Assembly (NCBI GenBank): GCA_004124875.1
Contig: SCKJ01000002.1
Span: 372,001 to 436,000 of the forward strand
Direction: 5' to 3'
DNA: 64,000 bases
Origin: Fidelibacterota bacterium
GTDB taxonomy: Bacteria > Fidelibacterota > Marinisomatia > SCGC-AAA003-L08 > TS1B11
The notes below the pieces were generated by a model. The model searched no databases, was not told the DNA's origin, and saw only the letters and a program-made list of their open reading frames with translations. Each line of letters begins with the position of its first letter. Within the stretch, counting starts at the first letter, position 1. Position numbers and translations under genes: made by a program. Shown in pieces: positions 1 to 64,000 of this stretch.

Positions 1-298
1 CCAGAATTTTCTCATCGATCTCCATAATTTTATTTTCAGCAAGATGCTCGGCCGCGGCACAATCGACATCGTCATTATCGAGGTAACCCAACAGTGTGCT
101 GATTTCGCTCAGGCGAAAGCCTAACTGTTTGATGCTTTTGATAAAGCGAATGCGGGCTATTGTTTCCTCAGCGTAATGGCGGAACCCAACGGCCCGCGCA
201 GGCGGTTGCGCTATCAATCCACGGCGCTCGTAGAACCTGATCGTCTCGACATGCACCCCTGCACGCCTTGCCGCCTTACCGATTGTCGTCACCCCCAC
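1..298 (-). CDS. merR: MerR-family Hg(II)-type transcriptional regulator (5' part, runs off the window)
   Basis: The visible 99 residues start at GTG 298. An in-frame TAA directly precedes this GTG and an AGGAGG lies 5 nt upstream; a second GTG at 292 is possible. The N-terminus is a MerR winged helix with the signature VETIRFYERRGL (residues 17-28), and residues 51-70 match the second half of the DNA-binding domain. Cys80 in the context DCAAAEHLAENK aligns with the first Hg-binding cysteine of MerR, which in classical MerR sits in HCEEASSLAEHK. The other two metal-ligand cysteines would lie beyond the window. The operator upstream is also of mer type. I therefore infer a Hg(II) sensor that activates its own operon, as in systems where merR is the first gene. 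ZntR- or CadR-type sensing is less likely but cannot be excluded without the C-terminus. Confidence 0.85.
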   Translation of the reverse strand, partial: MGVTTIGKAARRAGVHVETIRFYERRGLIAQPPARAVGFRHYAEETIARIRFIKSIKQLGFRLSEISTLLGYLDNDDVDCAAAEHLAENKIMEIDEKIL

Positions 299-339
299 TT
301 ATGCCTCCTGCCATTGCCGTTTGTTATTTCTGATGCTCA

Positions 340-370
340 ACTTAATCACCGTACCATAGTACGGATGCAA
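340..370 (-). promoter_or_regulatory. mer-type promoter/operator with 19-bp spacer
   Basis: On the minus strand, a -35 TTGCAT (365-370) and a -10-like TTAAGT (340-345) are separated by exactly 19 bp. A perfect dyad CCGTAC-CATA-GTACGG (349-364) lies immediately after the -35. This is the architecture of the classical merT promoter: overlong spacer, and a CCGTAC...GTACGG dyad directly after the -35. MerR distorts such promoters to bring the two boxes into register. The promoter points into merR, so merR appears to lead the operon it controls. Confidence 0.8.
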
Positions 371-440
371 GGAAATAATCGCAGGGGAAAGTTGCGCATA
401 AATTATGCTTGATACCCTCGAAGAGCAGGGGCCGGGCAAA

Positions 441-824
441 CTAAGATTTCGATTTTTTGGCGAAATACTCCTGCTTAACAGACAGTACCGAATCAATAGC
501 ACTGTCCATCGCACTCCTGGCGGCCCTGTTTAAGGTTCCCTCGTCATATGCAGATTTGACCGTACGCCTAATCGACTCCAACTGATTTTCAATTGCATGC
601 ACCTCAAAATTGTCAATTATATCCCCATAAGGGGTAGCTCTGTCGGCATCGCCGAAAAGGTTTATCCAACGTTCCGATTTACGGCCCAGTTTAAGGACGC
701 TGTAAAAAAAACCAGTATATTTCTTCCGGTGAACAATAAAATCAATGCCTCCGGCTACCAAGGTTACCGGCAGCAAGATGATATCTCTCACTGCGTCGAT
801 GACAAGTTTCAGTTGAAATACCAC
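441..824 (-). CDS. Small protein of unknown function, one membrane segment
   Basis: A 127-residue protein that I do not recognise. It has one hydrophobic stretch near the N-terminus (about residues 8-30, DIILLPVTLVAGGIDFIV). A predicted helical, charged C-terminal half ends in a Lys/Ser-rich tail. It lies about 70 bp upstream of the merR promoter on the same strand, so it is probably a separate transcription unit. Nothing in the sequence ties it to mercury resistance, and it has no cysteine pair. Confidence 0.55.
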   Translation of the reverse strand: MVFQLKLVIDAVRDIILLPVTLVAGGIDFIVHRKKYTGFFYSVLKLGRKSERWINLFGDADRATPYGDIIDNFEVHAIENQLESIRRTVKSAYDEGTLNRAARSAMDSAIDSVLSVKQEYFAKKSKS

Positions 825-1056
825 GAGGTCATGCAGTAATCTCCTCGTGTTGGTTGAGTTTTGGTCATTTGATTTTCTTCAGTCATTTTCCCTTCCACTC
901 CCAGGTTATGCTCCCTTTTGCCTTTGGCTCAGTCGATTAATTCGCTCCTTCTCAACTGAAAAAGTTCATCAGATTAGATTGGATGCCTCGGTTTGAGCTC
1001 ATGGAAAATTTAGTGTGCCGGGAGGCACAGTTCAATAAGCCGCCGAGGCTGCCTGC

Positions 1057-2610
1057 TCACTGCTCCATCGTCAGTAGCGCGGCATACAGATCAATGGCGT
1101 ACCAGAGATTGGCGATGCGCAGATTCTCGTTCGCCGCATGCTGGTTGTTGTCGTGATTCGCCACCGGTACGATAATGGCTGGCTTGCCCGCCACATCGGT
1201 AAAGAGGTACAATGGCAGCGTGCCGCCCATGCCGGGTATGATGATCAAGGCGCCGTCCCCGTACGCGCGGTTGGCCGCTTCGGTGGTGGCGCGGATCACC
1301 TGCTTCGCAAACGGATTTCGCATTGATGTGCGTGCGGCCGGGGTCCAGCCACCGCCGGTCACCTTGGCGATACGCGGGTGCTCCAGACGGGTTTTAAGGT
1401 CCGGGTCCTCGCTGACCACATGATATCCCTGCTTCCGGATATGGCGGACGACCAGGTAACGCATGTGCGCCGGATCGTTGCCCTGCACAAGGCGGATGCC
1501 GAGTGACGCAACGGCCGTGCTGGGGATAACGTTGGCAGCCAGCGCACCCGTGTTGGCGCTCGTAAGCCCTCGAATGGTCAGCGCCGGAAGCAGCAACCGT
1601 TCGGCCAGCGTGGCCGGCCGGCCTTCGCTCCATACGATTCCCAGCTCACGCTTCAGCGCAGCATCATGATCGGGAATATTCCGTAGCGCCGCGCGTTCCT
1701 CGTCACCGATCGGCTCGGCGGTGTCGTACCACCCGTCGATGGTTACCTGCCCTTCATCGTTTTTCATTGAGGCCAACAGCCGGGCGAGCAGGGCCGGGGT
1801 GTCGGGCGCCCAGTTGCCATAGTGCCCGGAGTGGAGATTCCTGGTTGCGCCGTAGACCGTCACTTCGAGTCCCATGGCCCCGCGGACACCGAACGTGATT
1901 TGCGGGCGGCCGCTGGGGTGCGAGGGACCGTCGAAGAAGAGCCAAATGTCGACACGATCCAGACGTTTGCTGTAGCGCCGCATGTACTGGCCGAGGTGTG
2001 GCGAGCCAGCCTCCTCCTCGCCATCGAAGAAGAAAATGAGGTTCGAGCTGGGCGTCACGCCAGCCTCCCTGAAAGCCTTAAGCACGGGCAGGAGCGCGGC
2101 AATGGGCGCCTTGTCGTCTCCGGCCGAGCGCGCATAAATGCGCCACTCCGGATCAACCGCTTCACCCTCAAGCGGCAGCGGCCGCGGCCGGCCACCGGCC
2201 TCCATTGCCGCTGTGTAGAGCGTTGGCTCAAATGGCGGATGCGCCCACTGAGACGGATCGACAGGCTGGCCGTCGTAGTGCACATAGATACCAAGCGTTC
2301 GCCTGGCTCCCTTCACCATCAGCTCGCCATAGACGATGGGCGCCGCCCCATCAACGCGGAGCAGCTCGGAAGTGACCCCGACGCTCCGCAGCTGGTCGCG
2401 GATGTAGGTTGCCGCACGCTCAATGTCCTGGGTGTCGCTCGCACGATTGGGATAGGTGAGCAGGGTGACGAAATCGCGGAGGATCGCCGCCGCATGTTGC
2501 TGCCGGTACGTGCGCGCGACATCGACGCCGCGCTGGGCCGTCGCCGTCGTGGCAAGCAGGAGTCCTGCAATCAGAAGGGGCGTTCTCCGCCGGGTCAAGG
2601 CAATCTCCAT
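1057..2610 (-). CDS. Exported M20-family metallopeptidase
   Basis: A 517-residue M20/M25/M40 zinc peptidase with a signal peptide at residues 1-25 (hydrophobic core LLIAGLLLATTATA). Metal-site motifs are visible in order: HYDGQPVD (His and Asp ligands), SAGDDKAP (bridging Asp region), and DGEEEAGSP (catalytic Glu plus Glu ligand). A lid-dimerisation domain with HSGHYGN follows, then a C-terminal His in VANHDNNQH. Length fits the longer dipeptidase-like members, such as Cys-Gly or carnosine dipeptidase relatives. An AGGAAG lies a few bases before the ATG. It probably releases amino acids from peptides in the periplasm; exact substrate unknown. Confidence 0.88.
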   Translation of the reverse strand: MEIALTRRRTPLLIAGLLLATTATAQRGVDVARTYRQQHAAAILRDFVTLLTYPNRASDTQDIERAATYIRDQLRSVGVTSELLRVDGAAPIVYGELMVKGARRTLGIYVHYDGQPVDPSQWAHPPFEPTLYTAAMEAGGRPRPLPLEGEAVDPEWRIYARSAGDDKAPIAALLPVLKAFREAGVTPSSNLIFFFDGEEEAGSPHLGQYMRRYSKRLDRVDIWLFFDGPSHPSGRPQITFGVRGAMGLEVTVYGATRNLHSGHYGNWAPDTPALLARLLASMKNDEGQVTIDGWYDTAEPIGDEERAALRNIPDHDAALKRELGIVWSEGRPATLAERLLLPALTIRGLTSANTGALAANVIPSTAVASLGIRLVQGNDPAHMRYLVVRHIRKQGYHVVSEDPDLKTRLEHPRIAKVTGGGWTPAARTSMRNPFAKQVIRATTEAANRAYGDGALIIIPGMGGTLPLYLFTDVAGKPAIIVPVANHDNNQHAANENLRIANLWYAIDLYAALLTMEQ

Positions 2611-2965
2611 AGGGCTTCCTATGTTACCTTAATGCTTATGTGGTTGGTATCTCCTCAGAGCCATGAAGGCTGATTGGAGCTGAAACTAAGCGGCACATTC
2701 CGCTTATCCAAGGAATAGCCGACGCCATCAGTGAAGCCGCTTACCGGCTATATTCTAGACGACTCCTGCCGCCAGCTGCTGGAGCGGAGGGCCTGTCCCG
2801 GGAGTCCCGACTTTTCGGGACGATTCGGGAAGTCCCCCCCTGGAAATCAGTAACAGTGGGCGGTGGCAGAGGACGGTCGCCACTATGCGACATCCGATTT
2901 TGGGCACGAGAAGCAGGTCCTGAGCCTGGTGACTGGCGGATCGAAGGGCTTGGTTGGTTTGATAC
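2611..2965. other. Intergenic region, no gene; one perfect hairpin
   Basis: This 355-bp gap between the M20 peptidase and gmhA shows no credible coding sequence on either strand. It holds a perfect 7-bp hairpin, GTCCCGA-CTTT-TCGGGAC, at 2804-2821. The same TCCCGA/TCGGGA core recurs at 40573-40588, so it looks like a dispersed repeat rather than a terminator; there is no T-run. Confidence 0.5.
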
Positions 2966-3553
2966 TCACGACCGGCCATTCTCCGCCAGTTCAGATTCGA
3001 TCCAATCACAGATAATGTGTCCCATGAGACTGTGGGTCTCCTGAATCCGGGGGATTTCATGAGAGGGGGACAACAGGCATAAGTCAACCTCTTCGGCCAA
3101 TCTGCCCCCGTCTCCTCCTGTAAATCCCACCGTTGTGGCCCCGATTTGCTTAGCCAACCTGATCGCGGCGATGACGTTTTCGCTGTTGCCCGAAGTCGAG
3201 ATACCTACGACGATGTCCCGGGGATCGCATAGGGCCTCAATTTGGCGCTCGAAAATTTTCTCATAGCCGTAATCGTTGGCCAGGGCCGTGAGTATCGAGG
3301 TATCAGTCGTCAGGGCGATGGAGGCAATGGCCTTGCGTTCCCGGCTGAACCGGCCAACCAATTCGGCTGCCATATGCTGGCTGTCCGCGGCGCTCCCGCC
3401 ATTGCCCATCCACAGAATTTTGCCACCCCCTTTAATACTGTCAGCCATGTGACCGGCAATCTCAGTTATCTTGGGCACCAGGGCCTCTAATTTCCTGATC
3501 ACGGATATATGGTCATCCAGGGCCTTTTGAACTTCAATCATGTCGCTGAACAC
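2966..3553 (-). CDS. gmhA: Sedoheptulose-7-phosphate (phosphoheptose) isomerase
   Basis: A 195-residue single SIS-domain protein, the normal GmhA length. It converts sedoheptulose 7-phosphate to D-glycero-D-manno-heptose 7-phosphate, the first step of ADP-heptose synthesis for LPS core. Family signatures are MGNGGSAADSQHMAAEL (about residues 49-65, substrate phosphate and active site), GISTSGNSENV (phosphate-binding loop) and the C-terminal ETHSLMGHIICD. The GTG start has GGAG 5 nt upstream; an ATG four codons later is an alternative. The later pathway gene hldE is at 46346, next to a relic of a second gmhA. Confidence 0.93.
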   Translation of the reverse strand: MFSDMIEVQKALDDHISVIRKLEALVPKITEIAGHMADSIKGGGKILWMGNGGSAADSQHMAAELVGRFSRERKAIASIALTTDTSILTALANDYGYEKIFERQIEALCDPRDIVVGISTSGNSENVIAAIRLAKQIGATTVGFTGGDGGRLAEEVDLCLLSPSHEIPRIQETHSLMGHIICDWIESELAENGRS

Positions 3554-3747
3554 TCCTTCTCCGATGGCGGTTAGTCACTCGATATCGCCCGGTAGTGCGC
3601 CGCTAATTCGCCTGATTTTCCTGGGGCGGCAGCGGCTAATATACATGGGGAAGTTAAGGAACAATATCCCGCGGTGCCGTGGAGCGATATGGTAGGGACG
3701 CGCACAAAGATCAGTCACGAAGGCTAAACGCCGTATTTTCGGTATGC

Positions 3748-4869
3748 CTAGTAGATGATGACGAATTTCCCGTCCCTGGTGGCCAACACTTCAGGGATGC
3801 TGAAATCCGGCAGACTTTCCTGCAATTGACCCCTCGCCTCCGTTACCTTGCCCTCGGCATCAAAGATTTGCCAATGCAGTTGGCCTCCAGATATGTAACC
3901 TATAGCTTCCGCCCAGGCGAGCAGGATGAGCCCCTCCTTGTTGATGGCCATCGCCGGATTTTTTCTGCGCAGGGCCGGCTCTCCTGGCACGCTGATCACG
4001 GTAGCTAAATCGTTAAATTGAGCGAAATAAACCTGCCCTTTGGTCTCCCAGGCTACCGCAGATCCTAAAGGTCCGCCGGCGATTGCCGTAGTGGACACAG
4101 GACAGGCGTTTATCATCCATTCATGTACCGTTGTAGATACGAAGCTCTGTGCACCGTCGGTGGATTTAAGCAGCACCATGTTCCGGCGGATTTTTTCTCC
4201 CGCCGCTCGATAGGAGATATAGACGGAGCCTTGATTGTCAACCATGGTTTTCAGCCCACAGCATGCACAGGCGCCCGAGTTATCGGGATTGACTCTTTCC
4301 TCCCGGCTAAAAGTCTTGCCCCCATCGCGGGAGCGGGTCATATAGACGGCCCGCTTATCTTCCTCAGCAAAATCTCCAGCGTGCCAGGTGACAAATACCC
4401 CTCCTCTCCCATCCACAGCAACGGAGGGGCCTGCCTCAACTCCATCGATATACCGGGATACCAGATTTCTTTGCTTTTCAAAGCCAGGCTCATCGCTCGC
4501 TTTCCGCGTATACCAGTACCTGGCAGGATCTATATTGAACCAGACGACATGCACCAGCCCCTCCTTGCCAACGGCTACCTGCGCGCGACTGATCGCCTCA
4601 TTGCGGTCTGCACTCCCGTCACGACTGTTCACCTGGATGGCGCTCGACCATTCTGATTCCCCAGGATGACGGGTAACATAGAAGAGGTTCCCTTTTTTCG
4701 ATGCTCCCTGGTAGTAAACCAGATGTAGCGTCCCCCGCGCATCAGCGACAGCCTGCGGTTGAATGCCCCCGTTGGGCACCTGTAGAAACTCGACCTCCCC
4801 GGCGACCCCCGCCGAGATTGACGTAGTGGTCAAAAGAATCGATGCGAGCGTCAGAATTCTACCACGCAT
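3748..4869 (-). CDS. Exported BNR/sialidase-fold protein
   Basis: A 373-residue protein with a signal peptide (ILTLASILLTTTSISAG). Repeated Asp-box-like motifs, SRDGGKTFS and STDGAQSF, are characteristic of six-bladed BNR/sialidase propellers. The fold is clear, but the catalytic Arg triad of a true sialidase is not obvious, so it may only bind or recognise glycans. An unusual cysteine cluster, ACACCGL, sits in the middle. I prefer ATG 4869, which has GAGG 8 nt upstream. The upstream ATG at 4902 overlaps a TATAAT-like -10 box (4901-4906) and cannot be part of that transcript. Confidence 0.7.
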   Translation of the reverse strand: MRGRILTLASILLTTTSISAGVAGEVEFLQVPNGGIQPQAVADARGTLHLVYYQGASKKGNLFYVTRHPGESEWSSAIQVNSRDGSADRNEAISRAQVAVGKEGLVHVVWFNIDPARYWYTRKASDEPGFEKQRNLVSRYIDGVEAGPSVAVDGRGGVFVTWHAGDFAEEDKRAVYMTRSRDGGKTFSREERVNPDNSGACACCGLKTMVDNQGSVYISYRAAGEKIRRNMVLLKSTDGAQSFVSTTVHEWMINACPVSTTAIAGGPLGSAVAWETKGQVYFAQFNDLATVISVPGEPALRRKNPAMAINKEGLILLAWAEAIGYISGGQLHWQIFDAEGKVTEARGQLQESLPDFSIPEVLATRDGKFVIIY

Positions 4870-5068
4870 GGCGCAGACCTCATTTATCATATTATCGATC
4901 ATTATAACAATGTCAACTTCCAGAGCCTAAAACTAAGGGAGACAGTGTTATCTTTCCAAGGTTTAGCTGAGGATTGAGCCTATTTCAGCGTCACCCTCTT
5001 GATGGACTTGGTGTAGGTAGGCTTCCCCAAGCGGGCGATGTCGATGCCGCCAGGCACTTTGCTCCTGC

Positions 5069-5091
5069 CATGCTTCGAGAGCCTCAGCATG
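5069..5091. repeat. REP-like palindrome downstream of glmS
   Basis: The inverted repeat CATGCT...AGCATG flanks GAGGCTCTCG. It resembles the short dispersed GTCATGCTGAGG...GAAGCATG repeats common in many environmental genomes. It lies about 12 bp past the glmS stop. It could protect the mRNA 3' end, but there is no T-run to support a terminator. Confidence 0.4.
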
Positions 5092-5102
5092 ACAGCCCCA
5101 AC

Positions 5103-6938
5103 CTACTCCACGGTCACGCTTTTGGCCAGGTTCCGGGGCTGGTCTACCAGGCAACCGCGCAGGACCGCAATGTGGTAAGCCAGCAGCTGTAGCGGTATCA
5201 CGGTGAGCAGCGGCATGAGCAACGGGTGGACGGTGGGCACTTCAATGACGTGATCGGCCAGCTTCTCGATTTCACTGTCCAGCTCCGTCACCACGGCGAT
5301 AATCCTCCCATGGCGGGCCTTGATCTCCTGCATATTGGAGAGAATCTTGTCGTACGTGCGGCCCCGGGGCGCCACCACCACCACCGGCATATTTTCATCA
5401 ATGAGAGCAATGGGGCCATGCTTCATCTCCGCCGCTGGATACCCCTCGGCATGAATGTAGGATATCTCCTTGAGCTTCAGCGCCCCCTCCAGCGCCACCG
5501 GAAACTGGTAGCCGCGGCCCAGGAAGAGGAAATTGCTGCTGTCGGCATAGGCTCCCGCAACCTCCAAGATGCCCTCGGAAGCCGAGAGGGTGTCGGACAC
5601 CAGCTCTGGCAGCCGGGTCAGGTCTGCCATGATGGCGGCTATCACTTCCGGCGATTTCCCCCGATGCTGGGCCAGCAGCATCGCCATCTGCAGGGAAACC
5701 ATCACCTGGGCAGTGAACGCCTTGGTCGAGGCAACTCCAATTTCAGGTCCCGCATGGATAAAAATGCCGCAATCGGTTATCCGGGCGATGCTGCTGCCCA
5801 CCGTATTGACGATGCCCAGCGTCAACGCGCCAAGACCGGAAGCCTTCTGCAGCGCCGCCAGGGTATCCGCTGTCTCCCCCGATTGGCTGAAGGCCACAAC
5901 GACAGAGTTGCCGTCAATGATGGCCCGGCGGTAGCGCAGTTCGCTGGCATATTCCACGCGGGTGGGAATCTCCGCCAGTTCCTCCATATAGTTGGCCGCA
6001 ATCAGCGCAGCATGCCAGCTGGTGCCGCAGGCGGTGAGGTACATCCGGTCAGCATCGAGGAGCCGGTCGAGCCAGTCATTGATGCCGCCGAGAGTCACTT
6101 TGCCCGAGGCTGTATCCACGCGCCCACGCATGGCGTCGGAAATCGACTCCGCCTGCTGCATGATCTCCTTGAGCATGAAATGGGGATAGCCCCCTTTTTC
6201 AATGGCTGCAAGGCTCAGGTCGACCTCCTGCTCGGCCTTGATGACGGCCGTATTGCTGGCCCATTCGAAGACGGAGTAGCTCCCGCTGCTGAGCACCGCA
6301 ATCTCGCCATCGGCCAGGTAAACCAGCTTGCGGGTATAATCGACAATGGGGCCGGCGTCGGAAGCCACCAGCATTTCCCCATCGCCAACACCCAGGACCA
6401 GGGGAGAGCCCAATTTCGCCACCACTAGTTCGCCGGGCTGATCGCTCGACACCATCACTATCCCGTAAGCCCCGACGATATGACCCAACGCCAACCGCAA
6501 GGCATCGGGCAGAGCGGCCTGCTCGCGCTGCTGCACATAGCTGATATACTCCACCAGCACTTCCGTGTCGGTCTCGGATCGGAAGGTCCGGCCCTGCTCC
6601 TCCAGAAACTGTCGCAGGGCGGCGTGATTTTCGACGATGCCGTTGTGCACCAGGGCCAGGCGGCCTGTGCTGTCGTGATGGGGATGCGCGTTGATGTCGG
6701 TGGGCGAGCCATGTGTCGCCCAGCGCGTATGGCCAATGCCTGCCGGGCCGTCGAAATCCGGGGGCAGCACAGCTTCAAGACCAGCCACCTTGCCCTCTTT
6801 CTTGTAGGTGATGAGCCGGCCTTTTGCACTGATGGTCACCCCCGCTGAATCGTAGCCCCGGTACTCCAGCCGGCGCAGCCCGGCCAGCAATACCTCCCGC
6901 GCCCCCTTTTCACCACAGTAACCGACGATACCACACAT
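5103..6938 (-). CDS. glmS: Glutamine--fructose-6-phosphate aminotransferase (isomerizing)
   Basis: A 611-residue full-length GlmS, which makes glucosamine 6-phosphate for peptidoglycan and LPS. The N-terminal glutaminase begins MCGIVGYCG, with Cys1 after Met removal as nucleophile, and includes GIGHTRWATHG and HNGIVENH. Two SIS domains follow: TACGTSWHAALIA, FSQSGETADT and GVASTKAF in the first, and LEGALKLKEISY with EMKHGPIALI in the second. The C-terminus DQPRNLAKSVTVE is the family ending. No glmS-ribozyme core is visible in the 100 bp upstream. Confidence 0.97.
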   Translation of the reverse strand: MCGIVGYCGEKGAREVLLAGLRRLEYRGYDSAGVTISAKGRLITYKKEGKVAGLEAVLPPDFDGPAGIGHTRWATHGSPTDINAHPHHDSTGRLALVHNGIVENHAALRQFLEEQGRTFRSETDTEVLVEYISYVQQREQAALPDALRLALGHIVGAYGIVMVSSDQPGELVVAKLGSPLVLGVGDGEMLVASDAGPIVDYTRKLVYLADGEIAVLSSGSYSVFEWASNTAVIKAEQEVDLSLAAIEKGGYPHFMLKEIMQQAESISDAMRGRVDTASGKVTLGGINDWLDRLLDADRMYLTACGTSWHAALIAANYMEELAEIPTRVEYASELRYRRAIIDGNSVVVAFSQSGETADTLAALQKASGLGALTLGIVNTVGSSIARITDCGIFIHAGPEIGVASTKAFTAQVMVSLQMAMLLAQHRGKSPEVIAAIMADLTRLPELVSDTLSASEGILEVAGAYADSSNFLFLGRGYQFPVALEGALKLKEISYIHAEGYPAAEMKHGPIALIDENMPVVVVAPRGRTYDKILSNMQEIKARHGRIIAVVTELDSEIEKLADHVIEVPTVHPLLMPLLTVIPLQLLAYHIAVLRGCLVDQPRNLAKSVTVE

Positions 6939-7044
6939 CTCTCTTCTATCCCACCTTTAACAGGCTGACCGTTTCTGATACTCCGCCCACAATGAGCGCC
7001 AATTTTGTAAGAACTTCTTGAAAACCTCATCGTGACGCTTACTA

Positions 7045-8133
7045 CTAATAATCAACAGGGTGGCCCGCCTGTATCCAGGCTCTCATGCCTCCCTGCAGGC
7101 TATGGACCTGATCAAACCCAGCCTGCATCAGAATCTGGGCCGCTGTGTGGGAACGTCCTCCGGTGCGGCAGATGGTCACGATCTGTTTTTCCTTATGCCT
7201 TTCCAAATCAGAAAGATGCTCACTCAAGGCGCCGACCGGCAGGTGATTGATTCCGGACAGGTGGCCCAATTCGCCATGAAGTTCTTCCGATTCCCGAACA
7301 TCCAGGAGAACAGGCGCCCGGCCTCCATCGAGCAGCCGTTTAAGCTCGTCCGCTGATATCTCTGCTACCTGTTGGTCGTTGGCTCCTCGGTCCGAGGTGC
7401 CCAACACTTCACATGCCGCGGCATCCAAGGGCACCCATGCGGCATTAGGGTCACGGGCACAGGCATAATTTGCCTGTACGATATCTTTCATCCAATCGGC
7501 CGGACCAAGCATGAGCTCACCGACGTACTCCACGTATTCAGATTTTGTTTGGGGCTTTAGATGTGGATTGTTTTTCTTTTGCTCCCCAAGGCTGGAGGGC
7601 TGCCTATCGCGATAATCGTGTGCGGGATAGACCACAAGGTGGTCCGGCAATCCGAGTATCCGCTGAAGGCTGTCCCAATGCTCCTCCGCATTTCCTCCTG
7701 GAAGATCATCACGACCAGCCCCGCCATCATCGAGGAACAGGACATCCCCGGTCAAAATCCGATCTGGAAAAATAAGGCTGATGGAGTCCTTGGAATGCCC
7801 GGGCGTGTCCATCACTTTTATCGGAATAGACCCAATCTGGAACTCGAAACCATCTGTGAGCCGCGACGTGACACATTGCGATGGAGCGCTGCTATGCATA
7901 AGGTATTCACAGCCTGTCAGGTCTATCAGGGCCGGCCCGCCCGAAATGTGGTCTGCGTGTGTGTGGGTGTCAATAACTTGAGTAAGCCGCAGCTGCTCCC
8001 GATCCAGTAACTCCATGTACTCAGCCACATGTTCCAACACGGGATCAATCAGGACGATGCCGTTGGAGCCCTTGGCGCCCACCAGATATGTGCGGCAAGC
8101 GTTAGGGTTCAACTGACGAAAGATCATGTCCAT
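7045..8133 (-). CDS. Metallo-beta-lactamase fold / rhodanese fusion (persulfide dioxygenase-like)
   Basis: A 362-residue two-domain enzyme. Residues 1-about 235 form a glyoxalase-II-like MBL domain with metal motif THTHADHISGG, second-site TPGHSKDSI, and the late His in VYPAHDY. Residues about 255-360 form a rhodanese domain with active-site loop CRTGGRS. The order matches persulfide dioxygenase-rhodanese fusions (ETHE1-like, CstB-related without the third domain). These oxidise glutathione or low-molecular-weight persulfide to sulfite and move sulfane sulfur. Single-gene unit with AAGGA 5 nt before the ATG. Role in sulfide detoxification is inferred. Confidence 0.85.
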   Translation of the reverse strand: MDMIFRQLNPNACRTYLVGAKGSNGIVLIDPVLEHVAEYMELLDREQLRLTQVIDTHTHADHISGGPALIDLTGCEYLMHSSAPSQCVTSRLTDGFEFQIGSIPIKVMDTPGHSKDSISLIFPDRILTGDVLFLDDGGAGRDDLPGGNAEEHWDSLQRILGLPDHLVVYPAHDYRDRQPSSLGEQKKNNPHLKPQTKSEYVEYVGELMLGPADWMKDIVQANYACARDPNAAWVPLDAAACEVLGTSDRGANDQQVAEISADELKRLLDGGRAPVLLDVRESEELHGELGHLSGINHLPVGALSEHLSDLERHKEKQIVTICRTGGRSHTAAQILMQAGFDQVHSLQGGMRAWIQAGHPVDY

Positions 8134-8337
8134 CCTGGTCCTTCCTTTGCTTGATGTCCTCCCCCGACAAGATTAGAAGCGTACGTACATCCATAATTCC
8201 TCTTCGATGAGTGATCAAGTTACGCTCACCGCGCAGGTTGGGGCGGATTAACCGTGCACACCTGTGTCGTTCCCATAGTAGACGACCTGCGCATTGCCTG
8301 TGCGGCGTACATCGATCATATACTAACAGTATTATAT

Positions 8338-9444
8338 TTACTCACTTAGCAGCTTGCCAATATCCTCCTCGATTTGTGAACTAAATCCATAGTACACATT
8401 TCTCACAATGCCATCTTTATCAATGAGAACATATCTGGGATAACTATCTACGCCATAATCGCTGATGACAACCTCATCACCGATCAAGGTGGGGAATGTT
8501 ATCTTTTTTTGCATGACTAATTTTTTTACGTTTTCAATGTCGTCCGACACAATTCCAATTATATCAACGCGACCCGAAAATCTATGATATATTTTTTCTA
8601 CTTCAGGTAATGATTTTATGCAAGGACCACACCAGACTTCCCAAAAATCGATTAATGTCAATTTGTTGCTCGATATACCCATGTACGTACTGGGATCAAA
8701 GATTAATGGCAAATCGAATTCAGGTGCTTTCAAATCTACTAGGTTTAGAGGCGGCGCAGATTTTTCTCGTGCGACCAGCTCATAATCAGCAAGTTCTCTT
8801 TTTAATTGATCAAGAGACTGTTCAGCATCTGCGTTTATTTTGTGATTACTTATAATCGTCTGGTGAACGGCTCTATTACCAAGCGATTCGAAAGTATATG
8901 TGACTTTTTGGGGCAGAAAATTTTTCTTATTTAACTCAACTACTTTAACTTTATTTAACACGTTATACACAGTATCATCTTCGAACTGATATTCAACTAA
9001 ATAGGAATTATCAGTAGTACCAAGGAGCCGAACCTGAGTATACAGCGTATCAGGGAATAAGATTTCCCGTACGACCATTTGCCCTCCAGGCCAGCCTAGA
9101 AATCCCTGATGCGGCTTGGAAAGCGTGTAGGTTTTCTCAGTTTTATCTATTTCGAATTCCATTTTGCCATCATAAAGATGTTGTTTGTTCCAATCATAAC
9201 GTTCACCAAAAAAGTAAAATCCAAAAAGTTTATCTCCTTTATTTCTTTCAATCAGTGCATATCCACTGTTATTCCATACGGGTCCACTGGCAAAAGTGTC
9301 GATTCTTACAATATTGTACTCTATTCGGGCTAGATTTTTTGAATTTTCAGCAAAGTTTTTTAACACGGAGTCTATGCTCATTTCCTTTTCAGCGCACGAT
9401 AAAATCACAATTGACAAGCTGATGAATGATAATCGTTTGCCCAT
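8338..9444 (-). CDS. TlpA-like thioredoxin-fold lipoprotein (AT-rich gene)
   Basis: A 368-residue lipoprotein. The signal sequence LSFISLSIVILSC ends in a lipobox Cys. The middle resembles outer-membrane-associated domains found before TlpA domains in Bacteroidota. The C-terminal 120 residues are a TlpA/AhpC-TSA domain with redox motif WCGPC preceded by DFWEV, and a cis-Pro region SYPRYV. It probably reduces or isomerises exported disulfides. ATG 9444 has GGAG 9 nt upstream; a TTG at 9459 overlaps that Shine-Dalgarno. The gene is clearly AT-richer than all its neighbours and uses AAA/TTT/ATA codons heavily, which suggests recent transfer. Confidence 0.8.
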   Translation of the reverse strand: MGKRLSFISLSIVILSCAEKEMSIDSVLKNFAENSKNLARIEYNIVRIDTFASGPVWNNSGYALIERNKGDKLFGFYFFGERYDWNKQHLYDGKMEFEIDKTEKTYTLSKPHQGFLGWPGGQMVVREILFPDTLYTQVRLLGTTDNSYLVEYQFEDDTVYNVLNKVKVVELNKKNFLPQKVTYTFESLGNRAVHQTIISNHKINADAEQSLDQLKRELADYELVAREKSAPPLNLVDLKAPEFDLPLIFDPSTYMGISSNKLTLIDFWEVWCGPCIKSLPEVEKIYHRFSGRVDIIGIVSDDIENVKKLVMQKKITFPTLIGDEVVISDYGVDSYPRYVLIDKDGIVRNVYYGFSSQIEEDIGKLLSE

Positions 9445-9692
9445 GCTATTGATCTCCAATAATTCTTATTTGCACTCCTCAGATCCCCTGCCGGACGCGC
9501 CGAAGTTAAAACATATAGCGGTTAAAAGCCTTTACCACAGTTGGCTCGCATGGCGTTTACGATAGGCACACATGGCCACCACTCTGTGTGCCCAAACTCC
9601 TCGCCTGCCGCCTGAGCCGCCCTTAAGTTTGCGCCACATTGCGCCGTGTTGCGCTTAAGGGTATCACCCAGCATTCATTCTACGGAGACCGA

Positions 9693-10592
9693 TTGAAAGT
9701 CATTATTCCAGTGGCGGGCAAAGGCGAGCGTCTCATGCCCCACACCGCCCAGCGCCAGAAAGCCCTGCTGCCGGTGGGCGGCAAACCGGTGCTCGATTAC
9801 ATCATTGAGCCGCTCATTGCCGCGGGCATTGATGAGATCGTTCTCATTGTCGGCCACGGCGGCGATCAAGTGCGGGAACACATGACTCTTTTTCCCCAGG
9901 TGCAGTCCAGCTTTGTGGAGCAGAAGCGGCCGCTCGGTCTGGGGCACGCGGTTTCACTGGGACTTGACAGCAGTGACGCCCCCGCCGGCATCGTGCTGGC
10001 CGACTCCATTTTCAGGCTCGATTACGCGCGCTTCTTCGACCGCCGGACCAACTATATTGGCGTGGTCGAGGTTGACCATCCCCAGCGATTCGGGATCGTG
10101 GAAACCGATGGCAGCCGAATTGTTGACATGGTGGAAAAGCCGTCCGACCCGCCAACCAACCTCGCCATTGCCGGTATCTATCAGGTCGCCAGGCAGGGAG
10201 AGTTGCTCGCTACCATCGAAGGCCTGATGGAAAATGACGTGCGCACCAAAGGGGAGTATCAGCTCACCGACGCCTTGAAGTCGATGATGGGACGCGGCGC
10301 GCAGTTCCAATCCTTCGCGTTGGACGAGTGGCTCGACTGCGGCACGGAGCAGACGCTGCTGGAGACCAATTCCGCCCTGCTGGAGGAGACCGGAGAATCG
10401 TTTGTGCATCCATCGGCGACGGTAGAGGGGTCGTTCCTCATGCGCTCAGCGGTGATGGAGCGCTGCGAAGTGGTGGACTCTCAGTTGACCGATTGCATCG
10501 TTTTGCCCGGCGCCAAAATCCGCGGCTGCCGCTTCGAAAATGCGATCCTCGCGGCGGGCGTCACATGGAATGCCAACGAGCAGGCGTCATAA
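9693..10592 (+). CDS. Sugar-phosphate nucleotidyltransferase
   Basis: A 299-residue NDP-sugar pyrophosphorylase. The N-terminal Rossmann-like domain begins KVIIPVAGKGERLMP with the NTP-binding G-x-G-x-R pattern. KALLPVGGKPVLDYIIEPL and VEKPSDPPTNLAIAGIYQV follow, as in glucose-1-phosphate thymidylyl- and uridylyltransferases. The last 60 residues are a short left-handed beta-helix. I chose TTG 9693 because GGAG lies 5 nt upstream and the family motif begins at residue 2; upstream in-frame codons look non-coding. Likely supplies activated sugar for the surface glycans encoded elsewhere in the window; base and sugar specificity not determined. Confidence 0.85.
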   Translation: MKVIIPVAGKGERLMPHTAQRQKALLPVGGKPVLDYIIEPLIAAGIDEIVLIVGHGGDQVREHMTLFPQVQSSFVEQKRPLGLGHAVSLGLDSSDAPAGIVLADSIFRLDYARFFDRRTNYIGVVEVDHPQRFGIVETDGSRIVDMVEKPSDPPTNLAIAGIYQVARQGELLATIEGLMENDVRTKGEYQLTDALKSMMGRGAQFQSFALDEWLDCGTEQTLLETNSALLEETGESFVHPSATVEGSFLMRSAVMERCEVVDSQLTDCIVLPGAKIRGCRFENAILAAGVTWNANEQAS

Positions 10593-10640
10593 CCTGAGGA
10601 CTCGGGCCGTCGCCCTCTGCCTGGGCCGTGCGCGGGATTC

Positions 10641-11471
10641 CTATCGCTGGAGCCGGGCCAGCAGTTCCGTTTCCTGCCGTCTCACCGCCAGATAGTTGTT
10701 GCCCAGAAAATCCTCCCGCGAATAGTGATAGTCGAAAAATTCGACGGTGCGGGGGTAGATTTTCCCGACACGGAATCCGGCTGAAGTCAACAGCGCGTGA
10801 AAATCGTAAAGCAGGTCCCGCGAGGCGATATTGAAAATACCGTACTCAAACTGGATCACTCTGATCTGCCGCAGCCCATCACCGAACCCTTTGATGACCT
10901 GCAGGTCCATCCCCTCCACGTCAATTTTCAGCATGTCGATGGCATCAAGGTCATGCTCCTGCATATAGTGGGCCCCTGTCGTGACCGGGCAGACCTCGCT
11001 GCCGGTGTAGTGGGCCGCATGCTCGGCCAGCCCCTCCAGGGGATAGGCGGTGGAGGTCAGGTTATCATCTGCTGAGGTGTGCATGAGCACCGTCCCCGGT
11101 GCCGCCGCCAGACCGATATTGTTGATGGTCACCTGCTGCCAGTCGGCCGTCCGGCTCTGGAGCTGGACGAAAGTGGCCGGCAAGATCTCGAAGGCGTGGA
11201 TATGGCAGCGCGGATAACGTTGCCTGACCAGGGCGGACCAATCGCCCCTGTTGGCGCCCACATCCAGCACGACTTGGGGATCGATCACCTCCAGCGCCTG
11301 AATCACCCGCAACTCGCCGTTGCTGCGGCTGTCGAAATTGACATTGGCAAAGCGTCGGCGCAACGCCCCAAAATGGGCCGCCAACCACTCCAGCAACCGG
11401 TTGCCTCTAAACAGCGCCAGCAGGTGGCCGATACCGGAGAACAGTTTGTGCAATATCTTTCTTGGCTCCAT
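10641..11471 (-). CDS. FkbM-family methyltransferase
   Basis: A 276-residue SAM-dependent methyltransferase. The SAM-binding loop is VVLDVGANRGDWSALV (about residues 68-83) and the motif IDMLKIDVEGMDLQVIKGF (about 175-193) is diagnostic of the FkbM fold. These enzymes usually O-methylate sugars or polyketides. The gene is convergent with the nucleotidyltransferase, with only 48 bp between, and is consistent with capsule or LPS sugar modification. Confidence 0.85.
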   Translation of the reverse strand: MEPRKILHKLFSGIGHLLALFRGNRLLEWLAAHFGALRRRFANVNFDSRSNGELRVIQALEVIDPQVVLDVGANRGDWSALVRQRYPRCHIHAFEILPATFVQLQSRTADWQQVTINNIGLAAAPGTVLMHTSADDNLTSTAYPLEGLAEHAAHYTGSEVCPVTTGAHYMQEHDLDAIDMLKIDVEGMDLQVIKGFGDGLRQIRVIQFEYGIFNIASRDLLYDFHALLTSAGFRVGKIYPRTVEFFDYHYSREDFLGNNYLAVRRQETELLARLQR

Positions 11472-11639
11472 GCTTACGAGCTGGAGATTAGGGGCAATGT
11501 CAGGCCCAAATAAATCTTTTATGGCTCGTCGCCTCTATTAACTTGAGGCGACCTAGGAGACGCAACTGAAATGGGGGCAAGATTTTGAGCAACCTTCTGC
11601 GGTTCAGCTCCGTCCAAGATGCAAAGGGAGCTTTGAGCC

Positions 11640-12332
11640 ATGGAGCATTTGAAGATGGACGCACACACTAGTCATAACACGGCAACACCGCGATCACAAT
11701 CCCGACACCCGGATATGATCATATTGACCTACCCGAGGAGGATGCGCGTCATTTTGCTGACCGTCATCCTGGCGGTCTCGCTCATCGGATTCATTTTTCC
11801 GCGCGGCACAAACGGCAGCCGCACCCAACAACTGGTAATTGACCAAATAGTGGAAACCTTCGACATTCCCCCAACCCAGCAGTTCGTCGCTCCCCCGCCC
11901 CCCTCGCGGCCGTCAATTCCGGTAGCATCGGAGGACGAGGATTTAGCGGAAGACATTACCATAGACGAAACCGGTCTGGATGACTTCGACTGGGCAGGCC
12001 CGCCGCCAGTGCCCAACGCCAGCTCCAGGATCAAGTTCGTGCCGTACGAAGTGGCGCCCGAACCTGTCGGCGGATTCAAGGCCATCTTAAAGCACCTGAA
12101 GTACCCCCCATTGGCCCAGGAAGCCGGCATTGAAGGGCGCGTTATCGTGCAGGCGCATATCGATGAGAAAGGTCGAGTGATAGAGACGCTGATCCTTGAC
12201 GGCATGCCCGGCACCGGCATGAATGAAGCGGCGGCCAAGGCGGTAAGAATGACCCGTTTCAAACCGGCGATGCAACGCGACAAACCAGTCGCAGTCTGGC
12301 TTGCCATCCCCATCAGCTTCACGCTCAACTAA
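11640..12332 (+). CDS. TonB-family energy transducer
   Basis: A 230-residue inner-membrane protein. It has a cytoplasmic N-terminus of about 35 residues, one membrane helix (RVILLTVILAVSLIGFIF), and a Pro-rich periplasmic linker (PPPPSRPSIPV, WAGPPPVP). The C-terminal TonB domain (about residues 145-230) contains YPPLAQEAGIEGRVIVQAHID and ends PISFTLN. It couples proton-motive force to TonB-dependent receptors; no ExbB/ExbD or receptor is nearby. GGGAG lies 9 nt before the ATG. Confidence 0.88.
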   Translation: MEHLKMDAHTSHNTATPRSQSRHPDMIILTYPRRMRVILLTVILAVSLIGFIFPRGTNGSRTQQLVIDQIVETFDIPPTQQFVAPPPPSRPSIPVASEDEDLAEDITIDETGLDDFDWAGPPPVPNASSRIKFVPYEVAPEPVGGFKAILKHLKYPPLAQEAGIEGRVIVQAHIDEKGRVIETLILDGMPGTGMNEAAAKAVRMTRFKPAMQRDKPVAVWLAIPISFTLN

Positions 12333-12467
12333 ACCGCCTTACCCTCCCGAATATTCTTCTTTCCATGCAGGGCAGCCGGGTGTGCTGTTGAGGCATGGCG
12401 CTGTATATCTCCGCCCATCATGCCCGTTGCGGTGCTTACATTTGGCTAAAGTACGAGGAGGATTTGA

Positions 12468-13766
12468 ATGCGTCGCATCCCCATAGCAGGCTTGGTTGGA
12501 TTAACCCTGGCGGTTGGCATTTCATTTGCCGCAGCGGCGGATCCGGGTGGCGAGATAGACCCGGAGTTGGCCCAAGTATCTCAGCAAAGATTAAGCGTTC
12601 TGCTGCCACAGATCATGGCCGAGAAAGACATTGATTTGTGGCTCACGTTTACCCGCGAGGGGGCCACGGACCCGTTGTTGGCCCAGCTGGGGAGTGACCA
12701 CATGGTGGCCCGGGCGGCGTTGATCTTCGCCCGCACGGCGGAGGGCGGCTTTCGGCGAATTGCGATTGCGGCCTCGTATGATGTCGAACCATTGATGAGC
12801 AGCAGCCTCTACGATACCGTGATCTCCTACCGCAGCGAAGGGATCAGGCCGCACCTGCAGTCGGTGATGCTGACGCTTGACCCCGGAACAGTTGTCGTAA
12901 ACTCCTCGCGGGATGTGCCGATGGCGGACGGACTGACGCAGGGCATGAGAGATTATATCATCGAGGTATTGCCGGAGTTTGAAGGTCGTCTGGAATCGGC
13001 CGAGGAGCTGATTATTTCGCTGTTCAGCCGAAAACTGCCTGCCGAGATCGCAGCGACGCGGGTAGCAGCCGAGCAGACGCAAATGATGCTTGCCGAGGCG
13101 CTATCGCGCAAAGTGGTGAGACCGGGGAAAACCACCGAGGCCGATGTGGCCGACTACTTGCGCAAGCGGGCCAAAAAACTGGGCATGGAGCAGAGCTGCA
13201 TGAGCATTGTGGTGGGTCCCATGCGTGGGCATTCCGATCCCACCGACCGGGTGATTCAGCGGGGCGATTTGCTCAGGGCCGATGTCTGTTTCCGGTACAT
13301 GGGCTACTCAAGCGACATTCAGCGGACGGCGTATGTGCTGAAGAAAGGTGAGCGCGACGCGCCGGATTTCGTGAAGCAGTTATGGGAAGATGCTAAAGCG
13401 GCCAACCGCGCCGCACTGGCAGTTATGGCGCCGGGCGTCACCGGAAATGCCGTCGATGTGGCGGGCCGTGGTTACCTTGAGGCGCACGGCTACGAGGGCT
13501 ACCCCCATGCGGCAGGGCATCCGATTGGTCCGCAGGTGCACGATATTGGTCCCCTGCTGGCCCCTGACTGGCCCGAGCGGTACGGCAATTTGGGATTTTT
13601 CAAACTTGAGCCGGGGATGACGATGGCGGTAGAGCCGTTGCTCTATACGGAGGAGCCGCGCCTGGGCGGGGCGATCAACGTGGGGATTGAGGAGAATGTG
13701 GTTATCACGGAAACCGGCTACGAAGTGCTGGGGAGCTTGCAGGAAGAACTGTGGCTGATCCGGTAA
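12468..13766 (+). CDS. Exported M24-family aminopeptidase (Xaa-Pro type)
   Basis: A 432-residue 'pita-bread' metallopeptidase with a signal peptide (IAGLVGLTLAVGISFAAAADP). The C-terminal domain carries the five metal ligands in order: Asp in LLRADVCF, Asp in YSSDIQRTA, His in HAAGHPIG, Glu in KLEPGMTMAVEP and Glu in NVGIEENVVIT. The N-terminal creatinase-like domain is complete. Start supported by AGGAGG 6 nt upstream. It removes N-terminal residues, often Xaa-Pro, from peptides in the envelope. Confidence 0.87.
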   Translation: MRRIPIAGLVGLTLAVGISFAAAADPGGEIDPELAQVSQQRLSVLLPQIMAEKDIDLWLTFTREGATDPLLAQLGSDHMVARAALIFARTAEGGFRRIAIAASYDVEPLMSSSLYDTVISYRSEGIRPHLQSVMLTLDPGTVVVNSSRDVPMADGLTQGMRDYIIEVLPEFEGRLESAEELIISLFSRKLPAEIAATRVAAEQTQMMLAEALSRKVVRPGKTTEADVADYLRKRAKKLGMEQSCMSIVVGPMRGHSDPTDRVIQRGDLLRADVCFRYMGYSSDIQRTAYVLKKGERDAPDFVKQLWEDAKAANRAALAVMAPGVTGNAVDVAGRGYLEAHGYEGYPHAAGHPIGPQVHDIGPLLAPDWPERYGNLGFFKLEPGMTMAVEPLLYTEEPRLGGAINVGIEENVVITETGYEVLGSLQEELWLIR

Positions 13767-13939
13767 GGGCGGGGGGGTTTGCCATCCCACTTCGCTGCAC
13801 GCCCAACTGAACTGCCGCACCTGCCGTAATCCCACATCACCCTACTGGGCCGCGACGAACGCTCCGGCCGGGGCCATGTCATTCACCCCTTGCCTCTAGG
13901 CCATTATGTCCCCATATTACCTTTTAAAGGGTGATCATC

Positions 13940-15442
13940 ATGAATTATAAACATATAAAATCATCTCTCGTCGCTCTGGCGATGCCATTTCTATTATGGG
14001 GGCAGGCCATCAATGTAAAGACCATCCCGCTGATCAGAATCCAGCAAATCATTATGGCGCCGTCATACAACGCCGGTATGGGCGGCATCTCCATTGGACT
14101 CGGCGATGCCCTGGCGGATGGGTTCACCAACCCCGCCCTGCTTGCGCTGGTTGAGCGCAATTTCAGCTTTGCAGCTCCGTACCAGCACAGCTGGACATCA
14201 CGCACGGGAGTATTTAATCCATGGGGCCAGGTGCCGGTCAATACTTTCCAGGGGAGCATGGTCCAGGGCATGCCTTTGGACGTTGTCAGGCGATTTGAGC
14301 TGCGCAACGGCTCGATCCGGGCAACGGCGGGCCTGGTGCTGTCAATGGAGCAACTGCGCCACCGCTCGCTGTCACTGGTGTTCCAGGATCCCGACACCAG
14401 GGCATGGAATCGTGCCCTGCAACTCAGGAGAGTTAACTGGCCACAATCAGGGATGTTGGCGCTGCAGTTCCCGGATAAGGGAATTTCTGTGGGCATAGGG
14501 GTTGACCGCGTGATATTAAAAGGGGTAGACGGGATTCCGTTACTCTATCCCGGCGCCAGCGAACTGGTTCAGGATGGGGCCATCGGCCAGTATCGGCTTG
14601 GTATTTCACTGGATCGGCCCAACGATGAGCACCTTGAGTTTCTCTTGCTGCACAAGCGCTCCCGTATGGAGCAGATCGCCCATTACGACTGGCAGGAAAG
14701 CCTGTATGCCCAGGATGAAGAAATCAGCTGGTTGTTAAGCGCCAAGGGCCGCAAGCCGCTCGAAACAGGCGCGCTTGCCGGTATCGAACTGACGCTCCAG
14801 AGAAAATGGCACCCCAAAATTCCCGACTATCCCGCGCCTGAAATCAGGATTCCGCGAGACCCCGGCATCACCAACGCCGGACGCATGGGGTTGGGCATCA
14901 GCAATCGGTCCGGGAAAATTCTGTTTGCTATGGACGCCGCTGTGGAAATCATCGACAGCAAGACCTGGGGCGATACCACTGCCGCCGTCACGGCTGATAA
15001 TGGCAGCATCATTGCGGCAGGCGAACCGCTGTTCAGCAACGACTATTTCTTCGTCAATACAATTCTCCGCGTCGGCGCCGAATATCATGTTAGCGAGAAA
15101 TTGCGTCTACAGGGGGGCTGGTTCACCACCATGTATAGCGTGGACTATTATCACAAGGATTTCGTGACCGGTGAAACCATCACGGCGACGCCCCAGAACT
15201 GGTGGCGCGAGCCCGGCGTCACTGCCGGAGTTGTGGCCCGGCTAGGGAACCTGGAGTGGATTTTCCAGACGACCCGGCGGCGCATCGCCAGCGATCAGCA
15301 GACGGATAGCAGGTGGTGGAATTTTAATTCTCCCGGTGTTCGGACTGCCGTTGCAGGTGACTTACTGGTTCCACCTACCTTGACAGGCTTTGCCGATGTG
15401 CCCATTGTGCTGTATAAACTGACCCTGGTCTACAGGCTGTAA
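13940..15442 (+). CDS. Outer-membrane beta-barrel protein, PorV/PorQ-like
   Basis: A 500-residue protein with a signal peptide (LVALAMPFLLWGQA). The segment SYNAGMGGISIGLGDALADGFTNPALLALV (quoted here as two short runs: SYNAGMGGISIG and LADGFTNPALL) is typical of the PorV/PorQ/UPF0164 type of FadL-fold outer-membrane protein. Alternating hydrophobic strands continue to a C-terminal strand ending LVYRL, as expected for BAM recognition. ATG 13940 has AAGGG 8 nt upstream; the GTG three codons earlier is less likely. No type IX secretion genes are nearby, so its function is open. Confidence 0.65.
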   Translation: MNYKHIKSSLVALAMPFLLWGQAINVKTIPLIRIQQIIMAPSYNAGMGGISIGLGDALADGFTNPALLALVERNFSFAAPYQHSWTSRTGVFNPWGQVPVNTFQGSMVQGMPLDVVRRFELRNGSIRATAGLVLSMEQLRHRSLSLVFQDPDTRAWNRALQLRRVNWPQSGMLALQFPDKGISVGIGVDRVILKGVDGIPLLYPGASELVQDGAIGQYRLGISLDRPNDEHLEFLLLHKRSRMEQIAHYDWQESLYAQDEEISWLLSAKGRKPLETGALAGIELTLQRKWHPKIPDYPAPEIRIPRDPGITNAGRMGLGISNRSGKILFAMDAAVEIIDSKTWGDTTAAVTADNGSIIAAGEPLFSNDYFFVNTILRVGAEYHVSEKLRLQGGWFTTMYSVDYYHKDFVTGETITATPQNWWREPGVTAGVVARLGNLEWIFQTTRRRIASDQQTDSRWWNFNSPGVRTAVAGDLLVPPTLTGFADVPIVLYKLTLVYRL

Positions 15443-15478
15443 CCTGCCGGCAGCAGATCATGCAAAAGGGACGACGGC

Positions 15479-15718
15479 TTGCTGACACTCTTCGGCACGG
15501 TGGCGGTGACCGTCATGTTCGCCGCGTACACGTTCGAGGAGCGGTCGCGCTGGACCATTTTGGTGTTCGCCGGGGCGTGTGTCGCCACAGCCATCTACAG
15601 CGCACTGGAGGCGATCTACCCCATCATGGTCGTGGAAGCGCTGTGGGCAGGGGTGGCGCTTAAAAGGTTCACGGTGAGGTCAGCGGCGGAAGCCGGAACC
15701 GAGGGTGGGGAGCCGTGA
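15479..15718 (+). CDS. Small two-helix membrane protein of unknown function
   Basis: A 79-residue protein. Two hydrophobic helices are visible: LTLFGTVAVTVMFAAYTF, and then WTILVFAGACVATAIYSAL. Small conserved-looking proteins with this layout occur in many phyla as uncharacterised entries. TTG start with AAGGG 8 nt upstream. It follows the outer-membrane protein by 36 bp on the same strand and may be cotranscribed. Confidence 0.55.
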   Translation: MLTLFGTVAVTVMFAAYTFEERSRWTILVFAGACVATAIYSALEAIYPIMVVEALWAGVALKRFTVRSAAEAGTEGGEP

Positions 15719-15720
15719 GC

Positions 15721-15780
15721 GATGCTGGATATTGGATATTAGATGTTGGATGACTGCCAACTGCCACTGCTACTGCTGCT
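15721..15780. repeat. Low-complexity dispersed repeat (GGATATTGG / ACTGCCACTGC type)
   Basis: GGATATTGGATATTAGATGTTGG is followed by CAACTGCCACTGCTACTGCTGCT (given here as motif descriptions; each is a short near-tandem run). Both runs recur at 40401-40735, the second in reverse complement. This indicates a genome-wide family of short imperfect tandem repeats. Confidence 0.6.
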
Positions 15781-15805
15781 ACCTGGTGTAATTACAGCTC
15801 GAAAA

Positions 15806-15868
15806 GTGGACGCTGAGGGATTCCCCTCGACAAGCTCGGGACAGGCTTCTCATCCCGTGGCCATCTCT
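15806..15868. repeat. One 63-bp unit of the tRNA-Val-associated array (distal copy)
   Basis: This unit is nearly identical to the three units at 18634-18822. It begins GTGGACGCTGAGGGATTC, the complement of the tRNA-Val 3' end, and ends CGTGGCCATCTCT. It directly abuts the tRNA fragment at 15869, just as the other array abuts the intact tRNA. The repeated block is therefore 115 bp: unit plus tRNA 3' part. Confidence 0.85.
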
Positions 15869-15920
15869 GTGGACGCTGAGGGATTCGAACCCCCGACCCC
15901 TGCGGTGTAAACGCAGTGCT
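15869..15920 (-). pseudogene. 3' fragment of tRNA-Val (putative distal attachment site)
   Basis: This copy matches the intact tRNA-Val at 18824-18898 from the D-arm/anticodon-stem boundary to the 3' end, including anticodon loop TTTACAC and the T-arm. Identity stops abruptly after GTGCTC on the plus strand, so the acceptor 5' strand and D-arm are missing and it cannot fold as a tRNA. A 3' tRNA copy in the same orientation as the intact gene, about 2.9 kb away, is the classic footprint of integration at a tRNA. Confidence 0.8.
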
Positions 15921-16366
15921 CCCCGACGAGGGATGACGAGTGAATCGCTATATGTTCGCTAATTAGGCCCCAAAGGTGCTGAATTGAATCTCAATAAGCA
16001 TCTCGCATCCAGCGGATTTTCATTTCATGTACCGCTTGTCGTGAGATAGAAAAAGAGTCAGGAAAACGGGGCAGGAATCTGCCCAACGGTGACCAGTGGT
16101 GACCAAACATTGTGTGACAGAGCCCTTCTGGCCCACAAGTCTTAACATTAAACCCGGTCAAAAGATTATGGGCAGATTACTGGGGCCGAATAATCCCGGA
16201 AGTTGCGCTTCAGTCAAATGTGAGTCACGCAGGATCTTGCATCAATTATAGCGGCAACAGGGAACGGCCTTGTATCTAGTGCCTTGTTGACATAGATTGC
16301 CGCAGTGCCGGTTGTTTCTTTTCCAGGCGCCTGCACCGAGGAGGCGTCGGACCCGGAGGCTAAATT
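15921..16366. other. Intergenic start of the tRNA-flanked segment, no gene seen
   Basis: This 446-bp stretch has no open frame with family similarity and no recognisable integrase. It contains the short direct repeat GGTGACCA-GT-GGTGACCA at about 16089-16107. Base composition is lower in GC than the neighbouring genes. The Shine-Dalgarno GGAGG of the next gene lies at 16355-16359. Confidence 0.4.
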
Positions 16367-17443
16367 TTGGCAATTTTGTTGGCCCCTCCTTATTTTCATA
16401 CGCCGTTCCGGTTCACCGGTAATGGCCGTGAATACTTTCGCATCTGGATCGTCAATTTGCTGCTGACGATCTTGACCCTGGGCATCTACTCGGCCTGGGC
16501 CAAGGTGCGCAAGCAGCGGTATTTTTACAGCAACACATGGCTCGAGGGTGAGCCGTTTGACTATCTGGCCGATCCTGTCAAAATACTTAAAGGCCGCCTG
16601 CTGGCACTGGCCATATTCGGCGTTTATATACTTATTGCCTCTGCTGACCCCTTGATAGGGTTGCTATTGACCGTGGCTGCCCTGGTTTTCTACCCCTGGC
16701 TGTTTGTCATGGCAACGCGGTTTAAATGGCGCAACAGCGCCTACCGCAATATCCGCTTCGACTTCCGGGGTACCCCGTTCCAAGCGGCGGCGGTTTTCAT
16801 CAAATCCGGCCTGGTCGTACTCCTTACTCTCGGATTCGGCACTCCCTACTTCGAATATAAACGCCGGGATTTAGTCGTGTCCAACACCACTTATGGTACG
16901 ACCCCGTTCACTTTCAGCGCCACGGCAGGGAACTTTTTTGGCATTTACATCCGCGCCTTGGGGCTCGTTTTAGTTGGCGTTCTAATCTTTTTTGCTGTAG
17001 CCACCGTCGCATTCACGTTTATCTTCGCAACATCATCCACCGTCGGGTTCTTATTGACAACATCCTCCGTGGTCGCGGAATATCTGGCGGCGTTTTTGTT
17101 AACCGCAGTTTACTTCGCTGTCTACTCGGTCGCATTTGTTTATCGCAATACGGCCATGGCCAATCTGGTATTCTCGAATATTGCCAACGATCGGTTTAAG
17201 CTCAAAAGTGATCTGGCAGTCGGCGCCATGATCAAACTTTATCTAATTAATGGGGTCGTCATCGTCGCCTCTCTGGGACTCATGATCCCCTGGGCGGCCA
17301 TACGCATGGCACGCTATCGGATAGAACACCTCACACTGCTCCATCACGGCGATCTGGATGACTTTATTGCCGGCGAGCAGGAGCAGACCAGCGCCGCCGG
17401 CGAAGAGATCGCCGAGATTTTCGATTTCGACATCGGCTTATGA
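16367..17443 (+). CDS. DUF898 (YjgN-family) polytopic membrane protein
   Basis: A 358-residue inner-membrane protein. It starts with the family's signature: PFRFTGNGREYFRIW, then LTLGIYSAWAKVRKQRYFYSN, followed by several long hydrophobic helices. The DUF898/YjgN family has no established biochemical function. TTG start with GGAGG 7 nt upstream. Its TGA overlaps the next ATG (ATGA at 17440-17443), so it is translationally coupled to an M48 peptidase. This gene pair recurs in other bacteria and suggests a joint envelope role. Confidence 0.88.
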   Translation: MAILLAPPYFHTPFRFTGNGREYFRIWIVNLLLTILTLGIYSAWAKVRKQRYFYSNTWLEGEPFDYLADPVKILKGRLLALAIFGVYILIASADPLIGLLLTVAALVFYPWLFVMATRFKWRNSAYRNIRFDFRGTPFQAAAVFIKSGLVVLLTLGFGTPYFEYKRRDLVVSNTTYGTTPFTFSATAGNFFGIYIRALGLVLVGVLIFFAVATVAFTFIFATSSTVGFLLTTSSVVAEYLAAFLLTAVYFAVYSVAFVYRNTAMANLVFSNIANDRFKLKSDLAVGAMIKLYLINGVVIVASLGLMIPWAAIRMARYRIEHLTLLHHGDLDDFIAGEQEQTSAAGEEIAEIFDFDIGL

Positions 17444-18471
17444 TCCGCTTTGAGGCCTTCTATTTCGACGGCAAGTCTTCCCGCAAAAGGGCGGCGGAGG
17501 TAGAATTCTCCCCGCCTGGCACACTCCGCATCGGCGGGCTGGAGAAAGACCTGCGCTATCCGCTGGCGGAAGTCCGGTTCAGCAGCCAACTGGGGAGTAC
17601 CGTCCGGTCCGTTTATCTTCCGGATGGCGCAAAATTGGAAACCACCGACCATCAGGCTATTGATGCCATCCTGGAGCAGATTCAGACGGGTGGCTGGGGA
17701 CGGTTGCGGCACCTGCTGGAAAGCCGGTCCCGATTTATCCTGCCAATGGTGGCCATGACGATATTAAGCCTGTGGGGGCTGATAGGCTATGGTCTCCCGT
17801 TTCTGGCCACCCAGGTAGCCCGGGCTGTGCCTGCGGGTCTGCGGGAAACCATGGGGGAGGAGGCCCTGGCCATGTTGGATGGCGCTCTGCTGCGGCCCTC
17901 TGATCTGGAGCCCGCTACGCAGGACAGTATCAGGCTGTTGTTAGTCCCTATCAGCGCTGGCATGGAAAACATCTACGACCTTCGGCTGGAGTTCCGCGCC
18001 AGTGGAAGACTGGGGGCCAATGCTCTGGCGCTTCCCTCCGGGGTCATTGTGATGACCGACGACCTGGTCCGGTTGGCCGAGCATGCCGAAGACTTGACCG
18101 CCGTTCTGGCCCACGAAGCGGGGCATATTGTGCAGCGCCACAGCCTGCGCCAACTGCTCCAGAGCGCCGCCATTGTGCTGGTCATGGCCAGCCTGACCGG
18201 CGACCTGACTTCCCTCACAAGCCTCTCTGCCGCCCTGCCCACCCTGCTTGTTAATGCCGGCTACTCCCGAGCCTTCGAGAGGGAGGCCGACGAATTTGCG
18301 CTGGACTATCTGGCATCTCAGGGCATATCCAGCAGCCATTTTGCCCATATACTGCTGCGGCTAGTGGCTGCCCATTCCGACGATCCTGAAGTACACAATT
18401 ATCTTGCATCCCATCCGAAAACCAGCCAGAGGATCGAGGCCATTACTGGAAGCCGCCCCCGGCAGCCTTAA
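17440..18471 (+). CDS. M48-family zinc metallopeptidase
   Basis: A 343-residue membrane-anchored peptidase. The N-terminal 90 residues form a small beta-rich domain. A membrane helix follows at about 105-128 (FILPMVAMTILSLWGLIGYG). The catalytic domain carries LAHEAGHIVQRH (HExxH) and the third ligand Glu in FEREADEFALDYL. ALPSGVIVMTDDLV upstream of the zinc site is typical of M48 proteins of the BepA/LoiP type, which act in outer-membrane protein quality control. Coupled to the DUF898 gene by a 4-bp overlap. Confidence 0.9.
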   Translation: MIRFEAFYFDGKSSRKRAAEVEFSPPGTLRIGGLEKDLRYPLAEVRFSSQLGSTVRSVYLPDGAKLETTDHQAIDAILEQIQTGGWGRLRHLLESRSRFILPMVAMTILSLWGLIGYGLPFLATQVARAVPAGLRETMGEEALAMLDGALLRPSDLEPATQDSIRLLLVPISAGMENIYDLRLEFRASGRLGANALALPSGVIVMTDDLVRLAEHAEDLTAVLAHEAGHIVQRHSLRQLLQSAAIVLVMASLTGDLTSLTSLSAALPTLLVNAGYSRAFEREADEFALDYLASQGISSSHFAHILLRLVAAHSDDPEVHNYLASHPKTSQRIEAITGSRPRQP

Positions 18472-18589
18472 CTTCGGCCATCCGCAAAATCATCGTATCG
18501 GGGGTCCTGATAATGGTGTACCCATATTGTGGCCAAAGTGGACACACAAAGCGGCATTTGTCTGCTTTCGAATGCACTCCCCTGCAAAC

Positions 18590-18626
18590 AAAAAACCCCT
18601 AATCTCTTGTCGAGAAACAGGGGATT
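18590..18626 (-). terminator. Rho-independent terminator of the tRNA-Val transcript
   Basis: On the minus strand, CCCCT pairs with AGGGG. An inner TCTC/GAGA helix lies between them, and the stem is followed by six T residues (complement of 18590-18595). It lies beyond the 63-bp array, so the array units are probably transcribed together with the tRNA. Confidence 0.65.
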
Positions 18627-18633
18627 TAGAGGC

Positions 18634-18822
18634 GTGGACGCTGAGGGATTCCCATCGACAAGCTCGGGACAGGCTTCTCATCCCGTGGCCATCTCTGTGG
18701 ACGCTGAGGGATTCCCCTCGTCAGGCTCGGGACAGGCTTCTCATCCCGTGGCCATCTCTGTGGACGCTGAGGGATTCCCCTCGACAAGCTCGGGACAGGC
18801 TTCTCATCCCGTGGCCGTCACT
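18634..18822. repeat. 63-bp tandem array, three units, fused to tRNA-Val
   Basis: Units begin at 18634, 18697 and 18760, exactly 63 bp apart, and the next period begins at the tRNA 3' end (18823). Each unit starts with the same 18 bp as the complement of the tRNA-Val 3' end. Each then carries a CTCGACAAGCTCGGGACAGG-type element and CTTCTCATCCCGTGGCC. Differences between units are single bases, so the duplication is recent or homogenised. There are no variable spacers, so it is not CRISPR. Confidence 0.92.
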
Positions 18823-18823
18823 G

Positions 18824-18898
18824 TGGACGCTGAGGGATTCGAACCCCCGACCCCTGCGGTGTAAACGCAGTGCTCTGAACCAGCTGAGCTAAGCGTCC
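18824..18898 (-). tRNA. tRNA-Val (anticodon TAC)
   Basis: A complete 75-nt cloverleaf. The acceptor GGACGCT pairs with AGCGTCC and discriminator A73. TA at positions 8-9 precedes a D-arm beginning GCTC. The anticodon stem CTGCG/CGCAG encloses loop TTTACAC (anticodon TAC). The T-arm is GGGGG-TTCGAAT-CCCTC. CCA is not encoded. The 3' end runs straight into the 63-bp array. Confidence 0.95.
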
Positions 18899-18918
18899 CC
18901 GATCACCGGCGGAGGGAT

Positions 18919-21462
18919 TTAACTGACCGCAATCCCTGCGGGCACAACAGCGGGATTGTCCCTGCCGCTCGCGCCGTTGGCGGCCTCCTTCTTGGGGCCT
19001 CTCGCCGGCTCAGTGGTCTGCTCCTTTTCCAGAGCGATTTCAAGCACCTGTCGCATCTCTTTCACAAAGTCGATCTTCAAGTCTTTCAGCACCTTTTCAG
19101 GCACATCTTCCATGTCCTTTTTGTTCTCCCAGGGCAGAATGATATGCTTCAGACCGGCGCGGTGCGCGGCCGTCAGTTTTTCCTTGACCCCGCCAATGGG
19201 CAGCACGTTTCCGCGCAGCGTGATCTCGCCGGTCATGCCGATGCCGGCCTTTATCCTGCGGCCGGACAACAGGGAGACGATGGCGCTGAGCATGCTCACG
19301 CCTGCCGACGGTCCGTCCTTGGGAATCGCCCCTGCCGGCACGTGGACATGCACGTCCCACGCCTTGTAAAAGTATGGGTCGATGTTAAACACGTCTGCAT
19401 GCGAGCGGACGTAGCTCCAGGCGGCCTGGGCAGACTCCTTCATGACATCGCCGAGCTGGCCGGTCAGGCGCAGCTGTCCGTTGCCGGGCATGCGGGACGC
19501 CTCGATAAACAGGATGTCCCCGCCCGCAGCTGTCCACGCCAGTGCCGTGACGATGCCGGGAAACTTGGTGCGCTCCGCCATTTCGGCATAAAACTTCCGG
19601 GCGCCCAGATAGTCAGCCACCGTTTTGCGGTTGACTTTCATCAGCCCCGTGCCGTGGCCTTCCACCACTTCCCGCGCCCGTTTGCGGCAGATGTTGGCAA
19701 TCTCGCGTTCAAGGTTCCGGACGCCGGCCTCACGGGTGTAACCGTGGATGATTTCCAGGAGCCCGGTCGTGCCGAATCTGATCTGCTTGTCACTGATGCC
19801 GTTTTCCTTCACCTGCTTGGGCACCAGGAAACTCTTGGCAATGTTGACTTTTTCGTCATCAATATAGCCGGTGAAATCGAGAATCTCCATGCGGTCGCGC
19901 AACGGCCCGGGAATCTGGTCGGCGCGGTTGGCGGTGGCGATAAACATGACATTGCTCAGGTCGAATTCGACTTCCATGTAATGATCGTTAAAACTGAAGT
20001 TCTGCTCAGGGTCCAGCACTTCCAGCAACGCCGAGCTAGGGTCGCCCCGGAAATCCATGCCGAGTTTGTCGATTTCGTCCAGCATGAAAATGGGATTGTT
20101 GGTGCCGGCCTTTTTGAGGCTCTGGATGATGCGGCCAGGCAGGGCGCCAATATAGGTTCGCCGGTGGCCCCGTATCTCGGCCTCGTCTCTGAGCCCACCC
20201 AATGAAATGCGCACAAATTTGCGGTCCATGGCGCGGGCAATGGAGCGCCCGATGGAGGTTTTTCCGGTGCCGGGAGGACCCACCAGGCAGAGGATGGGGG
20301 CTTTCAGTTTGCCATCGCCGCCACCCTGGCTTTTCAGGTTGCGGACCGCCAGGTACTCCAGGATGCGCTGCTTCACTTTCTCCAGGCCGTAATGGTCCTG
20401 ATTGAGAATCTTCAGGGCGTTGGGCAAGTTGTTATTGTCCTCGGTAGAGACCGACCACGGCAGTTCGGTCAGCCAGTCGATGTAGGTGCGGGCTACGGTA
20501 AACTCGGGCGACTGCGGCGGAATCCGGCCCAGGCGCTCCAGCTCTTTCATGGCCACCTCGTGAGCCTCCTCGCTCATTTTGGCTGCCTTGATCTTCTCCT
20601 CAATCTCCTTCTGGTCAATGGAAGACTCATCTTCGCCCAGCTCCCGGCGGATCGCCTTGAGCTGCTCACGCAGATAATACTCACGTTGGGTTTTGGAGAT
20701 TTCGTCCTGCACTTCAGACTGGATTTTCTCGCCCAATTCCGCCCGCTGAATTTCGCGGTTGATAATGATCGTTGCCTTTTCCAGCCGTTCGCGAAGATCC
20801 ATCTCCTCGAGGATTTCCTGCTTCTCGTGATTCGGAATGTTCATCATCGATATGGCACGGTCGGCGACACGGGCAGGGTCCTGGATATTGGTCAGGACGC
20901 CGGCCTGCTCCTCGGTGAGATAAGGCACCACCTCGATGAGGCGGTGATAAATCTGCCGCAGATTGGTCACCAGGGCGTCGACTTCCAGATCGTCTCCAGT
21001 CGGCTCCTCAATGCGCGTAACAGTCGCCCGGAAGTAGGGTCCGGTGGTCTCGTAGTCCTTCACCTTCACTCGGGAAATCCCCTGCACAATGGCCGATTTC
21101 GAATTGTCGGGCATATCGAAAATTTTCATGATGGCGGCGAGAGTGCCCCATTCGTACAAGTCGTCCTTGGTAGGCACTTCGATGGAGCCGTCTCGCTGCG
21201 CCATCACCACCAACATGCGCCGGCCTTTGGGCAGGTCATCGATGAGCTTCAGCGACTGCTCACGGCCAATATATATGGGGATGATTTGCTGCGGAAACAG
21301 CACCGTATTGCGCAGCGGCATGACCGGATAAGTCTCCTCCAGCGGAATATCGCCCACATCTTTCATGGTCTGGTCATCCGGATCAAAGCCATCGTCTTCG
21401 TTCTCCGAGCTGCGCTCCTCGTCGGAACTTTCGGGATTCTCGTCTTTTTCATCATCTATCAT
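18919..21462 (-). CDS. lon: ATP-dependent Lon protease
   Basis: Lon of about 847 residues. The N-terminal substrate-binding domain begins [18 protein letters not shown] after an acidic Asp/Glu-rich extension of about 45 residues. The AAA+ module has Walker [12 protein letters not shown] and Walker B FMLDEIDK. The protease domain has the catalytic Ser in KDGPSAG and the Lys in [14 protein letters not shown]. It degrades misfolded and regulatory proteins. I chose ATG 21462 with AGGTG upstream; an in-frame start 18 codons earlier lacks support. The C-terminal tail after the protease domain is about 40 residues and low-complexity. Confidence 0.95.
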
Positions 21463-21615
21463 CAAATTCACCTGAGTCGTTAATGATTGTGCAAGGCAAA
21501 TGTCTGTCAGCCGCACTCAGAAAACAACAACTATCATGCCACCGGCCAGATAGCTGGAATCCGGGGAGCATTTCTGTCATTATGACCATTATTCACTGGC
21601 ATAACGGCAGACTCG

Positions 21616-22566
21616 TCATGGCGTCTGGACGGGCCGGGTCGTCTCCACCTGTTTGATCACAGCCAGGCATCTGGCCGTCACCATGGGATCACCCTTGGTA
21701 TCCTGGCCGGCGATGGCGGGGAACAGCCCATTGGGCAGCTGCTGTTCGATGAGCCACATATAGAGCTTCTTGAAGCGCGCGTCAGCAGGTGTCGCTCCGG
21801 CAAACGAAAGCCCTTCCAGCGCCTTCAGGGTGCCGCCCATAAACAGCCCGTCGCCACGGATGCCCACGGCCAGGTGGTTCCAAGGTTCTGCGCCCGGCAG
21901 CAAAGTCGTGGTTCCCGGCTGGAGTGCGCGGCTCAGCACGAATTCGATGGCGTTGCCCAGGTTCTCCTTGATGGTGGTGGTGCGATATTTGGAGAGAAAG
22001 GCGAGCACTTCGACGGTCGTCCAGATACATGAGGCGTTCTTGCGCGTCGGCATGTGCGGGTGCAGCCAGCCGCCATCTTCCCGCTGCCGGTCGGCTATCC
22101 AGTGGGCCGCCCGATGGATGGCGGGAGAGCGCGCCATCCCCACGGCCATCAACAGTGTTCCCGCCGATGCGTGATGATGATAAAGGCCGGGAAAACGCCC
22201 ATCGGGGTATTGCTTTAGCAGCAGTCCCCTGAGACCCCGCAGGACCGAGGGCCATCCGTGCTGGCCGCCCAATTGCGCCATGGCATGCAAATTTTCAAGT
22301 GAAGCGATAAACTCCATCTGCCGGCCGGAATCCTCAGCCGACCGGATGCCGGCAGGCCAGGTGCCGTCATAGTTCTGGCGGCGCTGGATGTCCCTGACGG
22401 CGGCGCTTTCAAAGGCGATACGGCGCAATTTGCCGCGCAGCCGACGGGCGGACTCGTGCCAGTCGCCCACCAACACGTCGAGCAGTTTGAGCAAGGGCCC
22501 GGTGTGGCCCGCGCGGTGCATCGCTGCCACCGGATTCACCGGCAGCGCCAGCCAGGGCGGATTCAA
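21616..22566 (-). CDS. Terpene-cyclase/prenyltransferase-fold (alpha/alpha barrel) protein of unknown role
   Basis: About 316 residues. QW-like repeats, YDGTWPAG, QREDGGWLHPHM and QLPNGLFPAI, are characteristic of the alpha/alpha toroid shared by squalene cyclases and prenyltransferases. No DXDD or other cyclase catalytic motif is clear, so it may be a non-enzymatic relative or a lyase. The open frame extends to 22827, but that part overlaps the cytochrome gene out of phase. I place the start at TTG 22566, just past the cytochrome stop (22590-22592). It is downstream of and probably cotranscribed with lipA and the cytochrome. Confidence 0.6.
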   Translation of the reverse strand: MNPPWLALPVNPVAAMHRAGHTGPLLKLLDVLVGDWHESARRLRGKLRRIAFESAAVRDIQRRQNYDGTWPAGIRSAEDSGRQMEFIASLENLHAMAQLGGQHGWPSVLRGLRGLLLKQYPDGRFPGLYHHHASAGTLLMAVGMARSPAIHRAAHWIADRQREDGGWLHPHMPTRKNASCIWTTVEVLAFLSKYRTTTIKENLGNAIEFVLSRALQPGTTTLLPGAEPWNHLAVGIRGDGLFMGGTLKALEGLSFAGATPADARFKKLYMWLIEQQLPNGLFPAIAGQDTKGDPMVTARCLAVIKQVETTRPVQTP

Positions 22567-22589
22567 GTCCGCGGCGGCCTGGAACGCCC

Positions 22590-22886
22590 TTAAGTCCGGC
22601 TGGGCAGAGCGTGGCAGCTGACGCAGTTTTCCCGGGGCTCGTGCTTTATTTTGGGGGCGGTCAGGCCGAAAGTCGGCAGGGCCTTTCCTTCCGCGTGGCA
22701 TTGGAGACATGTTTCCTCGTTGATAAAGGCGCCGTGAAAAGGTAAATCCGATAGGGGTGGCGGCAGGCCCACCGTCGATTGCACTACCTCGGGCTGCTGT
22801 GATAGCGATGGCTTGTACACCAGCCAAATGAGCGCCAGTCCGGCCAGTATTGACATGATCAGCAGCGCCGTTTTTCTGGGTTCCAA
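22590..22886 (-). CDS. Small membrane-anchored diheme c-type cytochrome
   Basis: A 98-residue protein. An N-terminal membrane helix (ALLIMSILAGLALIWLVY) precedes two heme-binding CxxCH motifs, CLQCH and CVSCH, in the last 40 residues. The TTG start directly abuts the lipA stop codon (TAA-TTG), implying translational coupling. Distal His ligands for bis-His ligation are available. Probably an exported electron carrier. Its pairing with the cyclase-fold protein immediately downstream is unexplained. Confidence 0.75.
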   Translation of the reverse strand: MEPRKTALLIMSILAGLALIWLVYKPSLSQQPEVVQSTVGLPPPLSDLPFHGAFINEETCLQCHAEGKALPTFGLTAPKIKHEPRENCVSCHALPSRT

Positions 22887-23831
22887 TTAATTCTCTCCAG
22901 CGGGTTGCGTGGCCGTGGTGATATCACCCCTGTTTGCCGCCGGAAAGCTGCCCCCTTGATCTGACAGACGCAGCAACTGTTCATCGGCGCGATAGGACGA
23001 GCGCACCAGCGGTCCCGACACGACCCCGCCGAAGCCCATCTCCAACCCGGCCGCTTCGTAGGAAGCAAATTCTTCGGGTGTCACATAGCGCACTACCGGC
23101 AGATGTAACGGGGTCGGCTGGAGATACTGCCCGATGGTAAACAGGCGGCACCCATGATGAAAGGCGTCGCGCATCAGCGCCAGGACCTCTTCCGGTTTCT
23201 CGCCGATACCGACCATGATCCCCGATTTTACCACCATATGCCCCTCGCTGGCGCGGCGCAGCAGCTGCAGGCTCTGGCTATAGTCGGCCTGCGGGCGAAC
23301 CGTGCCGTAGAGGTCTGGGACCGTCTCAAGGTTGTGGGCCAGGACATCGGGCCGGGCCTCCATCACCGTGGCCAGCGCTTCCGCATCCCCTTTAAAATCG
23401 GGGATCAACACTTCCACTGTGCAGTCGGGCGCCTGCCGCCGGATTTCTCGAATCGTCGCCGCCCAGACGGAGGCTCCGCCATCGTCGAGTTCATCGCGGT
23501 TGACCGAAGTGATGACGCAGTGGCGCAGTCCCATGCTCTTGACGGCGGCGCCCACGCGCAGCGGTTCCGCCAGATCGAGAGTCGGGGGCCGGCCGGTTTT
23601 GACCGCGCAGAATCCGCACGACCGTGTGCAGGTGTCGCCCAGGATCATCAAGGTGGCGCTGCGGCGCTCCCAGCACTCGTAAATGTTGGGACAGCGGGCC
23701 TCTTCGCAAACGGTATGGAGATTCTCGCCATGCACCAGATTTTTCAGCTGGCGGTAATTCTCGCCGATGCTCAGGCGCACTTTCATCCACGGGGGACGCC
23801 GCAAGGCCGGAGTAACAAGTTGGCCGCTCAT
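22887..23831 (-). CDS. lipA: Lipoyl synthase
   Basis: A 314-residue radical-SAM enzyme inserting two sulfurs into protein-bound octanoyl. The auxiliary cluster Cys are in CEEARCPNIYEC (C-x4-C-x5-C), the radical-SAM cluster in CTRSCGFC (CxxxCxxC), and the Ser ligand near the C-terminus in VRSSYRADEQ. The start directly abuts the E2 stop codon. It serves the lipoyl domain of the adjacent 2-oxo acid dehydrogenase E2; lipB lies upstream in the same run. Confidence 0.96.
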   Translation of the reverse strand: MSGQLVTPALRRPPWMKVRLSIGENYRQLKNLVHGENLHTVCEEARCPNIYECWERRSATLMILGDTCTRSCGFCAVKTGRPPTLDLAEPLRVGAAVKSMGLRHCVITSVNRDELDDGGASVWAATIREIRRQAPDCTVEVLIPDFKGDAEALATVMEARPDVLAHNLETVPDLYGTVRPQADYSQSLQLLRRASEGHMVVKSGIMVGIGEKPEEVLALMRDAFHHGCRLFTIGQYLQPTPLHLPVVRYVTPEEFASYEAAGLEMGFGGVVSGPLVRSSYRADEQLLRLSDQGGSFPAANRGDITTATQPAGEN

Positions 23832-25244
23832 TTAAAGCACGGACTCCCAGTTGATGGTCTGCAGGTAATGGACTACCCGCTCCAGGAATTGCGCGCCGTA
23901 TGCGCCATCGATGAGGCGATGATCGTGCCCCAGCGCCATCATCATCATCGAACGGATCACAATGGAGTCGACACCCTTTTGCTCCCATACCACCGGCCGT
24001 TTTTTTATGGTTCCCACCGCCAGTATGCCGACGTTGGGCTGGTTGATAATGGGCAGCCCGATCAGGTTGCCGTAAAGGCCGGGATTGGTAATGGTAAAGG
24101 TAGAGCCGGCGGCCTCGTCAGGCTTGAGTTCCCCTTGCCGGGCACGCTGGGCCAGGTCGGCGATCTGCCGGGCCAGACCCAGGAAATTCAGTTCCTCCGC
24201 CTGGTGGATCACCGCAACGATGAGATTGTAGTCCGGCAGCGCGACGGCAACGCCCAAATGGATATGCTGCTGCTTGACAACATTGGTTTCCTCGATGCGG
24301 GCGTTCATGAGCGGAAAGTCCCTGATGGCCCGCACGGCGGCGTAGGCGATCATGGGCGTGTAAGTGAGCTTGATGCCCTCACTCGCCAGGAAACCGGTCT
24401 TGTGCCGGTCCCGAAACGTTACCATTTCGGTCACATCGCTTTCGGTGATGGCGTAGACATGGGTGGAGGTGTCCAGCGATTTGCGCATGTGCTGGGCAAT
24501 GCGCTGGCGCATGCGATCCATCGGCACCACTTCATCGATGAGCTGCTCCGTGGACCCCGCAGGCACTGCCGGTGGTGTCGGCGCTGATGGCAGCGGCACA
24601 CCGCCTGACTGGCGACGGCTGAGATAGTTGAGCAGATCGGCCTTGTTCACCCTGCCGCCGTGACCGCTGCCGCTGATGGTGGCCAATTCGGCATCGGTGA
24701 CCCCTTCCTTTCCGGCGATGGCGCGCACGAGGGGCGTGTAAAAGCGTCGCGGGGGCGCTCCGTTTCCGGCAGACGGCGGCACAGGCACTGCAACAGGGGC
24801 GTCGGTGACCGGCAGCGGGGCCGCCGGAACAGGTGGGGCGGGCGGCGGCGGGGTCGCCGGGGTATCCTTAACCGGCAGAGGGTCCACGGTGGTTTCAGTG
24901 GCCGCCGTCTTCTGCTCTACTTTTTCCACAGCGCCTGCGCTGTCAGCGGTGGATTTAGTGGCCGTTTTCGGCTTGGATGCTTTTGGCATATCGCTTGCGA
25001 TATCGGCGGTGGCCGAGATGCGGGCGATGACGGTGCCCACCTCCACCGTTTCCTGAGGCTGGACGAGGATCTCCGTAACCTTTCCGCTGGCCGGAGAGGG
25101 TATCTCGGAATCGACCTTGTCGGTGGCGATTTCCAGCAGCACTTCATCGCGCTTGATGGTATCGCCTACCTTGACCCGCCACTCAATCACGGTCCCTTCC
25201 ACGATAGACTCGCCCATTTTCGGCATGACAACATCAACCGTCAT
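23832..25244 (-). CDS. 2-oxo acid dehydrogenase E2 (dihydrolipoamide acyltransferase)
   Basis: 470 residues with classic order. The lipoyl domain (residues 1-78) has ATDKVDSEI, where the Lys is lipoylated. A long Ala/Pro/Thr linker follows. The peripheral subunit-binding domain is at about 170-210 (PLVRAIAGKEGVTDAELATI). The catalytic domain ends with HDHRLIDG (HxxxDG). Sequence style is closest to branched-chain (BkdB-like) or mixed-specificity E2s; pyruvate or 2-oxoglutarate specificity cannot be excluded. Partners are the fused E1 at 28040, lpd at 34657, and lipA/lipB. Confidence 0.92.
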   Translation of the reverse strand: MTVDVVMPKMGESIVEGTVIEWRVKVGDTIKRDEVLLEIATDKVDSEIPSPASGKVTEILVQPQETVEVGTVIARISATADIASDMPKASKPKTATKSTADSAGAVEKVEQKTAATETTVDPLPVKDTPATPPPPAPPVPAAPLPVTDAPVAVPVPPSAGNGAPPRRFYTPLVRAIAGKEGVTDAELATISGSGHGGRVNKADLLNYLSRRQSGGVPLPSAPTPPAVPAGSTEQLIDEVVPMDRMRQRIAQHMRKSLDTSTHVYAITESDVTEMVTFRDRHKTGFLASEGIKLTYTPMIAYAAVRAIRDFPLMNARIEETNVVKQQHIHLGVAVALPDYNLIVAVIHQAEELNFLGLARQIADLAQRARQGELKPDEAAGSTFTITNPGLYGNLIGLPIINQPNVGILAVGTIKKRPVVWEQKGVDSIVIRSMMMMALGHDHRLIDGAYGAQFLERVVHYLQTINWESVL

Positions 25245-25274
25245 TACAGTTCCAGCTCCTCAATAAAATTTCGT

Positions 25275-26255
25275 TCACGGCCCCTGCTCCACTGCCGGCC
25301 ACAGGTCCGCCATGGTCCGCAGGCCCGGCGGCAACCGCTTCACCAGGGGGATAGCGTTGACGATGATAGCGCCGGTGGCGGCGTCGCCCGGCACACCCCC
25401 GGGAAAGACGGCCATCAACGGGACCGCGCCATCAATTTCGATGCGGTCAAACGATTCCGGCTCGCCAACCGCCGCCTGAAAGGTGAGCGTGAGCACCTCC
25501 TTGCCGCCGAGGAAACCTACCGCTTCCTGGTGCAGTCCGGCCACATCGCCCCCGCGCAGGCTGCCACCGGAGTAGTCAATATCACGCTCTGCCAGCACCG
25601 GCGCTATGGTCTCCTCCAAATCATCCAGCTCCCAGCCGAGCCCATCGGCAAGCAGCTCGAGGGAAGCGAGCAATCCAGCGTGGCCGAAATTGCCATCGGT
25701 CACCTTTTTCTCGAACTCGGCTAGCGTGAGCCCCGCGCCGATTTTCTGCTGAAAAGCAGCGCGCCGGGGGGCAGCGTCCTGGATGCGCTCGACCGCCACA
25801 GAGGTGACTCCGGTGGTCATACGGCTGATGATCAGCGGCAGAAAATCCATCAGAAAGCCGGGGTTGACACCGCTGGAGAGGACCGCCACGCCCGCCCTGG
25901 TGGCCGCCGCGTCAATTTCGCCAGCCAGCTCCGGATGGCTGTTCCAGGGATAGACCAACTCTTCGCATGTCGAAACCACGCACAGCCCCTCCCTCACCAG
26001 CGACAGGACTTGCGGCGTAATGCTTTCCATGCGCGAAGTGGTGGCCAGGACGGCCACATCGGCGCTCGCGCCCGTTGCCTCCAGTGAGGCCGCGACGGTA
26101 ATGCCCAGATCGTCCTCCAGACCGGCCAGCTGCGACAACGATTTTCCGTCGTGGGCTGGGTCGACAGCGCCGGTGAGGGTCAAGCCGCCTTGCCCGGCCA
26201 GCAGACGGGTCATCGATAGGCCGATGGCTCCCAGCCCCAGTTGCACTACATGCAT
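25275..26255 (-). CDS. DapB-like NAD(P)-dependent dehydrogenase (2,4-diaminopentanoate dehydrogenase family)
   Basis: 326 residues. The N-terminal Rossmann fold begins HVVQLGLGAIGLSMTRLL, and the substrate domain contains SSGVNPGFLMDFLPLI. Proteins of this type are often labelled dihydrodipicolinate reductase. They lack the DapB catalytic His/Lys motif and group with 2,4-diaminopentanoate dehydrogenase of ornithine fermentation and related amino-acid dehydrogenases. AGGAAG lies before the ATG. Its location between E2 and a DUF885 protein within the lipoyl-enzyme run suggests amino-acid catabolism; substrate not assigned. Confidence 0.7.
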   Translation of the reverse strand: MHVVQLGLGAIGLSMTRLLAGQGGLTLTGAVDPAHDGKSLSQLAGLEDDLGITVAASLEATGASADVAVLATTSRMESITPQVLSLVREGLCVVSTCEELVYPWNSHPELAGEIDAAATRAGVAVLSSGVNPGFLMDFLPLIISRMTTGVTSVAVERIQDAAPRRAAFQQKIGAGLTLAEFEKKVTDGNFGHAGLLASLELLADGLGWELDDLEETIAPVLAERDIDYSGGSLRGGDVAGLHQEAVGFLGGKEVLTLTFQAAVGEPESFDRIEIDGAVPLMAVFPGGVPGDAATGAIIVNAIPLVKRLPPGLRTMADLWPAVEQGP

Positions 26256-26293
26256 GACAGGCTTCCTATAACTGTAGGTTGTTCAATTCGTCG

Positions 26294-28012
26294 TCACGGC
26301 AGCTGCAGCGCTGGTCCGGCATCATCGCCCAGCATGGACTGGCGTACGAGGGCAATCGGCGGCGCGCCATAGGAAAGAAATTCATCATGGAATTTCTGCC
26401 AGGCCGCCCGTCCGCCGCGGGAGGCGGTCCACTCCGTTCGCAGTTGGCGAATCATCAGCTTGCCCAGGGTGTAGTTTAGAAAACCGGGATCAAAAGTGCC
26501 CCTCGCCGCCTGTTGCCGGGCGTTGCCGGGATCCTGATAGGCCTGTTCCATAAACATGGTCTCCGCCTGCGCCACCGTCATGCCTTGCGTGTGCATGCCA
26601 ATGGAGACCAGGAAGCGGACATTGCGCAGCAGAGCGTTGAGCAACTGGCCAATCTGCGTCGCCGGGTCGCCGTCGCCCAGGCCTGCTTCCCACATTAATT
26701 CTTCCGAATAGTGCGCCCACCCCTCGGTGAACGCGTAGTTGCTGAAGGCCCTGCCGATGACCGATTCAGTCTGATTGCTATGCAGAAAATGAAGGAAGTG
26801 ACCGGGCCAGACCTCGTGGACGGAAATGAACATCAAGTCCATCTTACCCGGCACGTAAGCGAGCTGGTCCTCCGGCGACCAGGACGGGTCTGGTGGCGAG
26901 ATGTAATAGATTGAAGGCAGCCCCTGCTCAAAAGGTCCGGGAATCGATATAAAGGCGGAATTCCAGCGCATGAAGGGTGGCGAGATATCCACCAGCGCCT
27001 CCTGAGTTCCGGGGATGCTGACCAGTTTTTCCGATATCACCAACGCTTTGAGGCCAGCCAGCTGCCGCCGGGCCTCTTCCACCGCGCCGTCGCTGGGCTT
27101 GTCATTCATCACCAGATCGATGCAGTCGGTGATGCTCCCTTCAGGGGTCAGCGCCTCGCAGGCCGACTCCAGGGCCGCCTGGTTCCGGGCCAGATCGGCC
27201 CGTCCTGCCGCCTCCAGATTATCGAGCAGAATGTCGACCCGGCTGGTCCGCCAAAGCATCGCCTTGTAGCGCTCAGCGCCCAGGGCGAAATCATCAGTGG
27301 CGGTCGTTTCCAGGTCTTGCAGATAATCGTCAAATTGATGCAGCGCCGCAACCGCTACCTGCACGGAATCGCTGAACGCCTGCTGCAGCGCTGGGTCATC
27401 CACGGCGGCGAATACGGCGGGCACATCGTCCTCAAAGAAACTCGCCAGGCCCCCGAAGGCGATGCGCCCCATAGCGATATAGGTGCGCGGCAGTGGCGGC
27501 TCAAGATTGCCTATGGCCTGCTCGACCAACAGCGGCACCTTGGCGGCCATTGATGTGAAGGCGATCATGCGCTGCGCCAGGGGAGCATAATCGCGGGTCA
27601 CGTAGGGACCGGGATCGATGGCGCCCGCATAGAAAACAGGGTTGACAGCCGGCCACCGGGCTTCCTCGAGCCAGAAAAGGAAGCCATCAATGACGGCCAG
27701 CAGATGCTGTTTCTCAAAGCGCTGGCTCTTAGACAAATCGGCATCAGCGAAACTGCGCGCCGTCTCGCGCTTGGCCGTCAGCCAGGCCGAACGCTGCCGG
27801 ATGGCCTCTTGGCTCATGTCGGGCACCATGCCGTCATACTGATGCAGACCAGCATCGACCGCCAGGTTTGGATTCATGCTGTAGTACTCGTCCACCGTCG
27901 ACTGCGCAAACTGCGCCCAGGCCGCCGAGTTCTGCTGGCAGCCGCTTGTCAAACCCAGTATCGCCACGGTCGCCGCTGCTGCCACTATACCGCTATGCTT
28001 GATAATCTTCAT
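26294..28012 (-). CDS. DUF885-family lipoprotein, putative metallopeptidase
   Basis: A 572-residue lipoprotein (signal VAAAATVAILGLTSGC). The conserved DUF885 motifs are present: HEVWPGHF with the zinc-peptidase-like HExxxxH pattern, and YAFTEGWAHYSEEL about 40 residues later. The family is widespread, usually exported, and predicted to be peptidases. A second, divergent member is at 54537. GGAGG lies 8 nt before the ATG. Confidence 0.82.
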   Translation of the reverse strand: MKIIKHSGIVAAAATVAILGLTSGCQQNSAAWAQFAQSTVDEYYSMNPNLAVDAGLHQYDGMVPDMSQEAIRQRSAWLTAKRETARSFADADLSKSQRFEKQHLLAVIDGFLFWLEEARWPAVNPVFYAGAIDPGPYVTRDYAPLAQRMIAFTSMAAKVPLLVEQAIGNLEPPLPRTYIAMGRIAFGGLASFFEDDVPAVFAAVDDPALQQAFSDSVQVAVAALHQFDDYLQDLETTATDDFALGAERYKAMLWRTSRVDILLDNLEAAGRADLARNQAALESACEALTPEGSITDCIDLVMNDKPSDGAVEEARRQLAGLKALVISEKLVSIPGTQEALVDISPPFMRWNSAFISIPGPFEQGLPSIYYISPPDPSWSPEDQLAYVPGKMDLMFISVHEVWPGHFLHFLHSNQTESVIGRAFSNYAFTEGWAHYSEELMWEAGLGDGDPATQIGQLLNALLRNVRFLVSIGMHTQGMTVAQAETMFMEQAYQDPGNARQQAARGTFDPGFLNYTLGKLMIRQLRTEWTASRGGRAAWQKFHDEFLSYGAPPIALVRQSMLGDDAGPALQLP

Positions 28013-28039
28013 CTTTCGCGCCTCCCACTATTTCTGTGT

Positions 28040-30055
28040 TCAATACTGCAACAGCTGCGTTAACGCAGCTTCTATCCACGAAGTTTGCGGCAAAATGAGC
28101 TCTTCGAGCTCGGCAGCAAATGGGATGGCGGGACAGTCGTACGCCGCAACCCTTTTGACAGGAGCGTCCAGTTGCTCAAAAGACTGATCGGCAATGCGGG
28201 CGGCCAGCTCGCCCCCGAATCCGCCGGTCAACATGTCCTCATGGACAATAAGCGCCCGGTTGGTTTTGGCCAGTGACCGGTTGATGGCCGCCATGTCCAA
28301 TGGATTGAGAGTCCGCAGATCGATGATCTCAACCGATTTACCCAACTGCTCACCGATGGCCGCCGCCGCGTCCTGGGACTTGCGCACCATGGCCCCCCAG
28401 GTAATAATGGTGGCGTCACTGCCTTCGCTTACAATAGCCGCCCGGCCAAATGGCAACAGGTAATCTTCGCTGGGTTCCGGAGAGGCGGCGTACTTCTGCC
28501 GGTAGAGTCCCTTGTGCTCCATGAATATGACCGGGTCGTTCATGCGGCAGGCCATCTTCAGCAGCCCCTTGGCGTCGGCGGCGTTGGAGGGGTAGGCGAT
28601 GCGCAGTCCGGCAATATGGGTGAAGAAACCGTCAAGGGACTGGCTGTGGCACGGTCCCCCATGGATGTAGCCGCCAACAGGCACACGCACGACCATAGGC
28701 AATGCCCAATCGTTGTTGGAGCGGTAGCGCATGGCGGCCACTTCGTTGCGCAGTTGCATGGCGGCGGTCCAGATGTAGTCACCAAACTGAATTTCCACGA
28801 GGGGCCGCCAACCGGCCAGAGCCACGCCAATGGCCGAGCCGATGATGCTGCTCTCGGCCAGCGGCGCATTGAACACCCGCTCCCGGCCGAATTTGGTGGA
28901 CAGTCCGCGCGTGACAGTGAACACGCCGCCTTTTTTATCGGCCACATCCTGACCGTATATCAGCAGCTTGTCATTACGGGCCATTTCCTCATACAGGGCG
29001 TGATTAATGGCATCCACCAGCATCACTTCCTCCCCACCTCCACTTTCATCCGGCGAACCGTCAGGCGGAGGCGCCTCATCAAAGATGTGCATGCGGGCCG
29101 TCGATGGGTCGGCCAGCGGCTGCTCCATGGCCCAATCGGCGTCGCTCTGCACCTGTTTGGCTGCCTGCTGATCAATCTTGTCGAGTTCCCCGGCCGTGGT
29201 GATATTCTCACCGGTCAGCGATTTTCTAAATACCGTTAACGGGTCGCGCTTGAGGTCCGCCTTGAGCTCCGCTGCGGGGCGGTACTTGCGCTGGTCGTCC
29301 GAGTTGGAATGGGCCAGCAACCTTGGCACCGCCGAGACAACCAGAGCCGGTCCGTCACCCCTGCGGGCGCGTTCGACCGCTTTTTCAATGGCCAGGCGAG
29401 TCTCGAAAAAATCGCTCCCGTTCACTTCAAACCGGGCCAGATTTTCATATCCACCGGCCAAATTGTACACCGAACTGCCCGCCGTCTGCTCTGATATCGG
29501 GGTGGAGATAGCGTAACCGTTGTCCTGAATATGGAAGACGACCCCCAACCGCTCGCGGCTGGCCCAATTCAGCGCCTCATGGTAATCTCCCTGGCTGGTG
29601 GTCCCTTCGCCAGCGCTGACGTAAATGATTTCGTTGAGCCGCTCTCTGCGCACCGACAACGCCACCCCTACCGCCTGCAAAAATTGTGTGCCGGTGGGAC
29701 TCGACTGGCTGGGAATGCGGAGCTGCTTGTGTCCGTAATGCTGCGGCATTTGCCGGCCAGCGGAAGTGGGGTCAGCCTGCCGGGAGAGAAACGCCAGCAG
29801 ATGTTCGCGCGGTTGCATGCCCCATTGCAGCGTGAAGGCGGCATCGCGATAGTAGGGGAAGGCCCAGTCGCTGCCGGGTTTGAAGCAGGTCGCCGCCGCC
29901 ACCTGAGCCGCCTCGTGCCCGGAGCAGCCGATATGGAAGTAGCCTTTCCCCTGCCTCAGCAGCGTCATCATCTTGGTATCAAGAGAGCGGGACAGGGCCA
30001 TCGTGCGGTAAAAGGCCAGCAACTGGGTTTTGGTAAAGCCGTGATACTTGGCCAT
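28040..30055 (-). CDS. 2-oxo acid dehydrogenase E1, fused alpha and beta subunits
   Basis: 671 residues. The alpha part (1-about 330) has thiamine-diphosphate motif SAGEGTTSQGDYHEALNWAS and HIQDNGYAISTP. The beta part (about 345-671) begins EVMLVDAINHALYEEMARN and contains FNAPLAESSIIGSAIGVAL and VRVPVGGYIHGGPCHSQ. Fusion of the normally separate subunits resembles the BkdAB-type E1 of Bacteroidota and relatives, acting on branched-chain 2-oxo acids. The start lies one base after the lipB stop (TGAGATG). Confidence 0.92.
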   Translation of the reverse strand: MAKYHGFTKTQLLAFYRTMALSRSLDTKMMTLLRQGKGYFHIGCSGHEAAQVAAATCFKPGSDWAFPYYRDAAFTLQWGMQPREHLLAFLSRQADPTSAGRQMPQHYGHKQLRIPSQSSPTGTQFLQAVGVALSVRRERLNEIIYVSAGEGTTSQGDYHEALNWASRERLGVVFHIQDNGYAISTPISEQTAGSSVYNLAGGYENLARFEVNGSDFFETRLAIEKAVERARRGDGPALVVSAVPRLLAHSNSDDQRKYRPAAELKADLKRDPLTVFRKSLTGENITTAGELDKIDQQAAKQVQSDADWAMEQPLADPSTARMHIFDEAPPPDGSPDESGGGEEVMLVDAINHALYEEMARNDKLLIYGQDVADKKGGVFTVTRGLSTKFGRERVFNAPLAESSIIGSAIGVALAGWRPLVEIQFGDYIWTAAMQLRNEVAAMRYRSNNDWALPMVVRVPVGGYIHGGPCHSQSLDGFFTHIAGLRIAYPSNAADAKGLLKMACRMNDPVIFMEHKGLYRQKYAASPEPSEDYLLPFGRAAIVSEGSDATIITWGAMVRKSQDAAAAIGEQLGKSVEIIDLRTLNPLDMAAINRSLAKTNRALIVHEDMLTGGFGGELAARIADQSFEQLDAPVKRVAAYDCPAIPFAAELEELILPQTSWIEAALTQLLQY

Positions 30056-30056
30056 C

Positions 30057-30824
30057 TCAGGCGTCCAACATCGGCGTGATGTGTGTCATCAATCTCTGCG
30101 CCAGTTCTTTCGGCGTGGGGGCTTTGGGCAGCAGTTCGCTCAAGTTCTCGACCCCATATTCCAAAATGCCGCACGGCACTATGCCGTCAAAATAGGCCAT
30201 GGAGACATCTACATTGATGGCGAACCCATGCAGGGTTGTCCAGCGCGCCAGCCGCACCCCGAGCGCCGCCACTTTGCGGCCGTTGATCCACACCCCGGTG
30301 AGACCTTGAATCTGCCCGGCGCTGACACCGTAACTGTCGAGCGCGGCGATGATGGCCCGCTCCAAATCGCGCAGATACCGGCTGACGCCAGCCTGACGGT
30401 TGGACAGCTTAACGATGGGGTAGCCTACCAACTGCCCCGGCCCGTGGTAAGTGATGTCGCCGCCACGGTCGGTCCAGACCACCTCGGCATCGCCTGGCCG
30501 GTTCTGCAGCAGGTGCCTATCGCCGGAATTCTTGCCCAGCGTATAGACGGGGTCGTGCTCGAGCAGGAGCACCGTGTCGGGCAGTTCATCTGCCACCCGC
30601 AGCGCGTGAATCTGCTTTTGCAAGGCCCACACAGGCAGGTAAGGCCGCCGACCGAGATAAAAGAAACCGGGGACGTGCTCCCTGGAGAGACGGATAACCG
30701 ATGCGGCCAGCAGCTCCTGCGGCGCCTGCGACAGATCGACGAGGCGCGCCGGCGCCGAATCCGCCGGCGGATGCGCAACCGGCATCGCCAGCGGCTCGAG
30801 CAGCATGTCGCTGGCGGATGTCAT
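30057..30824 (-). CDS. lipB: Lipoyl(octanoyl) transferase
   Basis: 255 residues including a non-conserved extension of about 40 at the N-terminus. It transfers octanoyl from ACP to lipoyl domains. Signature DRGGDITYHGPGQLVGYPI, catalytic Lys in GRKVAALGVRL, and active Cys in IVPCGI. It is followed immediately by the E1 gene. With lipA further along, the strand encodes de novo lipoylation together with its client complex. Internal ATG codons at residues 7 and 14 are alternative starts. Confidence 0.93.
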   Translation of the reverse strand: MTSASDMLLEPLAMPVAHPPADSAPARLVDLSQAPQELLAASVIRLSREHVPGFFYLGRRPYLPVWALQKQIHALRVADELPDTVLLLEHDPVYTLGKNSGDRHLLQNRPGDAEVVWTDRGGDITYHGPGQLVGYPIVKLSNRQAGVSRYLRDLERAIIAALDSYGVSAGQIQGLTGVWINGRKVAALGVRLARWTTLHGFAINVDVSMAYFDGIVPCGILEYGVENLSELLPKAPTPKELAQRLMTHITPMLDA

Positions 30825-30843
30825 CGCATCAGGTCCGACGCTC

Positions 30844-32505
30844 TCACTGGCCGGCCATCATGGCGTCCCGGGCCGCTTTGAAAGCGTTGCCTTCGCGCCA
30901 GTTGGGAAAAGTCGACTCGTTGGCCAGCCGGTAGCCGATCATGAACGAGAGACGTATATCGTCAATGGCGCCGCGGAGGTCCCAGTCGGGATTGAACTCA
31001 TCGGCCACCTGATGATAGCGCAGTTCCTCCCACTCCTCAAGCCGCGCCATGGTCCACTCGACACCGTGCTCTTTATGGTCGGTGCCGGGATCAACATAGA
31101 GGGATGGCACACCCTGCTTGGCAAAGCTGAAGTGATCCGACCGGAAGAAAAACCCTTTCTCAGACTGGGGATCGGGGATGACGGTCCGGCCCTGGGCCTT
31201 GGCGGCAGCGGCCACGTAGTCGTCCAGTTCCGAATTGCCTTGGCCAATAATAATCATGTCGTTCATCGGCCCGAACGTGTTGAGCACATCCGAGTTGATG
31301 GCCGCCACGGTTTTGTTGAGCGGATAGACCGGATGCGTCCCGTAATAGAGCGAGCCGAGCAGTCCCTGCTCCTCCGCCGTCACCGCCAGAAACAGGATCG
31401 ACCGCTCCGGAGGCTTCTCAAGCGCCGTAAATGCCTTGGCCAGTTCCAGCAGCGCGGCGGTGCCGCTGGCGTTATCCTTGGCGCCGTTGTAAATGGGGTC
31501 GCCTTCAAGACTCGCGTCAATGCCCAGATGGTCCCAGTGAGCCATGTACACGACAATTTCATCGGGCCTTTCGGTGCCGGTCAGGAGCGCCAGCACGTTG
31601 TTGGAGAGGGACTGCTGGAAGCTGTTGCGCAGCTCGATGGAGGTGGTGAGATCGAGCGCCACGGCGGCAAAATCTGCGCCCAAAGCCGCCGCTTTGAGAT
31701 CGTCAAAACTGACGCCGGCCATGTCGAAAACCTCGCGGGCGAGATCATCCGATATCCAGCCCATGAGCGGCGGCCTGCTGGGGGCCTCCCCCTGGGATTT
31801 GATGACCGAGTGCGGTCGCGTGGCCCCGCCGCCTATCACGCCAAACGGGTAGCCGGCCGGGCCGGATTCGTGGATCACCAGCACCCCGGCGGCGCCCTGC
31901 CTTTGGGCCTCTTCAAACTTGTAGGTCCACCTGCCGTAGTAGGTCATGGTGTTGCCCGAGAAAATATCCGGGTCCTGCGTGGCATAGCCGGGATCGTTCA
32001 CCAGCGTCAGCACCGTCTTGCCGCGCACATCGATGCCTGCATAGTCGTTCCAGCCGAATTCAGGGGCCACAATGCCGTACCCGACAAAGATGACATCGGA
32101 CATGTCGAGCCGGGTGCGCTCATCCATGCGGTTGGTGCTGGCTGTGTAGTTGACGCCGATCTCGGCGGTGACCGTCTGGCCACCGGAACTGAAAGACAGC
32201 GGCGTGGCATGACGTGAGGTGATCTGCAGAAGGGGCACCTCCTGCAGGAAGCTGTCACCGTTGCCCGGCTGCAGACCGATGGCGGCAAACTCCTCCGTCA
32301 GGAAGTCGGTGGTCATGCGGCCCCCCGGTGACGCGGGTCTGCGCCCCTCGAATTCATCCGATGACAGAATCTCAATGTTACTGGCCAGACCTGCGGCGGT
32401 AATGGCCTGGCTGGCCCTGTCAAAATCGGCGTTCCCGCCACAGCCGGACCATAGGATCAATCCTCCGATGACGGCCGCAAAGAGGCGTTTGGCGCTGGGG
32501 TTCAT
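30844..32505 (-). CDS. M28-family lipoprotein aminopeptidase (copy 2 of a tandem pair)
   Basis: About 553 residues. The lipoprotein signal is LFAAVIGGLILWSGC. The zinc-site motifs are HWDHLGID (His, Asp), NGAKDNASGTAALLELA (bridging Asp), TAEEQGLLGS (catalytic Glu-Glu), INSDVLNTFG (Asp) and a late His in RSDHFSFAKQG. A PA-domain insert is likely between the N-terminus and the catalytic core. Of two adjacent ATGs I chose 32505, giving AGGAG a 6-nt spacing. It is closely related to the gene just upstream and follows it by 22 bp. Confidence 0.87.
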   Translation of the reverse strand: MNPSAKRLFAAVIGGLILWSGCGGNADFDRASQAITAAGLASNIEILSSDEFEGRRPASPGGRMTTDFLTEEFAAIGLQPGNGDSFLQEVPLLQITSRHATPLSFSSGGQTVTAEIGVNYTASTNRMDERTRLDMSDVIFVGYGIVAPEFGWNDYAGIDVRGKTVLTLVNDPGYATQDPDIFSGNTMTYYGRWTYKFEEAQRQGAAGVLVIHESGPAGYPFGVIGGGATRPHSVIKSQGEAPSRPPLMGWISDDLAREVFDMAGVSFDDLKAAALGADFAAVALDLTTSIELRNSFQQSLSNNVLALLTGTERPDEIVVYMAHWDHLGIDASLEGDPIYNGAKDNASGTAALLELAKAFTALEKPPERSILFLAVTAEEQGLLGSLYYGTHPVYPLNKTVAAINSDVLNTFGPMNDMIIIGQGNSELDDYVAAAAKAQGRTVIPDPQSEKGFFFRSDHFSFAKQGVPSLYVDPGTDHKEHGVEWTMARLEEWEELRYHQVADEFNPDWDLRGAIDDIRLSFMIGYRLANESTFPNWREGNAFKAARDAMMAGQ

Positions 32506-32527
32506 CATGTTCTCCTGCTGCATATCG

Positions 32528-34198
32528 TTAATGGACATTGGCCCTGGTCGAGTCGCGCAAGGCGCGGAACTCGTCATCCTTGTACCAGTTGGGCCATTTG
32601 GAATCGTTACTCAAGGTGTAGCCCACATCGAAGGAAATCTTGAGATAGTTCATAATACCGGCCAGGTCCCAGGTGTCGTCCAGCTCATCGGTGGGACGGT
32701 GGTAACGCGTGGCCATCCACTGCTGCATACGCGCGTTGGTGGAATCTTCACCCAGGGTGACATGGTCGATGCCGGTGCCCAAATCCAGGGCCGGCAGTCC
32801 CTTGCGGGCAAAGTTGATATGGTCGGACCGATAGTAGAAGTTCTGCTCGGGCCACGGATCTTCCTTCACGTACATGCCGAGTTTCCTGGCGGCGCGCTCG
32901 GCGTAGCGATCGAGCTGTGATTTGCCGTAGCCGGTGACAATCACATCATGCGTCTCACCGAAAGGAAGCAGCATGTCGATGTTCAAATTGGCCACGGACA
33001 TGTTAAGTGGATAGACGGGATTGTTGACGTAATACCGCGAGCCCAGCAGCCCCACTTCCTCTGAAGTGACCCACAGGAAAAGGAGGGACCGCTCCGGGCG
33101 TTGCTCCAGGTTGGCAAATGCTCGCGCCAGGGTCAGGAGCGAGGCAGAGCCGGTGCCGTTATCAACCGCGCCGTTGAAAATCTGGTCGTCTTCTGCGGTG
33201 GTGTCCATGCCGTACGCGTCCCAGTGCGCGGTGTATATGATCAGCTCATCAGGCCGCAGGGAGCCGGGCAGGAGTCCCAGCACGTTGTAGGAAGTAAATG
33301 GGTGCACCTTCTGCGACAGGGTCAGGTTAAATGAGTAGTTCAGCTCCACCGCCTGATACGACTGCTCTGTGGCGGCCTGCAGCTGCTCCTTGTAATCGAG
33401 TCCCCGGGACTTCAGCAGTTTTTCTACCGATGCCGGATTCATGAAACCGCTGATAAATTCCGGGGCCTCAGCCGGTTCATCGGAGGCCAGCCTCACGGAA
33501 CCTCGACGCCCACCGGACATCTGCTCCCAGCCGGATTCGCTATCGGACATTTCCTTGTCGTACACGGTGAACGCGGCCAGCGCGCCTTTGGCCCTGGCTG
33601 CCCGGAATTTGGTGCTGAATAAATTGTGCTGCACTGAGTTCGTGCTGTTAAAGACGGATGTGTCGCCAGTGAGGAAACTGGGGTCGGCCCGGTAAATGAT
33701 AACGACCTTGCCCTGCACATCAAGGTCGCCGTATTGATCCCAGCCCAGGACGGAATCGACGACGCCGTAGCCGACCAGCACCACATTGCTGGCCTCGAGG
33801 GTAATATCGTCGAAGCGGCCCCCGATCCGCACGGTAAAGTCGTCATAAGGTTTCCAGATCATTGGCTCACTGCCGCCGCCAATGGTCATCTGCGAGGCAT
33901 CGGAGAGCGTCAAATTTAGCAGGGGGACATCCTGCAGATAGCTGTCACCATTGCCCGGCTGCAGACCGATTTCCTGCGCCCGTTTCACCAGGTAGTCAAC
34001 GGCCAGGTCCCCGCCTGGCTGGCCCGGCTTGCGGCCCATAAATTCGTCCGAACCCAAGGTGGCGATATCGTTGGTGAGGTAGTCCAGCGAAATGCCCGCC
34101 TGGGCCTCCCTGAGCGCCGCCTGGTTCGCCGCGCAGGTGGCCAGCAGTGCCGCCCCGCAGGCCAGCAGAGGCCACCGCATCCGTTTATAACTCATCAT
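32528..34198 (-). CDS. M28-family lipoprotein aminopeptidase (copy 1 of a tandem pair)
   Basis: 556 residues with a lipoprotein signal (PLLACGAALLATC). Motifs: AHWDAYGMD, NGAVDNGTGSASLLTLA, TSEEVGLLGS, LNIDMLLPFG and RSDHINFARKG, matching the downstream gene position for position. Both proteins also share the N-terminal LQPGNGDSYLQDVPLL / LQPGNGDSFLQEVPLL block. This is a tandem duplication that has diverged in the middle. Extracytoplasmic release of N-terminal amino acids is likely. Confidence 0.87.
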   Translation of the reverse strand: MMSYKRMRWPLLACGAALLATCAANQAALREAQAGISLDYLTNDIATLGSDEFMGRKPGQPGGDLAVDYLVKRAQEIGLQPGNGDSYLQDVPLLNLTLSDASQMTIGGGSEPMIWKPYDDFTVRIGGRFDDITLEASNVVLVGYGVVDSVLGWDQYGDLDVQGKVVIIYRADPSFLTGDTSVFNSTNSVQHNLFSTKFRAARAKGALAAFTVYDKEMSDSESGWEQMSGGRRGSVRLASDEPAEAPEFISGFMNPASVEKLLKSRGLDYKEQLQAATEQSYQAVELNYSFNLTLSQKVHPFTSYNVLGLLPGSLRPDELIIYTAHWDAYGMDTTAEDDQIFNGAVDNGTGSASLLTLARAFANLEQRPERSLLFLWVTSEEVGLLGSRYYVNNPVYPLNMSVANLNIDMLLPFGETHDVIVTGYGKSQLDRYAERAARKLGMYVKEDPWPEQNFYYRSDHINFARKGLPALDLGTGIDHVTLGEDSTNARMQQWMATRYHRPTDELDDTWDLAGIMNYLKISFDVGYTLSNDSKWPNWYKDDEFRALRDSTRANVH

Positions 34199-34398
34199 TG
34201 TCCGCTCCCCCTATGGGTTAATTCTTTGCATTCTCCAGGACCCCATATTATGCCGGATCACCGGGTCCCCGCGAATTTTCTCCCTCTTGCCCTGTCATTT
34301 TGTCCGGCAAACCGTCAAACAGGCAGATAATCTTTCCCCGGCACGATCCTTGAACCATCCAATGCCGAACGAACCGTTACAGAATGAAAGGATCCATC

Positions 34399-34647
34399 AT
34401 GATCACCCGCACCATCTATACCGAATTCTCCCCCCGCCTGGAATCGATCCTGGGCCAGTCATGGCGCCGCATGCTGGGCGTGGGGCTGGGCCTCGGCCTG
34501 GCGGGTCTCATCGTGCTGAGTCTGCCGCGACTTGTCGTCGGCCTCATTGCGCTGGGCTTCTTTATCATCGCCGGCATCACCCTGGCTTCGGCTTACCATC
34601 TCTGGAAACTGAGCCGCAACGAGGGATCCGCTGTCGAAGTCGACTAG
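34399..34647 (+). CDS. Small two-helix membrane protein of unknown function
   Basis: About 82 residues. A short N-terminal region is followed by two hydrophobic helices (LGVGLGLGLAGLIVLSLP, and then VGLIALGFFIIAGITLASA) and an acidic tail. AAAGGA lies 6 nt before ATG 34399; an ATG 15 bp earlier is less well placed. It is the only plus-strand gene in this part and converges with lpd. Confidence 0.6.
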   Translation: MITRTIYTEFSPRLESILGQSWRRMLGVGLGLGLAGLIVLSLPRLVVGLIALGFFIIAGITLASAYHLWKLSRNEGSAVEVD

Positions 34648-34656
34648 TCCCGCTCA

Positions 34657-36048
34657 CTAAATATTCACCGCTTCATCGTAGGCCATGGCGGAAGCCTCCA
34701 TCAAACTCTCCGAGAGGGTCGGATGGGGATGAACGGTCCCCTGGATTTCGTGCCGGGTTGTTTCCAGCGTCCGGGCCACCGCAGCCTCGGATATCAGGTC
34801 GGTTGCGTGGTCGCCGATAATGTGCGTCCCCAACAGCTCGCCGTGCCGGGCATCATAAACCATTTTCGTGAATCCGTCAATCTCTCCCGAGACGAGCGAC
34901 TTGCCCAGCGCCCGGAAGGGAAACTTGCCGACCTTTACCTCATACCCCGCCTCAATGGCCGCCCTTTCCGTCAGGCCCACTGAAGCCACCTGCGGCTGGG
35001 AGTAGGTGCAGCCGGGAATATTGCCGTAATCGATGGGCCGCGGCTTGAGGCCGGCAATGGCTTCAGCCGCCAGCACGCCTTCCGCGGAGGCCACGTGAGC
35101 CAGCCACGGCGCGCCGATGACATCGCCAATGGCATAGACTCCCGGCAACGATGTGCGGCAGCGATCATCCACAACAATGGCCCCCCGGTCTACCGCCACA
35201 CCCGCTGCCTCCAGGCCCAACTCCTCCACATTGCCGGTGACTCCCGCCGCCATCAGGACAATGTCTCCGCTGATGGCATTCTTCGCTGAGCCCGCAAGCT
35301 GGACTTTCACCTGCGATTTCTGGCGGTCGATTCTCTCAACAACCGTACCTGTGAGTATTTCGATTTTGCGCTTTTTGAAGGTGCGGGCCAGCTCCTTTGA
35401 TATTTCATGGTCCTCCAGCGGCAGAATGGCGTCCTGCATTTCTATGAGGGTCACCTCGGAGCCAAAGGCGCTATACAGGTAGGCGAACTCCACGCCAACG
35501 GCTCCCGCGCCCACAACGATAAGTTTTCCCGGCACTTTAGGCAGCACCATGGCATCCTTGGCGGTGATGACCTGTTTGCCATCGGTCTCCATGCCGGCAA
35601 TTTGCCTGGGCCTGGCGCCCGTGGCGATAATGATACTGCCGGCGCTCAGGCTCCCCGCAGAGCCGCTATGGGGGGTCACCTTCACTTCCGTTGCGCCTGC
35701 CAGCATGCCCCGGCCCGGGATATAGGTGACGCTATGCTTTTTCAGCAGCATCTCGATGCCCTTGGCCAGGCGACCGGCCACATCACGGCTGCGGCGCACA
35801 ACGGCTTTCCAATCAACCTCGATCTTCCCGGCTTTCAGGCCGAACTCCTGCGCCCGTTGCATCTGCTCGTAAAGCTCGGCGCTGCGCAGCAGGGCCTTGG
35901 TGGGGATGCAGCCCCAGTTCAGGCAGACTCCGCCCAGATGGTTGCTTTCAACCACGACGGCGCTTTTGCCCAGCTGGGCGGCGCGAATAGCGGCCACATA
36001 ACCGCCCGGCCCGCCACCGATCACCACCACGTCGTAAGCGCTCTCCAT
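34657..36048 (-). CDS. lpdA: Dihydrolipoyl dehydrogenase (E3)
   Basis: 463 residues, the normal E3 length. FAD-binding VVIGGGPGGYVAAIRAAQLG, redox disulfide GGVCLNWGCIPTKALL (CxxxxC), NAD-binding VVGAGAVGVEFAYLYSAFG, and C-terminal catalytic dyad in GTVHPHPTLSE (His-Pro...Glu). It regenerates lipoamide for the 2-oxo acid dehydrogenase encoded further down the same strand. The ATG overlaps the nfo stop (TGATG-type junction), so it is coupled to the repair gene upstream. Confidence 0.96.
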   Translation of the reverse strand: MESAYDVVVIGGGPGGYVAAIRAAQLGKSAVVVESNHLGGVCLNWGCIPTKALLRSAELYEQMQRAQEFGLKAGKIEVDWKAVVRRSRDVAGRLAKGIEMLLKKHSVTYIPGRGMLAGATEVKVTPHSGSAGSLSAGSIIIATGARPRQIAGMETDGKQVITAKDAMVLPKVPGKLIVVGAGAVGVEFAYLYSAFGSEVTLIEMQDAILPLEDHEISKELARTFKKRKIEILTGTVVERIDRQKSQVKVQLAGSAKNAISGDIVLMAAGVTGNVEELGLEAAGVAVDRGAIVVDDRCRTSLPGVYAIGDVIGAPWLAHVASAEGVLAAEAIAGLKPRPIDYGNIPGCTYSQPQVASVGLTERAAIEAGYEVKVGKFPFRALGKSLVSGEIDGFTKMVYDARHGELLGTHIIGDHATDLISEAAVARTLETTRHEIQGTVHPHPTLSESLMEASAMAYDEAVNI

Positions 36049-36923
36049 CAGTCTGAGGTTGCCGGCTCCGGCTCCGGCACCCCTATCAGGCCCCGCAGCA
36101 GCTCAAGTTCCTCGGCATATTCCGAGGGATCATCGACCGGGGTTTCCAGCACCCCCGGCGTATCGGCGAAGCGCTCGTCATTCACCAGGCACCAGAAGGG
36201 CACCAGGCCGATAAGCCCCTGCCCCAGTTTTTCGTGGCGGTCGACCCGGTTGCCGAGCTCCTTTTTGCTGTCGTTTAAATGAAACGCTGTCAGGCGTTCA
36301 AGGCCAATGATCTCATCAAACCGGCGCATGACATCGTTCCAGCCGTCCACGGTGCGCAAATCGTAACCGGAGGCGAAAGCGTGCTGCGTGTCGAAGCAGA
36401 CGCCCATGCGATGGCCCTCCTTTACGCCACCCAGGATAGTGGCGATCTGCTCAAAATCGCAGCCTACGGTGGACCCCTGACCGGCAGTAATCTCCACCAG
36501 CAGTTGCACCTTGTAATCGGGCCGCTCCGCCAGCACCAGGTTCAGGCTCTCCGAGACCGTGGCGCAGCCGGCCTCGTAGCCCGCACCCATATGGGCGCCG
36601 GGATGAAAGACGATGTAGTCGATGCCCAACGCTTCACTACGGTCCATTTCCTCCACAAAGGCGTCGCGCGCCCGCTTGAGTTTCCACTCCTCCACCGAGC
36701 AGAGATTGATGAGGTAACTGTCGTGCGTCAGGCAGACGGAAGGCTGGCCCTGCGCCATGCCGCTGCGAAAGCCGTCGATGTTTTCATCTCCAAGCGGCTT
36801 GGCCCGCCACTGGTTCTGGTTGGCGGTAAATATCTGGATGGCGTCAGCGGAAATGTCCCTGCCGCGGCCCGGAGCGTTTTCCGCCCCCCCTGCCGCCGAA
36901 ACGTGCGCTCCCAGCATGGCCAT
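36048..36923 (-). CDS. nfo: Deoxyribonuclease IV (AP endonuclease)
   Basis: A 291-residue TIM-barrel endonuclease of base-excision repair. It begins MLGAHVSAAGGAENA. Zinc-ligand motifs include FHPGAHMGAGYEAG, VEITAGQGSTVG and GVCFDTQHAFASGYDL, then FHLNDSKKELGNRVDRHEKLG. Length and motif order are normal. It overlaps both folE upstream and lpd downstream by a few bases, forming a compact operon. Confidence 0.95.
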   Translation of the reverse strand: MAMLGAHVSAAGGAENAPGRGRDISADAIQIFTANQNQWRAKPLGDENIDGFRSGMAQGQPSVCLTHDSYLINLCSVEEWKLKRARDAFVEEMDRSEALGIDYIVFHPGAHMGAGYEAGCATVSESLNLVLAERPDYKVQLLVEITAGQGSTVGCDFEQIATILGGVKEGHRMGVCFDTQHAFASGYDLRTVDGWNDVMRRFDEIIGLERLTAFHLNDSKKELGNRVDRHEKLGQGLIGLVPFWCLVNDERFADTPGVLETPVDDPSEYAEELELLRGLIGVPEPEPATSD

Positions 36924-37498
36924 TAGGGTCCTCCCATCGAAATGATATTGAAAAATTCCTGCCGCGTGGTTCTGTTATCAAGAAACTCCCCGACCATATG
37001 CGAGGTGGTGGTAAAACTGGTTTTTTTCTCCACGCCACGCATCTGCATGCACATGTGCGCCCCTTCGATGACAACCCCCACCCCCACCGGATTCAAGACC
37101 TCCTTTACGGCGTCGCCAATCTGTACGGTAAGGCGCTCCTGAACCTGCAGGCGCCGGGCATACATCTCCACGATGCGGGGCAGCTTGGAAAGCCCGATCA
37201 CTTTGGACCGGGGGATGTAGCCGATGTGGACCTTGCCGAAAAACGGCAGCAGGTGGTGTTCACACATGGAGAAAAATTCAATATCCTTGACCGTCACCAT
37301 CTCATCATACTCAACGTCAAAGCAGGCGTCGCCGACCACATCCTCAAGCTTCTGAGTGTATCCCTGGGCGAAATGGACCCACGATCTGGCCACTCTCCCC
37401 GGCGTTTTGATAAGCCCTTCCCGGTGCGGGTCCTCCCCAATCTCGTTCAATATCCCTGCCACCATCCGTTCGATCTGTTCCAGTGAGTCTTCCGTCAT
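36923..37498 (-). CDS. folE: GTP cyclohydrolase I
   Basis: A 191-residue type IA GTP cyclohydrolase making 7,8-dihydroneopterin triphosphate, precursor of folate and 7-deazaguanines. The zinc site is [20 protein letters not shown] (first Cys and His) plus the later Cys in [11 protein letters not shown]. The conserved [22 protein letters not shown] and RQEFFNII are present. The start overlaps the stop of the QueD-like gene by 4 bp, so the two are translationally coupled. Confidence 0.96.
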
Positions 37499-37935
37499 AG
37501 GGTTCCTCCTTCGGCGGCTTCAGGCACATCAAGCCGGCCATCATATTCCGCAAATATCGAGGGGGTTTCATTCAATTTCAGCCGGGTCAGCACCACGTCA
37601 GCCGGCATATGCGGTTCCATCTGGTCCCAGATAAAGCGGATGATGTTCTCAGAAGTGGGCCGTCTGTCAGCGAACCAGGCGATGTCCAGTTCAATCTGCG
37701 AATGGTCGAGCAGGTCGATAACATGCTCCTGAACCAGCGACTTGACGAGGCTCAGGTCCGCCAGAAAGCCCGTCTCCTCATCGACCGCCCCGGTCAGGCT
37801 CACCTCCAGCTCGTAGTTGTGGCCGTGGACCCGGTGATCGTCTCCAAAGGCCGCCAGGTTCACCTCCTCGGACCAGTCGGGATTGTGATAGCGGTGCGCG
37901 GCGCTGAACTTGAACTTTTTTGTCAGGATGATCAT
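37495..37935 (-). CDS. 6-pyruvoyl/6-carboxytetrahydropterin synthase homologue lacking the catalytic Cys
   Basis: 146 residues of the QueD/PTPS family. Zinc His ligands are in FSAAHRYH and VHGHNYEL. The Asp-His pair is in [10 protein letters not shown] and the substrate-binding Glu in KLNETPS. The catalytic cysteine, normally four residues before HGH, is replaced: the sequence reads [10 protein letters not shown] with Asp at that position, and the protein has no Cys nearby. Enzymes of this fold with an acidic residue instead (PTPS-III) act in folate synthesis in place of FolB. Coupling to folE fits either role. I leave the symbol blank because QueD activity is doubtful. Confidence 0.85.
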
Positions 37936-38079
37936 ATGCGTGGCCCTATATGCATGTATTATGCACCTATTCCATAAATCGAGCGCGGTAAGTTAGAAAT
38001 GTCCCTTGTGTAACGCACCTGTTTTTCTATCCCGGCGACGATTATCTGGCGGACAGATGTTCGGCGGACAGTTGACGAT

Positions 38080-38730
38080 CTACGGCACTCGCGCCGAGGG
38101 GCAGAGCTCCGCTACGGCACATTCACCGCACCGGGGGCGGCGGGCAATGCAGATGTGCCGTCCATGTTCGATCATTCTGTGGCTGAACATCGTCCACTCA
38201 TCATCGGGAAGCAGGGCGCACAGCTCGCGCTCCAGTTTGACGGCATCCTTCCCTGCCGCCAGTCCCAGCAGGTTGCTCAGCCTGATCATGTGGGTATCGA
38301 CAACAAGCCCCGGCGCCCCATAAACATTGCCCAGCACCACATTGGCGGTTTTGCGGCCGACGCCGGGCAGGGCCACCAGCTCCGCCATGCCAGCAGGTAT
38401 TTTGCCGCCATGCCTGGAGACCACCGCCTGGGCCATCCCTTTGAGGTTTCGCGCTTTGGCGTTATAAAAGCCCGTCGACCGGATGGCCTCGCCAATTTCC
38501 TCCTGGGGCGCAGTGGCGAGCTCATAGGCGGTAGGATAGGTTTTGAACAGCTGGGGCGTCACCATGTTCACCCGTTTGTCCGTGCACTGGGCTGATAGGA
38601 TGGTCGCCACCAGCAGCTCATAGGCGTTGTGGTAGTCCAGCGCGCATTGGGCATCGGGGTATTCCAGAGCGAGGCGACGGTTAATTTCGACCGCCCGTTT
38701 GGCCTTGTTGGCCTTGCTTTCCCGTGGCAA
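38080..38730 (-). CDS. nth: Endonuclease III
   Basis: About 216 residues from TTG 38730, the usual Nth length; the frame extends to 38829 but that part overlaps the DUF309 gene. DNA glycosylase/AP lyase for oxidised pyrimidines. The helix-hairpin-helix LVALPGVGRKTANVVL is followed by the catalytic Asp in VVDTHMIRL. The Lys is in SAQCTDKRVN. The 4Fe-4S cluster loop is CIARRPRCGECAVAELC (C-x6-C-x2-C-x5-C). No strong Shine-Dalgarno sequence is visible, suggesting coupling to the upstream gene. Confidence 0.93.
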   Translation of the reverse strand: MPRESKANKAKRAVEINRRLALEYPDAQCALDYHNAYELLVATILSAQCTDKRVNMVTPQLFKTYPTAYELATAPQEEIGEAIRSTGFYNAKARNLKGMAQAVVSRHGGKIPAGMAELVALPGVGRKTANVVLGNVYGAPGLVVDTHMIRLSNLLGLAAGKDAVKLERELCALLPDDEWTMFSHRMIEHGRHICIARRPRCGECAVAELCPSARVP

Positions 38731-38740
38731 GATTGGCTGG

Positions 38741-39175
38741 CTACCGGGTCGGGGCGGCCAATTTGGGCAACCGCGACCAGTTGAAATCACCTGCCGACTG
38801 CAGCGTTGCGATCTGCCGCAGCGCGTCATCGATAAAGCTCAACATGGCGGCCACATCAAGGCCCCGCGAATCACCCGGTGATCCGCCACTGGCCTGCTCC
38901 AGCTTCGGTTGGCACTTGGTCAGCAGGCCCCTGCCGCCGTTGAGGTTGTCGTTGGTCAGATGAAAGCAGCCGACAGCCAGTTGGATAAGCCCCTGCATGA
39001 AGCGGCGGTCGGGCAGTTGATGCGCCGTCCAGAGCTCCTCCCAATAGTCGTGCGCCTCATAAAAGTCGCCCTGGTTGAAGGCACTGACGCCCATGGCGTA
39101 GAGCTCTTCCGACGGCAGTCCGACAGGATCGGGCCAGACAGGCTTCGGTTGCGCCGAGGGTTTCACCCCCTCCAT
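38741..39175 (-). CDS. DUF309-domain protein
   Basis: 144 residues. The DUF309 signature is ALYEAHDYWEELW-like (here GDFYEAHDYWEELWTAHQ), followed by FMQGLIQLAVGCFHL. Small all-helical family of unknown function. The ATG overlaps the stop of the MBL gene upstream, so it is translationally coupled to it, and nth starts just after. Confidence 0.88.
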   Translation of the reverse strand: MEGVKPSAQPKPVWPDPVGLPSEELYAMGVSAFNQGDFYEAHDYWEELWTAHQLPDRRFMQGLIQLAVGCFHLTNDNLNGGRGLLTKCQPKLEQASGGSPGDSRGLDVAAMLSFIDDALRQIATLQSAGDFNWSRLPKLAAPTR

Positions 39176-40050
39176 CAGTCGCCAGCTCCGTAGCGCTCGA
39201 CAATCTCGTAGTCCTTGGCTCCCGGCCCGATGCGCACCCCCGGCACCTGGGGATCATGGTCGAAAAAGAGCCACCAGCCCTCGTCGGCTGCCTGGGCCAG
39301 CAAAGACTGCTTTTCCTGCAGCGTCTCCAGCGGCCGCAGATCGTAGCCCATGATGAACGGCAGCCGCAGATGGGTGGTGGTGGGAATGGTGTCGCCTAAA
39401 AAGACCATCGTGCTGAGGCTGCCATCGGGCGCGGCGCCGGACAGTTTGACCATCTGGTGGCCGTCAGTATGGCCGTTGCCCACCAGCAATTCCATGCCGG
39501 GGATAATCTCTTCCGGGCCGGCCAACATCTCAAGCTGCCCATGCTGCTGAAGCGGCAAAAACTGGTGGGGCAGGAAACTGGCCTTGTCCTTGGCGCTGGG
39601 GGCGTTGGCCAGCTCCCACTGCGCGGCCTGAGTGTAATAGGTGGCGCTGGGAAAGGCCGGGACCCACTCGCCGTGTTCCTCCAGCGTGGCCCCGCCGGCA
39701 TGGTCGAAGTGGAGGTGGGTCAGGATCACGTCCGTCACCTGCTCGCGACTGAATCCGGCGGACGCCAGGGCCGAGCCGAGGGGGTCGCCCGGCTGATCGA
39801 TGGCGAACATCTTACGCTGCTTCTGACTCAACCCGCCACCCATACCGGTGTCGATGAGGATCAGGCGGTCATCGCCTTCAATGAGCAGATGGCGCAGGGC
39901 CAGCTCGATGCGGTTGGCCTCGTCGGAAGGGTTCGACCGCTGCCACAGCGCCTTGGGCACGGAGCCGAACATGGCGCCGCCATCGAGACCAAAGCGGCCC
40001 GACTCCAGCAGGTGGACGGTGTAAGGGGCGATGGAGAGGGTGGATAGCAT
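39175..40050 (-). CDS. Metallo-beta-lactamase-fold hydrolase (lactonase-like)
   Basis: 291 residues. Dinuclear zinc motif THLHFDHAGG, then GNGHTDGHQMV, FLGDTIPTT and the late His in FFDHDPQVPG. The overall form resembles AHL-lactonase (AiiA/AttM) type MBL proteins, but that activity cannot be assigned from sequence. The first 20 codons are duplicated as a relic at 40334-40395, on the other side of a HicB gene. Confidence 0.85.
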   Translation of the reverse strand: MLSTLSIAPYTVHLLESGRFGLDGGAMFGSVPKALWQRSNPSDEANRIELALRHLLIEGDDRLILIDTGMGGGLSQKQRKMFAIDQPGDPLGSALASAGFSREQVTDVILTHLHFDHAGGATLEEHGEWVPAFPSATYYTQAAQWELANAPSAKDKASFLPHQFLPLQQHGQLEMLAGPEEIIPGMELLVGNGHTDGHQMVKLSGAAPDGSLSTMVFLGDTIPTTTHLRLPFIMGYDLRPLETLQEKQSLLAQAADEGWWLFFDHDPQVPGVRIGPGAKDYEIVERYGAGD

Positions 40051-40065
40051 GGGGATAAATTATCA

Positions 40066-40115
40066 GTGGCAGTGGCAGTGGCTGTGGCTGGAGATTGGTG
40101 GTCAGTTATTAGTTA
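40066..40115. repeat. Short tandem repeats (GTGGCA and TTATCAG types)
   Basis: A run of AGTGGC units is followed by three TTAT(T/C)AG units. The last of these supplies the stop codon of the adjacent HicB gene. The same AGTGGCAGT run lies beside the MBL relic at about 40415-40440. Confidence 0.6.
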
Positions 40116-40304
40116 TCAGTTATCAGAGGTCAGCATATCATCTGTTTCTAAATAGAGCGCGATGGCCTCCCTGATGTTAATGAGTGCCTCCCTGTACGTT
40201 TCCCCCTGACTCTGGCATCCCTTGAGTTCGGGACAGTAGGCATAGTAACCGTTCTCATCCTGCTCAATAACAATGCTTACTTTATAGGTTATTGGAGCTC
40301 CCAT
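40116..40304 (-). CDS. HicB-like antitoxin, orphan
   Basis: A 62-residue single UPF0150/HicB domain: SIVIEQDENGYYAYCPELKGCQSQGETYREALINIREAI. It lacks the C-terminal DNA-binding segment of longer HicB proteins. No HicA-like partner (double-stranded-RNA-binding-fold toxin) is visible on either side. The stop codon lies inside a TTATCAG repeat. It sits between a relic and the intact copy of the MBL gene 5' end, so it appears to have been inserted there. Confidence 0.75.
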   Translation of the reverse strand: MGAPITYKVSIVIEQDENGYYAYCPELKGCQSQGETYREALINIREAIALYLETDDMLTSDN

Positions 40305-40333
40305 TAATGTTGCGTGAAGTTACACAACTTTGG

Positions 40334-40395
40334 CCCAAGCGGCCCGGCTCCAGCAGGTGGACAGTGTAAGGGGCGATGGCGAGGGTGGCGAGCAT
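40334..40395 (-). pseudogene. Relic of the 5' end of the MBL hydrolase gene
   Basis: About 20 codons starting at ATG 40395 read MLATLAIAPYTVHLLEPGR, against MLSTLSIAPYTVHLLESGR in the intact gene at 39175-40050. Similarity stops after roughly 60 bp. DNA identity is about 90 percent and continues into the upstream repeat, so the copied unit included non-coding sequence. Confidence 0.8.
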
Positions 40396-40400
40396 GGGTG

Positions 40401-40729
40401 AAAGTTAGCAGCTTACAGTAGCAGTGGCAGTAGCAGTTGGCAATAGTTGGATGGTAAATGGTGAAAAAAGGTAATTTGTCATTGCGAGGGGGATGCGATG
40501 TCGAGTCGTATTGAGCCTGCCCTGAGCTTGGCAAAGGGTGGCGATCTAATACCGCTGATTGAGATCGCCACATCCCGAATCTTCGGGACTCGCGATGACA
40601 GTGGGTGGGAACGACAGTGGCAGTTGGCAGTTGTTGGGTAGTGGATAGTGGATGTTGGATTGTGGATGTTGGTTGATGGATATCGGATATTGGATATTGG
40701 ATATTGGATGACTGCTCACCACTCACCGC
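40401..40729. repeat. Repeat-filled intergenic region
   Basis: No gene. From left to right: CAGTAGCAGTGGCAGTAGC-type runs; a REP-like block (about 40479-40612) bounded by GTCATTGCGAGG and CTCGCGATGACA with the inner palindrome TCCCGAATCTTCGGGA (40573-40588) and CCTGCCCTGAGCTTGGCAAAGG; then GTTGGATTGTGGATGTTGG and repeated GGATATT units (40640-40710). An open frame through here (40304-40726, minus) encodes only repeat-derived peptide and is not a gene. Confidence 0.75.
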
Positions 40730-41875
40730 TCACTTCTCATGGTCAGAAAGCGTCCCCGCCAGCTGCGCCCCCGCCACCTCCCCAACCACCCCCCGCTCGC
40801 TCTCCGGCGCTACCCGCAGCAGCATACGCACAGCGTCCCCCCAGAGGAGCAGCGGCGGCGTAATCTCGCCGGCCGCTTCCAGCAGTTCCAGCAGCCAGAC
40901 CCGCTCCCCCGTCTCCGCCAGCTGCCGCCCTATAGCGCCGCAGCGCTCCGCCTCCCCCGCCCGTGCCGCCGCCAGTAAATCGGATGAGGACCACTTAGTA
41001 GTAGCAGTGGCAGTGGCAATAGCGGGAGCAGAGGCAGGCGTCACCCTGCGCTTGTCGAAAGGGGCAGTGGGGAGCTCTGCTGCCAGTGCGGCCAGCGTGC
41101 GGCCCAACCGGCCTGCCAGGGCGGGGCCCTTGATATGCTCGTCCGCCATGATCTGCGCGGTATGGGCTGCCAGCAGCAACAGCTCGGGAGGTCCCGTGTG
41201 GAGCCGGTCCAGCACGTCCCATACGGTCACCGGCTCCGCTGTTGCCGGCGGGGCCACCTGCTGATCGGCGGCAACGGCCGCAATGGCTGGCAGGATAAAG
41301 TCGGCAAAGTTCAGCGTTCCGCTGAAGTCATACGCCCGCTGGCAGCTGTGCACAAACGGCAGCAGGGCAGGCGCACGCCGGGGATCACGGGCCGCCTGGT
41401 CCAGCAGAATATCGAACAGGTACTGCCGGCTGTCGGAGACCATGAGCAGCCGGGCCAGCTGGGCCTGTGCGGCGGGAGCGTCGCCAGCGGCCAGCGCAGC
41501 CTCAAAATCATGCACCGAAACCGTGAGTCCCAGCTGCTCAGGTTTGCCGGAGAGTGCGGCGATATCCGGGGCCGACCATTGAATATCGCGGCAGACCTCC
41601 ATGGCCACGCCCACCATGGCGCTGCTGGGCGCATCGGGCCGCAGACCGATCATGGCCTTGGCCGCCTGGGCCACCGTCAGCGGATGGCTTGAAAGATCAC
41701 CTTCCAGCGGAGCGGATGCGGCGATGAGCAGCAACGATTCGAACAGCTCCAGGGCCTGGTCAGCGCTGCCGGGGTCGGGGGTCAGGTCGCCGAAATCGAG
41801 CGGCTCGCGCGGTTGGGGCGGTTCTCCGGCTCTCTGGGGACCAAACGGGGACTGGGGATCGGGTGGCGTGCTCAT
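40730..41875 (-). CDS. Protein of unknown function, Ala/Leu-rich helical
   Basis: 381 residues, not recognised. A Pro-rich N-terminus (about 35 residues) is followed by predicted helices dense in Ala and Leu. The segment PTAPFDKRRVTPAS then ATATATT (about 285-305) is encoded by repeat-like DNA: CGCTTGTCGAAAGG and AGTGGCAGTGGCAATAGC, matching elements in the adjacent intergenic region. This suggests a repeat has invaded the gene in frame. It diverges from queE with 50 bp between. No signal peptide or membrane segment. Confidence 0.6.
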   Translation of the reverse strand: MSTPPDPQSPFGPQRAGEPPQPREPLDFGDLTPDPGSADQALELFESLLLIAASAPLEGDLSSHPLTVAQAAKAMIGLRPDAPSSAMVGVAMEVCRDIQWSAPDIAALSGKPEQLGLTVSVHDFEAALAAGDAPAAQAQLARLLMVSDSRQYLFDILLDQAARDPRRAPALLPFVHSCQRAYDFSGTLNFADFILPAIAAVAADQQVAPPATAEPVTVWDVLDRLHTGPPELLLLAAHTAQIMADEHIKGPALAGRLGRTLAALAAELPTAPFDKRRVTPASAPAIATATATTKWSSSDLLAAARAGEAERCGAIGRQLAETGERVWLLELLEAAGEITPPLLLWGDAVRMLLRVAPESERGVVGEVAGAQLAGTLSDHEK

Positions 41876-41925
41876 TTTTGGGGTCCGGATGAGATTTCCA
41901 AGGGCCTAAATTAGGCACCGCAGCC

Positions 41926-42564
41926 ATGTTAAAAGTAAACGAGATATTTTTCAGCATCCAGGGGGAGTCGACCCACGCGGGCCGGCCGTGCGTGTTTGTC
42001 CGGCTCACGGGGTGCAACCTGCGCTGCACCTACTGCGACACCGAATACGCTTTCTATGAAGGCCGGGAGATGTCGCTTGAGAATATTCTGGAGCAGGTGA
42101 AAAGTTATGGCTGCCAATGGGTCGAAGTGACGGGGGGCGAGCCGCTGATGCAGGCCGAAGTGCATGATCTCATGCGCCGCCTGGTCGACGGAGGTTACCG
42201 GGTGATGCTCGAAACGGGCGGTTCGCTCGACTTGAGCAGGGTGCCCCCGGAAGTGATCAAGATCGTCGACTTCAAAACGCCGGGCTCGGGGATGGAGAGC
42301 AAAAACCGTTGGGAGATTGTTGACCAGCTACAACCTCACGATGAAATCAAGTTTGTCGTTGGCGACCGCCTCGATTTCGACTGGGCCGTGGCGAAGATGC
42401 GTGAGCACCGCTTGTCAACGGGCCATACCGTGCTGTTCTCGCCCTCATTCGGAAAACTCTCGCCCCAGGACCTGGCGGACTGGGTCATGCAGGAAGTTCC
42501 GGAAGCGCGGTTGCAGCTGCAACTTCACAAACTCATCTGGGATCCAAATCTCCGCGGCGTTTAG
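41926..42564 (+). CDS. queE: 7-carboxy-7-deazaguanine synthase
   Basis: A 212-residue radical-SAM enzyme of queuosine/7-deazaguanine synthesis. It begins VNEIFFSIQGEST, has the cluster motif CNLRCTYCDTEYAF (CxxxCxxC, family-typical), and WVEVTGGEPLMQ. It converts 6-carboxytetrahydropterin to CDG. folE and a QueD homologue are 4-5 kb away on the other strand; queC is not in the window. Confidence 0.93.
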   Translation: MLKVNEIFFSIQGESTHAGRPCVFVRLTGCNLRCTYCDTEYAFYEGREMSLENILEQVKSYGCQWVEVTGGEPLMQAEVHDLMRRLVDGGYRVMLETGGSLDLSRVPPEVIKIVDFKTPGSGMESKNRWEIVDQLQPHDEIKFVVGDRLDFDWAVAKMREHRLSTGHTVLFSPSFGKLSPQDLADWVMQEVPEARLQLQLHKLIWDPNLRGV

Positions 42565-42579
42565 CCCAAAAACAGGAAT

Positions 42580-42603
42580 GCCCGGCCGCTAAGCCGGGCT
42601 TTC
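42580..42603 (+). terminator. Rho-independent terminator after queE
   Basis: A perfect 7-bp stem GCCCGGC-CGCTAA-GCCGGGC followed by TTT, 16 bp past the queE stop. Bidirectional use for the converging flagellin gene is possible, though the T-run favours the queE direction. Confidence 0.75.
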
Positions 42604-42633
42604 CCTGGAGGAGCCCCAACAAGCAGTGCCGTC

Positions 42634-43458
42634 TTAGGACACTATAAGCGATAGGACCTGCCGGGGTGCCACAACGGCCTGATTCAGCGCATTAAAGTCC
42701 AACTGCTGAATAAGTTGCGTCCTGAGCATGCGGTACTGTGCATTACCGTACTCGATATCCTCGATGTGGCTTCTGGAGGACTCGAGCGCAATGACCTGGC
42801 GCTGATGGTTATTCAGCTTTGCATCGAGTCGCATCAATATTTCGCCTGTCGCCTGCATGGCGTCAAACAGGGTTTGCAGGGCGTCATCAATGTTTGCCAG
42901 GCTGGTGGTTGCCACGGCGTTGTTGGAAACGTCAATGCCGGCCAACCCCAACGCCGATATCCGGACATCCTCAATTGATACTATAAATGTGTCCGTGGCC
43001 TCTGCCCCAAACTGTAATGAGCGCCCGCTGAACGAACCGTCAAGCAGGACTTTCCCCTGAAAGTTGGTCACATCGACAGTATCGTCCATTTCCTCGATGA
43101 GCGCATTAATCTGCCCTTGAATGGCGTTGCGCTGGGCGACGTTGTAGGCATCATCAGCCCCCACCAACACCAGGTCCCTGATGCGAGACAGATTATCGAC
43201 AATGACCTGATGCGAGCCAGCGGCGATGTTCAACAGGCTTTGGGCGTTCCCGATGTTGTCCATGGCCTGCTGCAGTCCCGCCTTGCGGGCCTTAAGATCG
43301 CGGGCCAGTGCAAACCCCGCAGCGTCATCTTCCGTTGAGTTGATTCGTTTTCCCGATGAGAGGGCTAACATATTTCGCGCGGCCCGCCGGTTAATGCGGT
43401 CCAGCATGACACGGCTCAGCGCGGCGTAAGTATTGGATCTGATGGTGGTAAAACTCAT
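42634..43458 (-). CDS. Flagellin
   Basis: A short flagellin of 274 residues with the conserved D0/D1 ends and almost no variable centre. N-terminus: MLALSSGKRINSTEDDAAGFALARDLKA and LSRIRDLVLVGADD (each a family motif; quoted as short parts: LSSGKRINSTEDDAAGFA). C-terminus: the helix with RSHIEDIEYGNAQYRMLR and the ending NQAVVAPRQVLSLI. It is exported by the flagellar type III apparatus. No other flagellar gene is in the window, so it is a solitary filament gene under its own sigma-28 promoter. Confidence 0.93.
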   Translation of the reverse strand: MSFTTIRSNTYAALSRVMLDRINRRAARNMLALSSGKRINSTEDDAAGFALARDLKARKAGLQQAMDNIGNAQSLLNIAAGSHQVIVDNLSRIRDLVLVGADDAYNVAQRNAIQGQINALIEEMDDTVDVTNFQGKVLLDGSFSGRSLQFGAEATDTFIVSIEDVRISALGLAGIDVSNNAVATTSLANIDDALQTLFDAMQATGEILMRLDAKLNNHQRQVIALESSRSHIEDIEYGNAQYRMLRTQLIQQLDFNALNQAVVAPRQVLSLIVS

Positions 43459-43463
43459 GGCAT

Positions 43464-43471
43464 CCTCCCTG
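43464..43471 (-). promoter_or_regulatory. Putative CsrA-binding site over the flagellin Shine-Dalgarno
   Basis: CAGGGAGG matches the CsrA consensus CANGGANG exactly, and its GGAGG is the ribosome-binding site 5 nt before the ATG. A perfect GGGCAT-CC-ATGCCC hairpin lies just upstream (43483-43496). Flagellin mRNA is a classic CsrA target in several phyla; use here is inferred. Confidence 0.4.
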
Positions 43472-43609
43472 TGTCATGAACCGGGCATCCATGCCCAGCG
43501 TTGTGGCCGATTGGCCCGTTGTGGCTCTTGCGACTGACCCTATCACTGGCCGGCCTCTAATCCATTTGGCAGCCCCTATCAGGCTCCCAAATTCATTGCT
43601 CTGCATACC

Positions 43610-43636
43610 GTATCGGACCCGCCCAATAAATCTTTA
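43610..43636 (-). promoter_or_regulatory. Sigma-28 (FliA) promoter of flagellin
   Basis: TAAAGATT, an 11-bp spacer, then TCCGATAC; consensus is TAAAGTTT-N11-GCCGATAA. Thirteen of sixteen positions agree with exact spacing. It implies a structured leader of about 145 nt with GGCCAATCGGCC and GGGCATCCATGCCC inverted repeats. Confidence 0.85.
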
Positions 43637-43668
43637 ACAAAATCTAGGATTGTCGATGGTATCATTTA

Positions 43669-44259
43669 TTAATTCTTGGGCTTTTTGACCCCCGCCGCCT
43701 TCAATTTGTTACGTTCACGCCGGGTCTTATCTTTTCTTTTAACGGTCAAAAATCGACGGTCCGCCGGCTTGAGGCGACCGCGCCGGTCACGCTTTTCCTT
43801 GAGCACTCGCATGTACGTGATCCCGTCAATGACCAGCTCATTGGTGACCAGCTCGAGACCCTCCCCCTGATCCTGATAGGTGAGAGCGGGGATATCGGGA
43901 TCGAAACTCAACAGGAGTTCCAGACTGATCGGGTCGAATCTGGCCACCTCTCCCGGCGTCTTTTTGGGTATGGTCAGCCGGTGCTCGGTGAACTTGATCG
44001 TGGTGGAGAGTGTCGCTTTGCTCACTTCCTTAATCACTTCATCTGCCTCTGCCCGGAAGATGATCTTCTTTTTGCCGGAGGAGAATTGGAGCGATTTCAG
44101 GTCCGCGCTGCCCAAACCGCGCAGATCTTCACTATTGACCAGCTGCAACGGCGCTCCGCAGGAGGCCAAGGCCAGCAGACCCAGACAGACCAGCGCAGTC
44201 CGCATGCCGGCAGCGGTTTTGCTGATTGGGGCAAATGGCGCAGATAGGGTAAGCATCAA
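43669..44259 (-). CDS. Lipoprotein of unknown function, basic C-terminus
   Basis: Up to 196 residues. A lipobox is visible in LVCLGLLALASC. The frame starts at 44259, but ATG 44205 (MRTALVCLG) gives a normal lipoprotein signal and may be the true start; neither has a clear Shine-Dalgarno. The body is beta-rich, and the last 45 residues are very rich in Lys and Arg, unusual for a lipoprotein. The flagellin sigma-28 promoter starts just beyond its stop. Not recognised as a named family. Confidence 0.55.
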   Translation of the reverse strand: MMLTLSAPFAPISKTAAGMRTALVCLGLLALASCGAPLQLVNSEDLRGLGSADLKSLQFSSGKKKIIFRAEADEVIKEVSKATLSTTIKFTEHRLTIPKKTPGEVARFDPISLELLLSFDPDIPALTYQDQGEGLELVTNELVIDGITYMRVLKEKRDRRGRLKPADRRFLTVKRKDKTRRERNKLKAAGVKKPKN

Positions 44260-44479
44260 TATAAAGAGTACGGCATCAAGGCGTCAAAGTCAAGAACTGG
44301 ACGGGGTGGGCGGTTCAATCAGGGAGAGCAGGATTGTGCAAAACTTGATAGGGTTCCAGGTATCCTTCGAGCGTAACTTCCACTGAATTTCAAGTGCACA
44401 ATCGCCGCAATCAAGAAGTGATCCATAGCCGGATCATCATTGTCCGGCTTCCCAATTTATAATAAAGGCATGCTCAATA

Positions 44480-46213
44480 ATGACAACGTTTGATGATCAT
44501 ACGATCTCCGGCGGCATTGAACCGCATGGCGGTCAGCTCGTCAATTTACTGGTCGATTCTGAGCGTGGCGCAGAGCTGAAATCAGAAAGCGCGCACTTTC
44601 CCTCGGTGACCCTCAATCCCCGGCAGCAGTGCGATCTGGAACTTTTAATGAACGGCGCATTCTCCCCGCTCACCGGATTCATGGGCAAAAGCGATTACGA
44701 GGGGGTCCTCGAAAACATGCGCCTCGCTGACGGCACTCTATGGCCTGTGCCCATCACCCTCGATATCGCCGATGAGCTGGCCGACAGCCTGTCATCCGGT
44801 GATAAACTGGCCTTGAGAAACGAGGAGGGTTTCCTGCAGGCCGTGCTGCATGTGGCGGAAATATGGGAGCCTGACCTCAACCGCGAGGCCCAGCAGGTGT
44901 TGGGCAGCGACGACATGAAACACCCTGGCGTTTTCTACCTTAAGGATCGTTCCCGCAGCCATTACGTAACGGGCGAAATTGAAGGCGTCACGCCCCCCTT
45001 TCACTACGACTACCAACTCCTGCGGCACACTCCCCGGGAGCTGCGCGAGCAGTTTGCCAAGCACGGTTGGACACAGGTAGTCGCCTTTCAGACGCGTAAT
45101 CCCATGCACAAGGCACACCTTGAAATTACGCACCGCGCCGCCCGGGAAGCGGAAGCCAATTTGCTGATTCATCCTGTTGTGGGCCTCACCAAACCGGGAG
45201 ACGTGGACCACTACACCCGGGTGCGCTGTTATGAGCACATCCTTGAACGCTACCCGGCGGGAACGGCCACATTGAGCCTGTTAAACCTTGCCATGCGCAT
45301 GGCCGGCCCCAGAGAAGCGGTGTGGCACGCCATTATCCGCAAGAATTTCGGCTGCAGCCATATCATCATCGGCCGGGACCACGCCGGACCCGGAGTGGAC
45401 AGTCGAGGAAATCCGTTCTACGGCCCCTATGACGCGCAGGAACTGCTGGCGGAGCATCAGGCAGAGCTGGGCATCACCATGATTCCCTTCAAAATGATGG
45501 TCTATGTGGAAGATCGTGCTGAATTCCAGCCAGTGGATGAGGTTCCTGAAGGGACCAAAACCCTCAATATCTCCGGCACCGAGTTGCGCCGCCGACTGGA
45601 CAAGGGGCTTGATATCCCGGAATGGTTTTCTTATGCCGAAGTGGTGGCCGAACTGCGCAAGTCTCATCCGCCCCTCCCCAACCGTGGACTGACCGTCTTT
45701 TTCACGGGGCTGTCCGGATCGGGCAAGTCAACCTTGGCCATCGGGCTCATGGTGAAGCTGCTGGAGAACGGCACCCGGCCGGTGACCCTGCTCGACGGCG
45801 ATATCGTGCGCACCCATCTCTCCAGTGAGCTCGGTTTCTCTCAGGAGCATCGCTCGATCAATGTTCGCCGGATCGGATTCGTCGCCAGCGAGATTACCAA
45901 GAATGGTGGCATCGCCGTTTGCGCGCCCATTGCTCCCTACACCGTTGACCGCCAGTTTAATCGCGAGCTGATCTCAGCGCTCGGCGGCTATATTGAGGTG
46001 CATGTCAGCACGCCGCTTTCGGTGTGCGAAGCACGGGACGTGAAAGGGCTTTACGCCAAAGCGCGCCAGGGAATACTCAAGCAATTTACCGGCATTGACG
46101 ATCCCTATGAGGACCCGACTGACGCCGAAATTGTTATTAACTCAAGCTATGAGGACCCTGAAATTCTGGTGCAGCAAATTTTGCTTAAAATCGAGCAGCT
46201 GGGCTATATTTAG
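44480..46213 (+). CDS. Bifunctional sulfate adenylyltransferase / adenylylsulfate kinase
   Basis: A 577-residue fusion of Sat and CysC. Residues 1-about 400 are ATP sulfurylase (PUA-like domain, then FQTRNPMHKAHLEITHRAA and GRDHAGPGVDSRGNPFYG). Residues about 405-577 are APS kinase with P-loop FFTGLSGSGKSTLA and LDGDIVRTHLSSELGFS. It makes PAPS from sulfate and ATP in two steps, for assimilation or for sulfation of glycans. No PAPS reductase or sulfotransferase is nearby. A TATAAT-like box lies at 44458-44463. Confidence 0.95.
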   Translation: MTTFDDHTISGGIEPHGGQLVNLLVDSERGAELKSESAHFPSVTLNPRQQCDLELLMNGAFSPLTGFMGKSDYEGVLENMRLADGTLWPVPITLDIADELADSLSSGDKLALRNEEGFLQAVLHVAEIWEPDLNREAQQVLGSDDMKHPGVFYLKDRSRSHYVTGEIEGVTPPFHYDYQLLRHTPRELREQFAKHGWTQVVAFQTRNPMHKAHLEITHRAAREAEANLLIHPVVGLTKPGDVDHYTRVRCYEHILERYPAGTATLSLLNLAMRMAGPREAVWHAIIRKNFGCSHIIIGRDHAGPGVDSRGNPFYGPYDAQELLAEHQAELGITMIPFKMMVYVEDRAEFQPVDEVPEGTKTLNISGTELRRRLDKGLDIPEWFSYAEVVAELRKSHPPLPNRGLTVFFTGLSGSGKSTLAIGLMVKLLENGTRPVTLLDGDIVRTHLSSELGFSQEHRSINVRRIGFVASEITKNGGIAVCAPIAPYTVDRQFNRELISALGGYIEVHVSTPLSVCEARDVKGLYAKARQGILKQFTGIDDPYEDPTDAEIVINSSYEDPEILVQQILLKIEQLGYI

Positions 46214-46242
46214 TTTCCAATTCCGCACAGCGAGTCAATGAG

Positions 46243-46353
46243 ATGACAGATATTCAGGCCTCCCTGCAGTCTCACCCGGATACCATCGGCCAGCTTCCGG
46301 CCGTGCAGGGGCAGATTTCGCGGGCATTCGCCGTAGAGGGCGACGATGCTTGA
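46243..46353 (+). pseudogene. Relic of a gmhA-like N-terminus overlapping hldE
   Basis: A 36-codon frame, MTDIQASLQSHPDTIGQLPA and onward, ending TGA at 46351. It aligns with the first helix of the GmhA at 2966 (EVQKALDDHISVIRKLEALV): shared I/V-Q-x-x-L-x-x-H-x-x-x-I-x-x-L. The SIS core is absent. Its TGA overlaps the hldE ATG at 46346, so it may survive as a coupling leader for hldE. It could also be a chance frame. Confidence 0.45.
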
Positions 46354-47842
46354 GCATAAAGATCAGGTGGTGGCGGCCCTCAAAGAAGGCTTTGGCGCGC
46401 GCCGTATCCTGGTAGTGGGTGACTGCATGCTTGACCGCTATGCGTGGGGCACCGTCGCGCGCATTTCACCTGAAGCGCCGGTGCCCATCGTCCGGTTGGA
46501 GCACGAAACTGCCACTGGGGGCGGTGCGGCCAATGTGGCGCTTAATCTCGCCAACCTCGGTCTCAGCGTCACCTTGGCCGGGATCGTGGGCCATGATGAC
46601 GCCGGAAGAGCGCTGCGCACCCTCATGGAAAACATGGGCGTTGCCATGGATGGCGTCATTTCTGTAGAGCATAGGCCCACCGTGACGAAAACACGCGTCA
46701 TGGGCGGCCATCAGCAAATGCTGAGGCTTGACAGCGAGTCAGACGAGCCGGTGCCGCCGGACCAGATCGCGCGCCTGTGGAACATCGTTAACCGGGAATT
46801 AGCCGCCCAGCCAGCCGTGGTGCTGCTGTCCGACTATGCCAAGGGGACTTTGCCAGCCCAACTATGCCAGGACGTGATTAGCGCCGCAGCCGGCAATAAT
46901 ATACCGGTCCTGGTTGATCCCAAGGGATTGGACTTCGGTAAATATCGTGGCGCTACCGCCATCTTTCCCAACCGCCAGGAACTGGCCGCTGCCATGAATT
47001 TCCCCGCCAATGATCTGGAGGCGTTGCTCCAGTCGGGACAGAATCTGACGGCTGATCTGCAGCTGCGGTTCATGGTGGTCACACTGGGCGATCAGGGTAT
47101 TGCGCTGGTGGAATCCAACCGGCACCTCAGGATTCCCGCAGCTGCCAGGGATGTCTATGACGTTTCCGGAGCCGGCGATTCCGTTATCGCCACCCTGGCC
47201 GCCTGTACCGCTGCGGGACTGGAACGCATGGACAGCATGCACCTGGCCAACCTGGCAGGCGGCATTGTTGTGGGCAAGGTTGGCACCGCGCCGATTCAGT
47301 TAAATGAGCTCCTGCAGACGTTAGTATGGGGAACAAACAACGGCGGCAGCCTGAAATTGAAAAACCTGGAGGAGCTGCAGAAAGAAGTCAAGACCTGGCA
47401 GGATGCGGGGCGCAAGATCGTGTTTACCAACGGCTGTTTTGACCTGCTGCATCCGGGGCATGTGGCCTACCTGGAGGCGGCCCGCGCGCTGGGTGACGCC
47501 CTCATTGTGGGGCTCAATACCGACCGCTCCGTCACGGCGCTGAAAGGTCCCGACCGGCCGGTGATGATGGAGGAGGACAGGGTCAAAGTCCTGGCGGGAC
47601 TTGCGTCGGTTGACCGGATCATCCTGTTCGATGAGGACACCCCCCTCGGTCTGATTAAGGCCATCAGTCCTGATGTGCTGGCCAAAGGGGCGGATTATGA
47701 GAAGGAAAAGATCGTCGGCGCCCAGGAAGTAGAGGCCGCTGGCGGCGAAGTTGCCATCATACCCCTGATGGAGGGACGCAGCACCAGCCGGTTGATTGAT
47801 CAGTTGCGGTCAGGGAGCAGGGCGAAAGGGGCCACCACCTAG
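46346..47842 (+). CDS. hldE: Bifunctional heptose-7-phosphate kinase / heptose-1-phosphate nucleotidyltransferase
   Basis: 498 residues. The kinase half (1-about 325) is PfkB/ribokinase type: GGGAANVALNLANLG, GGHQQMLRLDSES and the anion hole VSGAGDSVIATLA. The nucleotidyltransferase half (about 355-498) has FTNGCFDLLHPGHVAYLEAA (HxGH) and DRPVMMEEDRVKVLA. With GmhA it makes ADP-heptose; the phosphatase GmhB is not in the window. Confidence 0.95.
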   Translation: MLEHKDQVVAALKEGFGARRILVVGDCMLDRYAWGTVARISPEAPVPIVRLEHETATGGGAANVALNLANLGLSVTLAGIVGHDDAGRALRTLMENMGVAMDGVISVEHRPTVTKTRVMGGHQQMLRLDSESDEPVPPDQIARLWNIVNRELAAQPAVVLLSDYAKGTLPAQLCQDVISAAAGNNIPVLVDPKGLDFGKYRGATAIFPNRQELAAAMNFPANDLEALLQSGQNLTADLQLRFMVVTLGDQGIALVESNRHLRIPAAARDVYDVSGAGDSVIATLAACTAAGLERMDSMHLANLAGGIVVGKVGTAPIQLNELLQTLVWGTNNGGSLKLKNLEELQKEVKTWQDAGRKIVFTNGCFDLLHPGHVAYLEAARALGDALIVGLNTDRSVTALKGPDRPVMMEEDRVKVLAGLASVDRIILFDEDTPLGLIKAISPDVLAKGADYEKEKIVGAQEVEAAGGEVAIIPLMEGRSTSRLIDQLRSGSRAKGATT

Positions 47843-47873
47843 CGCCGGCCTGGCCCGGCATCTGCTGCCGGTC

Positions 47874-49334
47874 CTAATAGGCGCCGCGCCCGAAAAGAAC
47901 AGCGGGAATGGTCTCAAACAAGATTTCCAGATCGAATGCCAGGGATTGGTGTTCCACGTAATAAAGGTCCAGCAGCACCATTTCGTTAAACTTGATGTTG
48001 CTGCGGCCCGATATCTGCCACAGACCGGTAATGCCGGGTTTGGTCCTGGCGCGGTCGCTGATGGCTTCCCAAATCTCATCTGAGTAACCCACTTTTTCCA
48101 AATCGGTTACCGGGAGCGGCCGGGGACCCACAAGGCTCATATCACCCTTTAGCACATTAAATATTTGCGGCAGCTCATCAATGCTGTATCGCCGGAGAAA
48201 CCGGCCCACCCGGGTGAGCCGTGGATCGTTTTTCATTTTGAACATGGGTCCCGAGCTTTCATTTTGCTGCGATAACTCCTCCCGCAGTTTGTCGGCATCC
48301 CGCACCATGCTGCGAAACTTGAAGAAGTTGAACTCCGGTCCCCCTTTTATGGCGGCCCGTTTCTGGCTGTAAATGACAGGCCGACCCGATTCTATAAAGA
48401 TGGCTAGGGCGGTCAACAGGTAAACCGGCGACAGCAGAATGATGATCAAAATCGAATTGATCAGATCGAACGTCCGCTTGAGGATTCGTAGCGTGGCTTC
48501 TTGAACGGGCCGCGGCGGCGTGTATATGGTAATCCCCGCCACATCGTACACGCGTGAGGTCTTCAGCAGCCGGGTGGCCTCCGGGGCCACCACTTTTACT
48601 TTTATCTGCTTCTGGCGTCCAATGGCCACAATCTCATGCAGCCCCTTCACAACAAATGAGGTAGAGGTAATAAAAATGCGGTCGATCCCTTCCCGCTCAA
48701 CCACCTGTTTCATCTCATCAAGCTGGTACTCAGGATAATTCCCATTTGCGGGTAGTTTTTCAGCGTGACCGTTCCCGATGGAGACGAAACCGCGCAGATC
48801 ATAGCCCAGCTCTGCCAGCCATTCATAGCCTACATTTCTCTCGATGGCGCCGTTATGGTCATCGGAAACCATCAGCACATTCAAATGGCCCATGCCCCAT
48901 TTGACCAGTGAGCGCTGGACCATCAGCATGACTCTGCGCCCAATCCAGACGTGGAAGGGAGCCACAATCATAAACAACAGCGTGTAGCTGCGCGGGACGA
49001 AAAGGACACGGAAAAAATAAAATGCGGCGAGAATGGCTATCGCGCCATAGCTGTAGGTTTTAGCCAGCAGGATCAGCTGGTAGCGGGCATTACGGTAAAA
49101 CGGGGCGCGATAGAGGCCGATGAGCACGCCAATAAGCAACAATATCCCCGTAAAATAGATCAGCAGAGGCAAAGTCGAATTAAGCGACAGGACGGGGCCA
49201 TTATAATTATTGCGCAGAATGTACCAGGTCGTCAATCCGCCGCCAAAAATGGTCATGGCATCAACGAAGATGATGCCCCTGTCGAAGGCATAACGCCATG
49301 CGCGACGAATCGGATGATTGGTATAACTGCTCAT
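47874..49334 (-). CDS. Polyprenyl-phosphate glycosylphosphotransferase (WcaJ/WbaP type)
   Basis: 486 residues. About five N-terminal membrane helices, a Rossmann-like region (LNVLMVSDDHNGAIERNVG), then the catalytic bacterial sugar transferase domain. That domain has KRTFDLINSILIIILLSPV, FKFRSMVRDADKLREEL, RYSIDELPQIFNVLKGDMSLVG-type core (quoted as SIDELPQIFNVLKGDMSLVG) and GITGLWQISGRS. It starts surface-polysaccharide repeat units by moving a sugar-1-phosphate to undecaprenyl phosphate. Confidence 0.92.
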   Translation of the reverse strand: MSSYTNHPIRRAWRYAFDRGIIFVDAMTIFGGGLTTWYILRNNYNGPVLSLNSTLPLLIYFTGILLLIGVLIGLYRAPFYRNARYQLILLAKTYSYGAIAILAAFYFFRVLFVPRSYTLLFMIVAPFHVWIGRRVMLMVQRSLVKWGMGHLNVLMVSDDHNGAIERNVGYEWLAELGYDLRGFVSIGNGHAEKLPANGNYPEYQLDEMKQVVEREGIDRIFITSTSFVVKGLHEIVAIGRQKQIKVKVVAPEATRLLKTSRVYDVAGITIYTPPRPVQEATLRILKRTFDLINSILIIILLSPVYLLTALAIFIESGRPVIYSQKRAAIKGGPEFNFFKFRSMVRDADKLREELSQQNESSGPMFKMKNDPRLTRVGRFLRRYSIDELPQIFNVLKGDMSLVGPRPLPVTDLEKVGYSDEIWEAISDRARTKPGITGLWQISGRSNIKFNEMVLLDLYYVEHQSLAFDLEILFETIPAVLFGRGAY

Positions 49335-49723
49335 TTAGCAGCTGACGCGAGACGGCAGGCTGAGCGGGTGTTAACATACATGATCATTCATTGCCCCACC
49401 GTGCTTGGGGCTCCCTGGCTGTTACATTTTACGTTGCACTTAAATTAGTTGAAACGCCAGATATTATTCAAGCCTTTCCGCAAGGCGAATCTAGGGGCCA
49501 GAAATGTCGATTTCGGTGCTCTGCGTCACTTTTATGCAAAAAAACTTTTCCCCTGTCAGTGTAGAAAAACTTCTCCGCGCATGCAGGAGCGGACGGCGCC
49601 CATGCTGATTGACTTAATTGTTAATATCTACGCCATTCAGGGCCAGAGCGATTCATGTTGCCTGAGCCCTGATCGACCAAATAAACTTTTGCGCTGCTTG
49701 GTCCACATTTTCAGGAGTTCCTG
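49335..49723. other. Divergent intergenic region, no gene supported
   Basis: 389 bp between the sugar transferase (minus) and the M61 peptidase (plus), so it should hold two promoters. A 91-codon frame (49449-49724, plus, TTG start) has no recognisable features and uneven composition; I do not call it. AGGAGTTCCTG at its end is the Shine-Dalgarno of the M61 gene. Confidence 0.5.
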
Positions 49724-51679
49724 ATGATTCGAACTTTTTCGGTGCCGTCCCGTTGTGTTATGGCGCTGCTCATCGCCGGCACACCCGTCGCTGGGCAGGA
49801 GCCTGTCGTTTACCACATCTCCTTCGCTAACCGCGCCCACCATGAAGCCTCCATAACGGCTACTTTTTCCAATTTGCCGGCAAAGCCGCTCACCTTACGC
49901 ATGAGCCGCTCGTCGCCCGGCCGGTATTCGCTGCACGAGTTTGCCCGGCACGTGCACAACCTGACCGCGGTGAATGGCAGAGGCAAGGCGCTGCCCATTT
50001 ACCGGCCCGACCCCCATTCGTGGACTATCGGCGGTCATGACGGTATGGTCAAAGTCGCCTACACTCTTTTCGGCGATCAGGCGGATGGGACCTCAACCGG
50101 CATCGATGAAACCCACGCGCATTTAAACATGCCCGCTACATTTATCTGGGCCGAAGGGCTGGATGCGCATCCCGTCAGGGTCACATTTGTGCTGCCGGAA
50201 AGGGACTGGCAGATTGTGACGCAGCTGCCCCCCACCCGCTGGTCGGATACATTTACTGCGCCGAACCTGCAGTACTTCATGGATTCGCCAACGGAGATCG
50301 GTCCCGTCGTTATCCGTGAATGGACCGCCAATGACCCCCGCGGCGCCACCATTCGCCTAGCCATGCACCACAACGGCAGCGATGAGGAAACCGATGCCTT
50401 TGCCGAAATGATCAAGGCGATTGTCACCGAAGAGACGGCCATTTGGGGGGAGCTGCCCTCCTTCGACTACGGCACGTACACCTTTATTGCCGACTATCTG
50501 CCGCATGTCTTCAACGATGGCATGGAACACCGCAATTCGACCATCCTGACCCGCAGCTCAAGCCTGAAGATGGATCTGCTCCCCATCACCTTCACTTTGG
50601 CGCATGAGTTTATGCATGCCTGGAATATCGAACGTATCCGGCCACGCTCCCTCGAACCGTTCGATTTCAGCGCCATGAATATGTCGGCCGAACTGTGGTT
50701 CGGCGAAGGTTTTTCCAGTTACTACCAATATCTGGTGCTGAAAAGGACCGGCATCATTCACCTGGACAGATTCGCGGGCAACCTCTCTCGTGCTCTCAAC
50801 AGCGTTCTGAACTCGCCCGCTCGCGAGTACGATGGTCCGGCGGAGATGAGCCGCAGGGCGCCGCTCGTTGATCGTGCCAAATTTGGCGGAGCCTCTAATT
50901 TGCACAGTACGTTTCTCTCCTACTACTCCTATGGCGCCATCATCGGGCTGGCTCTGGATCTCCTGTTGCGCCAGAACTACGAGGACCTCTCACTCGACAC
51001 CTACATGCAGGCGGTGTGGCAGGCTCACGGACGAAACGAATCTCCTTACACCAATATGAACCTGCAGGCGATACTGGCCAGAGTGACCGGAGACGACTTT
51101 TTTGCCGCCCGTTTTTTCGAGGACTACATCTATTCCGGTGACCTGCCCGATCTGCCTAATCTCCTCTCCCAGGCGGGTCTGCTGGTGCGGCAGGCGGACC
51201 CCGGCAAGGCGTGGATTGGCGCCAACGGATTGCGTTCCACAGATGAGGGACTGGTTTTAGGGGGCCCTACGACGAAAGGATCACCGCTCTACCTGGCGGG
51301 CCTGGACCGGGGGGCGACCCTCTTGACTCTAGCAGGTGAACCAACCCGGACGACCGGCGAGCTTGTGGCGCTGTTAGCCAGCCGCAACCCTGGGGAGCGG
51401 GTCGAGATTACTTTTCGCAACCGGTCAGGTGAGCGGTCGGCTCAGATCAAGCTGGCCCAGGATCCTCGCATGGAGGTGGTGCCGTACGAACATGCAGGCA
51501 TGAGGCTGTCGGAGGAAATACTCAAGTTTAGAGGAAATTGGCTCTCCTCAAAAGGTTCATCGGGTCGTTACGGACTGGAGAGACATTGCCCGCAATGCCG
51601 GCGGAGCTACTCTTTCGCCAACGAATATTGCCATTTCGATGGTACGGCACTGGCATTGGTGCTCCCGGAAAAGCGCTGA
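49724..51679 (+). CDS. Exported M61-family metallopeptidase with PDZ domain and C-terminal zinc ribbon
   Basis: 651 residues with a signal peptide (CVMALLIAGTPVAGQ). The peptidase core has TLAHEFMHAWNIERIRPRSL (HExxH) and LWFGEGFSSYY (third ligand Glu). A PDZ-like domain (about 480-590) follows with KGSPLYLAGLDRGATLLTLAG. The last 45 residues contain HCPQCRRSYSFANEYCHFDG, a zinc-ribbon-like CxxC...C pattern that is not part of normal M61 proteins. The family hydrolyses peptides with N-terminal Gly/Ala. ATG with AGGAG 6 nt upstream. Confidence 0.87.
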   Translation: MIRTFSVPSRCVMALLIAGTPVAGQEPVVYHISFANRAHHEASITATFSNLPAKPLTLRMSRSSPGRYSLHEFARHVHNLTAVNGRGKALPIYRPDPHSWTIGGHDGMVKVAYTLFGDQADGTSTGIDETHAHLNMPATFIWAEGLDAHPVRVTFVLPERDWQIVTQLPPTRWSDTFTAPNLQYFMDSPTEIGPVVIREWTANDPRGATIRLAMHHNGSDEETDAFAEMIKAIVTEETAIWGELPSFDYGTYTFIADYLPHVFNDGMEHRNSTILTRSSSLKMDLLPITFTLAHEFMHAWNIERIRPRSLEPFDFSAMNMSAELWFGEGFSSYYQYLVLKRTGIIHLDRFAGNLSRALNSVLNSPAREYDGPAEMSRRAPLVDRAKFGGASNLHSTFLSYYSYGAIIGLALDLLLRQNYEDLSLDTYMQAVWQAHGRNESPYTNMNLQAILARVTGDDFFAARFFEDYIYSGDLPDLPNLLSQAGLLVRQADPGKAWIGANGLRSTDEGLVLGGPTTKGSPLYLAGLDRGATLLTLAGEPTRTTGELVALLASRNPGERVEITFRNRSGERSAQIKLAQDPRMEVVPYEHAGMRLSEEILKFRGNWLSSKGSSGRYGLERHCPQCRRSYSFANEYCHFDGTALALVLPEKR

Positions 51680-51726
51680 GCCGACGCGCTCGGGCCTCTT
51701 GCCTGCGGTCTCCGCCTTGCGGCAGC

Positions 51727-53190
51727 CTATAGTCTGGTGAGCGCCTCTCGCGATTGGGGCAAGGTAAGTGCGTACCACAGATTATAAGTGTACAGCTGGG
51801 TGTGTTTCCGGTAATGCTCTTTCGCTTTGGCCATATGGCCGAGTCCTTCATGCGCCCGGGCCATATTGAACAGGTCCAGCGCTTTAAGGTCGCCATGTTC
51901 CAGGTGCTCCAGGGCCGCCTCGAAGTTTTCCATCTCGACATCAAGATAGCCGGCAATGGTATGATAATTCGCCAGCTCGTAGCTCGGATTCTCACTATCG
52001 ACTTTTAGCTTGTAATCGGCCAGGAGGGACTGGGCGGTTTCAAACTCTTTTCGGGCAGCTTTTTCCAAAATGGCCATTTGAGCCTGACCTGCATGTATTC
52101 TGTTGAGCAAATTTTCTTCAAACCCACCCTGTGCAATGAGGTCTTCAATTTTGTCTTTAATGGCTGCGATTGCGCTAAACTGGCCGCTTGACAAATAGAT
52201 CGTGGCCGCATAGCGCAGCTGGCGGTGCAGCAGTGCGTCAAGGTTGAACTCCTGCGCCAGACTGGATACTTCGAGCAAACTTTCCAAGGCAGCATCCGCA
52301 TCGCGGGAGTAAAGATGAGAGACCGACAGCGCAGCCAAGTAATCACCTCTGGTCCGGTTATCCCGCTCATACTCGATGGCCAATTTCATGGCAGCGCGGC
52401 CTTCGTCATATTTTTCAAGCATGATCAGGTTAGCGCCCAGCTTCATTTGCGAAACGGTGAACCGGGAATTAACGTCGAACGCTTTGGCGAAAAACTCATT
52501 GGCTTTTTCAAGGCGTCCCTGGCGCGTCAGCAGGTCGGCCATCGAATCGTACGGATTGGGTTCGTCGGGAATCAGGCGTATATAGTTATCCAGCGCCTTC
52601 TCGGCATCGCGAAATTTATCCAGGTCAGCATATACATATCCGAGCAGGTTGTACGGAGGGGCGTAATTTTTATCAATCTTGATGGCGCGCTTATATTCCT
52701 TGATGGCGCTTTTTTTATCGTCAATCCTGAAATGGTATATTTGCCCCAGAAACAGGTGCGCCCGTTTGTCCTGGGGATGCAGGCCAATGAGTTCCTTGAG
52801 CAGCTCCACGGCCCGCTCGCTATTGCCCAGCCCTTCACCAGCCATGGCCGCGATCATCAACTTCTCGCCCGGAGAAACTTTGTTGGCCAATGACACGGCA
52901 TGGCGGCGGTGCTTCTGGCCGTCAGCCGCCGAGCGGGGGGTCAGGGATCGATAAAGTTGTGCCTGTGCAAACAGCGGGTCCTTTTTGATGGCCAGATCGA
53001 ACAGTTCGCGCGCATCGCCTATACGCAAATTTTCGTACAGTTCGCGCCCGGCCAAAAACATTTCACGTGCCGGTTCCGACTGTGTTGTGACAGGCAGGGT
53101 CGTTTCGGAAGTCGCGCGGCAACCCGCCAGCAGCAGGAACCCCAAAACGCCCATCAGCCCTAAAGACGATTTCAACGTTCTTAATACCAT
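51727..53190 (-). CDS. TPR-repeat lipoprotein
   Basis: 487 residues. Lipoprotein signal LGLMGVLGFLLLAGC. At least six TPR-like helical repeats are visible, for example AHLFLGQIYHFRIDDKKSAI, APPYNLLGYVYADLDKFRDA and NPYDSMADLLTRQGRLEKA. The C-terminal half is also helical with weaker repeats. Likely a periplasm-facing scaffold; no enzymatic domain. It converges with the M61 gene. Confidence 0.85.
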   Translation of the reverse strand: MVLRTLKSSLGLMGVLGFLLLAGCRATSETTLPVTTQSEPAREMFLAGRELYENLRIGDARELFDLAIKKDPLFAQAQLYRSLTPRSAADGQKHRRHAVSLANKVSPGEKLMIAAMAGEGLGNSERAVELLKELIGLHPQDKRAHLFLGQIYHFRIDDKKSAIKEYKRAIKIDKNYAPPYNLLGYVYADLDKFRDAEKALDNYIRLIPDEPNPYDSMADLLTRQGRLEKANEFFAKAFDVNSRFTVSQMKLGANLIMLEKYDEGRAAMKLAIEYERDNRTRGDYLAALSVSHLYSRDADAALESLLEVSSLAQEFNLDALLHRQLRYAATIYLSSGQFSAIAAIKDKIEDLIAQGGFEENLLNRIHAGQAQMAILEKAARKEFETAQSLLADYKLKVDSENPSYELANYHTIAGYLDVEMENFEAALEHLEHGDLKALDLFNMARAHEGLGHMAKAKEHYRKHTQLYTYNLWYALTLPQSREALTRL

Positions 53191-53527
53191 ATTCCCACAC
53201 CGACTCCATTATTCATAACTGTTCACATGGGATAGCCGCCCAAGTTACTACAAATATTTCGGGCTTCCGTATTCAAGATGGCGCCCAAGACAGTAAAGCG
53301 CTTGTCGGCCATTCAATGGATTTGACTCAACTCACTCCATCAGGGATGTCAGCCGCCACAGTCTTAACACCAACTGTCGTCGGCACGGCAATTCCGCTCC
53401 CCTCCACACGCCATCACCCTTGCATTCCTGGCACGATTAACCTTGGGTTCCGGCGCGCGTCTAATCCATAGATGACATGCTCAACCTCCCGTATTTTCCG
53501 GGAGGAACCACGAAAGGGATCATTCCA

Positions 53528-54364
53528 ATGATGCGTTTTAAGACCTATTTTCTCCTCGCTTGGTTACTCCTGCTGGTTTTGTCTCCAATCAGCGGTAAGA
53601 AAGATAAGTTCTCCAGCCATTGGAGGGGCCAGGAGATCGTCATCGATGGCGATCAGCAAGAATGGTCCGGGAAACTGGTGATCCCAAAGCGTGAGAATAT
53701 TGCCATCGGCATCATGAATGACGACTCCTATCTGTACGTGACCATGAGTACTTCGGATCGGCGCACCATGATGCAAATCATGAGAATGGGTTTGACTGTC
53801 TGGTTCGATCCCGGTGGCAAAAAGAAGAAGGTCCTGGGCATCAAGTATCCAATCGGCGGGCCGGACACCGGGATGCGCTCAGCGGGAGGACGCAATCGGG
53901 GCAGCAACGAAATGCCCGATTTGGAATCCCAGATAGAAGCGTTGCAAGAGTCCCAATTATGGATCGAGGTTTTGGGTCCGGACAAAAATGACATTACCCG
54001 GCTCTCCATCAGCGATGGTCATGGGATTAAGGTTGAAGTTGGATCTTCACCGGATGGCCGGTTTGTATACGAGCTGAGAATTCCATTGGAACGGACGCCC
54101 GGCAGCCCGTATGCCATTTACAGTTCACTCGCCAAAACCGTCGGCATTGGGTTTGAAACCGGCGCAATGGATCTCCAGGCGATGAGAGGCCAGAGGGGCG
54201 GCGGTATGCGCAGTGGCGGCAGACAAGGTGGTGGTGGCATGCGTGGCGGCGGCGGGCGCGGCGGAGGTATGCGGGGCGGCGGTATGCGTGGTGGTGGCGC
54301 GGGCCAGCAGATGCCGAAACCATTCAAGTATTGGGCCCGGGTATCGTTGGCAACCGGGCCATAA
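53528..54364 (+). CDS. Exported CBM9/DOMON-like protein with Gly-rich repeat tail
   Basis: About 278 residues. Signal peptide YFLLAWLLLLVLSPISG. The body resembles family-9 carbohydrate-binding/DOMON-like beta-sandwiches: IVIDGDQQEWSGK, then DSYLYVTMSTSD and LTVWFDPGG. Residues about 220-260 are a low-complexity tail of GGGMRGG-type units, then a final strand KYWARVSL. ATG 53528 has AAGGG 9 nt upstream. Ligand unknown. Confidence 0.65.
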   Translation: MMRFKTYFLLAWLLLLVLSPISGKKDKFSSHWRGQEIVIDGDQQEWSGKLVIPKRENIAIGIMNDDSYLYVTMSTSDRRTMMQIMRMGLTVWFDPGGKKKKVLGIKYPIGGPDTGMRSAGGRNRGSNEMPDLESQIEALQESQLWIEVLGPDKNDITRLSISDGHGIKVEVGSSPDGRFVYELRIPLERTPGSPYAIYSSLAKTVGIGFETGAMDLQAMRGQRGGGMRSGGRQGGGGMRGGGGRGGGMRGGGMRGGGAGQQMPKPFKYWARVSLATGP

Positions 54365-54536
54365 CCTGGCCCTCATGCCGGTATTCGACTTATAATCGCG
54401 TTCCTTTTTATTAACCGGAGAGTGGAATAATTAGCACCTTGCAGACCCTATCGATGCACGACACCTGCTTGCCTCTGGCGGCAGCCAAATCCGGCACTGC
54501 CCGTAACGGCGGGCACCGGCGCATCAACCGCTTGGC

Positions 54537-56366
54537 CTAGGAATCCCGCCTGAGCTGCTCCTGGGTCTCCAGCGTCTTCCGGATGTAGTCGTCCACCTGC
54601 TCCTCCAGCATCGTGAGCGGCAGTGCCCCATTTTGCAACACCGTGGTATGGAACTCACGGATGTCGAACGCCTCGCCCAGTGCGGTCCGGGCTTTCTCGC
54701 GCAGCTCCAGAATTTTCAGCATGCCCACCTTGTAAGCGGTCGCCTGGCCCGGCATGACGATGTAGCGCTCTATTTCAGTCACCACGTCACTTTCAGACAT
54801 GCCTGTTTTCTCGAGCATATAGTCGATGGCCTTTTCGCGGGTCCACCGTTTGGCGTGCAACCCTGAGTCGACCACCAGCCTGACGGCCCGCATCATCTCA
54901 GCCTGGAGGCGTCCCAGATTGTCCAGCGGATCATCCTGAAACCCGAGCTCCCAGGCCACCCGTTCCGCGTACAGTCCCCACCCTTCCGTGTAGGCCGTAA
55001 ACAGCGGGAGACGCCGGATCATGGGCACGTTTTGCAGTTCGGTCTGGATGGAAATTTGGTAATGATGTCCCGGAATACCTTCGTGATAGGCCAGCGTGCG
55101 CATAAACGGCTTGCTGATTTCACTGATATCCCTCAGGTTGGCGTAAAACTTACCTGGCCGTTTGCCATCCATGGAGGGGGGCTGGTAATAGGCGCCGGGG
55201 GCCGTTTCCTCCTTGAACTCAGGAACCCGCAATACCTCCAGCCCCGACTCGGGCCGCAGGTTGAAGGCCCTGTCCATGCCGGCGTCGATCTCATCAAGTA
55301 TGGCCTGATAGTCAGCCATAATCTGGTCGCGCACACCGGCTGTGTCGGGATACTGGAACCGGGGGTCCTTTTGCAGCGCCTGCACGCGGGCGCCGACAGT
55401 TCCGGAAGTAAAGCCTTCATCCCGCAAAATCGACAACATCTGCTTTTCGATGCGCGCCACCTCCGACAGACCCAACGCATGAATATCATCGGGGGTGTAA
55501 TCGGTGGAGGTAAAAAGCTTCAGAGTGTACTGGTAGAATTCTTCACCACTGGGCAGCTTCCACACGCCGTTTTCAGTCGTGGCAATGTCGAGCTGGCCGG
55601 CCATGAAATCGATGAGCACCCGGTAGCCGGGATAGACGTCGCCGGTGATGATTTCCTCGGCCTCGGCCAGCAGCTCGGCGATGGTTGTGCTGTCCACCTC
55701 CGTTTCCGCCAACTTGCGTGAAAGGGTCTCGTAGAGGATATTTTCCTGCACCGGCGTCTCGATGAAGCCCCGCATTTCCGTCAGCACCTTTTCGATTACA
55801 AATCGTGGCGGCACCACACCTATATCCTGGCGGTGCTGCAGACCTTCAATTGTCTGCTCGAACACCCTGTCGATCTGGCTCAGGCGTGAGAGGTAGTTCC
55901 GCGCGGAGCCTTCGTCCTCAATGCGGTGCATCGACTCCATGAATGAGGGCAGATTATTCTGGACCCCGAAAAGTTGATTCACGGGATAACTGTGGTATTG
56001 GAAGGCCTCACCATCCACCATCGTCTGCAGGAAATATTCAAGAATCCGGTAAGAGAGTTGTTGACTCGCATTAAGGTCCTCAAGGTCGTACGAACGCAGG
56101 GTAGCCAGGTTCTGCTTGATCTTCCCCATCATTTTCTCATCGAAGGCCATGGACCTGTCGGTGAGATCGTCAGAATGGAAATCGAGAAACGTGTTTTCGA
56201 TCATCCCCAGTTGAGTGAGCATTTCAGGGTCCTCGAGGGCGAACGTGATGAGAGCCCGCTCAAAAAAATGGTTGACGTTGAATGGTTTGCCCCAGACCAG
56301 TTTATAGCCCCACCAGCTGAAAATGAGCAGAATAACGGCCAGTGTTCTCAAGATAATTTTCTTCAC
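54537..56366 (-). CDS. DUF885-family membrane-anchored putative peptidase
   Basis: 609 residues with an N-terminal anchor (ILRTLAVILLIFSWWGY). The family motif HEGIPGHHYQ is at about residue 435, and FTAYTEGWGLYAERVAWELG about 30 residues later. It differs from the lipoprotein member at 26294, which has HEVWPGHF, so they are not recent duplicates. GTG start with AGGAAG 6 nt upstream. Confidence 0.83.
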   Translation of the reverse strand: MKKIILRTLAVILLIFSWWGYKLVWGKPFNVNHFFERALITFALEDPEMLTQLGMIENTFLDFHSDDLTDRSMAFDEKMMGKIKQNLATLRSYDLEDLNASQQLSYRILEYFLQTMVDGEAFQYHSYPVNQLFGVQNNLPSFMESMHRIEDEGSARNYLSRLSQIDRVFEQTIEGLQHRQDIGVVPPRFVIEKVLTEMRGFIETPVQENILYETLSRKLAETEVDSTTIAELLAEAEEIITGDVYPGYRVLIDFMAGQLDIATTENGVWKLPSGEEFYQYTLKLFTSTDYTPDDIHALGLSEVARIEKQMLSILRDEGFTSGTVGARVQALQKDPRFQYPDTAGVRDQIMADYQAILDEIDAGMDRAFNLRPESGLEVLRVPEFKEETAPGAYYQPPSMDGKRPGKFYANLRDISEISKPFMRTLAYHEGIPGHHYQISIQTELQNVPMIRRLPLFTAYTEGWGLYAERVAWELGFQDDPLDNLGRLQAEMMRAVRLVVDSGLHAKRWTREKAIDYMLEKTGMSESDVVTEIERYIVMPGQATAYKVGMLKILELREKARTALGEAFDIREFHTTVLQNGALPLTMLEEQVDDYIRKTLETQEQLRRDS

Positions 56367-56512
56367 GATAAGCTTCCTGTGGTTATGGAATCTGCCGGGG
56401 TGACGGAACAGACCCGGGCCTTTCCCGCTCCCCTAGCGGTATGACCGAAGTCGGTGAAAAAAGGTTGTCCCTTATGGAGGGCAATGTGGGCCAGGGGACC
56501 ATCGGAGAGTGA

Positions 56513-56758
56513 TCATGAGCGCCGGGCAATCAAGTCTGCCAGCTCCCCGACGTCGCTGAGTTCGCCCGCTTCGCCCGGTTTGATTCGAATGCCGAATTCG
56601 GCTTCAATGGCCACCAGCAGCGTAATATGCATGAGCGAGTCCCAGCCCTTAACATCCGCCGTGGTCATTTTTTCATTTAATTGGAGATCGTCATCGTCGA
56701 ATACGTCACGAAAGACGTTGCTGAGTCTTGCCATTATTTGATCTCTGCCCTGCGCCAC
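56513..56758 (-). CDS. Acyl carrier protein of an FkbH cassette
   Basis: 81 residues (or 73 from the ATG at 56734). Phosphopantetheine site GWDSLMHITLL with the modified Ser; helix pattern of a four-helix ACP. It is the non-fatty-acid-synthase type. It follows the FkbH gene by 20 bp, implying it carries the acyl group made there (often glyceryl from 1,3-bisphosphoglycerate in FkbH systems). Confidence 0.85.
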   Translation of the reverse strand: MAQGRDQIMARLSNVFRDVFDDDDLQLNEKMTTADVKGWDSLMHITLLVAIEAEFGIRIKPGEAGELSDVGELADLIARRS

Positions 56759-56778
56759 CGTAGAAGCCCCTCTATAGG

Positions 56779-58644
56779 TTAATCGCTGTCAACCTGCGCG
56801 ATATGCACGTTGGGATGCGGGTTACTGTCCTCGATCTCATAGAGCCAGTCCGATTCACTTTCTGTCTCGACCAGTTTCTCAAATCCCAGACGATCATAAA
56901 GATCAGCCACGAGGTTATTCTTCTGTGTTCGAATATATTTGCCCCGCATTCGCATGTAGCCTTTTTGGCGTGCTTCCCGGGAAATAAAGTTATGGATAAA
57001 CTGTTCCATGCCCCGGGAAAGGACTCTGCAACTCATCACCCAGCTATCGATATAGAGTTCAGCTTTGTCGTTCTCTCTCATGATCACGGCGGAGATAAGG
57101 CCGTTATCACCAAATTTGTCCCGCAATATAAAATAGAAGCAGAGGTTCTTCTCATCCTCAGCCAGGGCCATAATCTGCGATTCCGTATAGCGAATAGTAG
57201 TCAAATGGAACTGGTTGCTTTTGTTAATCAGCTGCGTGAACCGAGGTATTTGTAACGGACCAAGCGGCCCTGCAACGGCTTCCATTTCAAGACTCTTGAG
57301 AAACGAATCGATATCAGTCACTTGCTTTGCTGCGCCCATGCGCAAGGCGTCGGTGCGATACAGCTCATTTCGCCGGCTATCTTCAGCAGAGTAACCGGTG
57401 GTCTCGAAACAGCGCAGCCTGTCCAGCGTCCGGACGAATAACGATGGATCGTCCGGCAGCTCGGGCACCTCGACCATCGGTAGTTCCATGCGCACCAGGC
57501 CGCGCTCATAGGGGCTGTCATCGACAAACACGATAGCATCCAGACCTATTCGGAGCGTTTCTGCAATGTGGCGAATGTTATCGGCCTTGTTCTGCCAGTT
57601 CGCCACGAAAATGGCTATATCCTGCTCCTTGATGATCATGTGGGGATGATTCTGAAACGGAAGTTTGGCTGTTGCCTCCTCGTTCTTGCTGCACACAGCC
57701 AGAATAATTCCCCGGTTCTTCAGTTCCAGCAGGTAATGCTGAAACGCCACGAAAGCTTCCCCGTCACTCCCGGAGCCCAGCTGGAGGCCCTCCAGGCCGT
57801 CATCTCCTATCACGCCGCCCCAGAGGGTGTTATCGAGGTCAACAATAATGCATTTTTTGGCCTTGCCCTTGATGGCTCCAATCAATCGAGCGCCTTGATG
57901 AGCCACAAGTCCCGTCGCATTGAGATTAAACGCATGCTTGGAATAGTGCCAGTATGCCTCATCGGTCCAGTGCTGTTTGCCGTAGTAGGCTGCCAGATAT
58001 TCCATGTCGAAAAGTGTCACGCCTGGGGCCAGAATGGCGGCCAGCCCAAGGTTGAACCGGGACAGGAGATTCCGCCGTGACCAGGGGGCCGAAACTTCAA
58101 AATTGCCGAAAGGACGTGGCAGGGGAAAATCAGCATTATTCTGAATGATGTAGGCTGAAGAATGACTTTTAACCGCCTGCCACAAACCGGCAAACCGGTC
58201 AACGTTGCTTTGCACCCACTGCTTTAACGGTTCTTCCTCCGAGCCTGGCATAACAGTATCGTCCAGGTCCCGATAGCTTGAGAACAGCCAGACAATTTCC
58301 GGGTCAAAGCGATATAGTTCGCTGGAGGGATCGAGGACAGACTGATCCATCGTATTGAAGGGCGCGGTATATATTTCGGCCTGAAAGCCTTCCAGCCCCA
58401 GCCAGAAATTGAGCAGTTCCACAAAATGATCAACGGTGCTGTTTGCAGCCACGGCCAGCTTGATCGGCGATAGATCCTTTGGGTCGCGGGGTATCGAGCT
58501 GTAGGCCATAGCATACTGATGTTGCAGCGGAAAGTGATCCTCCGGCGCAGCGATGGCTTTCAGGGTTGCCAGGGCTTCACCGTATTTTTCCTGGCGAACG
58601 AGATCTTTGACCTCGCGCATGCTATCGCTTTTGGAGACTCTCAT
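56779..58644 (-). CDS. FkbH-like HAD-superfamily enzyme with C-terminal GNAT-like domain
   Basis: About 621 residues from ATG 58644; the frame extends 27 codons further but lacks family features. An N-terminal domain (about 1-250) with SGNH-like character is followed by the HAD core KCIIVDLDNTLWGGVIGDDG, with FVDDSPYERGLVR and CSKNEEA. The C-terminal part (about 490-600) is acyltransferase-like (LCFYFILRDKFGDNGLISAV). FkbH proteins dephosphorylate 1,3-bisphosphoglycerate and load glyceryl onto an ACP; the ACP is the next gene. Confidence 0.85.
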   Translation of the reverse strand: MRVSKSDSMREVKDLVRQEKYGEALATLKAIAAPEDHFPLQHQYAMAYSSIPRDPKDLSPIKLAVAANSTVDHFVELLNFWLGLEGFQAEIYTAPFNTMDQSVLDPSSELYRFDPEIVWLFSSYRDLDDTVMPGSEEEPLKQWVQSNVDRFAGLWQAVKSHSSAYIIQNNADFPLPRPFGNFEVSAPWSRRNLLSRFNLGLAAILAPGVTLFDMEYLAAYYGKQHWTDEAYWHYSKHAFNLNATGLVAHQGARLIGAIKGKAKKCIIVDLDNTLWGGVIGDDGLEGLQLGSGSDGEAFVAFQHYLLELKNRGIILAVCSKNEEATAKLPFQNHPHMIIKEQDIAIFVANWQNKADNIRHIAETLRIGLDAIVFVDDSPYERGLVRMELPMVEVPELPDDPSLFVRTLDRLRCFETTGYSAEDSRRNELYRTDALRMGAAKQVTDIDSFLKSLEMEAVAGPLGPLQIPRFTQLINKSNQFHLTTIRYTESQIMALAEDEKNLCFYFILRDKFGDNGLISAVIMRENDKAELYIDSWVMSCRVLSRGMEQFIHNFISREARQKGYMRMRGKYIRTQKNNLVADLYDRLGFEKLVETESESDWLYEIEDSNPHPNVHIAQVDSD

Positions 58645-58745
58645 ATGTGCCGCCAAATTAATGCTGCCGTGAGGGGCGATACCTAAACAATAGGTTCTAC
58701 GAAAATGTCGGCCAGGCATCACCACCGGACTTGGCGCCCATCCGC

Positions 58746-59858
58746 CTATAAATGAATGGGACCATCCCCGTCACCGCGCGTCATATGTACCTGCGTAACA
58801 TTTTCTGCATATGGCTCGAGGGATTTCTGTAGCTCGGGGGAGACAGCAAAAACAAAGTTGGACGGCCCCGATAGATAGCCACGTCTTTTGAAGCTGGACG
58901 CCCAGCTGCTATGCAACTGGTTGGAGACAATGAGGTCGACCCCTCTATCAAGGAGAAACCGTGTTGCGCCGGAAATGATCCGCTCTTCCATACCGGGGAG
59001 AGCCAGGCAGTCCACAATGCTGCCGACTCTGAGATTCCCAAACTGTTTATGTCCCTGCATGGCGCTGTCCAGCAACAGCGCCCAACCGGCGGGCTTGCCC
59101 CCGGCCTGAAATTTCAATCTGAAATAGCGCGCATCACCAGCGTCATAGAGTCTGTTCAGGGCCAGCTGGTCTCTGGTCGCAATCATGACATAGTTCTTTT
59201 TCGCCAGCTCCCAGATCTCATCGGCCCATGCGCCAAATGAAGGTTCCAACGAAATCTCTGCCGGCGGCGGGGTGGGATAACGTCTGGCCAGCATGTGCAG
59301 CAGCTGGATCCCCAGGTATCCAAGGCCCGAAAAAGCCCCGAAATCGACGAGGGTCCTCTGAAATGGCGTTTTCCTCAGAAACGATAAATTTCGCAGAACC
59401 GTAAAGGGCCGATTGATGAAAAAATAAAATGGGCAGGCATGTAACCGCCACCTCATGGCCGTCAGGAGGCGCGGCAAGGGGCCGTCAAAACCACCCATCC
59501 CGAGGCAGAACAGTTGGGGCTGACGCGCCAGGGCATCCTCCAGGAGTTGCACACCTACCACGCCGTAGCGGCTGTCCACGATGCCCTCGGATATGGGCAG
59601 CTGAAACGTGCCAATATCGACATGCCGCCCCTGCATATAGAACGGCTGGCGCTTCATGATATACCCGCCGTGAACAACGCCGCCATCCAGGGCCAGATAG
59701 TGCTCCCGATAGAGGCCGCTGCCGTCATCTTTGGCCAGGGGATGGTCCTTGGGAGATTCATCGATGCGCAAGCCGGCCGGGGCTGTCGATATTCTCAGGT
59801 TGAACGCCTTCACGGCCTCCGCATGCTCAGGCTTAAGCGGCACAATGGATATAGCCAT
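58746..59858 (-). CDS. GNAT-like acyltransferase, FkbH-cassette member
   Basis: 370 residues with the look of the CelD/GNAT-like proteins found in polysaccharide loci. An N-terminal GNAT-like half contains HYLALDGGVVHGGYIMKRQ and SRYGVVGVQLLEDAL. A second half begins about residue 200 with FQAGGKPAGWALLLD. No signal peptide. Its ATG overlaps the stop of the deacetylase gene. Likely transfers the ACP-bound acyl group to a glycan or lipid; direct evidence is only the neighbourhood. Confidence 0.65.
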   Translation of the reverse strand: MAISIVPLKPEHAEAVKAFNLRISTAPAGLRIDESPKDHPLAKDDGSGLYREHYLALDGGVVHGGYIMKRQPFYMQGRHVDIGTFQLPISEGIVDSRYGVVGVQLLEDALARQPQLFCLGMGGFDGPLPRLLTAMRWRLHACPFYFFINRPFTVLRNLSFLRKTPFQRTLVDFGAFSGLGYLGIQLLHMLARRYPTPPPAEISLEPSFGAWADEIWELAKKNYVMIATRDQLALNRLYDAGDARYFRLKFQAGGKPAGWALLLDSAMQGHKQFGNLRVGSIVDCLALPGMEERIISGATRFLLDRGVDLIVSNQLHSSWASSFKRRGYLSGPSNFVFAVSPELQKSLEPYAENVTQVHMTRGDGDGPIHL

Positions 59859-60880
59859 CAGCGGGTGCCGCCTGACGCCATTTTATGCCGCAGCCATTTC
59901 CACTCGAGTCTGCTGCGGTCCCGGCCAGACAGGGTATAGTCACCCTGGACCTGCCGGATGTGGTCCAGCAGCGTGCCTACCGGGACAAACCAGCCGTCCT
60001 TGGCCGCGAGTCGTTTGATCAGCGCGGCAAATTGCGGGTTAAGCCGGCCATCCTGATAGAATCCGCTGGCAAAATGGGTGTACATGATGCAGGCGCCACC
60101 TTCAGTTTCCAGACGATCCTGTCGAGCCTCGGAAATGGCGCTGGTAAAGGCAGCCACATCGGAACCTTCCGTCGAAGCAAACCAGAAGTTAACGTCGGGC
60201 CGTTGAGCATCATGATAGGGCATGACGGGGCACGCCTTCAAGGTGTTGGTCTCCTGAAACACAAAATTACGGACGTAGGTAATGCGCTCCTTGCAGAAAT
60301 CGCCCCAATAGAGGGGCGAGCCGGCGATATGGCCCCGGAAGCGGCCACGGTTCCTGTTACGGGTGAGCAGATTGTAGAGGCGGCGCCTGATGCCCGACAG
60401 GCGCTGGTCGCCCCAGTAGATGCTTTCCCGGCAATCGGCATGGTTGGCCATGGTCTTGGGGTCGGCCCCAAAAAGCGCCTGGAAGCGGTCCAGTCCCCGG
60501 CCGGTCTCCGCCCGCAACGAAGTGTGGAACGTGACGTTATGGAGCGCTATTTCGTAGCCCAGATTTTGCAGCTTCAGCAACCACTGCCGGTTGTCCTCAT
60601 CTTCGCAGGTGAGGCCTCCAATCAGGGGCGTCTCCCGACCTTTGAGGGGCCACACGGATTTGGTTGTGATGAGGCCGTGCTGCTGTAGGAAATCATAAAC
60701 CGGCGGCACATTGACCCTATCCTGATGATCCGTGTCATCGAAGATGGTGAAGGCAAATTTTTTGCCGTTGGGCCAGGGGACTGTGGCGTGGGCATCTAAC
60801 AGGGTAACAGTTGGGCAGATAGTGCGGCTGTCATAGCGCGGGAGTTTACCCAACTTGAAGGCAGCGGAGTTGAAAAACAT
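59858..60880 (-). CDS. Polysaccharide-deacetylase-like protein
   Basis: 340 residues. The NodB-like metal motif appears as FTIFDDTDHQD near residue 45 (Asp-Asp). The expected later His region is ALHNVTFHTS, with MYTHFASGFY near the C-terminus. Probably a sugar deacetylase acting in the cytoplasm, as no signal peptide is seen. The ATG at 60880 lies within the relic of a TPR-gene paralog and has no Shine-Dalgarno. Confidence 0.7.
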   Translation of the reverse strand: MFFNSAAFKLGKLPRYDSRTICPTVTLLDAHATVPWPNGKKFAFTIFDDTDHQDRVNVPPVYDFLQQHGLITTKSVWPLKGRETPLIGGLTCEDEDNRQWLLKLQNLGYEIALHNVTFHTSLRAETGRGLDRFQALFGADPKTMANHADCRESIYWGDQRLSGIRRRLYNLLTRNRNRGRFRGHIAGSPLYWGDFCKERITYVRNFVFQETNTLKACPVMPYHDAQRPDVNFWFASTEGSDVAAFTSAISEARQDRLETEGGACIMYTHFASGFYQDGRLNPQFAALIKRLAAKDGWFVPVGTLLDHIRQVQGDYTLSGRDRSRLEWKWLRHKMASGGTR

Positions 60881-60983
60881 TGGCTGACAGGGAGGCTATC
60901 GTTGAGAGTAAGGGCCCTGTGCCTGCGCGGAACGCCCGCCGGCGGCGGAGCTCGGCGATGAAGCTGGAGATATTAGAAGGCAT
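60846..60983 (-). pseudogene. Truncated paralog of the membrane TPR protein
   Basis: Starting at ATG 60983 the sequence reads MPSNISSFIAELRRRRAFRA, closely matching the N-terminus of the upstream gene (RLSSFIEELRRRRVFRVAAV). It then loses similarity, and the frame ends at 60846. The ATG overlaps the stop of the upstream TPR gene, the arrangement expected of a tandem coupled paralog whose remainder was replaced by the deacetylase gene. Confidence 0.75.
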
Positions 60984-63357
60984 CAGTCGTCGCCCGTGCC
61001 AACTCCGCCAGCCGCTGCCGCGCGTCTTCCAGCAGGGGACGCAGCTCCGGATCGCAATCCTGCCATAATTCGACAAAGCGGGCGTAGTGCTCCCTGGCCG
61101 CCGTCAGATCGCCCAGGCGCTCGTAAATCTCGCCACTCCGTAGATGGGCTATGGGGCTGAAGACACGCTCGTAGCCTGAGGTCCCTACCAGATTTTTATA
61201 CCACTGCAGCGCTTCCCGGTCACGGCCAAGCTGGCCCAGCAGTTCCGCTCGCCTGAAACGCTCCAGGGCCTGGGAACCGAACGGTGACGCGGAGGCCAAG
61301 ATGTACCACATCTCCGAGCGCATCTGCTCAAGGGCCGTCAGGGCATCCGCTGTCTCCTGCTTCTCCAGGTGTATGTAGGATACGATGCTGTGGGCCATGT
61401 CGGTTGCCAGGGATCCACCGCCTATAGGGAGGCTGATGACGGCCAGCTGTTCGGCCAGCAGTCCGGCTTGCCGGGTATCGCCCAGGCGGACGTGAATCAA
61501 ACCCAGCAGATAGCTTTTCAGCATAGGATGAAATTCATCGTGCATGTTGAACCATGAACTGGGGTTGTTGCTGGGTGGAATATCATCGGCGTTCAGGATT
61601 TCCAGATCAGCCCTGAGGGATTGTAGTCTCTGGTTCTCCACCGGCAAAAACGGTATCAGTGAAAATAGGGCCTCATACTCCAGCGCAGCGACGGCATCAA
61701 CCGTTTTCAGGGTCTGTAACTCGGACCGGGCTGCCTGCCAGTGGCCACGGACCATATGCAGCTGTGCCAGCGCTATATGACCGACCCGCCGGGCCTCAAC
61801 GGACCGTGAACCGTTCGTCATGAGACCGGCCAGCCGCATGGCTCCCGGGACGTTTTCCGTCCATGTGGTCGCCACCCAGAGGGCGAAGATAAGCTCAAGT
61901 TCGCTGGCCCCGGAGAGATCGGCGATCATCCGGTCCTCGTCTTGCCGATTCCCGTGGGATAGTGCCTGGATGGCCTGAATCTCCTGACTTCGATCCCCTG
62001 CCGGGCTCAAGGCTATCAGCATGGTAATGACGGAATCCATTGCGGCCAATTCCCCGTGAATGGCAAATAACCGGATCAGGTGCAGCATAGCGGTGGTGTG
62101 GTTGGGTTCCAGGGCAAGCACACGTTCAAACGCTTCCGCCGATTCTTGCGTGGCGCGGCCGTGGAGCACATTGGTGTGAAACTGTATTTCACCCAACTGC
62201 ATCCAGGCTTCGATATCTTCGGGATAAGTGCCCAGGATGGAGCGGTATAGCCGTTCCGCTTCTCCGTGAGCGCCCTGCCGCCAGAGGAGGAAGGCCTCCA
62301 GCAGTTGCCGGTCATGGTCCGATAGGCGGTCAGCGTGGCGATAAGCCCGCTCGGCGGCGGTCTGGGCCAGCGTCATCCGGGTTAGAAATTCCGCCGCGAT
62401 GCTCAGCCGGTAATCGGCCAGGGCATAGAGGCTGTCCTCCGAAAGCGCCAGCTCGAAAGCGGACCGGGCGGTTTCGAACAGACCGCTTCGCATGGCGTGT
62501 TCGCCTTCGAGGTAAGCTTTGAGCGCAGGCAGGGAAGCGGTGGTCATACCGGCGACTTGCCTGAAACGGCCACCCGGCCTATCGATCTGGCCCACCAGAA
62601 GCTGACTCACTAATTCGTCTACCATGCCGAATATCTGGTCGGCGTCGCCCTCTGCCGTCCCCCGGGCCACAGCTTCCATACCCAGCAGAGGATCGTAAAG
62701 TGATGCGTCCAGGTGCAGCCGCGCGCCTACAGCGACAATGTTACCCAAAACGAAGAGGTCAGCGTCAAAATAACGGGCGATGTCCCGGCCGTGCTGCGGA
62801 TCGGGGTTGGTGGCGCCCCGCCGGTCCAGATAACCCAGCACAGCGCGGGGATCAATGCTGCGCCACTCGCCGCCGCCGTCCAGTTTGGTGCTCATCAGGT
62901 CGACCATCCCGGCTCCCAGGTAGGCATATTCCTCGGTGCCCTGTACCGAGAAGGGCAGCACCGCCACCGACTTGACGTACTCCGCTCCAGTGACAGAGCC
63001 TTCATATTTTCCCCCGCCCCAGAGCCCCCAAATGCCAAAGGCCACGGCAGCGATAGTCACCGCAATCAGCACCCGGTTGCTGGTGCCCGGCTTGCCGGAA
63101 GAACGTCCCTTGGTCCTGACGATCCCCTCAGGAGTAATGTCGAATATCCAGGCCAGGCCCATGGCCAGGGGAAAGCCCACCAGGAGCAGGATGATGATCA
63201 GGCTGCCGATCCACTCGGGAATATGGAGCGGCTCGAAGATGCTGTCGATGATCTGGAACAGCACGAAGGCCACGCCGCCATAAACGGCCGCCACCCGGAA
63301 CACCCGCCGCCGGCGGAGCTCTTCAATGAAGCTGGATAGTCTGGACTGTTCTGACAT
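60973..63357 (-). CDS. Large membrane-anchored TPR protein (CadC/adenylate-cyclase-associated type)
   Basis: 794 residues. N-terminal cytoplasmic motif SSFIEELRRRRVFRVAAVYGG, two membrane helices (about 20-40 and 50-72), a linker, and a third helix near 95-112 (VLIAVTIAAVAFGIWGLW). A TolB-N-like domain (SVAVLPFSVQGTEEYAYLGAG) follows, then TPR repeats to the end. Such proteins are abundant in Gemmatimonadota, Neomarinimicrobiota and relatives, often following DNA-binding or cyclase domains; here no such domain is present. Probably a sensor or scaffold. Confidence 0.82.
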   Translation of the reverse strand: MSEQSRLSSFIEELRRRRVFRVAAVYGGVAFVLFQIIDSIFEPLHIPEWIGSLIIILLLVGFPLAMGLAWIFDITPEGIVRTKGRSSGKPGTSNRVLIAVTIAAVAFGIWGLWGGGKYEGSVTGAEYVKSVAVLPFSVQGTEEYAYLGAGMVDLMSTKLDGGGEWRSIDPRAVLGYLDRRGATNPDPQHGRDIARYFDADLFVLGNIVAVGARLHLDASLYDPLLGMEAVARGTAEGDADQIFGMVDELVSQLLVGQIDRPGGRFRQVAGMTTASLPALKAYLEGEHAMRSGLFETARSAFELALSEDSLYALADYRLSIAAEFLTRMTLAQTAAERAYRHADRLSDHDRQLLEAFLLWRQGAHGEAERLYRSILGTYPEDIEAWMQLGEIQFHTNVLHGRATQESAEAFERVLALEPNHTTAMLHLIRLFAIHGELAAMDSVITMLIALSPAGDRSQEIQAIQALSHGNRQDEDRMIADLSGASELELIFALWVATTWTENVPGAMRLAGLMTNGSRSVEARRVGHIALAQLHMVRGHWQAARSELQTLKTVDAVAALEYEALFSLIPFLPVENQRLQSLRADLEILNADDIPPSNNPSSWFNMHDEFHPMLKSYLLGLIHVRLGDTRQAGLLAEQLAVISLPIGGGSLATDMAHSIVSYIHLEKQETADALTALEQMRSEMWYILASASPFGSQALERFRRAELLGQLGRDREALQWYKNLVGTSGYERVFSPIAHLRSGEIYERLGDLTAAREHYARFVELWQDCDPELRPLLEDARQRLAELARATTDAF

Positions 63358-63479
63358 CGTGGTCGTACGGTGATCCGGCTGAATGTAAGGGGGAATCGAG
63401 GCGATAGCAAAAGTCCCGGCTGGTGGTGAAAACCAGCCGTGGCAGCCGGCAAGGAAGGTGGGCTACCGCGAAATGAAAA

Positions 63480-64000
63480 TCAAGGCAGAGCCCAGAAGGA
63501 GGAAGTGAGACCCAGTCCATCAAAGGTCTGTTTTACTTCTGCAGGGGATTTTCGGCGCCAGTTCGGATCACGCCGATCCCCAGCGTACCACGCCACAGCC
63601 AGCCGCCAGCCGGTCATGATGGCTATGGACTCCCCCCGTGGTGTGTGCCATTGATCGTACCATCGGCTAACGTGCTCCTCGGAACTGAAGAACATGATCG
63701 TTCTTCAGGTAAAGACGATATCCTGCCACCAATCTCTGGCCGGCACCACGAAATGCATGATGGCTTCCGCAGGGAAGGCAGGCGCGCCACCCTTAACAGA
63801 GAGGATGACTCCCTCATTGCAATCGGCGCACGAGGTCCTGATGCGGACATCATCCCCGACCATGGCCGCGATGCCAAGAGCGTCCCACAGGCATGGCGCC
63901 CACCAAGTGTGCTGGTCCGCTGTTACGACGTATGCAGTCGGTATGGCGGAGAACGGCTGGGCCATCATGATCTCTCCGCTGGGCAGCAAGGCGAGATGAT
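63480..64000 (-). CDS. merB: Organomercurial lyase (MerB family) with selenocysteine at in-frame TGA (5' end off window)
   Basis: Visible: 172 residues including one UGA codon (63705-63707), ending TGA at 63480. MerB cleaves the C-Hg bond of organomercurials with Cys, Asp and a second Cys (Cys96, Asp99, Cys159 in R831b MerB). Here PFSAIPT leads to APCLWDALG, giving Cys and Asp as C-x2-D. The sequence then runs through TSCADCNEG to DWWQDIVFT-UGA-RTIMFFSSEEHV. The UGA falls 62 residues after the first Cys, against 63 in R831b, and homologues have Cys there. Conserved family sequence continues after it (SRWYDQWHTPRG, WYAGDRRDPNWRR, FDGLGLTSSFW). A SECIS-type hairpin follows the UGA. I read the UGA as selenocysteine; a disabled gene is the alternative. 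Confidence 0.85.
63673..63694 (-). promoter_or_regulatory. Bacterial SECIS element
   Basis: Counting from the base after UGA, nt 11-18 (UGUUCUUC) pair with nt 25-32 (GAGGAGCA): 8 bp including two G-U pairs. They enclose the loop AGUUCC (nt 19-24). The loop starts 19 nt after the UGA, inside the 16-37 nt window of bacterial SECIS elements. A G lies in the first two loop positions followed by U, as required. SelB would bind here. Confidence 0.75.

Follow-up and report, generated by a model that had tools for sequence, protein, structure and literature searches.

A predicted selenocysteine codon at the Cys159 column of a MerB-family gene from a Fidelibacterota bacterium and its relatives in about ten phylum-level groups

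A gene of the organomercurial lyase (MerB) family lies at the end of the window, the whole 64,000-nucleotide stretch of Fidelibacterota DNA analysed here, and is interrupted by a single in-frame TGA (63705-63707) that, judging from sequence comparison, is very likely decoded as selenocysteine (Sec). The reading that we favour, and consider probable, is that UGA at the column of the catalytic Cys159 of MerB is read as Sec and that the predicted enzyme, with a Cys96-Asp99-Sec159 triad, cleaves C-Hg or other C-metal bonds. Sec decoding is supported by the family assignment and predicted fold, by the retained C96, D99 and C117, and by a TGA that aligns with C159 and recurs in about ten phylum-level groups; further support comes from a match between UAG codons and CUA anticodons, a covarying family hairpin and the complete Sec pathway of the host. 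Against it stand the atypical hairpin of the window gene and a stronger competing fold, one carrier genome (G069) with neither selB nor tRNA-Sec over the cut-off and six carriers with only one of the two, and Ser or Arg at the column in 2 of 120 listed database proteins.

The window gene and its place in the MerB family

The window covers the last 521 bases of the gene, with one internal TGA. The relevant features are as follows.

63480..64000, minus strand: Sec-MerB coding region, continuing to 64187; the C-terminal 172 residues and the stop lie in the window
Outside or across the window end, minus strand: N-terminal 63 residues of Sec-MerB; start ATG at L002:2188, equal to window coordinate 64187
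63891..63893, minus strand: C99, codon TGC, equivalent of Cys96 (sequence and HMM alignment)
63882..63884, minus strand: D102, codon GAC, equivalent of Asp99 (sequence and HMM alignment)
63828..63830, minus strand: C120, codon TGC, equivalent of Cys117 (sequence and HMM alignment)
63705..63707, minus strand: in-frame TGA aligned with MerB Cys159 (HMM alignment), predicted to encode Sec as U161 of 235
63673..63694, minus strand: predicted SECIS hairpin, 8-bp stem, loop AGUUCC, 18 nt from TGA to loop
63480..63482, minus strand: terminal stop TGA of the Sec-MerB gene (reading frame)

The first-pass annotation described a MerB-family sequence interrupted by one TGA, with similarity continuing in frame beyond it, and this description holds: 74 residues in the same frame separate the internal from the terminal TGA, and the window piece, when read through, matches Pfam PF03243 (MerB) with 104 bits against a cut-off of 27, over residues 16-138 of 173 (terminal codon counted) and model positions 1-125 of 126. 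Taken singly, the part before the TGA scores 69 bits and the part after it 18 bits (E 0.0026), the latter below the cut-off. The window gene, with its one internal TGA, is the sole PF03243 match in the whole host genome, and all 35 A2 members match the same model at E 0.01 or better.

In the HMM alignment with a solved MerB (3f2g), C96, D99, C117 and C159 correspond to C99, D102, C120 and U161 of the window gene. Thus, the canonical Cys96, Asp99 and Cys117, which the available part of PMC8261052 gives as the MerB signature, are kept, and Cys159 is replaced by TGA. The earlier placement of the TGA at the second catalytic Cys, 62 residues after the first, agrees with this alignment, in which the distance is 62 and the column is that of C159. 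The predicted fold of the window protein matches mercury-bound MerB2 and MerB.

The gene nevertheless differs from both canonical MerB and MerB2. Canonical MerB (R831b; PF03243, NF009710, PDB 3f0o/3f2g) has Cys159 where the window gene has a predicted Sec codon, the window protein scores 40.9 bits against the cut-off of 193 of the MerB equivalog model NF009710, which it does not reach, and no mer operon was seen at the loci of the window clade. In the solved MerB2 (PDB 5c17), position 159 is likewise Cys, in contrast to the predicted Sec codon of the window family, and the alignment row has S where the window family keeps Asp99.

Decoding of the TGA

A protein search with the window gene yielded 30 relatives with 36-99% identity (the 99% relative is its own protein or a near copy), all of which stop at equivalents of ...DIVFT before the TGA. 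Of these, 23 served as seeds for a scan of GTDB species genomes, with search patterns that omit the Sec column; the scan gave 102 relatives, and the best 80 were kept. Among these best 80 of 102, the codon at the column is TGA in 77, TAG in two and TGC in one. Because all seeds stop before the column, the scan leans to the Sec clade, and this share should not be extended to MerB relatives in general. Reading on past the TGA, 74 of these 77 loci stay open for at least 60 residues, with the pattern KTMLLFRSEEHVDRWC...FW.L; two of the remaining three end at contig ends, and L096 has a second TGA. The TGA carriers, mostly MAGs, belong to Acidobacteria, Chloroflexi, Actinobacteria, Gemmatimonadetes, Marinimicrobia, Proteobacteria, Eremiobacterota, Thermomicrobiales, KSB1 and Desulfobacterales. 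A base-call error or chance occurrence, in particular a misread TGC or TGT, was considered and rejected given this recurrence of TGA across genomes and the open frames behind it.

A profile search listed 120 matches out of 2200 relatives. Of these 120, 93 stop immediately ahead of the column and 20 have Cys at it; the others have Trp (4), Gly (1), Ser (1) or Arg (1). The alternation of Cys and Sec at this column that the first-pass annotation called for is, thus, seen both at the codon level (77 TGA and one TGC among the best 80 loci) and among these database proteins. In the tree, 16 of the 21 Cys rows form one group (95/100), the others lie apart, and many deep forks are open.

The two TAG loci come from Modestobacter and Blastococcus. 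In both genomes, the tRNA-Sec (66.9 and 65.8 bits), located within 2 kb of selB, has the anticodon CTA (CUA), and ARAGORN labels these tRNAs as Pyl because of this anticodon. The TGA-carrying sisters, Nocardioides and Sporichthyaceae, which form one subclade with the TAG species (support 99/91), have a tRNA-Sec with the anticodon TCA; over 18 tRNA-Sec loci analysed with ARAGORN, TCA was found in 16, including the host, and CTA in two. As natural controls of Sec decoding go, this UAG/CUA pair is unusually clean. A tRNA-Sec with a CUA anticodon that reads in-frame UAG is the feature shared with the Geodermatophilaceae of PMC5330540, where UAG-Sec is known for FDH, a UGSC-motif protein and AhpC; no MerB gene is among the UAG-Sec genes named in the available text of that paper. 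At the opposite end, the only TGC locus, from an archaeon, has lost the hairpin described below (2 of 7 pairs), and its genome gave no selB over the cut-off and no tRNA-Sec match.

The same observations bear on the idea that TGA encodes Trp or Gly in the host lineage (code 4 or 25), to which we assign next to no weight. The four Trp and one Gly at the column among the 120 listed database proteins fit it at face value; these entries (P0032, P0034, P0040 and P0041 with W, P0033 with G) are probably TGA codons that gene callers read with code 4 or 25. Within the window, TGA terminates 13 of 36 long ORFs, the host encodes SelA, SelB, SelC and SelD, Cys occupies the column in MerB itself and in the 20 listed homologues, and two species use TAG together with tRNA-Sec(CUA), all of which speaks against this reassignment.

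As for the machinery behind the preferred Sec reading, the host genome carries selA (496 bits), an adjoining selB (316 bits), selD (369 bits) and a tRNA-Sec gene, selC (61.8 bits, anticodon TCA), so that the full selA, selB, selC and selD set that the first-pass annotation proposed to look for is present. The host selD has a TGA of its own (SHGSG-U-ACKLG), which we take to be the usual Sec site of SelD. In the host cell, SelB would insert Sec at the window UGA. The search for selB and tRNA-Sec covered 50 genomes, which account for 50 of the 80 loci; 44 of them gave selB over the cut-off and 46 gave tRNA-Sec. The 49 TGA or TAG carriers in this set divide into 42 with both, six with one and a single genome, G069, a 2.5-Mb MAG, with neither over the cut-off. 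In the same searches, control genomes were over the cut-off for selB in 2 of 14 cases and for tRNA-Sec in 5 of 14. Within the host phylum, co-occurrence with selB is uninformative, with selB over the cut-off in 166 of 245 genomes and the Sec-MerB clade in three of the 245, each with one TGA.

Downstream of the codon, the family shares a hairpin that spans positions 16-33, numbered from the T of the codon, and has the consensus CUCUUCC-GGUC-GGAAGAG. Over 79 sequences, the window gene included, 92.8% of the cells pair, and when the partner strand is slid along, pairing falls to 46-62%. Both sides have changed in 24 cells compared to 5.3 in shuffles, none of 500 of which reached as high a value, and some of these double changes cost an amino acid, as in L055, where R turns to W with a change of C-G to U-A. 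The GGUC loop is present in 74 of the 79 TGA and TAG loci, window gene not counted. A permissive scan with published bSECIS criteria passes 80 of 81 sequences, the TGC control among them, and has no discriminating power. The window gene keeps the family stem except for one pair and lacks the GGUC loop, and the assignment of its predicted SECIS goes back to the family hairpin. The window gene can also form a competing hairpin that includes the UGA; at -12.9 kcal/mol, it is the stronger of the two folds, a stability matched by 11 of 200 shuffles.

As a separate observation, the competing hairpin (UGAAGAAC/GUUCUUCA, window 63686-63707, minus strand) contains the Sec codon itself and could be regulatory.

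If the TGA were a real stop, the gene would encode a truncated 160-residue protein or be a pseudogene, with the similarity past the TGA a relic. The database proteins that end before the column (30 of 30 in the protein search and 93 of the 120 listed in the profile search) and the atypical hairpin of the window gene can be cited in its favour. It is, in our judgement, highly improbable in view of the 77 of 80 TGA loci with conserved frames behind the codon, the use of TAG where tRNA-Sec reads UAG, the covarying hairpin and the Cys homologues that run straight through; on the same four lines of evidence, we rejected a pseudogene.

Several further observations concern the distribution and architecture of the family. 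By PF03243, the TGA form occurs in 1 of 41 genomes of the host's order, and G040, a genome of the same genus as the host, has a Cys-form MerB (L027) and no Sec-MerB profile match at E 1e-15. The nearest tree row of the window gene is from Chloroflexota, with weak support; together with the scarcity of the TGA form in the order and genus, this makes lateral gain of the window gene possible. Nocardioides sp. zg-1230 carries two Sec-MerB copies (L059 and L060) on different scaffolds that are identical over the stretch read. The second TGA of L096, near 5475, lies 16 codons past the Sec codon, where the RSEEHVDRW-C motif has its conserved Cys, and the frame continues. In P0043, a Cys-form MerB domain is fused to a LuxR-type HTH domain, and this protein might be an organometal sensor.

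SaoL and the predicted double-Sec relatives

The first-pass annotation knew of no established selenoprotein form of MerB; this does not stand, since such proteins are already in print as predictions. The selenoprotein inventory in the available text of PMC13188914 (citing Haft & Gwadz 2023) has one MerB-type entry, SaoL (NF040728, motif CU), the same representative appears in PMC9312934 under the name 'Alkylmercury lyase MerB-like protein', and the selenoprotein list of PMC7435645, as far as available, includes an 'Organic mercuric lyase MerB2', which could be the window clade. A term search did not find MerB in the main text of PMC2398784, PMC12013277 or PMC5029168, and a literature search limited to open-licence papers found no earlier description of the window clade. 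As far as we searched, what is new is a separate, wide clade, its UAG form and, judged against the review table of PMC13188914 and NCBIfam, a double-Sec form.

SaoL, a MerB-like organometallic lyase of the SAO system, resembles the window gene in its MerB-family membership and the predicted Sec at the C159 column. Indeed, the one true SaoL that we found (L152, 165 bits) reads WAASC-U-NVMNFF, with U on this column, so the window gene might simply be SaoL, the MerB-like selenoprotein already described. We regard this identity as quite improbable: the window protein scores 41.5 bits with the SaoL model NF040728 and does not reach its cut-off of 140, the 35 A2 members reach 64 bits at most, and the residue before U, T in the window gene, is T, N or A and never C in all 77 TGA loci. 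In the tree, the single SaoL row falls outside the Sec-MerB clade, on a long, weakly placed branch. SaoL has the CU motif and the SAO operon, whereas the window clade has neither CU nor a recurrent neighbour and spans about ten phylum-level groups. By sequence, the window clade would, therefore, be a second form with Sec at C159, apparently of wider spread than is visible for SaoL, of which one sequence was compared.

A third arrangement is found in the class to which G071, a Desulfobacterales genome, belongs. The 291 genomes of this class gave 15 matches, 11 of which have internal TGA. All 11 (L160-L170, from 11 genomes) read AA-U-A.DA, followed 75 residues on by F-U and a [W/R]SE stretch, with TGA at both the C96 and C159 columns and Asp99 kept. 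The second TGA is followed on its 3' side by a hairpin of the UUCUUCU-GGUC-AGAAGAA type, which is placed just as in the window clade and has the GGUC loop in 11 of 11; on the 3' side of the first TGA, there is a hairpin of the CUCCC..CGUG..GGGAG type, the five outer pairs of which form in 9 to 11 of the 11. Four double-Sec genes tested score 46-56 bits with PF03243, and none of the four reaches an NCBIfam cut-off. Of 104 relatives in the protein database, Trp stands at both columns in 41; another 52 stop right ahead of the first column, six carry Cys at C96 and stop right ahead of C159, and five show other patterns. In the available part of the review table of PMC13188914, we found no entry that fits the double-Sec form.

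Substrate, mechanism and implications

Genomic context was searched for a mer or other conserved operon, and no neighbour-ORF family was found in more than 7 of 79 loci, some of which are short. MerA is over the cut-off in 5 of 51 genomes (the host, 49 other carriers and the TGC genome), and the host is not among the five. By homology and the kept residues, the window enzyme would cleave C-Hg bonds. A true MerB-fold selenoprotein could also act on something other than an organomercurial, by cleaving another organometallic or a C-X bond, or by sequestering metal. The missing mer linkage and recurrent neighbour are consistent with this possibility, as are the name of the nearest Sec relative in NCBIfam, 'organometallic lyase', and the score of the window protein below the MerB equivalog cut-off (40 vs 193 bits). 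The retention of C96, D99 and C117 and a predicted fold that matches mercury-bound MerB2 and MerB argue against it, and, according to the available part of PMC8261052, just over half of the genomes that have MerB are also without MerA. We consider a different substrate the less likely option, although one to be taken seriously.

In the MerB cycle as given in the available text of PMC4525700, the metal is bound by either Cys96 or Cys159, and the remaining cysteine gives a proton to Asp99. Asp99 in turn protonates the leaving group, and Hg2+ is finally taken away by two outside thiols. The simplest reading of the Sec form would be the same cycle with Se at position 159. Either C96 or U159 would bind the metal of R-Hg+ and its partner would hand a proton to D99, which would then protonate the leaving alkyl group, and Hg2+ would stay bridged between S and Se until removed by thiols. 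Sec has a lower pKa than Cys and is ionised at neutral pH, and it binds Hg more tightly, through a stronger Se-Hg bond. A gain from Sec might accordingly lie in the favoured capture of traces of Hg, conferred by the lower pKa and the stronger bond, and release of Hg from the Sec form may need more thiol or end as an Hg-Se product.

Protection against mercury by selenium is an old theme, which an enzyme with genetically encoded selenium at the metal would open to direct testing. The chances seem evenly balanced that selenolate organometal lyases, comprising the Cys-Asp-Sec form of about ten phyla and the double-Sec form, in which Hg would sit in a Se-Hg-Se site, are a widespread overlooked class that links selenium to mercury detoxification without a mer operon and was missed through UGA-cut annotation. 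In protein databases, the clade consists mostly of fragments that end before the Sec codon and are named 'hypothetical' or 'alkylmercury lyase'. Surveys that require Cys159 (PMC8261052 signature, as given in the available part) would, therefore, drop the Sec-MerB clade, and such surveys could undercount the environmental demethylation potential. A single active site that occurs as C/C, C/U and U/U would offer a natural series for the role of Sec in metal-carbon chemistry.

A further TGA-containing gene was noted in the host genome (L150:822-2177, minus strand; G000:C12) and in a second locus (L151:913-2292, minus strand). Both encode a dihydrolipoyl-dehydrogenase-type flavoprotein in which TGA takes the place of the first redox Cys (GGT-U-VNEGC) and which scores 366-381 bits on the MerA model, below the cut-off of 454; the L151 flavoprotein has a MerA over the cut-off at a distance of about 6 kb.
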